A stretch of 32,501 nucleotides of DNA from Actinomycetota bacterium (lineage in GTDB: Bacteria; Actinomycetota; Thermoleophilia; Gaiellales; Gaiellaceae). Within the stretch, counting starts at the first letter, position 1. The number at the start of each line of letters is the position of its first letter. This document shows positions 1 to 32,501 of this stretch, piece by piece. Position numbers and translations under genes: made by a program. The notes beneath the pieces are model-generated. The model searched no databases. It was not told where the DNA came from and saw nothing but the letters and a program-made list of their open reading frames with translations. Location: assembly GCA_004366385.1 (NCBI GenBank), contig SIRU01000026.1, positions 1 through 32,501 of the forward strand. The letters are read 5' to 3'.

Positions 1-1
1 C

Positions 2-412
2 ATCTTCCTCGACAACCGCACGGCGGTCGCCGCGGCGCTCGCGGAGCACCGCCGCCGCGTGGAGCAGCTCGAGGCGGCGCTCGCGGAGGGTGACGCGGGC
101 TTCCTCGCGCGCTGGATCGGCGAGGCTGCCGGCAATCGCCGCCGCATGCTCGAGTCCGCGTACGAGGACGCGGGCCGTCTCCATCGCCTGCGCGTCCACG
201 TCCCCGACCGGCCGGGAGTGCTCGCCGGGATCTTCCAGGCGCTCGGCGCCGAGCGGATCAACGTCGCCGACTTCGACCTCGAGCACCTCTCGCACGAGCG
301 CGGCGGGACGCTGACGGTGCTCGTGTCGGGGGAGGAGGACGCTGCGCGCGCGGCCGCGCTCCTCGGAGGCCAGGGCTACGGCGTCGTCGTTGCGCCGGTC
401 GTCGAGGACTGA
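2..412 (+). CDS. tyrA: Prephenate dehydrogenase C-terminal part with ACT domain (5' truncated by window)
   Basis: The reading frame is open from base 2 with no start, so the gene begins before the window; 136 residues are visible. The first half is a helical stretch (IFLDNR...LAEHRRRVEQLEAAL) like the C-terminal helical dimerisation region of TyrA. Then comes an ACT domain starting RLRVHVPDRPGVLAGIF, with the usual small-molecule-binding DRPGVLA turn and a closing VVVAP strand. In this family the enzyme oxidises prephenate to 4-hydroxyphenylpyruvate in tyrosine synthesis, and the ACT domain usually senses the end product. The catalytic NAD domain is not visible, so the assignment rests on domain order. 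Another ACT-tailed dehydrogenase is possible. The stop is followed 7 bases later by the end of a convergent small gene. Confidence 0.7.
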   Translation: MFLDNRTAVAAALAEHRRRVEQLEAALAEGDAGFLARWIGEAAGNRRRMLESAYEDAGRLHRLRVHVPDRPGVLAGIFQALGAERINVADFDLEHLSHERGGTLTVLVSGEEDAARAAALLGGQGYGVVVAPVVED

Positions 413-419
413 GCGCGGC

Positions 420-608
420 TCACTTTCCGACCGTCCAGAGGACGACCGCCGACCACGAACCGAGCGCCGCGAACAGCAGCGCGGGGATCGCGTACTCCCA
501 GTGGATCGTCTCCGCCGGCGCAATGATCAGCCCGATCGCCCAGATGGCGAGGAGTACGGATGCGCCAGCGAGGAAGACGCTGGAGAACGTCGCGGCGAAG
601 CGGAGCAA
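420..608 (-). CDS. Small two-helix membrane protein, function unknown
   Basis: A 62-residue protein starting MLRFAATFSS. It has two hydrophobic segments at about residues 8-30 (VFLAGASVLLAIWAIGLII) and 40-59 (AIPALLFAALGSWSAVVLW), separated by a short loop with acidic residues. It ends in WTVGK. It is likely an inner-membrane hairpin protein. It is convergent with the tyrA-like gene and divergent from the nitrile hydratase genes, whose first start lies 30 bases away. I recognise no family. The clean hydrophobic pattern in a frame not forced by an overlapping gene argues that it is real. Confidence 0.6.
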   Translation of the reverse strand: MLRFAATFSSVFLAGASVLLAIWAIGLIIAPAETIHWEYAIPALLFAALGSWSAVVLWTVGK

Positions 609-638
609 GGCTCACAGCGTACGCCGTACGATCCCGGC

Positions 639-926
639 GTGACGCGCGGCGTCCACGACCGCGGCGGCGTCCCGACGGACGCGCCGATCGACCGCACCGA
701 GCACGAGCTCGCGGGCTGGGAGGTGCTCACGGACGCCCTCGCGAATGCGCTCGAGGACGCGGGCGTCGTCAACGTGGACGAGTTCCGCCGCGGGATCGAG
801 AGCATGCCGCCGGACGAGTACGAGCGCGCGGCCTACTACGAGCGCTGGCTCTTCTCCATCGAGACGAACCTGGTGGAGAAGGGCATCCTGCGAGCCGGCG
901 AGGTCGACGCGAGGCTCGGCACGTGA
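639..926 (+). CDS. Nitrile hydratase / thiocyanate hydrolase-type beta subunit, N-terminal half
   Basis: A 95-residue protein with a GTG start. It carries the hallmarks of the N-terminal half of nitrile hydratase beta: GVHDRGG near the start, a conserved Trp-Glu (GWEVLTDAL), then NVDEFRRGIESMPPDEY and a YYERWLFSIETNLVEKGIL helix. The DEFR arginine region is where nitrile hydratases place a beta arginine that contacts the oxidised cysteines of the alpha subunit. A classical beta subunit is about 220 residues; here the gene stops after the N-terminal helical half and the rest is the next gene, overlapping by 4 bases (GTGA). Accessory proteins of these enzymes share this fold, so an assembly role is the main alternative. 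The downstream partner genes favour a true subunit. Confidence 0.8.
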   Translation: MTRGVHDRGGVPTDAPIDRTEHELAGWEVLTDALANALEDAGVVNVDEFRRGIESMPPDEYERAAYYERWLFSIETNLVEKGILRAGEVDARLGT

Positions 927-1195
927 CCTTCGAGCCCGGTGCCCGAGTGCGAGTGTCGGACCGACCGCACGAAGGCCATCACCGAACGCCCGGCTACCTC
1001 AAGGGCAAGACAGGCGTCGTCGAGCGCGGGCGCGCGACGTTCACGAACCCGGAGACCCGCGCGTACGGCGAGGACGGCCTCCCCGAGCGCCGCGTCTACC
1101 TCGTCGGCTTCGAGCAGCGTGAGCTCTGGCCCGGGTACGAGCTGGACGACCGGTTGTTCGCCGACGTCTTCGAGCACTGGCTGGAGGACGCGTGA
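923..1195 (+). CDS. Nitrile hydratase / thiocyanate hydrolase-type beta subunit, C-terminal SH3-like half
   Basis: A 90-residue protein starting with GTG inside the stop of the previous gene. It matches the C-terminal SH3-like barrel of nitrile hydratase beta: GARVRVSDRPHEGHHRTPGYLKGKTGVVE, then a RRVYLVGFEQRELW strand pair and a terminal DRLFADVFEHWLE helix. The arginine in HHRTPGY corresponds to the conserved GHTR arginine that in characterised enzymes bonds to the modified cysteines. Separate genes for the two beta halves, with the alpha-type gene last, is the arrangement known for thiocyanate hydrolase (scnB, scnA, scnC); toyocamycin nitrile hydratase is also three-part. Translation is probably coupled to both neighbours through 4-base overlaps. 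Confidence 0.82.
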   Translation: MTFEPGARVRVSDRPHEGHHRTPGYLKGKTGVVERGRATFTNPETRAYGEDGLPERRVYLVGFEQRELWPGYELDDRLFADVFEHWLEDA

Positions 1196-1842
1196 GCCAC
1201 GACCACGACCACGATCACGAGCCGGTCGGGAACGAGCCCGAGGCGGCGATGCGCCCCCGCGCGCTCGAGGAGCTCCTCGTCGAGAAGGGGGTCCTCGACC
1301 GCGAGCGCATCCGCGCGCGGATCGACTGGCTCGTGTCGCGCACGCCCGCGAACGGCGCCAGGCTCGTCGCCCGCGCGTGGGTCGACCCGGACTTCAAGCA
1401 CCGGCTGGCCGAGGATGCCCGCGCCGCCGCCGACGAGCTCGGCCTCGACGTCGGCCCCTCGCCCGTCACGCTCGGCCTCGAGAACACGGAGTCCGTGCAC
1501 CACCTCGTCGTCTGCACGCTCTGCTCCTGCTACCCGAAGGCGCTGCTCGGCCCGCCGCCCGAGTGGTACAAGAGCCTGCCGTACCGCTCGCGCACCGTCT
1601 CCGACCCGCGCGGCGTCCTGCGCGAGTTCGGCGTCGAGCTGGACGACGGCGTCGAGGTGCGCGTCGTCGACTCGACCGCGGAGATCCGCTACCTCGTGAT
1701 CCCGCGTCGCCCGCCCGGCACCGAGGGCCTGACCGAGGACGAGCTCGCCGCGCTCGTCACCCGCGACTCGATGATCGGCGTCGCGGTGCCGCGTGCGCCG
1801 GAGCGGGAGCTCGCTCAGAGCTCGACGAGCGGCGGGGGGTAG
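1192..1842 (+). CDS. Cobalt-type nitrile hydratase alpha (thiocyanate hydrolase gamma-like) subunit
   Basis: A 216-residue catalytic subunit, GTG start overlapping the previous stop by 4 bases. The metal site is VCTLCSCYP, with cysteines at 108, 111 and 113. Threonine after the first cysteine is the cobalt-type signature (iron enzymes have serine there). Downstream family blocks are PEWYKSLPYRSRTVSDPR and the RYLVIPRRPPGTEGLTEDEL segment. The first ten residues alternate His and Asp (SHDHDHDHE), a possible metal-loading tail seen in some relatives. The enzyme hydrates a nitrile to an amide, or hydrolyses thiocyanate if the split-beta layout reflects substrate; the sequence does not settle which. 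The 3' end overlaps the convergent photolyase by 28 bases. No cobalt chaperone is visible nearby. Confidence 0.9.
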   Translation: MSHDHDHDHEPVGNEPEAAMRPRALEELLVEKGVLDRERIRARIDWLVSRTPANGARLVARAWVDPDFKHRLAEDARAAADELGLDVGPSPVTLGLENTESVHHLVVCTLCSCYPKALLGPPPEWYKSLPYRSRTVSDPRGVLREFGVELDDGVEVRVVDSTAEIRYLVIPRRPPGTEGLTEDELAALVTRDSMIGVAVPRAPERELAQSSTSGGG

Positions 1843-3080
1843 CCGAGCTCGGCGAGCGCCGTGCGCCCGAGCCGCCACGGCTCGTGGACGTCGCGCGGGT
1901 CCAGCTCGTGCAGCTCGGGGACGAAGCGCCGCACGTACGCGCCCTCAGGGTCGAAGCGCCGCGCCTGCCGGATCGGGTTGAAAACGCGGTTCGGCCGCGG
2001 GTCGGTCCCCGTCCCGGCGACCCACTGCCAGTTCGCGGCGTTGCTGGCCGGGTCGCCGTCGACGAGCAGCTCGTCGAAGTGCGCGAAGCCGAGCCGCCAG
2101 TCGATCCCGAGCCGCTTGACGAGGAACGACGCCGTGAGCAGCCGCGCGCGGTTGTGCATCCAGCCCTCGCGCCTGAGCTGGCGCATGCCTGCGTCGACGA
2201 CGGGGATGCCAGTCAGCCCACTTCGCCATGCGTCGAACGCGTCGTCGTCGACACGCCAGGCGCGAGCGCGCGGGCGGTAGTCGTCGGACGTCAGGCGCGG
2301 GAACGCCGCCCGCAGCTGGAGGCAGAAGTCGCGCCAGCACAGCTGGCGGACGAAGTCCTCCCCGCCCGCCGCCGCGACCGCGACCTCGAGCGGCGAGACA
2401 CAGCCGAAGCGCAGGTACGGCGACAGGCCGGACGTCCCCTCGGCCGCAAGCACGTCCCGCGAGTTCTTGTAGCGCTCGAGCCCGTTCTCTAGGAAGCCCG
2501 CCAGCACGCGGCGGCCCTCCGTCTCACCGCCGCGCGGGCGTCCGGGCGACGGCTCGCCGAGCCCGAGCTCCGCGAGTGTCGGCAGGCGGCCCGCGTCGAT
2601 CCCGTCCGGGAGCTCGAGGTCGCGCACGGGCGTCTCGAGCGCGCGCCGCTCGGCGCCGCTCCAGGCGTGCCAGTACGGCGTGAAGACCCGGTAGTGGTCG
2701 CCCCCGGCGGGGGTCACGGCGCCAGGCTCGACGATCGCCGTCCCCGGGAACGCCCGCACGCGGGCGATCGCCCGCAGCGCCTGCTCGCGCCTCAGCCCGA
2801 ACGGCCCCGTGTCTCCGCTCACGTACACCGCGCCGGGCCGCAGGCTCGCGACGACCTCCTCCGCTCGTCCGCGCCGCACGACGAGCGCGCCCCCGAGCCG
2901 CTCGCGGAGGTCGGCGAGCGTCTCGAGGAGGAACGCGACGCGGTTCGCGCTCCCCAGCAGCCGGTCGTCGAGGACGAACAGCGGGACGACCTCGTCGTGC
3001 GCGTCCACGGCCGAAGAGAGGGCCGGGTGGTCGTGCGTCCGGAGGTCGCGCGTGAGCAGGACGACCGCGCGGTCGCTCAC
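1815..3080 (-). CDS. phr: Deoxyribodipyrimidine photolyase (class I)
   Basis: A 421-residue photolyase using light to split cyclobutane pyrimidine dimers. The N-terminal alpha/beta antenna domain begins VVLLTRDLRTHDHPAL. The C-terminal FAD domain shows the family order ERYKNSRD, GTSGLSPYLRFGCVSP, CWRDF, GWMHNRARLLTASFLVK, DWRLGFAHFDELLVDGDPAS, NWQWVAGTGTDPRPNRVFNP and RFDPEGAYVRRFVPEL, all intact. The start is a GTG overlapping the stop of the upstream MerR gene by 4 bases, so the two are co-transcribed and probably translationally coupled. The frame is open much further upstream, but that extension only shadows the MerR gene. The antenna cofactor cannot be told. Its 3' end overlaps the nitrile hydratase alpha gene tail to tail. 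Confidence 0.95.
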   Translation of the reverse strand: MSDRAVVLLTRDLRTHDHPALSSAVDAHDEVVPLFVLDDRLLGSANRVAFLLETLADLRERLGGALVVRRGRAEEVVASLRPGAVYVSGDTGPFGLRREQALRAIARVRAFPGTAIVEPGAVTPAGGDHYRVFTPYWHAWSGAERRALETPVRDLELPDGIDAGRLPTLAELGLGEPSPGRPRGGETEGRRVLAGFLENGLERYKNSRDVLAAEGTSGLSPYLRFGCVSPLEVAVAAAGGEDFVRQLCWRDFCLQLRAAFPRLTSDDYRPRARAWRVDDDAFDAWRSGLTGIPVVDAGMRQLRREGWMHNRARLLTASFLVKRLGIDWRLGFAHFDELLVDGDPASNAANWQWVAGTGTDPRPNRVFNPIRQARRFDPEGAYVRRFVPELHELDPRDVHEPWRLGRTALAELGYPPPLVEL

Positions 3081-3976
3081 ACCGTCTGCGAGGAGGCGAC
3101 GAGCTCCGCGGCGTCGATCGGGCTCTCGGCTGCGTACGAGGCGCCGGCGAGCGCCGCGATCTGCTCGGTCGCAGCCGCTCCGGCGAGGACGACCCGGTGC
3201 GTCGCAGCCAGGGCTTTCAGCTCTTCCAGCACCGACCCGAGCCGGGACGGGATGAGCGACGCGAGCACGATCACGTCGGGCGCCATCCGCGAGGCCGTCT
3301 CGGCCACCGTCGAGAGCGGCGTGTCCGCCCCCAGGAAGGTCACGCGCCAGCCGCGAGCGCGGAGCGCCAGCCCGAAGACGACGAGCCCGAGGTCGTGCTG
3401 CTCGCCGGGCGGCGCAGCGAGGAGCGCGAGCGGGCCCGTCCCCTGACCCCAGCCGCGGGCGAGGCCGAGGAGCCGCCCGCGGACGAGGTTGCTGGCGAAG
3501 TGCTCCTGCGCGACGGTGATCTCGCCGCGCTCCCAGCGCTCCCCGAGGTCGACGAGAGTCGGGAGGATCAGGTCGCGCAGGACCGTCTCGAGCCCGAACG
3601 CCGCGAGCGCGCGGTCGAGGACGGCGTGACTCGAGGCCTCGTCGAACGCCTCGAGCGCCCGCCGGAGCTCGGCGACGGACGACTCGAGGAGTGCCTCGCC
3701 GGTGTCCGCGGGCGCATCCCCGGAGGGCACGGCGACGGGCGTCTCCCGCGCGAGCCTCGCGGCCTCCGCCGCGGACAGGCCGCGGCTCAGATGCTCCTTC
3801 ATCGCCCGCACCCGGGCGACGTCCTCGTCGGAGTAGAGGCGGAAGCGCCCGGGCGAACGGCCCGGGTCGAGCAATCCGTAGCGCCGCTCCCAGGCCCGCA
3901 GCAGCTCCGGGCTCACGCCCACGCGCCGGCTCAGCTCGCCGATCCGGATGTAGCCCGCCTGCTCCATGGCGCGCAT
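3077..3976 (-). CDS. MerR-family regulator with CarH-like adenosylcobalamin photoreceptor domain
   Basis: A 299-residue protein with three parts. Residues about 8-75 are a MerR winged helix (IRIGELSRRVGVSPELLRAWERRYGLL). Residues about 95-175 are a helical cobalamin-cap domain. From about 183 there is a Rossmann-like B12-binding domain. It carries both CarH/LitR signatures: W148 followed after nine residues by E158-H159, and the cobalamin loop E192-x-H194-x-x-G197. In CarH, adenosylcobalamin holds a DNA-bound tetramer in the dark and light breaks it, releasing the promoter. The overlapping downstream photolyase makes light-induced repair the obvious target. A second in-frame ATG three codons in is an alternative start. 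No clear ribosome site is visible; a weak GACAAT sits 9 bases upstream, so a leaderless message is possible. Confidence 0.9.
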   Translation of the reverse strand: MRAMEQAGYIRIGELSRRVGVSPELLRAWERRYGLLDPGRSPGRFRLYSDEDVARVRAMKEHLSRGLSAAEAARLARETPVAVPSGDAPADTGEALLESSVAELRRALEAFDEASSHAVLDRALAAFGLETVLRDLILPTLVDLGERWERGEITVAQEHFASNLVRGRLLGLARGWGQGTGPLALLAAPPGEQHDLGLVVFGLALRARGWRVTFLGADTPLSTVAETASRMAPDVIVLASLIPSRLGSVLEELKALAATHRVVLAGAAATEQIAALAGASYAAESPIDAAELVASSQTV

Positions 3977-4015
3977 CGTACAGAGATTGTCTCGAATTAG
4001 CGAGTGGTTCGAAAC

Positions 4016-4038
4016 AGACCCTTGACAAGACCCATGAC
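4016..4038 (+). repeat. Tandem 11-base direct repeat, candidate operator
   Basis: AGACCCTTGAC (4016-4026) and AGACCCATGAC (4028-4038) match at 10 of 11 positions with a 12-base period. They cover the TTGACA box of the fasciclin gene and lie in the 107-base divergent region next to the CarH-like regulator. Thermus CarH is reported to bind tandem 11-base repeats over the -35 region, so this is a candidate operator by inference. Confidence 0.5.
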
Positions 4039-4051
4039 TATGCGCTACAAG
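4022..4051 (+). promoter_or_regulatory. Sigma-70-type promoter for the fasciclin gene
   Basis: A perfect TTGACA at 4022-4027, an 18-base spacer, then TACAAG at 4046-4051 (4 of 6 to TATAAT). Transcription would begin near 4058, leaving a short leader with the strong AAAGGAGG ribosome site at 4070-4077 before the ATG at 4084. Two TCTGGAC copies 11 bases apart (4052 and 4063) lie in the leader. Confidence 0.5.
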
Positions 4052-4083
4052 TCTGGACGTAATCTGGACAAAGGAGGAACGAC

Positions 4084-4599
4084 ATGAGGTTCATCACCGC
4101 AGCCATCGCAGTCGTCGCACTCGTCGCGGCGGCCGTGATCGGCGCCCGGGTGGCGACCGCCGAGGCCGCTCCGGCTGCACCGGCCGCCAAGCAGGCGAAC
4201 ATCGTGCAGACGGCGGTAGCCGCCGGCGAGTTCAAGACGCTCGCGAGTCTGCTCAAGACCGCCGGCCTCGCGAAGACGCTCCAGGGCAAGGGCCCGTACA
4301 CGGTCTTCGCTCCCACGGACGCGGCGTTCGCGAAAGTGCCCAAGTCGACGCTGGCGGCGCTCGGCAAGGACAAGGCGAAGCTCCGGGCCGTGCTCCTCTA
4401 CCACGTCGCGAACGGGAAGGTCGGCTCGGGCCGCGTCGTCAAGCTCAAGCAGGTCAAGACCCTGAACGGCGCGCCCGCTCGCGTGAAGGTCTCCGGCGGG
4501 AGGGTGTTCGTCGGCGGCGCGCGCGTCGTGACCCCCGACGTCAAGGCGTCGAACGGCGTCATCCACGTCGTCAACAAGGTCCTGCTGCCGCCGGCGTAG
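4084..4599 (+). CDS. Secreted fasciclin-domain protein
   Basis: A 171-residue protein. A signal peptide covers about residues 1-30 (MRFITAAIAVVALVAAAVIG, then alanine-rich with a likely cut after an ATAEA-type site). One fasciclin (FAS1/BIgH3) domain follows: NIVQTAVAAGEFKTLASLLK, GPYTVFAPTDAAFAKVP, LRAVLLYHVANGKV and a final ASNGVIHVVNKVLLPP, the canonical H1, YH and H2 blocks. Such domains mediate adhesion or matrix contacts outside the cell; the ligand is unknown. The mature protein is lysine-rich. The start is fixed by a near-perfect ribosome site. It shares an intergenic region with the light-responsive regulator, so it could belong to the same regulon. Confidence 0.9.
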   Translation: MRFITAAIAVVALVAAAVIGARVATAEAAPAAPAAKQANIVQTAVAAGEFKTLASLLKTAGLAKTLQGKGPYTVFAPTDAAFAKVPKSTLAALGKDKAKLRAVLLYHVANGKVGSGRVVKLKQVKTLNGAPARVKVSGGRVFVGGARVVTPDVKASNGVIHVVNKVLLPPA

Positions 4600-4627
4600 G
4601 CGACAGCGCGAACGAGAGGAGGGGAAC

Positions 4628-5002
4628 ATGCTCCGCAAGCTCGCAACCTTCGGCATCGTCCTGGCCGTCGGGCTCACCGGCGCGGCGGGCGCGGTCGCCG
4701 GGAACAAGGGCGGCAAGCCGAGCACGCCGCCGAAGCCGCCCAAGCAGGTGACGCTGTCCGGCCCGAAGTGCGTCAAGGCCGGCGTCAAGTTCCTGATCAA
4801 GAACGACCTGATCCTGGCCGCGGCCAGGGGCGAGATCGACTACGACGCGATCGACTCGGACGAGCCGCCGTACACCAGCGGCCTGATCAACACCGACCTG
4901 CCGCCGGGCTCGTTCCTGCCGCTCGGCACGGTCGTGGAGCTCCACCTCACGAAGCCCGAGCTCTTCGACTGGTGCATCAAGAAGAAGGGCCGCGACGACT
5001 GA
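4628..5002 (+). CDS. Small secreted protein with proline/lysine linker, function unknown
   Basis: A 124-residue protein preceded by GAGAGGAGGGG. Residues 1-25 form a signal peptide (MLRKLATFGIVLAVGLTGAA, alanine-glycine cut region). A basic Pro-Lys linker follows (NKGGKPSTPPKPPKQ), then a compact domain of about 80 residues with only two cysteines (GPKCVKAG and FDWCIKK), which could form one disulfide. The middle has an acidic DYDAIDSDEPP patch and a LPPGSFLPLGTVVELHLTKPEL stretch. It begins 28 bases after the fasciclin gene on the same strand and ends before a terminator, so the pair likely forms one operon. I do not recognise the domain. Confidence 0.75.
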   Translation: MLRKLATFGIVLAVGLTGAAGAVAGNKGGKPSTPPKPPKQVTLSGPKCVKAGVKFLIKNDLILAAARGEIDYDAIDSDEPPYTSGLINTDLPPGSFLPLGTVVELHLTKPELFDWCIKKKGRDD

Positions 5003-5025
5003 TCGTCCCTCAGACCGAGTGGTGC

Positions 5026-5057
5026 GCGAAGAGGCCGGGCTCGCCCGGCCTCTTCGC
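5026..5057. terminator. Strong terminator hairpin between convergent genes
   Basis: A perfect 15-base stem: left arm 5026-5040 (GCGAAGAGGCCGGGC), two-base loop, right arm 5043-5057. It sits between the stop of the secreted-protein gene (5002) and the convergent kinase stop (5058-5060). There is no long T tract, as is common in high-GC genomes. It can serve both strands. Confidence 0.85.
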
Positions 5058-6437
5058 TTACGTGGGGCGGAGGACGACCTCGATCGCCGTGCCGCGGCCG
5101 GGGGCGGAGCTCAGGTTGAGCTCGCCCTGGATCGCGTCCGCGCGGAGCCTCATGTTCTCCAGCCCTTGCCCGTTCGCCGCCGTCTCCTCGTCGAAGCCGA
5201 TCCCGTCGTCGCGTACCAGCACGACGCGCCGGCCGTTTCGCTGCGCGATCTCCACCTCGACCTGCGTCGCCCCGGCGTGACGGCGTGCGTTGCCGAGGCC
5301 CTCCTGGACGATGCGGAAGACCTCGATCTGCTCGTCAGGCGCGAGCCGGACCGCGCGGTCGACGTCGAGCTCCACGTCGAGCTCGCCGTCGGCGGTCAGA
5401 ACCTCGACGTAGCGGCGCAGCGCCGAGTCGAAGCGCGCCGAGCCGCCCGCCGACGAGAGGGCGAGCACAGCGAAGCGAGCTTCCTGCTGGGCCGAGGTCG
5501 ACGCCCGCTTCAGCCGCGGGAGCACCTCCTCGAGCGGTGCCCCGGTCTCGAGCATGTTCACCTGGGTCGAGATCGCGAACAGGTACTGGGCGAGGCCGTC
5601 GTGGATCTCCCGCGCAACACGGGCGCGCTCGTCCGCCACCGCGCGCCCGAACTCCGCGTCGGCGATCGCCCTCCACACGCCGACGAGGAGGAGCCCGAAC
5701 GCGATCAGGCGCAGGAAGTCGCCCTGGAGGACGAACTCGCTCGAAACCACGGGCGTCAGGACGAGGTGCAGGTCGGCGAAAAACGCGAGCGTGACGGACA
5801 GGCAGAGCCAGCTGTCGAGGTCACGGCCATGGCGCCGGTAGCGGAGAGCGAAGCCGACCAGCGCGACGAGCCAGAGGATGGAGAGGAGCGACGCCGCCAG
5901 CACCACCGACGAGCCCTCGACGAGCTCTCCGGAGAGCGCCGTGCTACCCCACTGCGGCGTGCTGAGCCCCATGCCCGCCGACGCGAGCAGCGCGGCGATG
6001 CCGATGCCGACGGCGAGGAGCGCAGGGCGTCTGGTGGTGAGGCGGCCGTCCGTGTACGGCGCGACTGCGATCAGCGCCGCGCCGAGCAGGCGCGCGCCGA
6101 CCAGCGCCCAGGCGGCCGCCGGCGGGAGCGTCTCCCCACCCAGGATCGGGACGAGGCCGAACGCGATCGTCCCGAGCGCGATGCTCCAGAAGCCCGCCGC
6201 GACGAGGAGGTCCAGCGTCCTGCCGTCCACGAGGAAGCGCACGCTGGCGAGCACCGACACGATCGCGGCGACGACGGCGATCGCCGTGTCCAGGAACAGC
6301 CGCGTCTCCGGCAGCTCGTAGGAGGACTGGAGCGAGCTGCTGACGGCGAAGAGCCCCGTCGTCCACGCGAGCAGCGTGACGAGCAGGATCTCGCTCACCA
6401 GCCACGAGCGGTAGGTCTGCGAGCGCCGATGATCCAC
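5058..6437 (-). CDS. NarL-type membrane sensor histidine kinase
   Basis: A 459-residue kinase. About eight hydrophobic segments fill residues 14-258, with no large extracellular domain, so it probably senses something in or near the membrane. The HisKA_3 phospho-acceptor is H279 in RVAREIHDGLAQYLF. The HATPase domain has the N box (E379, N383 in VQEGLGNARRHA), the G1 box DDGIGFDEE (411-419) and the G2 region GQGLENMRLRADAIQG. I chose GTG 6437 because AAGAGG stands three bases upstream, mirroring the regulator's start on the other strand. ATG 6479 is in frame but would abut the regulator start exactly. The partner is the divergent NarL-type regulator. Divergent rather than co-directional order is less usual for such pairs. 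Confidence 0.9.
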   Translation of the reverse strand: MDHRRSQTYRSWLVSEILLVTLLAWTTGLFAVSSSLQSSYELPETRLFLDTAIAVVAAIVSVLASVRFLVDGRTLDLLVAAGFWSIALGTIAFGLVPILGGETLPPAAAWALVGARLLGAALIAVAPYTDGRLTTRRPALLAVGIGIAALLASAGMGLSTPQWGSTALSGELVEGSSVVLAASLLSILWLVALVGFALRYRRHGRDLDSWLCLSVTLAFFADLHLVLTPVVSSEFVLQGDFLRLIAFGLLLVGVWRAIADAEFGRAVADERARVAREIHDGLAQYLFAISTQVNMLETGAPLEEVLPRLKRASTSAQQEARFAVLALSSAGGSARFDSALRRYVEVLTADGELDVELDVDRAVRLAPDEQIEVFRIVQEGLGNARRHAGATQVEVEIAQRNGRRVVLVRDDGIGFDEETAANGQGLENMRLRADAIQGELNLSSAPGRGTAIEVVLRPT

Positions 6438-6440
6438 GTT

Positions 6441-6476
6441 CCTCTTGTCGGCACGCGGGTTGCTGCCGATAAGAGG
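6441..6476. promoter_or_regulatory. Inverted repeat holding both ribosome sites of the divergent kinase and regulator
   Basis: CCTCTTGTCGGCA (6441-6453) and TGCCGATAAGAGG (6464-6476) are inverted copies with one mismatch in 13 and a 10-base spacer. Each outer end is an AAGAGG ribosome site reading outward, three bases before a GTG start (6437 minus, 6480 plus). The whole gap between the genes is only 42 bases. It is a candidate operator for the regulator, or an artefact of symmetric ribosome sites extended by chance. Confidence 0.6.
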
Positions 6477-6479
6477 CAT

Positions 6480-7121
6480 GTGTCGGAGCGCATCCTCCTC
6501 GTCGACGACCATCCGCTCACCCGCGACGCGCTCGCAGCGCTGCTCGCGCAGCAGGGGTTCGAGGTGGTGGGGGACGCCTCGAGCGGCGAGCAGGCGATCA
6601 CCGAGGCCGAGCGGCTCCAGCCCGACATCGTCCTCCTCGACCTGACCATGCCCGGCATGGACGGGCTCACCGCCCTGCCGATCATCCGCGAGGAGGCGCC
6701 GAACAGCGAGGTCGTCGTCCTCACCGCCTCCGACGCGGAAGAGAACCTTCTCGCGGCCATCCGTGCGGGCGCGGCCGGCTACCTCCTGAAGACCGAGCCT
6801 CCCGAGCAGATCGCGAGCTTTCTCCGAGGTGTCGCCCGCGGTGAGGCGGCGCTCTCGGGCGGCGTCGCCCGCCGGCTGCTCGACCGCGTGCGCGAGGGTG
6901 GCCGGCTGGACGGGATCCCGGAGGAGATCACCCGCCTGCTCTCGGCCCGCGAAGTCGAGGTCCTGCTCCTGCTCGACGAGCATCTCGGGACCGACGAGAT
7001 CGCGCAGCGGCTCTTCATCTCCGAGCACACCGTGCGCTCGCACGTGAAGAGCCTGCTCCGCAAGCTCGGCGTCTCCTCGAGGCGCGAGGCGCTCGAGCGC
7101 CTCGAGACCGCGCGCGGCTAG
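6480..7121 (+). CDS. NarL/FixJ-family response regulator
   Basis: A 213-residue regulator. The receiver domain (about 1-120) has the acidic pair D9-D10, the phospho-acceptor D54 in VLLDLTMPGMDG, T82 and K104, all in the expected places. The C-terminal LuxR-type helix-turn-helix (about 150-210) reads LSAREVEVLLLLDEHLGTDEIAQRLFISEHTVRSHVKSLLRKLG. The GTG start follows AAGAGG by three bases. It is the natural partner of the divergent kinase. Its stop codon TAG lies inside the CTAG that flanks the insertion sequence, so the IS touches the gene without damaging it. Confidence 0.93.
   Translation: MSERILLVDDHPLTRDALAALLAQQGFEVVGDASSGEQAITEAERLQPDIVLLDLTMPGMDGLTALPIIREEAPNSEVVVLTASDAEENLLAAIRAGAAGYLLKTEPPEQIASFLRGVARGEAALSGGVARRLLDRVREGGRLDGIPEEITRLLSAREVEVLLLLDEHLGTDEIAQRLFISEHTVRSHVKSLLRKLGVSSRREALERLETARG
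7118..7121. repeat. CTAG flank of the first insertion sequence (left)
   Basis: CTAG stands immediately outside the left inverted repeat and again immediately outside the right one (8101-8104). I read it as a 4-base target duplication. It could instead be the outer end of the inverted repeats. It contains the regulator's TAG stop. Confidence 0.6.
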
Positions 7122-7137
7122 ATGATTGATGCCACGG
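7122..7137 (+). repeat. Left inverted repeat of first IS
   Basis: ATGATTGATGCCACGG. It is a perfect inverse match to 8085-8100 and begins two bases before the end of the transposase region. Confidence 0.88.
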
Positions 7138-7138
7138 A

Positions 7139-8005
7139 CTACGCCGTGTAGTCGACGATTGCTCGGCTCGGTCGGCCGAGCTCGTGGTTGAGGCTGATGC
7201 AGGCGGCGAGCGCGAGCAGGCGGGTCGCGATGCGGGCGAATAGGTTGCGCGGCGTGCGCGCACCGTGGCGCTCGAGGTTGAGCAGGTCTTTGCAGGTGTG
7301 GAAGACCGACTCGATGCGCTGCCGGATCGGTGCCAAGTGGATCCCGTGATCTGGCTCGTTGCGACGGGCAGGGCGAATGACTGTCGCGCCCAGGTCGGCG
7401 AGCGTGGAGGCGAAGTCGTGGCCGGCATAGCCCTTGTCGCAGACGATCGTCTCGCCGCCGCGCAAGACGCGGGGCAGGATCCTGAGCGCGACCTCGCGCT
7501 CTCCGCGATCGGCGGCGACGAGCGCCGCCGCCCGCGGTGTCCCGTCGGGCGCGCAGGCCAGATGCAGGCGCATGCCCCAGAAGTAGCGCGAGTGGCTGCG
7601 CGAGTAGCCGTAGCCACAGATCTCGGCGAGCGCCGAGCGGCGCGTCGTCTCCAGCGAGCGTGCGCACTCCACCGGTGTCGAGTCGAGCAGCAGGAGGTCG
7701 TCGGCGTGCCCAGGAGAGCGTTCGGCGAACACGCCGACCAGCCACTCGATCGTCTCCGACAGCCGCGCTCGCCGCTTGTGCAGCACATCCTGGGTCGGCA
7801 GCCAGTGGAAGAGATGACCGAGTTGTCGCTTCGCCGCTCGCAGGAAGCGCCGATCGGAAGGGATCCCCATCAGCACCTGCGCAACGCACAGGGTGACGAC
7901 CTCGGCGTCGGTGAGCTTGCGACGGGCGTTAGCCGGCCGCTCGGGCAGAAGGTCGTCGGCCGTGCAGTAGACACTGATCAGAAGCAGGTCGAGGTCGGCG
8001 TCCAT
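7139..8005 (-). CDS. IS982-like DDE transposase
   Basis: A 288-residue transposase cutting and joining DNA at the element ends. The N-terminal third is helical (LTDAEVVTLCVAQVLMGIPSD). The catalytic core shows D108 (LLLLDSTPVECAR), D190 (IVCDKGYAG) and E232 (RQRIESVF), with a conserved GYGYSRSHSRYFWGMRLHL strand after the first Asp. The last segment, TPRNLFARIATRLLALAACISLN, is a typical family tail. The ATG is set by an AGGAGG ribosome site. It has the same length as the transposase of the second element in this window but is clearly diverged from it. Family naming is by recall of related proteins; an IS5-type relative is the alternative. Confidence 0.88.
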   Translation of the reverse strand: MDADLDLLLISVYCTADDLLPERPANARRKLTDAEVVTLCVAQVLMGIPSDRRFLRAAKRQLGHLFHWLPTQDVLHKRRARLSETIEWLVGVFAERSPGHADDLLLLDSTPVECARSLETTRRSALAEICGYGYSRSHSRYFWGMRLHLACAPDGTPRAAALVAADRGEREVALRILPRVLRGGETIVCDKGYAGHDFASTLADLGATVIRPARRNEPDHGIHLAPIRQRIESVFHTCKDLLNLERHGARTPRNLFARIATRLLALAACISLNHELGRPSRAIVDYTA

Positions 8006-8016
8006 CGTGGCCTCCT

Positions 8017-8051
8017 GGTCGACGGTGTCTTGGACACCGCCGACTTCGACC
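8017..8051 (-). promoter_or_regulatory. Leader hairpin directly before the transposase ribosome site
   Basis: On the transposase message, GGTCGA, a 6-base bulge, CGGTGTC, loop CAA, GACACCG and TCGACC form a 13-base-pair stem. It ends directly against the AGGAGG ribosome site. Such leader structure can block translation of read-through transcripts entering an IS. Confidence 0.6.
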
Positions 8052-8084
8052 TGCCTCTCCTGGTCCCTATCGCCACGGCCCGAG

Positions 8085-8104
8085 CCGTGGCATCAATCAT
8101 CTAG
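8085..8104 (-). repeat. Right inverted repeat of first IS plus CTAG flank
   Basis: 8085-8100 is the perfect complement of 7122-7137. 8101-8104 is the second CTAG. The TAG stop of the histone-deacetylase-like gene on the minus strand is made by bases 8101-8103. Confidence 0.85.
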
Positions 8105-8958
8105 CTCGAGGCGAACCCCTCGAGCGCCGCCTCGACGAGGCTCGGCAGCGTGTCGAGGTTGTAGCCGCCCTCGAGGACGGCCGCGGTCCGTGGCGCCAGC
8201 GCGGCGCAGCGCTGGGTGAGCTCCCGGAACCCGGCCTCGGTGACCCGCATGTCGCCGAGCGGGTCGTCCTCGTGCGCGTCGAACCCGGCCGACACGAGCA
8301 CGAGATCAGGAGTGAACGCGCGCACGATCGGCTCCACCTGCTCGTCGAAGGCGCGCGCGTAGTCGGCGTCCCCGGACAGCGCGGGGAGCGGGACGTTCAG
8401 CGTCTGCTCGTCGCTCGTCCCCGGCCCGCCCGATCCCGGCCAGAACGGCCACTGGTGGAGCGAGATGAAGAGGACGCTGTCGTCGCCGCGGAAGAGAGCC
8501 TCCGTCCCGTTCCCGTGGTGGACGTCGAAGTCGACGATCGCGACCCGAGAGAGCCCGAGCTCCGTCTGCGCGTGGCGTGCGGCGATCGCGACGTTGTTGA
8601 AGATGCAGAAGCCCATCGCCTCCTCGTGCAGCGCGTGGTGGCCGGGCGGGCGCACGAGCGCGAAGCCGCTCTGTTCGACCGCGGCGATCGCGCAGCCGGC
8701 CGCGAGCCGCGCCGCGTCCCACGTCGTCGGCCCGCAGAACGTGTCGGGGTCGAGCCAGGCCTCCGCGTCGATGGTGGCGATCGAGCCCACATACGCGCTC
8801 GAGTGCACGAGCTCGAGCTGCTCGCGCGTTGCATGCTCGGACTCGACGAAGCCCGGGAAGCGCTCGTGCAGCCGCCGCAGGCGCTCGGGGCTCTCCGCAT
8901 GGATGTGGTGCCCCGGCGAGTGGAGGTGCGCCAGCGCGGGATGGCTGATCACGTCCAC
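8101..8958 (-). CDS. Histone-deacetylase-superfamily hydrolase (AcuC/acetylpolyamine amidohydrolase type)
   Basis: A 285-residue zinc amidohydrolase. It shows RPPGHHA (H107-H108), [25 protein letters not shown] with zinc ligands D145 and H147, SAGFDAH with D227, and the LEGGYN tyrosine (Y266). All catalytic residues are present. Bacterial members remove acetyl groups from proteins or small amines; the substrate here is unknown. I chose GTG 8958 because GGAGG lies seven bases upstream; GTG 8952, overlapping the upstream stop as GTGA, is the alternative. It is the last gene of an operon with the nuclease and acyltransferase. Its own stop lies in the IS-flanking CTAG. Confidence 0.92.
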
Positions 8959-9782
8959 GCGAGCGCCTCCTCGAAGCGGCGCGCGAGGCCGTCCAGCCCG
9001 AGTCCGCGCGCGTGCGCCGCGGCTGCGGCCCAGTCGGGCGTGACGTCGGGCAGCGGCGGGAGCGGCGCGTCGCGGTCGAGCGTGGCGATGTGGCGATAGA
9101 GGCGAAGCGCGTCCGCCTCGGCGGCGAAGCGTCCGTCCTCGAGCAGCGCGTCGAGCGACCCGTACTGCGCGAGCAGCGCGGCGGCCTTCTTCGGCCCGAT
9201 CCCGCGCGCGCCCGGGATCTTGTCGGACGGGTCGCCGCGCAGCGCGATGAAGTCCGGGACCTGCTCCGGGTCGACGCCGTAGCGCTCGCGGACCTCGGCC
9301 GGCCCGATCCGGGTCGGGGACTCGCCGCGCACGGGCTGGAGGATCGTGGTCAAGGCGCTCGCGAGCTGGAAGGCGTCGCGGTCCGAGGTCGCGACGAGCA
9401 CCGTTCCGCCTCGAGCCTCCTCCTGCGCGGCCGCCGCCCCGAGGAAGTCGTCCGCCTCGTAGCCCGGCGCCTTCGCGACGGCGAAGCCGGTTGCCTCCAC
9501 GAGCGCGGGGAGGAGGTCGAGCTGCTCCAGCAGCTCGGCGTCGAACTCGCGTCCGGCCTGGTAGCCGTCGAGCGCCTCGTGCCGGTAGGTCGGCTCCGTG
9601 AGCGTGTCCCACGCGACGAGCACCGTCCGCGGGCGCTCGCTCTGCCAGAAGCGGAGCAGGTAGTTCGAGACGCCCAGGAGCATGTTCCCCGGGCCGCCGT
9701 CTGCGCGCCGCAGCGTCTTCGGGACGCCGTGGTACGCGCGGTGCGCGAACGAGTCGCCGTCCATGACGAGGAGCGGTCTCAT
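8949..9782 (-). CDS. Stand-alone 5'-3' exonuclease (PolI N-domain / FEN type)
   Basis: A 277-residue protein equivalent to the 5' nuclease domain of DNA polymerase I, without polymerase domains. Metal-binding acids appear in [14 protein letters not shown] (D8, D10), GYEADDFLG and [13 protein letters not shown]. The helix-hairpin-helix DNA clamp is [25 protein letters not shown]. In this family the enzyme removes RNA primers and 5' flaps during replication and repair. The ATG overlaps the stop of the acyltransferase by 4 bases and its own stop overlaps the next gene, so three genes are coupled. A free-standing copy is common in Actinobacteria alongside full PolI. Confidence 0.93.
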
Positions 9783-10408
9783 GCGAGCGACGCCTCGAGC
9801 TGCTCCACCGCCTCGCGCAGCCGGTCGGTGGCGATGCGCGCGGCCTGCGCGGGCTCGAGCTCGCCGAGGTCACCGAGCTCGATCGGCGCCCCGTAGCGCA
9901 CGCGCAGCGGCCCGAGCCGCGCCAGGCGGTCCGTCCCCGTGATCCCGGCTGGCACGAGAGGGACGCCGGCCTCGAGCGCGATCCGGGCCGCGCCCGAGTG
10001 CCAGCGCGCCTCGTGCTTCTTGCGGAGGCCCTTCCGGCGCCGCGTCCCCTCGGGGAACATGACGACCGCGTGCCCCTGGCGGCAGAGCTCGACCGCGGTC
10101 GCGATCGCCTCCTCGTCCCGCTCCCCACGCCGAACCTTGAATCCGCCGCCTGCCCTGATGACCAGGCTCAGGGGAAACCAGAAGAGCTCCGACTTCGCCA
10201 TGAAGCGCAGGAAGCGCCGCGGGAAGAGGTCGATCCCGAGCGGCCAGGGGTCGAAGTTCGACCAGTGGTTCGCGGCCAGCACGAAGCCTCCCGCTTGCGG
10301 GACGTTCTCGCTGCCGTAGGCGCGATGCCGGAAGAGCGTCTTCAGCACCGGCCAGCTGAGCGCCGCGACGACGAAGTACAGGGCGCTCGGCCTGGGAGGC
10401 GACGACAC
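9779..10408 (-). CDS. 1-acyl-sn-glycerol-3-phosphate acyltransferase family protein (PlsC-like)
   Basis: A 209-residue membrane-associated acyltransferase that moves an acyl chain to a lysophosphatidate-type acceptor in phospholipid synthesis. The catalytic HX4D motif is NHWSNFD (H48, D53). The acceptor-binding motif is FPEGTRR (118-124). [12 protein letters not shown] is the fourth family block. A hydrophobic segment at about 9-25 probably anchors it to the membrane. Start GTG 10408 has no ribosome site but a GATACT hexamer (minus strand, 10421-10416) seven bases upstream, consistent with a leaderless message. It is divergent from topA. The exact acyl acceptor cannot be told. Confidence 0.9.
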
Positions 10409-10415
10409 GCGCGCC

Positions 10416-10421
10416 AGTATC
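10416..10421 (-). promoter_or_regulatory. -10 hexamer of a leaderless promoter for the acyltransferase operon
   Basis: GATACT (4 of 6 to TATAAT) on the minus strand, seven bases before GTG 10408. No convincing -35 box is seen. Confidence 0.4.
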
Positions 10422-10427
10422 GCGGGA

Positions 10428-10455
10428 TTGCAAGGATTGACGACGGCGCTACCCT
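10428..10455 (+). promoter_or_regulatory. Candidate leaderless promoter of topA
   Basis: TTGCAA (10428-10433), 16-base spacer, TACCCT (10450-10455), nine bases before ATG 10465. TAnnnT fits actinobacterial -10 usage. No ribosome site precedes the ATG. Confidence 0.4.
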
Positions 10456-10464
10456 GTGGCGCCG

Positions 10465-12993
10465 ATGGGCAAGAGCCTCGTCATCGTCGAGTCCCCCGCG
10501 AAGGCGCGGACGATCGGCGGCTACCTCGGCGCCGATTACGCCGTGGAGTCGAGCATCGGTCACATCCGCGACCTCCCGAACCGCGCGTCCGACCTCCCCG
10601 CGGCCGAGCGGAAGCGCTTCGGGGCGCTCGGCGTCGACGTCGAGCAGGGCTTCGAGCCGTACTACATCGTGGACGCGGAGAAGAAGAAGGTCGTCACCGC
10701 GCTCCGGAAGAAGCTCAAGGAGGCCGACGAGCTCCTGCTCGCGACCGACGAGGACCGCGAGGGCGAGGCGATCGCCTGGCATCTCGTGGAGGTCCTCAAG
10801 CCGAAGGTGCCCGTGCGGCGCATGGTCTTCCACGAGATCACCAAGGAGGCGATCGCGCGGGCGCTCGAGGAGACGCGCGGGATCGACCAGGACCTCGTCG
10901 ACGCGCAGGAGACGCGCCGGATCCTCGACCGGCTGTACGGCTACGAGGTGTCGCCGGTCCTCTGGAAGAAGGTCATGCCGCGCCTCTCGGCCGGACGCGT
11001 GCAGTCGGTCGCGACGCGCCTCGTCGTGCAGCGCGAGCGCGAGCGGATCGCGTTCGTCTCCGCCGGCTACTGGGATCTCGTCGCGACCTTCGATCCGGGG
11101 TCGTTCGAGGCGCGGCTGCTCTCGGTGAACGGGAGCCGCGTCGCTCAGGGGCGCGACTTCGCCTCCGACGGCACGCTCCGCGACGCGAGCCTCACCGTCC
11201 TCGACGAGGAGGGCGCGCGCGGGCTCGCCGAGCGCCTCGAGGGGGCGCGGTTCGCCGTCAGCGCTGCCGACGAGAAGCCGTACCGGCGCCGACCGGCTGC
11301 TCCCTTCCGCACGGCCACGCTCCAGCAGGAGGCGAGCCGCAAGCTCCGCTTCACCGCGCAGACGACGATGCGCCTCGCGCAACGGCTGTACGAGTCGGGC
11401 TACATCACCTACATGCGCACGGACTCGACGACGCTCTCGGAGTCGGCGCTCGCAGCGGCCCGCGCGCAGGTGAAGCAGCTCTTCGGCACCGAGTACGTGC
11501 CGGAGAAGCCGCGCGCGTACGGGCGCGCCGTCGCCAACGCCCAGGAGGCCCACGAGGCGATCCGTCCCGCCGGCGACACGTTCCGCACGCCCGACCAGGT
11601 CAAGGGCGACGTCTCGCGGGACGAGCTGGCGCTCTACGACCTCATCTGGAAGCGCACGCTCGCCTCGCAGATGGAGGACGCGCGCGGCAACACCGTCTCG
11701 CTCCGCATCGCGGCGACGTCGTCCGCGGGCGAGGAGGTCGAGCTCGCCGCGTCCGGCACCGTGATCACCTTCCGCGGCTTCCTCGCCGCCTACGAGCCCG
11801 GCCGCGACGAGCCCGCGGCCGACGACGAGGAGGAGCGCCGCCTGCCGCAGCTCGAGGTCGGGCAGGAGGTCACGGCGCTCTCGCTCGAGCCCGACGGTCA
11901 CGCGACCACGCCGCCCCCGCGGTACACGGAGCCGACGCTCGTGAGGGCGCTCGAAGACCGCGGCATCGGCCGCCCGTCGACGTACGCGGCGATCCTGTCC
12001 ACGATCATCGATCGCGGCTACGTCTTCAAGAAGGGCACGGCGCTCGTGCCGGCCTTTCTCGCGTTCTCGGTCGTGAACCTCCTCGAGCAACACTTCGAGC
12101 AGCTCGTCGACTTCGACTTCACTGCGCGCATGGAGGACGACCTGGACCGGATCGCCGCCGGCGACGAGGAGCGCGTGGCCTGGCTCGGGCGCTTCTACTT
12201 CGGTGACGGCGATGGCCCGGGGCTCCATCACCTCGTCACGGAGCACCTCGAGGAGATCGACGCGCGCGCGGTCAACTCCATCGCGATCCCGGGGAGCGAG
12301 GCAGTCGTCCGCGTGGGGCGCTACGGCCCGTACCTCGAGCGCGGCGAGGAGCGCGCAAGCCTTCCGGCCGACCTCGCACCCGACGAGCTGACCGCCGAGA
12401 AGGCCGAGGAGATCCTCGCGCAGCCGGACAACAAGCCGCTCGGCCGCGACCCCGAGACCGGGCACGAGATCGTCGTTCGCGTCGGCCGCTACGGCCCGTA
12501 CGTGACCGAGACTCTCGCCGAGGGCGCCGATGGGAAGCCACGGACGGCCTCGCTCTTCTCCTCGATGTCGCCGGAGACGGTGACGCTCGACGACGCCCTC
12601 CGGCTCCTCACGCTTCCTCGTACCCTCGGGGAGGTCGACGGCGAGGAGGTCACCGCGCAGAACGGCCGCTACGGCCCTTACGTCAAGCGGGGCTCCGACT
12701 CGCGCTCGCTCGAGAGCGAGGAGCAGCTCTTCACCGTCACGCTAGAGGACGCGAAGGCGCTGCTCGCGCAGCCGCCGCGGCGGCGAGGGCGCGGGCAGGC
12801 GCGCGGCCCGCTCCGCGAGCTCGGAGAGGATCCCTCGAGCGGCAGGAAGATCGTCGTCAAGGACGGTCGCTTCGGCCCGTACGTCACGGACGGGGAGACG
12901 AACGCGAGCCTCCGCAAGAGCGACACGGTCGAGGGCGTGACGACCGAGCGTGCGGTCGAGCTGCTCGCGGAAAGGCGCGCTAAGAGCGCGTAA
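10465..12993 (+). CDS. topA: DNA topoisomerase I (type IA)
   Basis: An 842-residue enzyme that relaxes negative supercoils by cutting one strand. The Toprim domain starts MGKSLVIVESPAKARTI (E9) and has the acidic triad D95, D97, E99 in ATDEDREG. The active-site tyrosine is Y316 in GYITYMRTDST. The core also shows FHEITKEAI, LSAGRVQSVATRLV and the RPSTYA block. Instead of zinc fingers the C-terminus has four repeats built on GRYGPY or GRFGPY (near residues 615, 675, 735 and 805), the actinobacterial layout. The very basic tail of some actinobacterial enzymes is missing. GTG 10456 is an in-frame alternative start; ATG 10465 gives the family N-terminus. Confidence 0.97.
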   Translation: MGKSLVIVESPAKARTIGGYLGADYAVESSIGHIRDLPNRASDLPAAERKRFGALGVDVEQGFEPYYIVDAEKKKVVTALRKKLKEADELLLATDEDREGEAIAWHLVEVLKPKVPVRRMVFHEITKEAIARALEETRGIDQDLVDAQETRRILDRLYGYEVSPVLWKKVMPRLSAGRVQSVATRLVVQRERERIAFVSAGYWDLVATFDPGSFEARLLSVNGSRVAQGRDFASDGTLRDASLTVLDEEGARGLAERLEGARFAVSAADEKPYRRRPAAPFRTATLQQEASRKLRFTAQTTMRLAQRLYESGYITYMRTDSTTLSESALAAARAQVKQLFGTEYVPEKPRAYGRAVANAQEAHEAIRPAGDTFRTPDQVKGDVSRDELALYDLIWKRTLASQMEDARGNTVSLRIAATSSAGEEVELAASGTVITFRGFLAAYEPGRDEPAADDEEERRLPQLEVGQEVTALSLEPDGHATTPPPRYTEPTLVRALEDRGIGRPSTYAAILSTIIDRGYVFKKGTALVPAFLAFSVVNLLEQHFEQLVDFDFTARMEDDLDRIAAGDEERVAWLGRFYFGDGDGPGLHHLVTEHLEEIDARAVNSIAIPGSEAVVRVGRYGPYLERGEERASLPADLAPDELTAEKAEEILAQPDNKPLGRDPETGHEIVVRVGRYGPYVTETLAEGADGKPRTASLFSSMSPETVTLDDALRLLTLPRTLGEVDGEEVTAQNGRYGPYVKRGSDSRSLESEEQLFTVTLEDAKALLAQPPRRRGRGQARGPLRELGEDPSSGRKIVVKDGRFGPYVTDGETNASLRKSDTVEGVTTERAVELLAERRAKSA

Positions 12994-13277
12994 AGCCGTT
13001 TCCGAGGGGGTTTTCGCCGTCCGCAGGCCCGGTCATGATCTAACTGCCTGGACGCCGCGACGTCTCAGGTCGTACGTGGCCTCCGGGCTTCGAGCGTCAA
13101 TGCCGCAAACCGCCGACCGATCGAGCGCGGAATAACCCGAACAGGCGCGGACGTTTGAGGAGTTTGTGACGCCGCTGAGCAGTGGTCAACCCCTGGAAAT
13201 AGAAGGAAAACAGCCGTACACTCCGTAAGTTTGTTGCTCTCCACCAGTCGCCGAATCGAAAGGACTGACGCACTCTC
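12994..13277. other. Intergenic region topA to sigma factor
   Basis: A 284-base non-coding stretch. It holds no obvious coding frame and no strong terminator after topA. It is less GC-rich towards the sigma gene, where a promoter candidate lies at 13194-13222. I see no riboswitch or small RNA fold I would defend. Confidence 0.6.
13194..13222 (+). promoter_or_regulatory. Candidate promoter of the sigma factor gene
   Basis: TGGAAA (13194-13199), 17-base spacer, TACACT (13217-13222), about 55 bases before the start. The -10 hexamer is identical to the one before purD. The -35 is 4 of 6. Confidence 0.4.
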
Positions 13278-14354
13278 TTGACGCAGAACCAGCTCATCGA
13301 ACTGCTCGAGTCCGAGCACGTGAAGGCGCTCATCGAGCGCGCCGAAGAGCACGGAGGCCACCTCGGCACCGCCGAGATCGAGGCCTTCGCGCTCGAGCAC
13401 GACCTCGGCGAGGACGAGGCCGAGCTCCTCCAGCGCGAGCTCGAGGCACACGGCATCGAGATCGCCCAGCCGGACGGCGAGGCCGCCGGCAAGGGGACGC
13501 CCGCCGAGACGCCGCGCTACGAGGCCGGCGCTGTCTCCGGTGCCGCCGACAGCCTCCAGCTCTTCCTCGCCGACGTCGGCCGCCACAAGCTGCTGACCGC
13601 CTCCGAGGAGGTTGCCCTCGCCAAGCGCATCGAGCGCGGCGACCCGGTCGCGAAGCGGACGATGATCGAGTCGAACCTCCGGCTCGTCGTCTCCATCGCC
13701 AAGGGCTACCGCGGCCTCGGCGTCCCCTTCCTCGACCTCATCCAGGAGGGCACGCTGGGCCTGAACCGCGCGGTCGAGAAGTTCGACTGGCGGCGCGGCT
13801 TCAAGTTCTCGACGTACGCGACCTGGTGGATCCGCCAGTCGGTGCAGCGCGCCGTCGCGAACCACGCGCGGACGATCCGCGTGCCCGTCCACGTCGTCGA
13901 GCGGCAGCAGAAGCTGTCGCGGGCGGCCCGCCGGCTCGAGGTCGAGCTCGGCCGGGAGGCGACGAAGGAGGAGCTCGCCGAGGCGACCGGCCTTCCACTC
14001 CAGCACGTGGACGAGGCGCTCGGCGCCGCCCACGCCTCCGTCTCGCTGAACCAGACGGTCGGCGCGGACGACGAGGGCGAGCTCGGCGACCTCTTCGCCG
14101 ACCGTGAGGCGGTCGACCCGTTCGACGAGGCCGAGGAGTCGCTCCGCCGCCAGAGCATCCGCCGGGCGCTCGACGCGCTTCCGGAGCGCGAGCGCCGCAT
14201 CCTCGAGCTCCGCTTCGGGTTCGAGGGCGAGCCGTGGACGCTCGAGGCGATCGGGCACGAGCTCGACCTCACGCGCGAGCGCGTGCGGCAGCTCGAGGGC
14301 CAGGCGCTGAAGCGCCTGGAGGCCCTGCGCGATCTCGCCGGCCTCGCGGCCTGA
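13278..14354 (+). CDS. Sigma-70 family RNA polymerase sigma factor (primary/group 2 type)
   Basis: A 358-residue sigma factor. Residues about 1-65 are a short acidic helical region resembling sigma region 1.1. Region 1.2 starts SLQLFLADVGRHKLLTASEEV. Region 2 has SNLRLVVSIAKGYRGLGVPFLDLIQEG and the -10-recognition block KFSTYATWWIRQSVQRAVANHARTIR. Region 3 follows, and region 4 ends with ERERRILELRFG and LDLTRERVRQLEGQALKRL, which contacts the -35 box. Region 2.4 conservation is housekeeping-like, but the protein is shorter than most SigA. The TTG start is the first possible codon after an in-frame TGA at 13266; AAAGGA lies 14 bases upstream, rather far. It ends at a clear terminator. Confidence 0.92.
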   Translation: MTQNQLIELLESEHVKALIERAEEHGGHLGTAEIEAFALEHDLGEDEAELLQRELEAHGIEIAQPDGEAAGKGTPAETPRYEAGAVSGAADSLQLFLADVGRHKLLTASEEVALAKRIERGDPVAKRTMIESNLRLVVSIAKGYRGLGVPFLDLIQEGTLGLNRAVEKFDWRRGFKFSTYATWWIRQSVQRAVANHARTIRVPVHVVERQQKLSRAARRLEVELGREATKEELAEATGLPLQHVDEALGAAHASVSLNQTVGADDEGELGDLFADREAVDPFDEAEESLRRQSIRRALDALPERERRILELRFGFEGEPWTLEAIGHELDLTRERVRQLEGQALKRLEALRDLAGLAA

Positions 14355-14384
14355 CACGCGCCGCGAACCTCCACAGTCAGGGAT

Positions 14385-14408
14385 GAAGCGGGCCTCCGGG
14401 CCCGCTTC
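14385..14408 (+). terminator. Terminator after the sigma factor gene
   Basis: A perfect 10-base stem: GAAGCGGGCC (14385-14394), loop TCCG, GGCCCGCTTC (14399-14408), followed by GCTTGCC. It lies 30 bases after the sigma stop. Confidence 0.8.
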
Positions 14409-14479
14409 GCTTGCCGCGGCCCTCCGCCGTTCGGGATACTCCGTCGAGACAGGACTGTCGCCGCGGAAAGGAGAGGGGT

Positions 14480-16153
14480 GTGAGGAGACGATTGAAGTTG
14501 GTGGCTGCGCTCGGCTTCACTGCACTCGCCGCTGCGCTCGCAGCGGGGTGTGGAGGAGGAGACGGCGACACGCTGACGTTCGGGACGGCGTCCGATCCGG
14601 TCGTGCTGGACGGTGCGCTGGTCTCCGACGGCGAGTCGCTGCGCGTCATCGACCAGATGTTCGAGACGCTCGTCGGGCTCGAGGCGGGAACGACGAAGAT
14701 CGTCCCGGAGCTCGCCGAGAGCTGGGTGGCGTCGGACGACGGGCTCGAGTGGACCTTCACGCTGCAGGACGGCGTGACGTTCCACGACGGCGAGCCGTTC
14801 AACGCCGAGGCGGTCTGCTTCAACTTCGACCGCTGGTACAACTTCTCCGGCCCGCTCCAGAACTCCAGCGTGTCGTACTACTGGCAGACGGTGTTCCGGG
14901 GCTACGCCGAGAACGAGGACGAGACGCTCGACCCGAGCCTCTACGAGAGCTGCACGGCGCAGGACGAGCTCACGGCCGTGATCCGGATCACCGAGCCGTC
15001 GTCGGCGTTCCTGGGCGCGCTGGCACTCGTGAACTTCGGCATCGCGAGCCCGAAGGCGCTCACCGACTACGAGGCCGACGCCGGGACGGTCGACGAGGAG
15101 GCCGGCGTCTTCCAGCCGACCGGGACGTACGGGACCGAGCAACCGACCGGGACGGGCCCCTTCAAGTTCGACTCGTGGGAGCGGAACGACAAGCTCACGC
15201 TCGTCCGGAACGACGACTACTGGGGTGAGAAGGCGAAGCTGGGGACGTTGATCTTCCGGCCGATCCCCGACAACGCGGCCCGCTTGCAGGCGCTCCAGAC
15301 CGGCGAGATCCAGGGGTACGACCTCGTCGAGCCGCAGGACATCGAGACCATCGAGGCGGACGACAGCCTCCAGATCCTCGATCGGCCCGCGTTCAACGTC
15401 GGCTACGTCACGATCAACCAGGCCCAGCCGCCCATGGACAACCTGCTCGTCAGGCAGGCCGTCGCGCACGGGCTCGACCGGCAGGCCGTCGTCGACAACT
15501 TCTACGCCGGCCGCGGCGAGGTGGCGCACCAGTTCATGCCGCCGCTCGTGGAGGGGTATGCCGACCAGGTCACCGAGTACGAGTACGACCCCGCCCGCTC
15601 GAGGCAGCTGCTCCAGCAGGCGGGCCTGACGCTGCCCGTCGCGATCGAGTTCTGGTACCCGACCGAGGTGTCCCGGCCGTACATGCCGGACCCGCGGCGG
15701 AACTTCGAGGCGTTCGCGGCGAGCCTGAACGAGTCGGGCTTCCGCGTCACCGCGAGGAACGCTCCGTGGAACCCGGACTACCTCGGCCGGCAGCAGAACG
15801 GCACCGCAGGTCACCTGAACCTCATCGGGTGGACCGGCGACTACGGCGACCCGGACAACTTCGTCGGGACGTTCTTCCAGTCGCAGCAGCCCGCCTGGGG
15901 GACGAACGAGTTCCCGAACCGGGAGATCATGGACCTGCTGAATCGGGCCGAGCGGGAGACGGACATCGCCGCCCGTACGGCGCTCTACCAGGAGGCGAAC
16001 CAGAAGATCGCCGACTGGATCCCGGGCGTCCCGTACGTGCACACCTCGCCCGCGCTCGCCTTCCAGGCCAACGTGACCGGGTACACGCCGAGCCCGGTCT
16101 CGCTCGAGGAGTTCGCCTCGGTGGAGTTCACCGAGGGCGGAGAGGAGGAGTAG
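14480..16153 (+). CDS. ABC transporter substrate-binding lipoprotein, family 5 (DppA/OppA type)
   Basis: A 557-residue periplasmic-type binding protein held to the membrane by lipid. The signal peptide starts VRRRLKLVAALGF and ends in a lipobox LAAGC with Cys24. The mature part shows family 5 landmarks: FGTASDPVVLDGALVSDGESLRV, the DGVTFHDGEPFNAEAV block, TGTGPFKFDSW, and GWTGDYGDPDNF. This family binds oligopeptides, but also nickel, opines and other solutes, so the ligand is open. The start GTG 14480 follows AAAGGAGAGG. It heads a five-gene importer operon; the first permease begins 43 bases downstream. Confidence 0.92.
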   Translation: MRRRLKLVAALGFTALAAALAAGCGGGDGDTLTFGTASDPVVLDGALVSDGESLRVIDQMFETLVGLEAGTTKIVPELAESWVASDDGLEWTFTLQDGVTFHDGEPFNAEAVCFNFDRWYNFSGPLQNSSVSYYWQTVFRGYAENEDETLDPSLYESCTAQDELTAVIRITEPSSAFLGALALVNFGIASPKALTDYEADAGTVDEEAGVFQPTGTYGTEQPTGTGPFKFDSWERNDKLTLVRNDDYWGEKAKLGTLIFRPIPDNAARLQALQTGEIQGYDLVEPQDIETIEADDSLQILDRPAFNVGYVTINQAQPPMDNLLVRQAVAHGLDRQAVVDNFYAGRGEVAHQFMPPLVEGYADQVTEYEYDPARSRQLLQQAGLTLPVAIEFWYPTEVSRPYMPDPRRNFEAFAASLNESGFRVTARNAPWNPDYLGRQQNGTAGHLNLIGWTGDYGDPDNFVGTFFQSQQPAWGTNEFPNREIMDLLNRAERETDIAARTALYQEANQKIADWIPGVPYVHTSPALAFQANVTGYTPSPVSLEEFASVEFTEGGEEE

Positions 16154-16196
16154 CGAGCTAGCAAAGCGCAGCCGGCGGGCGTCCTAGGAGGCACAC

Positions 16197-17204
16197 ATGC
16201 TTCGTTTCGTCGTCCGCCGGCTGCTCCTGCTCGTCCCGATCCTCCTCGGGCTCTCGATCCTCGTCTTCTTCTGGATCCGGGCGCTGCCGGGCGACCCCGC
16301 GCGTGCGCTCCTCGGGGAGCGCGCGACCGAGCAGACCATCGAGCAGGTGCGCGAGCAGTACGGGCTCGATCGCCCGGTCCACATCCAGTACATCGCGTAC
16401 ATGCGTCTCGTCGTCCGGGGGAACCTGGGGACGAGCATCAAGTCTCGGCGGCCGGTCACCGAGGAGATCTCGCGGCGCTTCCCGGCGACGATCGAGCTGG
16501 CCGCGGCCGCGATGATCTTCGCCGTCTTCCTCGGCGTGCCGCTCGGGTTCGCCGCCGCCAAGCGCTACGGAGGCGTCGTCGACAACGCGAGTCTCGTCGG
16601 CTCGCTGATCGGGATCTCGATCCCGATCTTCTTTCTCGCGCTCATCCTCAAGTGGATCTTCGCGGTGAAGCTCGGGCTCTTCCCGACGATCGGTCGCCAG
16701 TCGTCGCAGATCAGCATCGACCACCCGACGAACTTCTACGTCCTCGACGCGATCATCGCCCTCGACCCGGTCGCGCTCTGGGATGCGCTCATGCACCTCG
16801 TCCTGCCCGCGATCGCGCTCGGCTCGATCCCGCTCGCGATCATCGCCCGGATCACCCGTGCGTCGGTGCTCGACGTGCAGAACGAGGACTACGTCCGGAC
16901 GGCGCGCGCGAAGGGGCTCGAGTCGCGCATCGTCGACCGGCGCCACATCTTCCGGAACGCCATGCTCCCCGTCGTCACGATCATCGGCCTCCAGGCCGGG
17001 CTCCTGCTCTCGGGCGCGATCCTGACGGAGAAGGTGTTCGCGATCCCCGGCATGGGCTCATGGCTCGCCGACGCGATCGTCGCGCGCGACTACCCGGTGC
17101 TCCAGGGCGGGATTCTCTTCGTCGCCGTCGTCTTCGTCCTCGTCAACCTGCTCGTCGACGTCTCGTACGCGCTCGTCGATCCGAGAGTGCGGGTGAGCGG
17201 ATGA
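16197..17204 (+). CDS. ABC transporter permease, DppB/OppB type
   Basis: A 335-residue inner-membrane permease with about six helices, the first at residues 9-30 (LLLLVPILLGLSILVFFWI). The N-terminal family block LPGDPARALLGERAT and the cytoplasmic EAA-type loop DYVRTARAKGLESRIVDRRHIFRNAMLPV, which docks to the ATPase, are intact. It ends [12 protein letters not shown], a hallmark of DppB proteins. The ATG is preceded by AGGAGG at 16184-16189. Its stop overlaps the next ATG by 4 bases. Confidence 0.95.
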   Translation: MLRFVVRRLLLLVPILLGLSILVFFWIRALPGDPARALLGERATEQTIEQVREQYGLDRPVHIQYIAYMRLVVRGNLGTSIKSRRPVTEEISRRFPATIELAAAAMIFAVFLGVPLGFAAAKRYGGVVDNASLVGSLIGISIPIFFLALILKWIFAVKLGLFPTIGRQSSQISIDHPTNFYVLDAIIALDPVALWDALMHLVLPAIALGSIPLAIIARITRASVLDVQNEDYVRTARAKGLESRIVDRRHIFRNAMLPVVTIIGLQAGLLLSGAILTEKVFAIPGMGSWLADAIVARDYPVLQGGILFVAVVFVLVNLLVDVSYALVDPRVRVSG

Positions 17205-18109
17205 GCGTCACCGAGCTCGAGTCCGCGGAGATCCAGTTCGATCACCCGAGCGGGCTCTGGAGCGACGCCTGGCGCCGCCTCGTCCGCAACCCCGCAGCGA
17301 TCCTCGGGTTCGTCCTCGTCGGGCTGTTCGTCTTCACGGCCCTCTTCGCCGGCCTCATCGCGCCCTACGACCCGAGGGAGCAGAACCTCGAGCTCCTCCA
17401 GGGGTCGTGCTGTCCCGGCCCTTCGGCCGAGCATTGGTTCGGCGTCGACGACCTCGGCCGCGACCAGTTCTCGCGCGTTGTCTACGGCGCGCGCTTCTCC
17501 CTCCTGATCGGCGTCGTGGCGGTGACCGTCGGCGTGACGTTCGGTCTCCTGCTCGGCGCGATCTCGGGCTTCCTCGGCGGGAAGACGGACACGCTGATCA
17601 TGCGCCTCATGGACATCATGCTCTCCATCCCGGGGCTGCTCATGGCGATCGGGATCGCTGCGATGCTCGGGCCGGGGCTCCTCTCGATCATGATCGCCAT
17701 CGGGGTCGTCAACATCCCGATCTTCGCGAGGCTGCTGCGCGGCTCGGTTCTCGGGCAGAAGGGGAACGACTTCGTGCTCGCGGCGCGCGCTGTCGGTGTG
17801 CCTCGGAGGACGATCCTCGTGTCACACATCCTCCCGAACTCGATCTCTCCAGTGATCGTCGCCGGGACGCTGGCGCTCGCGACGGCCATCATCGACGCGG
17901 CCGGGCTCGGGTTCCTCGGGCTCGGGCCGCAGGACCCGTCGACGCCGGAATGGGGGACGATGCTCACGGGCACCGTGCGCTACCTGCAGACGGCGCCGCA
18001 TCTCGCGATCATCCCCGGGCTCGCGATAGTGATCTCGGTGCTCGGCTTCAACCTCATCGGCGACGGGCTGCGCGAGGCGCTCGACCCGAAGCTCCGGGGC
18101 CGCACGTGA
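17201..18109 (+). CDS. ABC transporter permease, DppC/OppC type
   Basis: A 302-residue second permease of the importer. A short cytoplasmic N-terminus is followed by [25 protein letters not shown], the family's OppC_N signature and first helix. Next come [10 protein letters not shown] and [24 protein letters not shown]. The ATPase-docking loop is [25 protein letters not shown]. The end [17 protein letters not shown] is the standard DppC tail. It starts with ATG overlapping DppB and its stop overlaps the next GTG. Confidence 0.95.
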
Positions 18110-19116
18110 CGGAGCCGCTCCTCGCAGTCGAGGATCTGCGCGTCCAGTTCTGGACGAACCGCGGGACCGTGCACGCGGTGAACGGGATCTCGTTCGCGAT
18201 CGCACCCGGCGAGACGCTCGGCATCGTGGGCGAGTCCGGCTGCGGGAAGAGCGTGACGTCGCTGGCGCTCCTCGGGATCCTCCCGCGTGCCGGCCGGATC
18301 GCCGGCGGGCGCGCCATGCTCGGCGACCGCGATCTCCTTCGCCTCGACGAGGACGAGCTGCGACAGGTTCGCGGCCGGGAGATCGCGATGATCTTCCAGG
18401 ACCCGATGAGCTCGCTCAATCCCGTGCTCACGGTCGGCCGACAGATTCGCGAAGCCCTCGAGACGCACCTCGGGATGGACGAGCGGCAGGCCGACCGGCG
18501 CGCGGCCGAGCTCCTCGATCAGGTCGGTATCGCGAACCCGAAGGTCAGGCTCAAGGACTACCCGCATCAGTTCTCGGGCGGCATGCGCCAGCGGGCAATG
18601 ATCGCCATGGCGCTGGCGTGCGAGCCGAAGCTGCTCATCGCGGACGAGCCGACGACCGCACTCGACGTGACGATCCAGGCGCAGATCCTCGATCTGCTCC
18701 GGCAGCTCGTGACCGAGCGGGGCACGGCGCTCATCCTCATCACGCACGACCTCGGCGTCGTGGCCGGGATGTGCGAGCGCGTGAAGGTGATGTATGCGGG
18801 GACGATCGTCGAGTCGGGGACGGCCCGGCAGCTCTTCGCTCGGCCGCGGCACCCGTACACGCTCGGGCTCCTCCAGAGCATCCCGAGGCTCGACACGCGC
18901 GAGCGGCGAGAGCTGCTGCCGATCAAGGGCTCGCCGCGGGACATGTTGAGCGAGCCCGACTCCTGCCCCTTCGCGCCTCGCTGCCCCAACCGGGTCGAGG
19001 TGTGCACGGTCGAGCTGCCGCGGCTCACCCGGCTGGACAGTGGTCAGGAGGGTGCCTGCTTCAACCCGGTCGAGCCCGAGGCGTGGCAGCAGTACCGGCT
19101 CGAGGGCGTTGCGTGA
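18106..19116 (+). CDS. ABC transporter ATPase, DppD/OppD type
   Basis: A 336-residue nucleotide-binding subunit. Walker A is GESGCGKS, the Q loop [10 protein letters not shown], the signature FSGGMRQR, and Walker [13 protein letters not shown] with the H loop ITHD. The C-terminal oligopeptide-transporter extension ([12 protein letters not shown] ... [14 protein letters not shown] ... GACFNP) carries four cysteines. In some Dpp systems a cluster of this kind binds iron-sulfur; whether it does so here is inference. It pairs with the next gene to power the two permeases. GTG start within a 4-base overlap. Confidence 0.95.
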
Positions 19117-20177
19117 GCGCCGCGGCCCCGGGCGAGCCGCTCCTCCAACTCGAGGATCTCAAGGTCTACTTCCCGGTCAAGAGCGGCATCGTGCTCGACC
19201 GGCACGTCGGTGACGTCCGCGCCGTGGACGGCGTGTCCTTGACGATCGCGCGCGGGGAGACGCTCGGGCTCGTCGGCGAGTCGGGATGTGGCAAGTCGAC
19301 GATCGGCCGCGCGATCCTCCGCCTGTACGAGCCGACGGCGGGGCGGATCGTCTTCGACGGGCGCGACATCACCCACCTCGGCGAGCGCGAGCTCCGTCCG
19401 CTGCGCCGGCGGATCCAGATGGTCTTCCAGGATCCGTTCGCGTCCCTCAACCCGCGGCACTCGGTCGGGCGCATCGTGGGCGAGCCGCTGCGCGTCCACG
19501 GCCTCGCGAGTCGCTCCGAGGCCACTCGGCGGGTGCGGGAGCTGCTCGCCCTGGTCGGGCTCCCGCCCGATGCCGTGGGCCGCTACCCACACGAGTTCTC
19601 CGGCGGCCAGCGGCAACGAATCGGCGTCGCCCGCGCGCTCGCCCTGAATCCCGAGCTCCTCGTCTGCGACGAGCCGGTCTCCGCGCTCGACGTCTCGATC
19701 CAGGCGCAGATCGTGAACCTGATGGAGCGGCTTCAGGAGGAGCTCGGGCTCACGTACCTCTTCATCGCGCACGACCTCGCGGTGGTCCGTCACATCTCGA
19801 ACCGGATCGCCGTCATGTACCTCGGCAGGATCGTCGAGGTCGCGCCGGCCGACGACCTGTACGACAACCCCCTCCACCCGTACACGATCACGCTCCTGTC
19901 CGCGATCCCGATCCCCGATCCGGAGATCGAGCGCGGACGGGCAGCGATCCGGGTCGAGGGCGACCTGCCGAGCCCGGCCGATCCGCCAGCTGCCTGCCGG
20001 TTCCACACCCGCTGCCCGTTCGTGCAGCCGACCCGCTGCGCGGACGAGGAGCCGATGCTCCGGCCGCTCGACGGTCACGTCGTGGCATGTCACTACGCAG
20101 AGGACGTGCAAGCGGGGCGGATCGAGCCGGCTACGCGAGCGCCGGCTCCCTCGTTCGAGCCATACGCGGGCGCCTGA
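19113..20177 (+). CDS. ABC transporter ATPase, DppF/OppF type
   Basis: A 354-residue second ATPase. It has the DppF-specific N-terminal insertion ([26 protein letters not shown]), Walker [11 protein letters not shown] loop [11 protein letters not shown], signature FSGGQRQR and Walker [17 protein letters not shown], with H loop IAHD. The C-terminal extension has [15 protein letters not shown] and VACHY. GTG start overlaps the DppD stop by 4 bases. It closes the five-gene importer, and a LuxR-type mini-protein gene begins 37 bases later on the same strand. Confidence 0.95.
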
Positions 20178-20214
20178 CCTAAAGCGGCCTCGCGGCACCG
20201 CCGATACCGGAGGC

Positions 20215-20550
20215 GTGGACGCCGCTGAGCGCAAGGAGATTCTCGACCGCTATCGCGACCACAGCCGCCGGTTCGAGGCGGCTGCGGCTCGCCGCAGCGC
20301 GCGCCGACACGGCTCCGTCATCCCGTTCAATCCTCCTGCGACCCGCGAGGTCGGTCAGGACCCGACCGCGCGCGAGATCGAGGTGCTCCAGCTCGTCGCG
20401 GACGGGCTCGTGAACCGTGAGATCGGCGAGCGCCTCTTCCTCTCGGAGGAGACCGTCAAGTCTCACGTGCGGCACCTGCTCGCGAAGCTTCAGGCGCGCA
20501 GCAGAGCCCACGCCGTAGCGGTTGGCTTCCGGCGTGGGCTCATTGCGTAG
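20215..20550 (+). CDS. Small LuxR-type helix-turn-helix protein
   Basis: A 111-residue protein. The N-terminal 50 residues are charged and helical (ERKEILDRYRDHSRRFEAAAARR). The rest is a GerE/LuxR DNA-binding domain: DPTAREIEVLQLVADGLVNREIGERLFLSEETVKSHVRHLLAKL. There is no receiver or ligand domain, so if it responds to a signal it does so through a partner or its level. The GTG start has GGAGG only one base upstream, too close to work normally, so the start is uncertain. It lies downstream of the ABC importer on the same strand and could be read from it. Confidence 0.8.
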   Translation: MDAAERKEILDRYRDHSRRFEAAAARRSARRHGSVIPFNPPATREVGQDPTAREIEVLQLVADGLVNREIGERLFLSEETVKSHVRHLLAKLQARSRAHAVAVGFRRGLIA

Positions 20551-20584
20551 CAGCTACGGCCGTCGGATCCCGGTCCCCGTCCGG

Positions 20585-20618
20585 ATCCCTCTCGTCGGCG
20601 GTAACCCGAAAGAGGGAT
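20585..20618 (+). terminator. Terminator-like hairpin between LuxR mini-gene and HD-GYP gene
   Basis: ATCCCTCT (20585-20592) pairs with AGAGGGAT (20611-20618), and inside it TCGG pairs with CCGA around a CGGTAAC loop. No T tract follows. Placed 35 bases after the LuxR stop it can end the importer transcript. It might also act in the leader of the HD-GYP gene. The rest of 20551-20685 shows nothing I can name. Confidence 0.5.
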
Positions 20619-20685
20619 GCTCATAGCTGACGGAGAACCGAGGATGTGACGGCTCTACCAGTACTTGCCACCTCTGGCCATAGGC

Positions 20686-22149
20686 ATGACTCCTCAATTG
20701 GGAACTGACGGCAGCCGGATCGTATACCCCGTTCGGGGGATGGCGCAAGCGATCCGTCGCGCGTCGCAGAGCACCGAGCGACGGACGGTCGTCTACACCG
20801 TCGCGGTCATGGTCGCCGCCACGCTCACCGCGCTCGCTCTCGTCGGCGCGGGGTACGGCCTGGAGGCTCCGATCCTCGTGCTCGCCCTGTCGGGCGCTGC
20901 GGCGCTGGCGGAGCGGAGCAGCGTGCGTCTGACCGGCACGACGGAGCTGACCATCTCCGTCCTCCCGATGCTGTTCGCCGCGGTGCTCTTCGGGCCGTTG
21001 GCCGCGGCCGTGGTCGGGGCGGCCGCGATGCTGGGAGATCCGGAGCTCATGACGCGCAGCCGCGAGCGGGCGCCGCATCTGAAGTGGGCGGTCTACACCA
21101 GTACACGGTTCATGACCGGTGCGTTGACGGGTCTAGCGGCCGGTGCGACCCTGATTCTGGTTCCGTCCGAGTTCGGCGGTCTCATCGCTGCCACGATCGT
21201 GGGAGCACTGGTTTGCGAGGTGCTCGAGATCGTCTTCGCGGCGATCACGGCTGCGGTTCGTGGTGGATCAATGCGCGACGCAGCATGGACATTGGCACCA
21301 CTCCTTGTACTCGCTCCGCCGATCTATGTCCCCGTTGTTGCCCTCCTGGCGTTCATGTACCTGGAGGTCTCGCCTTGGACGCTCGTGCTGTTCCTCGTCC
21401 CGGCGATCGCAGCCCAGCGCCTCTACGACCTGTATCAGGGCGAGCGGCGACTCGCCGCCGAACTCACGGTCGCGAACGAGACGCTCGAGCGCGCCAATCT
21501 GCAGTTCGCCGGAGCGCTCGTCACCACCCTGGACGCCAGAGACCGGTACACCGCCGGGCACTCGGTCGCCGTCGCCATCTACTCGCGGGACGTCGCCGAG
21601 CGCATGGGCCTGCCGGCCGAGACGCAGGAACAGGCCTACCTGTGCGGTCTCGTGCACGACATCGGCAAGATCGGGCTTCCCCCGGGACTGCTCGAGAAGC
21701 CCGGCGCCCTGACGCTCGAGGAGCGCCGGGAGATGCAGAGGCACTCCGAGATCGGCGAGCGGATCCTCAAGAGGGTCGACGAGTACTCCGAGATCGCGAC
21801 GATCGTGCGCCATCATCACGAGCGCATCGACGGCGAGGGGTACCCGGACGCCCTCCCGGGGGGCGACATCCCGCTCGTCTCGCGGATCATCGCCGTGGCC
21901 GACGCGTACAACGCGATGACGTCGGACCGGCCCTACCGCGACGCGATGCCGAGCAGGGTCGCGCGCCTGCGCCTCGCGCAGGCCGTCGACAGCCAGTTCG
22001 ACACCGCGGTCGTCGCGGCGTTCGAGGCGGTCCTGGCCGGGGCGTCCGAGGATTACCGGCTGGCGCGCTCGGCGGAGTTCCGGCCGCTCGCTCAGCGCCC
22101 CGACGAGCCGTCCACCGCATCGTTGCCGCTCGTCGCCGAGGTCGCCTGA
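20686..22149 (+). CDS. Membrane HD-GYP domain protein, probable c-di-GMP phosphodiesterase
   Basis: A 487-residue protein from ATG 20686. TTG 20665 and ATG 20740 are alternatives; no clear ribosome site decides. About seven hydrophobic segments fill residues 35-245, resembling a membrane sensor module without an extracellular domain. A short helical linker (ERRLAAELTVANETLERANLQF) leads to a full HD-GYP domain: RDRYTAGHSVAVAIYSRDVAERMG, catalytic HDIGK, RHHHERIDGEGYPDALPG with the GYP motif, and VADAYNAMTSDRPYR. Intact HD and GYP residues predict hydrolysis of cyclic di-GMP. The 3' end overlaps the convergent MalT-like gene by 58 bases. Base composition here is a little less GC-rich than in the surrounding housekeeping genes. 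Confidence 0.9.
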   Translation: MTPQLGTDGSRIVYPVRGMAQAIRRASQSTERRTVVYTVAVMVAATLTALALVGAGYGLEAPILVLALSGAAALAERSSVRLTGTTELTISVLPMLFAAVLFGPLAAAVVGAAAMLGDPELMTRSRERAPHLKWAVYTSTRFMTGALTGLAAGATLILVPSEFGGLIAATIVGALVCEVLEIVFAAITAAVRGGSMRDAAWTLAPLLVLAPPIYVPVVALLAFMYLEVSPWTLVLFLVPAIAAQRLYDLYQGERRLAAELTVANETLERANLQFAGALVTTLDARDRYTAGHSVAVAIYSRDVAERMGLPAETQEQAYLCGLVHDIGKIGLPPGLLEKPGALTLEERREMQRHSEIGERILKRVDEYSEIATIVRHHHERIDGEGYPDALPGGDIPLVSRIIAVADAYNAMTSDRPYRDAMPSRVARLRLAQAVDSQFDTAVVAAFEAVLAGASEDYRLARSAEFRPLAQRPDEPSTASLPLVAEVA

Positions 22150-24674
22150 GCGGGCCTCTCGAGCCTCGCCTGGACGGCGATCGCTGCCCTGGAGCGGATC
22201 CCGATCTTGTCGAAGATGTGGTGCACGTGCACCTTCACCGTCTCCTCGCTGATGACGAGCAGCTCGGCGATCTGAAGGTTCGTCATCCCGCTGCGCAGAC
22301 CCGCGTAAACGTCGCGCTCCCTCGGCGAGAGCCGTGCCGCGGGGTCGTCGAGCGACACCGAGTGCCCTGCCGCCAGCGCGACGTCGTCGTCTCCGACGCC
22401 TCGCAGGACCGCCGCGGCTGTCTCGCCCAGCTCCTCGTCCCGGAGCAGGAGGGTCAAGAGCTCTGGGACCGCCCGGTACGTCGTCACCAGGAGGTCGATC
22501 GCCCCGGTGCCCAGCGCAGCCCGGAGGAACTGGTGCGCGTGCTCCGCCGCTCCGGGGTCCTTGCCCCTCAGTGCGACGACTGCCTCGGCGGCGAGCCCGA
22601 GGACTCTCGGCTCGATCGCCTGCGACGCCCCGCGGACCTCCTCGACGAGCGCGCGAGCCGCGCCGAGCCGGGACAGCGCAGCGAGTGCGAGCGCACGCGA
22701 GGCCGAGAGCTCGGCCCGCGCGGAGGGAACCGTGCACCGCCGCTCGACCCCTGGGAGCGCCGCCGCGGCCTCGAGCCGGCCCTGCTGCGTCAGGATGCGG
22801 ACGGCGATCGCACGGCACAGGTGCTCCGCGTACGCGTTCCGCCCGGCCCTCGCCAGCCCGAGGGCCTCCTGCACGCAGTCGTGCGCTGCCTGCCACTCGC
22901 GACGACCGGCGTGGGCCGTGGCGGCCGGACAGAGCGCGTATAGGCGTGCGAACTCGAGCCGGTAGCGCTCCGTTGTGTCGAGGAAATCCGCCGCGATCGA
23001 GAGGGCCTCGTCGTAGCGCGCGGCTAGGGCGAGTGCCGCCGCGTAGACGCTCTGGAAGCCCGATCGCGAGATGGGATCTTGGACGGCGCCCAACAACTCG
23101 TAGGCACGGTCGGCTGCCTCCAAACTCACACTACCGAGCTTCAGCTGGTAACCGAGGGATAGCGTCGCGCTTCTGACTATCTCCAGTGGGGACGTGGCCG
23201 GAGTGCTTGCGTGGAGTACCTCTAACCCCGCTAGAGCCTCCTCACCGCGCTCAAGGTCGACCAGGGCGGAGACCTGACCCCAGCGGGCGCTGCGACGTTC
23301 GAGCTCGGTGCTCGCGATCGACTCGGCCCGCTCGTACAGCGCCAGGGCCTCTTCCTCCCGAGACGCGAGGTGCGCGGCGCGACCGGCAACGGACAAGGCG
23401 CGAAACGTCGACTCCGATTCGGCTGCTGCAGCGAGCTCACCGTGGGCTTGGGCTTCCGCGAACCGACCCCGTCGCAGGGCGAGCTCGGCACGTGCGACGG
23501 AGCAGATCGGCGCCTCGATCTCGGTTGTCGAGAGCTCCAACCAGGCTTCGATCGTCGTCAGGCGTGCGGTGTCGAGGAGCTCGTCCAACGCCAGAGCGAG
23601 CGTCGACTCGAGCTCGGACGCGAGATCGAAGCGCGCAGTCAGCTCGTACGCCGCTTCCCAGTCGTGACGCTCGCGGTAGTGCTCGAGGCAGACGTGGACG
23701 GTGTCGGGCTCGGGCGACGAGCCGAAGTCCCGGCGGCTCTCGAGGAACGAGCGCGTCAGTGGGTGGAGCTCGAGGAATCCGTCGCGTTCGACCATGCTTC
23801 CGAGATCCAGCGCCGCGGAGCACACGCTCGTCGCGCGCTCGGAGCCGAGCAGCGTGGCCGCGAGCGCTCGGTCGAGCACCGGTGGTGTGGCGAGGCGAAC
23901 GAGTCCGCGCTGGACGTCGCCGTCGAGCGCGGCGAACACTTCCTCGGCGAAGAACTCGTACAGAGACTTCCGGGCCGAGCTCGTATCGGGAGGCTCGGCC
24001 GGCGAGACGCTCGCCAGGCCGATGACGGCGGGCCACCCGCCGGCGAGCGCGGTCAGCTCCGACGCCGCAGTCTCGCTTCGCCCGGCGAGGACCTCGGCGG
24101 CCTCGCGCTCGTCCATTGCCAAGTCGTCCTGTGTCAGCTCGAACACCTCGCCGTACACCACCTTGCGCCTGGGCGCCCACGAAGGTCGGAGCCTGCTTGC
24201 GATCATGAACTGGACGCGTGATGCGTCGACAAGAGCCCCCACGAACCTCTCCGCCTCGGGTGCCGGAGCGAGCTCGTGGTATTCGTCGATCACGAGCCAG
24301 GCGCGTTCCGGCCAGTCCTCGAGATCCTCGCCGAGGATCTCCGCGAGCACCACGGGATGCTCGGCAGGAGAAGGCGCGGCGCGCAGGTGCTCGCGCAGCC
24401 GGTGGTCGCAGCCGGGGACGATGGCCGACGCGACCTCGGCCAGATCGAGCGCGAGCGCTGCGACGTCGACCGAAGAGGGGCGAGCCCGGAACCGCGCCCC
24501 CGTGCGACCGCCGTGCGTGACCCACTGATCCGCGAGCGTGGTCTTCCCAAAGCCGGCCGGGGCCACGAGCACGCAGATCCGCACTCCCGACTCCTCGAGA
24601 AGCCGGAGCAGCCTCGGCCGCTCGATGATTCGCCGCTGAAGCGCCCTCTGCCGCCCGCTCGTCGATGCAATCAC
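22092..24674 (-). CDS. Large ATP-dependent LuxR-family regulator (MalT-like STAND protein)
   Basis: An 860-residue regulator. An N-terminal NTPase has Walker A APAGFGKTT (38-46) and Walker B LVIDE (127-131), the STAND arrangement. A long alpha-helical middle (about 300-770) of alanine- and leucine-rich repeats resembles TPR arrays. The C-terminus has a LuxR helix-turn-helix (SPRERDVYAGLRSGMTNLQIAELLVISEETVKVHVHHIFDKIG). In MalT-type proteins ATP and an inducer drive oligomerisation and activation; the inducer here is unknown. I chose GTG 24674 because GAGGA lies seven bases upstream; GTG 24716 is in frame with no usable ribosome site. Some stretches near 23000-23200 are less GC-rich than neighbours. 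Confidence 0.9.
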   Translation of the reverse strand: MIASTSGRQRALQRRIIERPRLLRLLEESGVRICVLVAPAGFGKTTLADQWVTHGGRTGARFRARPSSVDVAALALDLAEVASAIVPGCDHRLREHLRAAPSPAEHPVVLAEILGEDLEDWPERAWLVIDEYHELAPAPEAERFVGALVDASRVQFMIASRLRPSWAPRRKVVYGEVFELTQDDLAMDEREAAEVLAGRSETAASELTALAGGWPAVIGLASVSPAEPPDTSSARKSLYEFFAEEVFAALDGDVQRGLVRLATPPVLDRALAATLLGSERATSVCSAALDLGSMVERDGFLELHPLTRSFLESRRDFGSSPEPDTVHVCLEHYRERHDWEAAYELTARFDLASELESTLALALDELLDTARLTTIEAWLELSTTEIEAPICSVARAELALRRGRFAEAQAHGELAAAAESESTFRALSVAGRAAHLASREEEALALYERAESIASTELERRSARWGQVSALVDLERGEEALAGLEVLHASTPATSPLEIVRSATLSLGYQLKLGSVSLEAADRAYELLGAVQDPISRSGFQSVYAAALALAARYDEALSIAADFLDTTERYRLEFARLYALCPAATAHAGRREWQAAHDCVQEALGLARAGRNAYAEHLCRAIAVRILTQQGRLEAAAALPGVERRCTVPSARAELSASRALALAALSRLGAARALVEEVRGASQAIEPRVLGLAAEAVVALRGKDPGAAEHAHQFLRAALGTGAIDLLVTTYRAVPELLTLLLRDEELGETAAAVLRGVGDDDVALAAGHSVSLDDPAARLSPRERDVYAGLRSGMTNLQIAELLVISEETVKVHVHHIFDKIGIRSRAAIAVQARLERPAQATSATSGNDAVDGSSGR

Positions 24675-24762
24675 GTGAACGTCCTCGGTGGCCGACTCGG
24701 GCGCCGACCCTAACACCCCTCGAAGCGTTGCGGATCTGTGGCCAGGGGATGGCGCGGGGGTC

Positions 24763-25038
24763 TCAGCGTCCCGGTCGAGCCTCTCTCGGCGGACGGCTTC
24801 CGGCCGACAGCGGGTCTTCGCCCGTGAGAACGTGGTACGCGATCGGGATCTGGCGCCGGCGCTTCACGCCGAGCTTCTGGCGCAGTGCGTCCGAGTGAGC
24901 CCTGGCCGTTCGGGGCGAGATCCCGAGCCTGGCGCCGATCTCGGCGTTCGAGCAGCCGGCGGCAATGAGGGAGACGACCTCTCGTTGGCGGGTCGTGATG
25001 TCCGCGGCCGGCCGACTGTCGGTGGCTAGCTCGATCAT
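24763..25038 (-). CDS. Small LuxR-type helix-turn-helix protein
   Basis: A 91-residue protein, nearly all of it one LuxR-type DNA-binding domain: ITTRQREVVSLIAAGCSNAEIGARLGISPRTARAHSDALRQKLG, followed by a basic tail (VKRRRQIP). It has no sensory domain. It lies upstream of the MalT-like gene on the same strand and may be co-transcribed. No ribosome site precedes the ATG. An 18-base palindrome lies 16 bases upstream of it. Confidence 0.8.
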   Translation of the reverse strand: MIELATDSRPAADITTRQREVVSLIAAGCSNAEIGARLGISPRTARAHSDALRQKLGVKRRRQIPIAYHVLTGEDPLSAGSRPPREARPGR

Positions 25039-25053
25039 GGCGGGAGGAGGCTA

Positions 25054-25071
25054 GTCCCTCGTTCGAGGGAC
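25054..25071. promoter_or_regulatory. Perfect palindrome upstream of the LuxR mini-gene, candidate operator
   Basis: GTCCCTCG (25054-25061), TT, CGAGGGAC (25064-25071). A perfect 8-base inverted repeat with a 2-base centre, 16 bases before the LuxR-type gene and about 80 before purA. LuxR-family dimers bind sites of this size, so autoregulation is plausible. Confidence 0.5.
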
Positions 25072-25151
25072 GGCTATTCCTCGCGAGGTGTAACGCACGG
25101 TGTATTCGCAGTCCCGAGGTGCCTGCGGTCAGGCGTGCAACACTCCGGCAC

Positions 25152-26414
25152 GTGCCCGCGACGGTGATCGTAGGGGCGCAGTGGGGCGACGAAGGGAAGG
25201 GCAAGATCGTCGACCTGCTCGCTCAGGAGTCCGACCTCGTGTGCCGCTACCAAGGCGGCCCGAACGCGGGGCACACGATCGTCGTCGACGGCGAGACCTA
25301 CAAGATCAGGCAGATCCCGAGCGGGATCGTCGCCGGGAAGCCGAGCGCGATCGGCGCAGGCTGCGTCGTCGATCCCGCGGTGCTGATCGCCGAGCTCGAC
25401 GAGCTGGAGTCACGTGGTCACGTGGTCGCAGGCCTGCTCTTCCTTTCCGGCAACGCGCACCTCGTGATGCCGTGGCACGTCGCGCTCGACGGGGCCCGCG
25501 AGCGCCGGCTCGGGCGGCTCCAGATCGGCACCACGCGACGCGGTATCGGGCCCGCCTACGCCGACAAGGCGACGCGGATCGGGATCCGCGTTCAGGATCT
25601 CCTCGATCCCAAGATCCTCCGCCAGAAGCTCGAGCTCGCCGTGGCGGAGAAGAACGTGTGGCTCGAGCGGGTCTACGGGCTGGAGACGTTCGACGTCGAG
25701 GAGGTCGTGGAGACCCAGCTCGCGTGCGCGGCTCGGCTCGGGCCGTACGTCGCCGACACCTCGCTCCTCGTCGATCGCGCGCTGCGCGCCGGCCAGCGTG
25801 TCCTGTTCGAGGGTGCGCAGGGGACCCTGCTCGACCTCGACCACGGGACGTACCCGTTCGTCACCTCCTCGAGCCCGATTGCGGCGGGTGCCGCCGTGAG
25901 CTTCGGGATCGGCCCGAACCGCATCGACGAGGTGATCGGCGTGGCGAAGGCGTACGTGACCCGGGTGGGCGAGGGGCCGTTCCCGAGCGAGATCGAGGGC
26001 CCGGCGCACGACCGGGTACGGGAGCTGGGAAACGAGTTCGGCACCGTGACCGGCCGCGAGCGCCGCTGCGGCTGGCTCGATCTCGTCGCCCTGCGGTTCG
26101 CGGTGCGTGTGAATGGCGTGACGTCCCTTGCGCTCACCAAGCTCGACGTCCTCTCGTCGTTCCCGGAGCTGCCCGTGTGCGTGCGCTACCGGCTTCCCGA
26201 CGGGAGCGAGACCGAGGAGTTTCCCGCGCACCAGTCCGACTTCCACCACTGCCGGCCCGTCTTCGAGGTGCTGCCCGGCTGGGGGACGGAGATCGAGGAG
26301 GAGCTTCCTCCGGCGGCTCTCGACTATGTCGAATTCGTTGGCCGGAGCCTCGACGTGCCCGTGCGCCTCGTCGGCACGGGGCCGGCGCGGGAGCGCGTGC
26401 TCGCGTTCGGGTAG
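25152..26414 (+). CDS. purA: Adenylosuccinate synthetase
   Basis: A 420-residue enzyme joining IMP and aspartate with GTP to make adenylosuccinate, the first AMP-specific step. The N-terminal P-loop is GAQWGDEGKGK with catalytic D13; GGPNAGHT supplies H41. Other blocks are TRRGIGPAYADKATR, FEGAQGTLLDLDHGTYPFVTSS and GTVTGRERRCGWLD. GTG 25152 places D13 and H41 at the positions usual for the family. GTG 25119 would add eleven residues without family support. No ribosome site precedes either. The gene opens the purine cluster. Confidence 0.96.
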   Translation: MPATVIVGAQWGDEGKGKIVDLLAQESDLVCRYQGGPNAGHTIVVDGETYKIRQIPSGIVAGKPSAIGAGCVVDPAVLIAELDELESRGHVVAGLLFLSGNAHLVMPWHVALDGARERRLGRLQIGTTRRGIGPAYADKATRIGIRVQDLLDPKILRQKLELAVAEKNVWLERVYGLETFDVEEVVETQLACAARLGPYVADTSLLVDRALRAGQRVLFEGAQGTLLDLDHGTYPFVTSSSPIAAGAAVSFGIGPNRIDEVIGVAKAYVTRVGEGPFPSEIEGPAHDRVRELGNEFGTVTGRERRCGWLDLVALRFAVRVNGVTSLALTKLDVLSSFPELPVCVRYRLPDGSETEEFPAHQSDFHHCRPVFEVLPGWGTEIEEELPPAALDYVEFVGRSLDVPVRLVGTGPARERVLAFG

Positions 26415-26464
26415 CGGCCAGTCGCGCGCGGTCTCGCGCGGCGGGTGCGGTCACGTCGCCGCAC

Positions 26465-26470
26465 TACACT
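26465..26470 (+). promoter_or_regulatory. -10 hexamer of a leaderless purD promoter
   Basis: TACACT six bases before ATG 26477, with no ribosome site between. No convincing -35 box; the region from 26415 is otherwise featureless. Confidence 0.45.
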
Positions 26471-26476
26471 CGCGCG

Positions 26477-27709
26477 ATGCGCGTCCTGCTCGTCGGCTCC
26501 GGGGGTCGTGAGCACGCGCTCGCATGGAAGCTCGCCCAGTCGCCGCTCCTGACGGAGCTCCACGCTGCGCCGGGGAGCCCGGGCATCGCGCGGCTCGGCG
26601 AGTGCCATCCGATCCGGGCCGAGGACTCCGAGGGGTTGCTGGCCCTCTCGCACTCGCTCGACGTCGACCTCGTCGTCGTCGGCCCCGAGGCGCCGCTCGT
26701 CGCCGGGCTCGCCGACGTACTGCGCCCGGCCGGCATCGCCGTCTTCGGGCCGAGCAGAGCAGCGGCTGCGATCGAGGGCTCGAAGTCGTTCGCGAAGGAC
26801 GTCATGGCGGCTGCCGGCATTCCCACCGCGTCCGCGCTGCCCGTCGCGCGGCCGCCGTGCGTCGTGAAAGCCGACGGTCTCGCGGCCGGCAAGGGCGTGC
26901 ACATCTGCCGCTCCGAGGCAGAGCTCGAGGCGGCGCTGCGCGCCGTCGCCGCGCTCGGGGACGCCTTCGTGGTCGAGGAGCTGCTCGAGGGGCCCGAGCT
27001 GTCGCTGCTCGCCGTCTGCGACGGCCGCGACGCCGTCCCGCTCGTGCCGGCGCAGGACTTCAAGCGCGCCTACGACGGCGACCTCGGGCCGAACACGGGC
27101 GGGATGGGCGCGTTCGCGCCTGTGCCGCGGCTCGGGGCGGCCGAGGCCGACGAGCTCGTCGACGCCGTCCACCGGCCCGCGCTGGCGGAGCTCGCTCGGC
27201 GCGGGTCGCCGTTCGTCGGCCTCCTCTACGCGGGGTTGATGATGACGCCGGACGGGCCGCGCGTCCTCGAGTTCAACTGCCGCTTCGGCGATCCCGAGAC
27301 GCAGGCCGTGGTGCCGCTGCTCGAGGGAGATCTCCTCGGGGTGCTCGCGGCGGCCGCGGCCGGGGAGCTCGGCGGCTTGGCACTGTCCGCTCGGCCCGGG
27401 GCGGCCGTGACGGTCGTCTTGGCCGCGGCGGGCTATCCGGCCGAGGGCGACCGCGGCTCGCCGATCACCGGTGTCGAGGACGCGGAGGCGGCCGGCGCGC
27501 TCGTGTTCCACGCCGGCACGGCAGTGCAGGGAGACCGGCTCGTGACGAACGGCGGGCGCGTACTCGGCGTCACCGGGCTCGGCGACACGCTGGCGGACGC
27601 TCGCGCGAAGGCGTACGCCGCGGCCGACCTCATCGCGTTCGACGGCGTGAGGCGGCGGGAGGACATTGCGCTCGCCGCCACGGGAGACACGGCGCTCGAC
27701 GTCTCTTGA
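26477..27709 (+). CDS. purD: Phosphoribosylamine-glycine ligase (GAR synthetase)
   Basis: A 410-residue ATP-grasp enzyme making glycinamide ribonucleotide, the second step of purine synthesis. The N-domain begins MRVLLVGSGGREHALAWKL. The ATP-grasp core shows VVKADGLAAGKGV, the family block GPNTGGMGAFAP, and FNCRFGDPETQAVVPLL. The C-terminal domain closes with GDRLVTNGGRVLGVTGLGDTLADARAKAY. It lies 62 bases after purA on the same strand, with its own likely leaderless promoter. Confidence 0.97.
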   Translation: MRVLLVGSGGREHALAWKLAQSPLLTELHAAPGSPGIARLGECHPIRAEDSEGLLALSHSLDVDLVVVGPEAPLVAGLADVLRPAGIAVFGPSRAAAAIEGSKSFAKDVMAAAGIPTASALPVARPPCVVKADGLAAGKGVHICRSEAELEAALRAVAALGDAFVVEELLEGPELSLLAVCDGRDAVPLVPAQDFKRAYDGDLGPNTGGMGAFAPVPRLGAAEADELVDAVHRPALAELARRGSPFVGLLYAGLMMTPDGPRVLEFNCRFGDPETQAVVPLLEGDLLGVLAAAAAGELGGLALSARPGAAVTVVLAAAGYPAEGDRGSPITGVEDAEAAGALVFHAGTAVQGDRLVTNGGRVLGVTGLGDTLADARAKAYAAADLIAFDGVRRREDIALAATGDTALDVS

Positions 27710-27721
27710 GCCTCGTGTCTC

Positions 27722-27754
27722 CGAGCCGGTCGCGCTTCCCGCGCTGAGGGCTCG
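27722..27754 (+). terminator. Terminator-like hairpin after purD
   Basis: CGAGCC (27722-27727) pairs with GGCTCG (27749-27754), with an inner CGCG/CGCG pair around CTTCC. A second bulged hairpin (GTGGCCTCG with CGAGGGGCCAC) follows at 27776-27798. No T tracts. Confidence 0.45.
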
Positions 27755-27840
27755 TCCGTAGTGGCCATGTCGGCTGTGGCCTCGTCCCGAGGGGCCACCC
27801 CGGGCCACCACCCACTGCCGAGTCTAGTCCGGAAGTCGAG

Positions 27841-27881
27841 ACGCGTGGGACACGCGGGTGTGCCAACTGTGTGCCTGTGCC
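27841..27881 (+). repeat. Dispersed intergenic repeat, copy A
   Basis: A 41-base motif starting ACGCGTGGGACACGCG and going on to GTGCC, TGTGTG and GTGCC. Its first 33 bases match 27 of 33 with copy B at 31436. It lies in the 298-base gap between purD and purB, about 130 bases upstream of purB. The rest of that gap holds hairpins and the purB -10 box. Confidence 0.55.
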
Positions 27882-27994
27882 GGAGTCGGCGTCGGCGTCC
27901 GCGGTTCGACGTTCGCCGCGCATCTCACCGACGGCCTCGCACCGGCACCGACGGTCGCGTTACGCACCTCCTGGGGGGCGACAGAGCGCGTCAC

Positions 27995-28000
27995 TAGAAT
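27995..28000 (+). promoter_or_regulatory. -10 hexamer of a leaderless purB promoter
   Basis: TAGAAT (5 of 6 to TATAAT) seven bases before GTG 28008, no ribosome site. This is the best of several such hexamers in the window. It would drive purB-purC-purS-purQ. Confidence 0.55.
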
Positions 28001-28007
28001 CGGTCCG

Positions 28008-29324
28008 GTGATCGCGCGCTACTCCCGGCCCGAGATGACGCGCGTGTGGTCCGATGAGGCCAAGCTCGCGAGCTGGCTCGCCGTCGAGCTCGCGGTCGTC
28101 GACGCATGGGCGCAGATCGGTGCGATCTCGGCCGAGACGGCGAGTGCGATCCGGGCGCGAGCGGTCGTCCCGTCGCCGGAGCGCGTCGCAGAGATCGAGC
28201 GGAAGACGAACCACGACGTCGCGGCCTTCGTGGACGCGGTCGCCGGCGACCTCGGCGACGACGGGCGCTGGTTCCACTACGGCCTGACGTCCTCGGACGT
28301 CCTCGACACCGCGCTCGCGCTCACCGTGCAAGACGGGGGCGGGATCGTGCTCGACGGGATCGACCGCGCGCTCCGAGCCGTCATGGACCGGGCCGAAGAG
28401 CACCGCGACACGCTCACGATCGGCCGGACGCACGGCGTGCACGCCGAGCCGACGACGTTTGGGCTCAAGCTCGCCGGCTGGGCGTTCCAGCTCGACCGCG
28501 ACCGCCGCCGCGTGGGCGCCGCCGTCGAGGGCCTCCGCGTCGGGAAGATGTCAGGTGCTGTGGGAACGTATGCCGCTGCGCCGCCGGAGATCGAGCGGCT
28601 CGCGTGCGAGGCGCTCGGGCTCGAGCCGGCGCCCAGCTCCACGCAGATCCTCCAGCGCGACCGCCACGCGGAGCTCCTGTCGGCGCTGGCCCTGCTCGCC
28701 TCCTCGCTCGAGCGCTTCGCGCTCGAGGTCCGCCACCTGGCGAGGACGGAGGTGCGCGAGGTCGAGGAGCCGTTTGCAGAGGGGCAGAAGGGCTCGTCGG
28801 CGATGCCGCACAAGCGAAACCCCATCGTCGCCGAGCGCATCTGCGGGCTCGCCCGCGTGGTGCGGGGGCACGCGCAGGTGGGTCACGAGAACGTTGCTCT
28901 CTGGCACGAGCGGGACATCTCGCACTCGTCCGCGGAGCGCGTGGTGCTCCCGGACGCGTTCCTCGCGGTCGACTACATGCTCGACCGCTTCGCCCGGCTC
29001 GTCGAGGGCCTGGTCGTCCGGCCCGAGCGGATGCGCGAGAACCTCGAGGCGACGGGTGGCCTGTTCTTCAGTCAGAGACTCCTGCTCGCCCTCGTCGACT
29101 CCGGTCTCGACCGCGACTCCGCGTACCGGGCCGTTCAGCGGCACGCGATGAGGGCATGGGACGAAGGGCTCGACTTTCGCGAGCTCGTCCGCGGCGACGC
29201 CGAGCTCGCCGCTCGCGTCGATCTCGACGCCGTCTTCGATCTGGGCGCGTTCACGGAGCACGTCGACGTCGTGCTCGCCCGGCTGCGGAGCATCCAGCCG
29301 CAAGAGGAGTCGGTCCGTGCCTGA
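28008..29324 (+). CDS. purB: Adenylosuccinate lyase
   Basis: A 438-residue lyase of the fumarase/aspartase superfamily acting twice in purine synthesis: on SAICAR and on adenylosuccinate. It starts IARYSRPEMTRVWSDEAKL. KTNHDVAAF carries H69, TSSDVLDTA and GRTHGVHAEP (H142) form the active site, and GSSAMPHKRNPI is the family signature loop. GTG 28008 is supported by a -10 hexamer at leaderless distance; the frame is open further upstream through the intergenic repeat, which is not coding-like. The next gene begins 8 bases before this stop. Confidence 0.97.
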   Translation: MIARYSRPEMTRVWSDEAKLASWLAVELAVVDAWAQIGAISAETASAIRARAVVPSPERVAEIERKTNHDVAAFVDAVAGDLGDDGRWFHYGLTSSDVLDTALALTVQDGGGIVLDGIDRALRAVMDRAEEHRDTLTIGRTHGVHAEPTTFGLKLAGWAFQLDRDRRRVGAAVEGLRVGKMSGAVGTYAAAPPEIERLACEALGLEPAPSSTQILQRDRHAELLSALALLASSLERFALEVRHLARTEVREVEEPFAEGQKGSSAMPHKRNPIVAERICGLARVVRGHAQVGHENVALWHERDISHSSAERVVLPDAFLAVDYMLDRFARLVEGLVVRPERMRENLEATGGLFFSQRLLLALVDSGLDRDSAYRAVQRHAMRAWDEGLDFRELVRGDAELAARVDLDAVFDLGAFTEHVDVVLARLRSIQPQEESVRA

Positions 29325-30177
29325 CGGCGTCCATGTCGCGAGCGGCAAGGTGCGCGAGGTCTTCGCGCTCGACGACGAGCACCTGCTGCTCGTCGCCAGC
29401 GACCGGATCTCCACCTTCGACGTGGTGCTCCCGACTCCGATCCCAGACAAGGGTCGCGTGCTCACGGGCCTCTCGGGCTTCTGGTTCGCACGGACGCGCC
29501 ACATCGTCCCGAACCACCTGCTCGAGATCAGGCCGGACGGGCGCTCGATCGTGTGCCGGCGCTTGGAGATGCTCCCGATCGAGTGTGTCGTCCGCGGCTA
29601 TCTCTCCGGGTCGGGCTGGCGCGACTACCGGGAGACCGGCGCGGTCTGCGGCCATCCGCTCCCGAGCGGCCTGCGCGAGTCAGAGCGGCTCCCGGAGCCG
29701 ATCTTCACGCCTGCGACGAAGGCCACCGACGGCCACGACGAGAACATCGACGAGGAGCAGGCCGCGGCGCTCTGCGGCGAGGAGGCCTACCGCGCCGCGA
29801 AGGAGGCGTCGCTCGCGCTCTACGCGTTCGGTGCGGTGCATGCGGAGGAGCGCGGGATCATCCTCGCCGACACGAAATTCGAGCTCGGCCACGCGCCCGA
29901 CGGGACCCTCGTGCTCGGCGACGAGGCGCTGACGCCGGACTCGTCGCGCTTCTGGCCGGCCGACGAGTACGCGCCCGGCGGCCCGCAACCCTCGTTCGAC
30001 AAGCAGTTCGCGCGCGACTGGTGCGAGGCCTCGGGGTGGGACAAGAGCCCGCCCGGCCCCGAGCTCCCGGTCGACGTCGCAGCCGGGACACGGGCTCGCT
30101 ACGTCGAGGCCTTCGAGCGGCTCACCGGCATCCCGTTCGACCGCTACCTCGCCGACCCGCAGGTCGTGCTCGCGTGA
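29317..30177 (+). CDS. purC: Phosphoribosylaminoimidazole-succinocarboxamide synthase (SAICAR synthetase)
   Basis: A 286-residue enzyme joining CAIR and aspartate with ATP. Blocks are GKVREVFALDDEHLLLVASDRISTFD, ECVVRGYLSGSGWRDY, TPATKATDGHDENI and ADTKFELGHAPDG, then DEALTPDSSRFWPADEY. This longer form is usual in Actinobacteria. GTG start overlaps purB by 8 bases; its stop overlaps purS by 4. Its product feeds purB directly. Confidence 0.96.
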   Translation: MPDGVHVASGKVREVFALDDEHLLLVASDRISTFDVVLPTPIPDKGRVLTGLSGFWFARTRHIVPNHLLEIRPDGRSIVCRRLEMLPIECVVRGYLSGSGWRDYRETGAVCGHPLPSGLRESERLPEPIFTPATKATDGHDENIDEEQAAALCGEEAYRAAKEASLALYAFGAVHAEERGIILADTKFELGHAPDGTLVLGDEALTPDSSRFWPADEYAPGGPQPSFDKQFARDWCEASGWDKSPPGPELPVDVAAGTRARYVEAFERLTGIPFDRYLADPQVVLA

Positions 30178-30416
30178 AGGCCACCGTGCTCGTGCGGCCG
30201 AAGGACGGGATCCTCGACCCGCAGGGCGAGGCGGTCCAGGGCTCGCTCCGCAAGCTCGGCTTCGCCGTCTCCCAGGTGCGCGTGGGGCGCGTGATCGACC
30301 TCGAGCTCGAGGCGGAGGGGCCGAACCACGCGCGCATGCAGCTCGAGCGGATGTGCTCCGAGCTCCTCGCGAATCCGCTGATCGAGAGCGTGCAGTTCCG
30401 CATCGAGGACGCCTGA
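30174..30416 (+). CDS. purS: FGAM synthase subunit PurS
   Basis: An 80-residue small subunit bridging PurL and PurQ in formylglycinamidine ribonucleotide synthase. It shows the family pattern VLVRPKDGILDPQGEAVQGSLRKLGF, then VRVGRVIDLELE, and a C-terminal ELLANPLIESVQFRIED. GTG start overlaps purC by 4 bases. The purQ ATG lies 5 bases after the stop. Confidence 0.95.
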   Translation: MKATVLVRPKDGILDPQGEAVQGSLRKLGFAVSQVRVGRVIDLELEAEGPNHARMQLERMCSELLANPLIESVQFRIEDA

Positions 30417-30421
30417 CCGGC

Positions 30422-31126
30422 ATGGCGCGCCCCGTCGTCGCCGTCGTCGTCTTCCCGGGGTCGAACGACGATCGCGACGCCGCCTGGGCGCTCGGTGCGC
30501 TCGGAGCGGAGCCCGTGCTCCTCTGGCACGACGAGCACGAGCTTCCGCCCGGCACGGGCGCGATCGTCCTCCCCGGCGGCTTCTCGTACGGCGACTACCT
30601 CCGCTGCGGGGCGATGGCGAAGCTGGCGCCGGCCATGAGCGCTGTCCGGCAGTTCGCCTCGCTCGGCGGGCCGGTGCTCGGGATCTGCAACGGCTTCCAG
30701 ATCCTGTGCGAAGCGAAGCTGCTCCCGGGGGCGCTGCGCCCGAACCGGCAGCTCGAGTTCGTCTGCCGCGACGTCGCCGTCCGCGTCGAGCGGGCGGACA
30801 CGCCCTTCACGAGCCGCTGCGAGGTGGGGCAGGAGCTCGTCATCCCGATCAAGCACGGCGAAGGTGCCTGGTACGTGGACGAGGGACGCTTCATGCAGCT
30901 CGGAGCACGCGGCCAGATCGTCCTTCGCTACGCGGGGGGGGACGACGTGAACGGCTCGCTGGGAGCGGTCGCCGGCGTCGTGAACGAGACCGGCAACGTG
31001 CTGGGCCTCATGCCGCACCCGGAGCACGCCGTCGACCCGCTGCTGGGGTCCGCGGACGGCGGGCTCCTGCTCGCCGCCGTCGTGGACGCGGCTGCCGAGC
31101 ACGCGTTCGCTCTCTCGCGCCGGTGA
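30422..31126 (+). CDS. purQ: FGAM synthase glutaminase subunit PurQ
   Basis: A 234-residue class I glutamine amidotransferase giving ammonia to PurL. The nucleophile is C89 in LGICNGFQILC, with H199 and E201 in MPHPEHAVD completing the triad. The N-terminus VAVVVFPGSNDDRDAAWAL and LPGGFSYGDYLR are typical. The ATG is chosen over an upstream in-frame GTG that would lie inside purS. No purL follows within the window, so the catalytic partner is encoded elsewhere or beyond the right edge. Confidence 0.96.
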   Translation: MARPVVAVVVFPGSNDDRDAAWALGALGAEPVLLWHDEHELPPGTGAIVLPGGFSYGDYLRCGAMAKLAPAMSAVRQFASLGGPVLGICNGFQILCEAKLLPGALRPNRQLEFVCRDVAVRVERADTPFTSRCEVGQELVIPIKHGEGAWYVDEGRFMQLGARGQIVLRYAGGDDVNGSLGAVAGVVNETGNVLGLMPHPEHAVDPLLGSADGGLLLAAVVDAAAEHAFALSRR

Positions 31127-31130
31127 GGAG

Positions 31131-31409
31131 TCAGAGCCCGAGCACCTCGCCGAGGGCGGGCGCGCGCCCGAGCGCCGCCCGCAGCCGCTCGATGTCACGC
31201 GCCCGCATCGTGACGGGACCGCGCCTGGCCGATCCCTCGGTCGTGTATGCGAAGCGTACGAGGCGCTCGCCGTTCCCGGCCTCGAGGAGCTGAACCAGGA
31301 CCGCGAAGCGCTTCTCGCCGACCCGCTGGGCCACCGAGACCTCCTCGACCACGCTCGCCGCGCCCCACGGGGTCGCCACCGCCCTGCTCTTCGCCTGCGC
31401 CGTCGCCAT
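31131..31409 (-). CDS. Small conserved-looking protein, function unknown
   Basis: A 92-residue soluble protein, convergent with purQ (4-base gap). It has a mixed pattern of strands: AASVVEEVSVAQRVGEKRFAVLVQLLE, then ERLVRFAYTTEGSARRGPVTMRARDIERLRAALG, suggesting a small beta-sheet with a C-terminal helix. No cysteine, signal peptide or membrane segment. A TACGCT hexamer six bases before the ATG supports a leaderless start. I do not recognise the family. Confidence 0.7.
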   Translation of the reverse strand: MATAQAKSRAVATPWGAASVVEEVSVAQRVGEKRFAVLVQLLEAGNGERLVRFAYTTEGSARRGPVTMRARDIERLRAALGRAPALGEVLGL

Positions 31410-31415
31410 GAGGCG

Positions 31416-31421
31416 AGCGTA
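31416..31421 (-). promoter_or_regulatory. -10 hexamer of a leaderless promoter for the small unknown gene
   Basis: TACGCT on the minus strand, six bases before ATG 31409. Copy B of the dispersed repeat begins 14 bases further upstream and covers the -35 region. Confidence 0.4.
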
Positions 31422-31435
31422 GGCGGAAACCCGTC

Positions 31436-31477
31436 ACGCGTGGGATACGCGTTCGTGCCGAGTGTGTGACAAGTGCC
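31436..31477 (+). repeat. Dispersed intergenic repeat, copy B
   Basis: A 42-base motif starting ACGCGTGGGATACGCG, with GTGCC, TGTGTG and GTGCC in the same order and spacing as copy A. It lies between the small unknown gene and the second IS. Confidence 0.55.
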
Positions 31478-31514
31478 CGGAACCTGGGCGGGGAGCTACT
31501 AGAGGCTTGATGTG

Positions 31515-31546
31515 AAACGGCGGGTTCCGGCAGGGACCCGCCGTTT
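31515..31546 (+). promoter_or_regulatory. Strong hairpin at the left end of the second IS
   Basis: AAACGGCGGGT (31515-31525) pairs perfectly with ACCCGCCGTTT (31536-31546); TCC/GGG extends it by three pairs to a GGCA tetraloop. It lies upstream of the transposase and could stop transcription entering from outside. Confidence 0.65.
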
Positions 31547-31576
31547 GAGCACGAAGGAGGGCTTCCAGAGGTGTCC

Positions 31577-31595
31577 CTCGAGATGGAGGCTCGAG
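31577..31595 (+). promoter_or_regulatory. Hairpin presenting the transposase ribosome site in its loop
   Basis: CTCGAG (31577-31582), loop ATGGAGG, CTCGAG (31590-31595), directly followed by ATG 31596. The GGAGG ribosome site is the loop and the stem abuts the start codon. Confidence 0.6.
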
Positions 31596-32462
31596 ATGAC
31601 GACCGATCTGGAAGCCCTTGTCGTTGCAGCGTACGTCTTCGCTGACGAGTACCCGGTCCCTGCGCGTGGTGGCCGCAAGCCGCTGATCAGCGATGCCGAG
31701 CTGGTCGCGCTGGCGGTCGCGCAGGCGGCGATTGGGATCAGCTCCGACCGGCAGTTCCTCGGCTTGATCGGCCGGGTGCTGCCCGGCTGGTTCCCGCACT
31801 TGCCCGACCAGTCGCAGTACAACCGCAGGCTGCGAGCGTTGGTCGAGTTGATCTCGAGCGTGCAGCAACGACTCGCGCGCTGGCTCGACGTGGGCGGCGT
31901 CCGTCTCAGCGACGGCACCCTGATCGGAGTCGCCAACTATCCCGGCTGCCAGCGGCGAAGCGAGTTCGCCGGCTTCGCCCGCTTCGGCTTCGCCAAGTCA
32001 CAGCATCGCTTCGTCTACGGCGTGCGGCTGGTGCTGCTGACCGACGAGCGCGGCCTACCGCTCGGCTACACGGTCGTCCCGGCCAACGAGAAGGAGTACG
32101 AGCCACTCGCCGATCTGCTCACCGGCACCCCGAGCGAGGTCGTGATCGCGGACAAGGGCTTCTGGGGCCGTGCCTACGCCGAGCGGCTCGCGGCCGACGG
32201 CACGCGCCTACTCACGCCCGACAAGACACGGACGAACGCCAACGAGCGCCGCGAGCACGCGCTCGCCTCCACCCGGCTCGTGATCGAGAGCGTCTTCGCC
32301 AACCTGAAAGAGCAGATGAGGCTCGAGCGCCACCTCGCCCGCACCCCAGCGGGCCTCGCGCTGCGGATCGCGCAGCGCATCCTCGCGCTCACGCTCGGAA
32401 TGCTGCTCAATACGATCAGCGGCCGCCCGGCGCGCGCTCTTGCCGCCTACGACGGCCGCTGA
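31596..32462 (+). CDS. IS982-like DDE transposase
   Basis: A 288-residue transposase. N-terminal block PLISDAELVALAVAQAAIGISSDRQF matches that of the first IS transposase in pattern. The acidic triad is seen in VRLSDGTLIG, VIADKGFWG and LVIESVFANLKEQ, and the tail is TPAGLALRIAQRILALTLGMLLN. The first motif reads SDGT where the other element has LDST. The ATG is set by GGAGG six bases upstream; the frame is open further upstream through the leader hairpin but that extension is not supported. Family assignment is by pattern. Confidence 0.87.
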   Translation: MTTDLEALVVAAYVFADEYPVPARGGRKPLISDAELVALAVAQAAIGISSDRQFLGLIGRVLPGWFPHLPDQSQYNRRLRALVELISSVQQRLARWLDVGGVRLSDGTLIGVANYPGCQRRSEFAGFARFGFAKSQHRFVYGVRLVLLTDERGLPLGYTVVPANEKEYEPLADLLTGTPSEVVIADKGFWGRAYAERLAADGTRLLTPDKTRTNANERREHALASTRLVIESVFANLKEQMRLERHLARTPAGLALRIAQRILALTLGMLLNTISGRPARALAAYDGR

Positions 32463-32501
32463 ATCACATCAAGCCTCTAGCAACCGCCATAGCCGGTTTC
32501 G

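Follow-up and report, generated by a model that had tools for sequence, protein, structure and literature searches.

The 41-base motif that an initial annotation reported twice in the window (the 32,501-nucleotide stretch of Gaiellaceae DNA analyzed here) belongs to a real, family-wide regulatory element. Judged by its sequence, the annotation had seen half of that element, and on the silent strand: the motif is genuine, but it is only the upstream half of a unit of about 90 to 100 bp that reads on the minus strand. We consider it fairly probable that this unit is a promoter shared by a regulon, with a regulator on its direct repeats and two kinds of output, leaderless com mRNAs and RNAs that carry a G-rich leader.

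The two copies, at 27841 and 31436, match at 27 of their first 33 bases as originally described, and both are intergenic in a gene model predicted by our own script. In the fixed-geometry alignment, the upstream half of the copy 1 promoter spans 27827-27881 on the minus strand and holds the annotated motif on its other strand. Its half-sites, GGCAC (27875-27871), GGCAC (27864-27860), GTGTC (27853-27849), and GTCTC (27842-27838), follow one another in 11-bp steps. They are followed on the same strand by a -10 box, TAGACT (27821-27826), whose TA is kept in 8 of 8 aligned loci, and, from the inferred start, by a G-rich leader of type B, TGGGTGGTGGCCCGGGGTGGCCCC (27791-27814). The annotation had placed this copy upstream of purB (28008-29324, plus strand). 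This is right by position, but the promoter faces away from purB and its leader heads into the 3′ end of the gene at 26477-27709 (plus strand, script gene model), a putative purD-like gene named from its context. In relatives, purB has a leaderless promoter of its own, with TAGAAT or TACAAT before a GTG. For copy 2, the alignment of copies places the upstream half at 31422-31482 (minus strand), with half-sites GTCAC (31470-31466), GGCAC (31459-31455), GTATC (31448-31444), and GTGAC (31437-31433), again in 11-bp steps. Its -10 box, TACGCT (31416-31421, minus strand), lies 6 nt before the start codon of a 92-amino-acid (aa) gene (31131-31409, minus strand), which has a leaderless ATG at 31409 and no Pfam or NCBIfam match. 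An insertion sequence occupies 31499-32480, with perfect 17-bp terminal inverted repeats at 31499-31515 and 32464-32480. It stops 17 bp short of copy 2, on the upstream side of that copy; the contig of the window ends just past the insertion sequence, and contig C36 terminates with the same promoter as copy 2.

In the window alone, the 16-base core of the motif is at chance level when up to three mismatches are allowed (4 found, 2.99 expected). Across the whole source genome (G000; 2.73 Mb in 63 contigs), the core with at most two mismatches gave 23 matches versus 5 for a reversed control. Three of these were exact, the third being the contig-end copy of the same place on C36. By eye, we assigned 11 of the 23 to the family, 1 to the contig-end copy (of L003), and took the other 11 for chance. 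A profile built from the eleven family members (R1) found 85 places in this genome at E ≤ 10. A second profile (R2), built from 49 copies in the orientation opposite to the annotated strand, gave 64 matches at E ≤ 1e-3 by hand count, or 63 without the contig-end copy (L041, the L003 place, with the copy 2 sequence), which we excluded from models and counts. Both window copies were in the R2 training set, and both match it on the minus strand, at 27817-27881 (E 1.2e-10) and 31412-31479 (E 4.3e-15); purB's own leaderless promoter gave no R2 match in the window or at nine purB loci scanned. The annotation had proposed a genome-wide search for further copies, and such a search finds many; a genome-wide check of their positions shows that they sit between genes. 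Over 149 genomes of the class, R2 matched in 26, of which 24 are among the 29 members of family f1 (a total counted from the genome list) and 2 among the 120 elsewhere. Rfam had no match in the window at gathering score, and at eight loci only three subthreshold matches, all far under their gathering scores. Within the literature collection searched, we found no title or abstract describing the element.

Fifty copies aligned without gaps on the opposite strand read ATTGGCACACA-CTCGGCACGAA-CCCGTGACCCA-CGCGTGAGCGC-TTCCTCGN-TACGCT-N6-start. Each 11-bp step carries one half-site, in the order G[GT]CAC, G[GT]CAC, GTGAC/GTNNC, and GTGAG/GTNNN. The -10 box, TANNNT, is fixed in place with constant geometry, its T, A, and T occur at 95 to 97%, and the inferred start site is 7 nt downstream of it. 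The annotated strand was rejected as the reading strand, since leader, leaderless starts, and -10 box are all found on the opposite one. The conserved blocks that the annotation saw between variable triplets are, more exactly, half-sites of 5 bp at 11-bp intervals. Its suggestion of a protein-binding site is supported as well, since the motif appears to be the repeat-bearing upstream half of a promoter. The four half-sites, from about -60 to -15, would be occupied by a regulator, probably a response regulator of the OmpR/PhoB type, that brings RNA polymerase to the -10 box; transcription would begin at the inferred start. Response-regulator-like matches are abundant, with 26 in the source genome; MtrA and CiaR are OmpR/PhoB-type regulators. 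MtrA binds direct repeats of the GTnAC type at about this 11-bp spacing (PMC13189361, PMC2945938). WhiA, LexA, and PafBC sites and sigma-54 seem to have the wrong spacing or sequence and were dropped, as were MraZ boxes for the G-rich leader, whose period seems wrong.

The 63 places in the source genome fall into 58 with a leader, 4 that are leaderless (ComEA, ComM, the 92-aa protein, and a 68-aa protein), and 1 that is unassigned (L099). The start codon lies 6 nt past the -10 box in the 92-aa gene (31409), ComEA, and the 68-aa protein and 7 nt past it in ComM. ComF is also leaderless behind the promoter, with a weaker R2 match (E 0.003). Since R2 was trained on copies that include the leaderless ComEA, 92-aa, and 68-aa ones, these three genes of the source genome are not independent support; leaderless starts in matches outside the R2 model are those of ComM, in the source genome and in the complete sister genome G006, and of ComF. 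In other genomes, ComEA, ComM, YraN, and Y1 transposase genes, likewise outside the R2 model, are leaderless behind the promoter; the ThpR-like ligase gene is not counted among them, as its start is ambiguous. The product names (ComEA, ComF, YifB/ComM, YraN, ThpR-like ligase, and Y1 transposase) come from Pfam and NCBIfam, except that ComEA at L256 was identified by reading its translation. Pfam cutoffs were reached for ComEA (HHH_3 and SLBB), ComM, YraN, the ligase, the transposase, and the ComF zinc ribbon; NCBIfam models TIGR01259 (comEA), TIGR00201 (comF), and TIGR00368 (YifB/ComM) all matched at scores under their whole-protein cutoffs.

Across the family, a TANNNT lies 4 to 9 nt before the ComM start in 22 of 23 genes (shuffled mean, 0.69), and an exact G[GTA]CAC-N6-G[GTA]CAC is present in 5 of 23 (shuffled mean, 0.046). 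These counts exclude L373, where the start was not found, and the ComM of G014 (L383), whose frame is broken; the start at L360 was probably misset by the script. With positions read by eye, 8 of 24 full-length ComM loci and 12 of 24 ComEA loci have an R2 match at the start of the gene, the ComEA count omitting a match in L401 and one match each in L405 and L411 (not at the start). R2 thus misses 16 of the 24 ComM promoters and half of those of ComEA. In 7 of 8 genomes, coordinates put dprA about 1.2 to 1.9 kb away from the comM match, on one contig with it (the G157 ComM place is not included). Because leaderless comEA, comM, and comF follow the promoter, with dprA near comM, we call it the competence promoter, and most likely it defines a competence regulon in Gaiellaceae. 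The first output would then be leaderless mRNAs of comEA, comM (with dprA behind it), comF, and two conserved small proteins, including the 92-aa one. Many copies precede housekeeping genes (era, miaA, and tgt), an arrangement that a narrow competence regulon would not predict and that counts against one. A conserved small protein of no recognized family (67 to 68 aa in L121 and L097) is leaderless behind the promoter at L097, L121, and L335, in three genomes of two genera. At L077, a Y1 (RAYT-like) transposase gene lies leaderless right behind the promoter, as if it were in the competence regulon.

The second output would be RNAs with a G-rich, stem-loop-forming leader of 24 to 37 nt. Three leader types recur, although variants also exist: type A, GGGTGGAGGGTGG..CCCCACCCAGGGTGGGG (17 copies by script, 18 with one that it missed); type B, GGGTGGTGGG..GGGGTG.CCCC (13 copies); and type C, AGGGACACGGGAGTGCCCCTGGGGG (18 copies and five more). 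Their first 20 nt are 50 to 58% G, and they share a layout of G-run, C-run, G-run. Mean pairwise identity is 0.55 to 0.67 in the promoter, 0.85 to 0.98 in the leader, and 0.30 to 0.33 beyond it. The inner stem of type C occurs in ten variants, and in all of them the arms are complementary by 2 to 4 pairs. The pairing total is 31 versus 19.7 for shuffled partners, a value reached in 1 of 20,000 shuffles. The folding energy of the leaders is no lower than that of dinucleotide shuffles (mean z, -0.51 for type A, +0.63 for B, -0.79 for C, and -0.18 for relatives). Copies collected from relatives were the best-scoring ones of six other f1 genomes (G117, G157, G111, G012, G168, and G080), not the full set. 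Since these energies do not beat the shuffles, we limit the stem-loop claim to the covariation in type C, which argues for a conserved stem-loop there; in types A and B one is possible. Among 57 copies of the source genome, a search for intrinsic-terminator T-tracts found one run of four or more T's within 80 nt of the start. We read the leaders, from their sequence, as putative regulon-driven 5′ leaders or short noncoding RNAs.

Several further leader features came up in other genera. In 12 of 60 copies, by a loose pattern, a second motif of the type CGCGCGCGTGAACMTA follows the leader, 28 to 43 nt past the start site (L301, L302, L308, L310, L324, L325, L340, L341, L346, L350, L354, and L357). 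The genera of G117 and G157 (L299-L330) commonly have a fourth type of leader, GGGGAGGAGG(C/T)(C/T)GGG, with a Shine-Dalgarno-like AGGAGG inside but without a conserved start codon. The source genome and G111, which belongs to another genus (L236, L238, L240, and L242), have the same 25-nt type C leader without any difference, although it is rare in congeners, as if it had been transferred or homogenized.

The orientation of the copies is independent of the genes around them. Among 48 leader-bearing copies, the next downstream gene is codirectional in 26 and opposed in 22, and 11 copies lie between convergent genes; because of this near-even split, they are not simply gene promoters. Random orientation would also fit a mobile nonautonomous intergenic repeat of the REP/REPIN or MITE kind, perhaps moved by a Y1/RAYT transposase, that is neutral or selfish and carries its promoter incidentally. 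The patchiness of the type C leader points the same way: with at most one mismatch it has 21 copies in the source genome, 5 in G111, and 1 each in G006 and G009, and none in the other 295 of 299 genomes of the class. Y1_Tnp genes are present in 4 of 6 genomes tested, one such gene being that behind the promoter at L077, and upstream half-elements adjoin other palindromes. Yet in G006, 16 of 21 copies examined are flanked by proteins orthologous to the neighbors of a source-genome copy, two of the 16 (L106 and L293) on the strength of a single flank. The element between purD and purB has an R2 match in the window and in 7 of the 8 loci from relatives that include this region (L153, L154, L155, L157 [weak], L158, L159, and L161; L156 gave no match), so the site upstream of purB, for which the annotation had looked to relatives, is conserved. 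Aligning the window with these seven shows no variation in GGGGCCACCCC, in most of the leader, or in the TA of the -10 box, and variation elsewhere. Fresh copies of a mobile repeat should be evenly similar along their length, yet the leaders are far more alike than the promoters. G014 has 36 R1 matches at E ≤ 0.1 yet no Y1_Tnp; the gene is also absent from G020, and R1 matches are weak in both genomes. At 10 RAYT loci scanned, no full element was present, only two partial upstream halves. The annotation's alternative of a mobile repeat end therefore loses ground, with 16 of 21 places orthologous and no conserved end beyond the leader, and we regard a mobile repeat as unlikely. As a separate observation, the upstream half occurs alone, as CTGTGGA.CGATYGGCACAC..TYGGCAC, shortly before palindromes GGTGTCTGACACC or TGTCCAGGGTCTGACCCTGGACA in the source genome and G006 (L126, L132, L134, L122, and L129-L131); in G006, one of them has a Y1 transposase match about 110 bp away (L122/L151).

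The competence promoter could instead serve mRNAs only. The leader would then be a 5′ untranslated region (UTR) device, acting in start-codon exposure, RNA stability, or attenuation through alternative G:C:G pairing, to which the G-run, C-run, G-run layout would lend itself, and copies without a suitable gene would be relics or promoters of unrecognized small genes. For some type B leaders the spacing agrees with this. In several genomes the distance from these leaders to the gene behind them hardly varies at era (about 36 nt), at an ABC transporter gene (about 38 to 43 nt), and at miaA, names that come from reading the translations, and overall it is about 31 to 43 nt (L054, L056, L057, L059, L061, L066, L068, L104, and L107). 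Because of this near-constant distance, type B leaders at these three genes are likely 5′ UTRs. As an account of the whole family, we find the mRNA-only explanation improbable, given that 22 of the 48 leader-bearing copies face a wrongly oriented gene, 11 of them in convergent regions, and that conserved places with an opposed downstream gene exist, at purD-purB and at L094/L110. For about half of the places, those without a gene in the right orientation, the shared promoter would instead make a short noncoding or antisense RNA. Sites acting at the DNA level, for regulator titration or chromosome organization with the -10 box and leader holding a paused polymerase or a G-quadruplex, would account for the random orientation and the G content of the leaders, but this is very improbable, as no positions are better conserved than the T, A, and T of the -10 box, which serve leaderless genes at the same spacing, and type C has compensating changes (though a DNA palindrome could also give such changes).

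Loci from relatives carry the 92-aa gene of copy 2 in 8 of 8 cases, and in each of them a TANNNT lies 6 to 7 nt before the ATG or GTG. AlphaFold models the protein as five strands and C-terminal helices (pLDDT 80.8, pTM 0.66). The best Foldseek match of this model is Borrelia Pur-alpha, with a probability of 0.96 but an E value of 0.21. In a fold comparison, MoSub1 (Z 5.9; rmsd 3.6 over 72 residues), Pur-alpha (Z 5.6), and a PC4 homologue (Z 5.4) came out on top, all below the tool's reliable level. Because EF-P domains and KhtT score nearly alike (Z 5.3 to 5.5), the modeled resemblance to a PC4/PUR-like, single-stranded DNA (ssDNA)-binding-type fold is a weak hint. A search of PDB sequences with a profile of the protein returned nothing below E 0.38. 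If the 92-aa protein does bind ssDNA, this would suit a competence regulon.

Of the known systems, the CiaR regulon of streptococci is a close parallel. CiaR binds TTTAAG-N5-TTTAAG and drives intergenic csRNAs (PMC3091779), whose promoters combine the 11-bp repeat step with a -10 box, transcription being assumed to begin seven bases after it, and which are linked to competence; Streptococcus pneumoniae has five of them (PMC3091779, PMC8186281). Our element likewise joins a direct-repeat site with an 11-bp step to a -10 box with the start 7 nt on, forms many intergenic units, and is linked to competence. Unlike the csRNA promoters, it has a different half-site, belongs to another phylum, and comes in about 58 leader copies rather than five; no intrinsic terminators were found for it, and the same promoter also drives competence genes. 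By analogy, the module would work like a CiaR-type regulon promoter with csRNA-like offspring, yet it fails that family's terminator test. MtrA sites, given as GtnAcC-n5-GTnAcn in Streptomyces and as GTCACAgcg repeats in mycobacteria (PMC13189361, PMC2945938), likewise repeat a GTnAC-type half-site directly, with a step of about 11 bp; our element differs in having four tandem half-sites beside one -10 box, and no protein exceeded the MtrA cutoff (NF040689) in any of three genomes (best, 274.9 bits versus 300). With REP/REPIN repeats and their RAYTs (PMC8049555), the element shares tens of short hairpin-forming intergenic repeats and Y1 transposases in several genomes, but it is a single oriented unit with a promoter at orthologous positions rather than an inverted REP pair. 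In the actinobacterium Micrococcus luteus, the comEA/EC promoter of the com system is regulated, and the cascade upstream is still to be identified (PMC12849477). Control of a comEA promoter would be common to both, whereas the accessible portion of that paper gives no cis motif or regulator.

Taken further, the element may mark a Gaiellaceae competence regulon under an 11-bp direct-repeat regulator that includes about sixty units making short, 5′-structured, G-rich RNAs that are not mRNAs, together with a small ssDNA-binding protein. During DNA uptake, these RNAs might retune housekeeping genes or act as antisense RNAs or roadblocks at gene ends. We offer this as a tentative proposal, with the odds against it in its full form. 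To our knowledge, about sixty such RNA units would be far beyond any csRNA-type set. How natural transformation is controlled in Actinomycetota has yet to be settled (PMC12849477). If the competence-promoter reading is right, it would provide a concrete cis-element with which to fish for the regulator, and it would predict new regulon members, the window's 92-aa protein and a 68-aa protein. It would also mean that a promoter of competence genes was put to use again, dozens of times, among housekeeping genes, often where only a noncoding RNA is possible.
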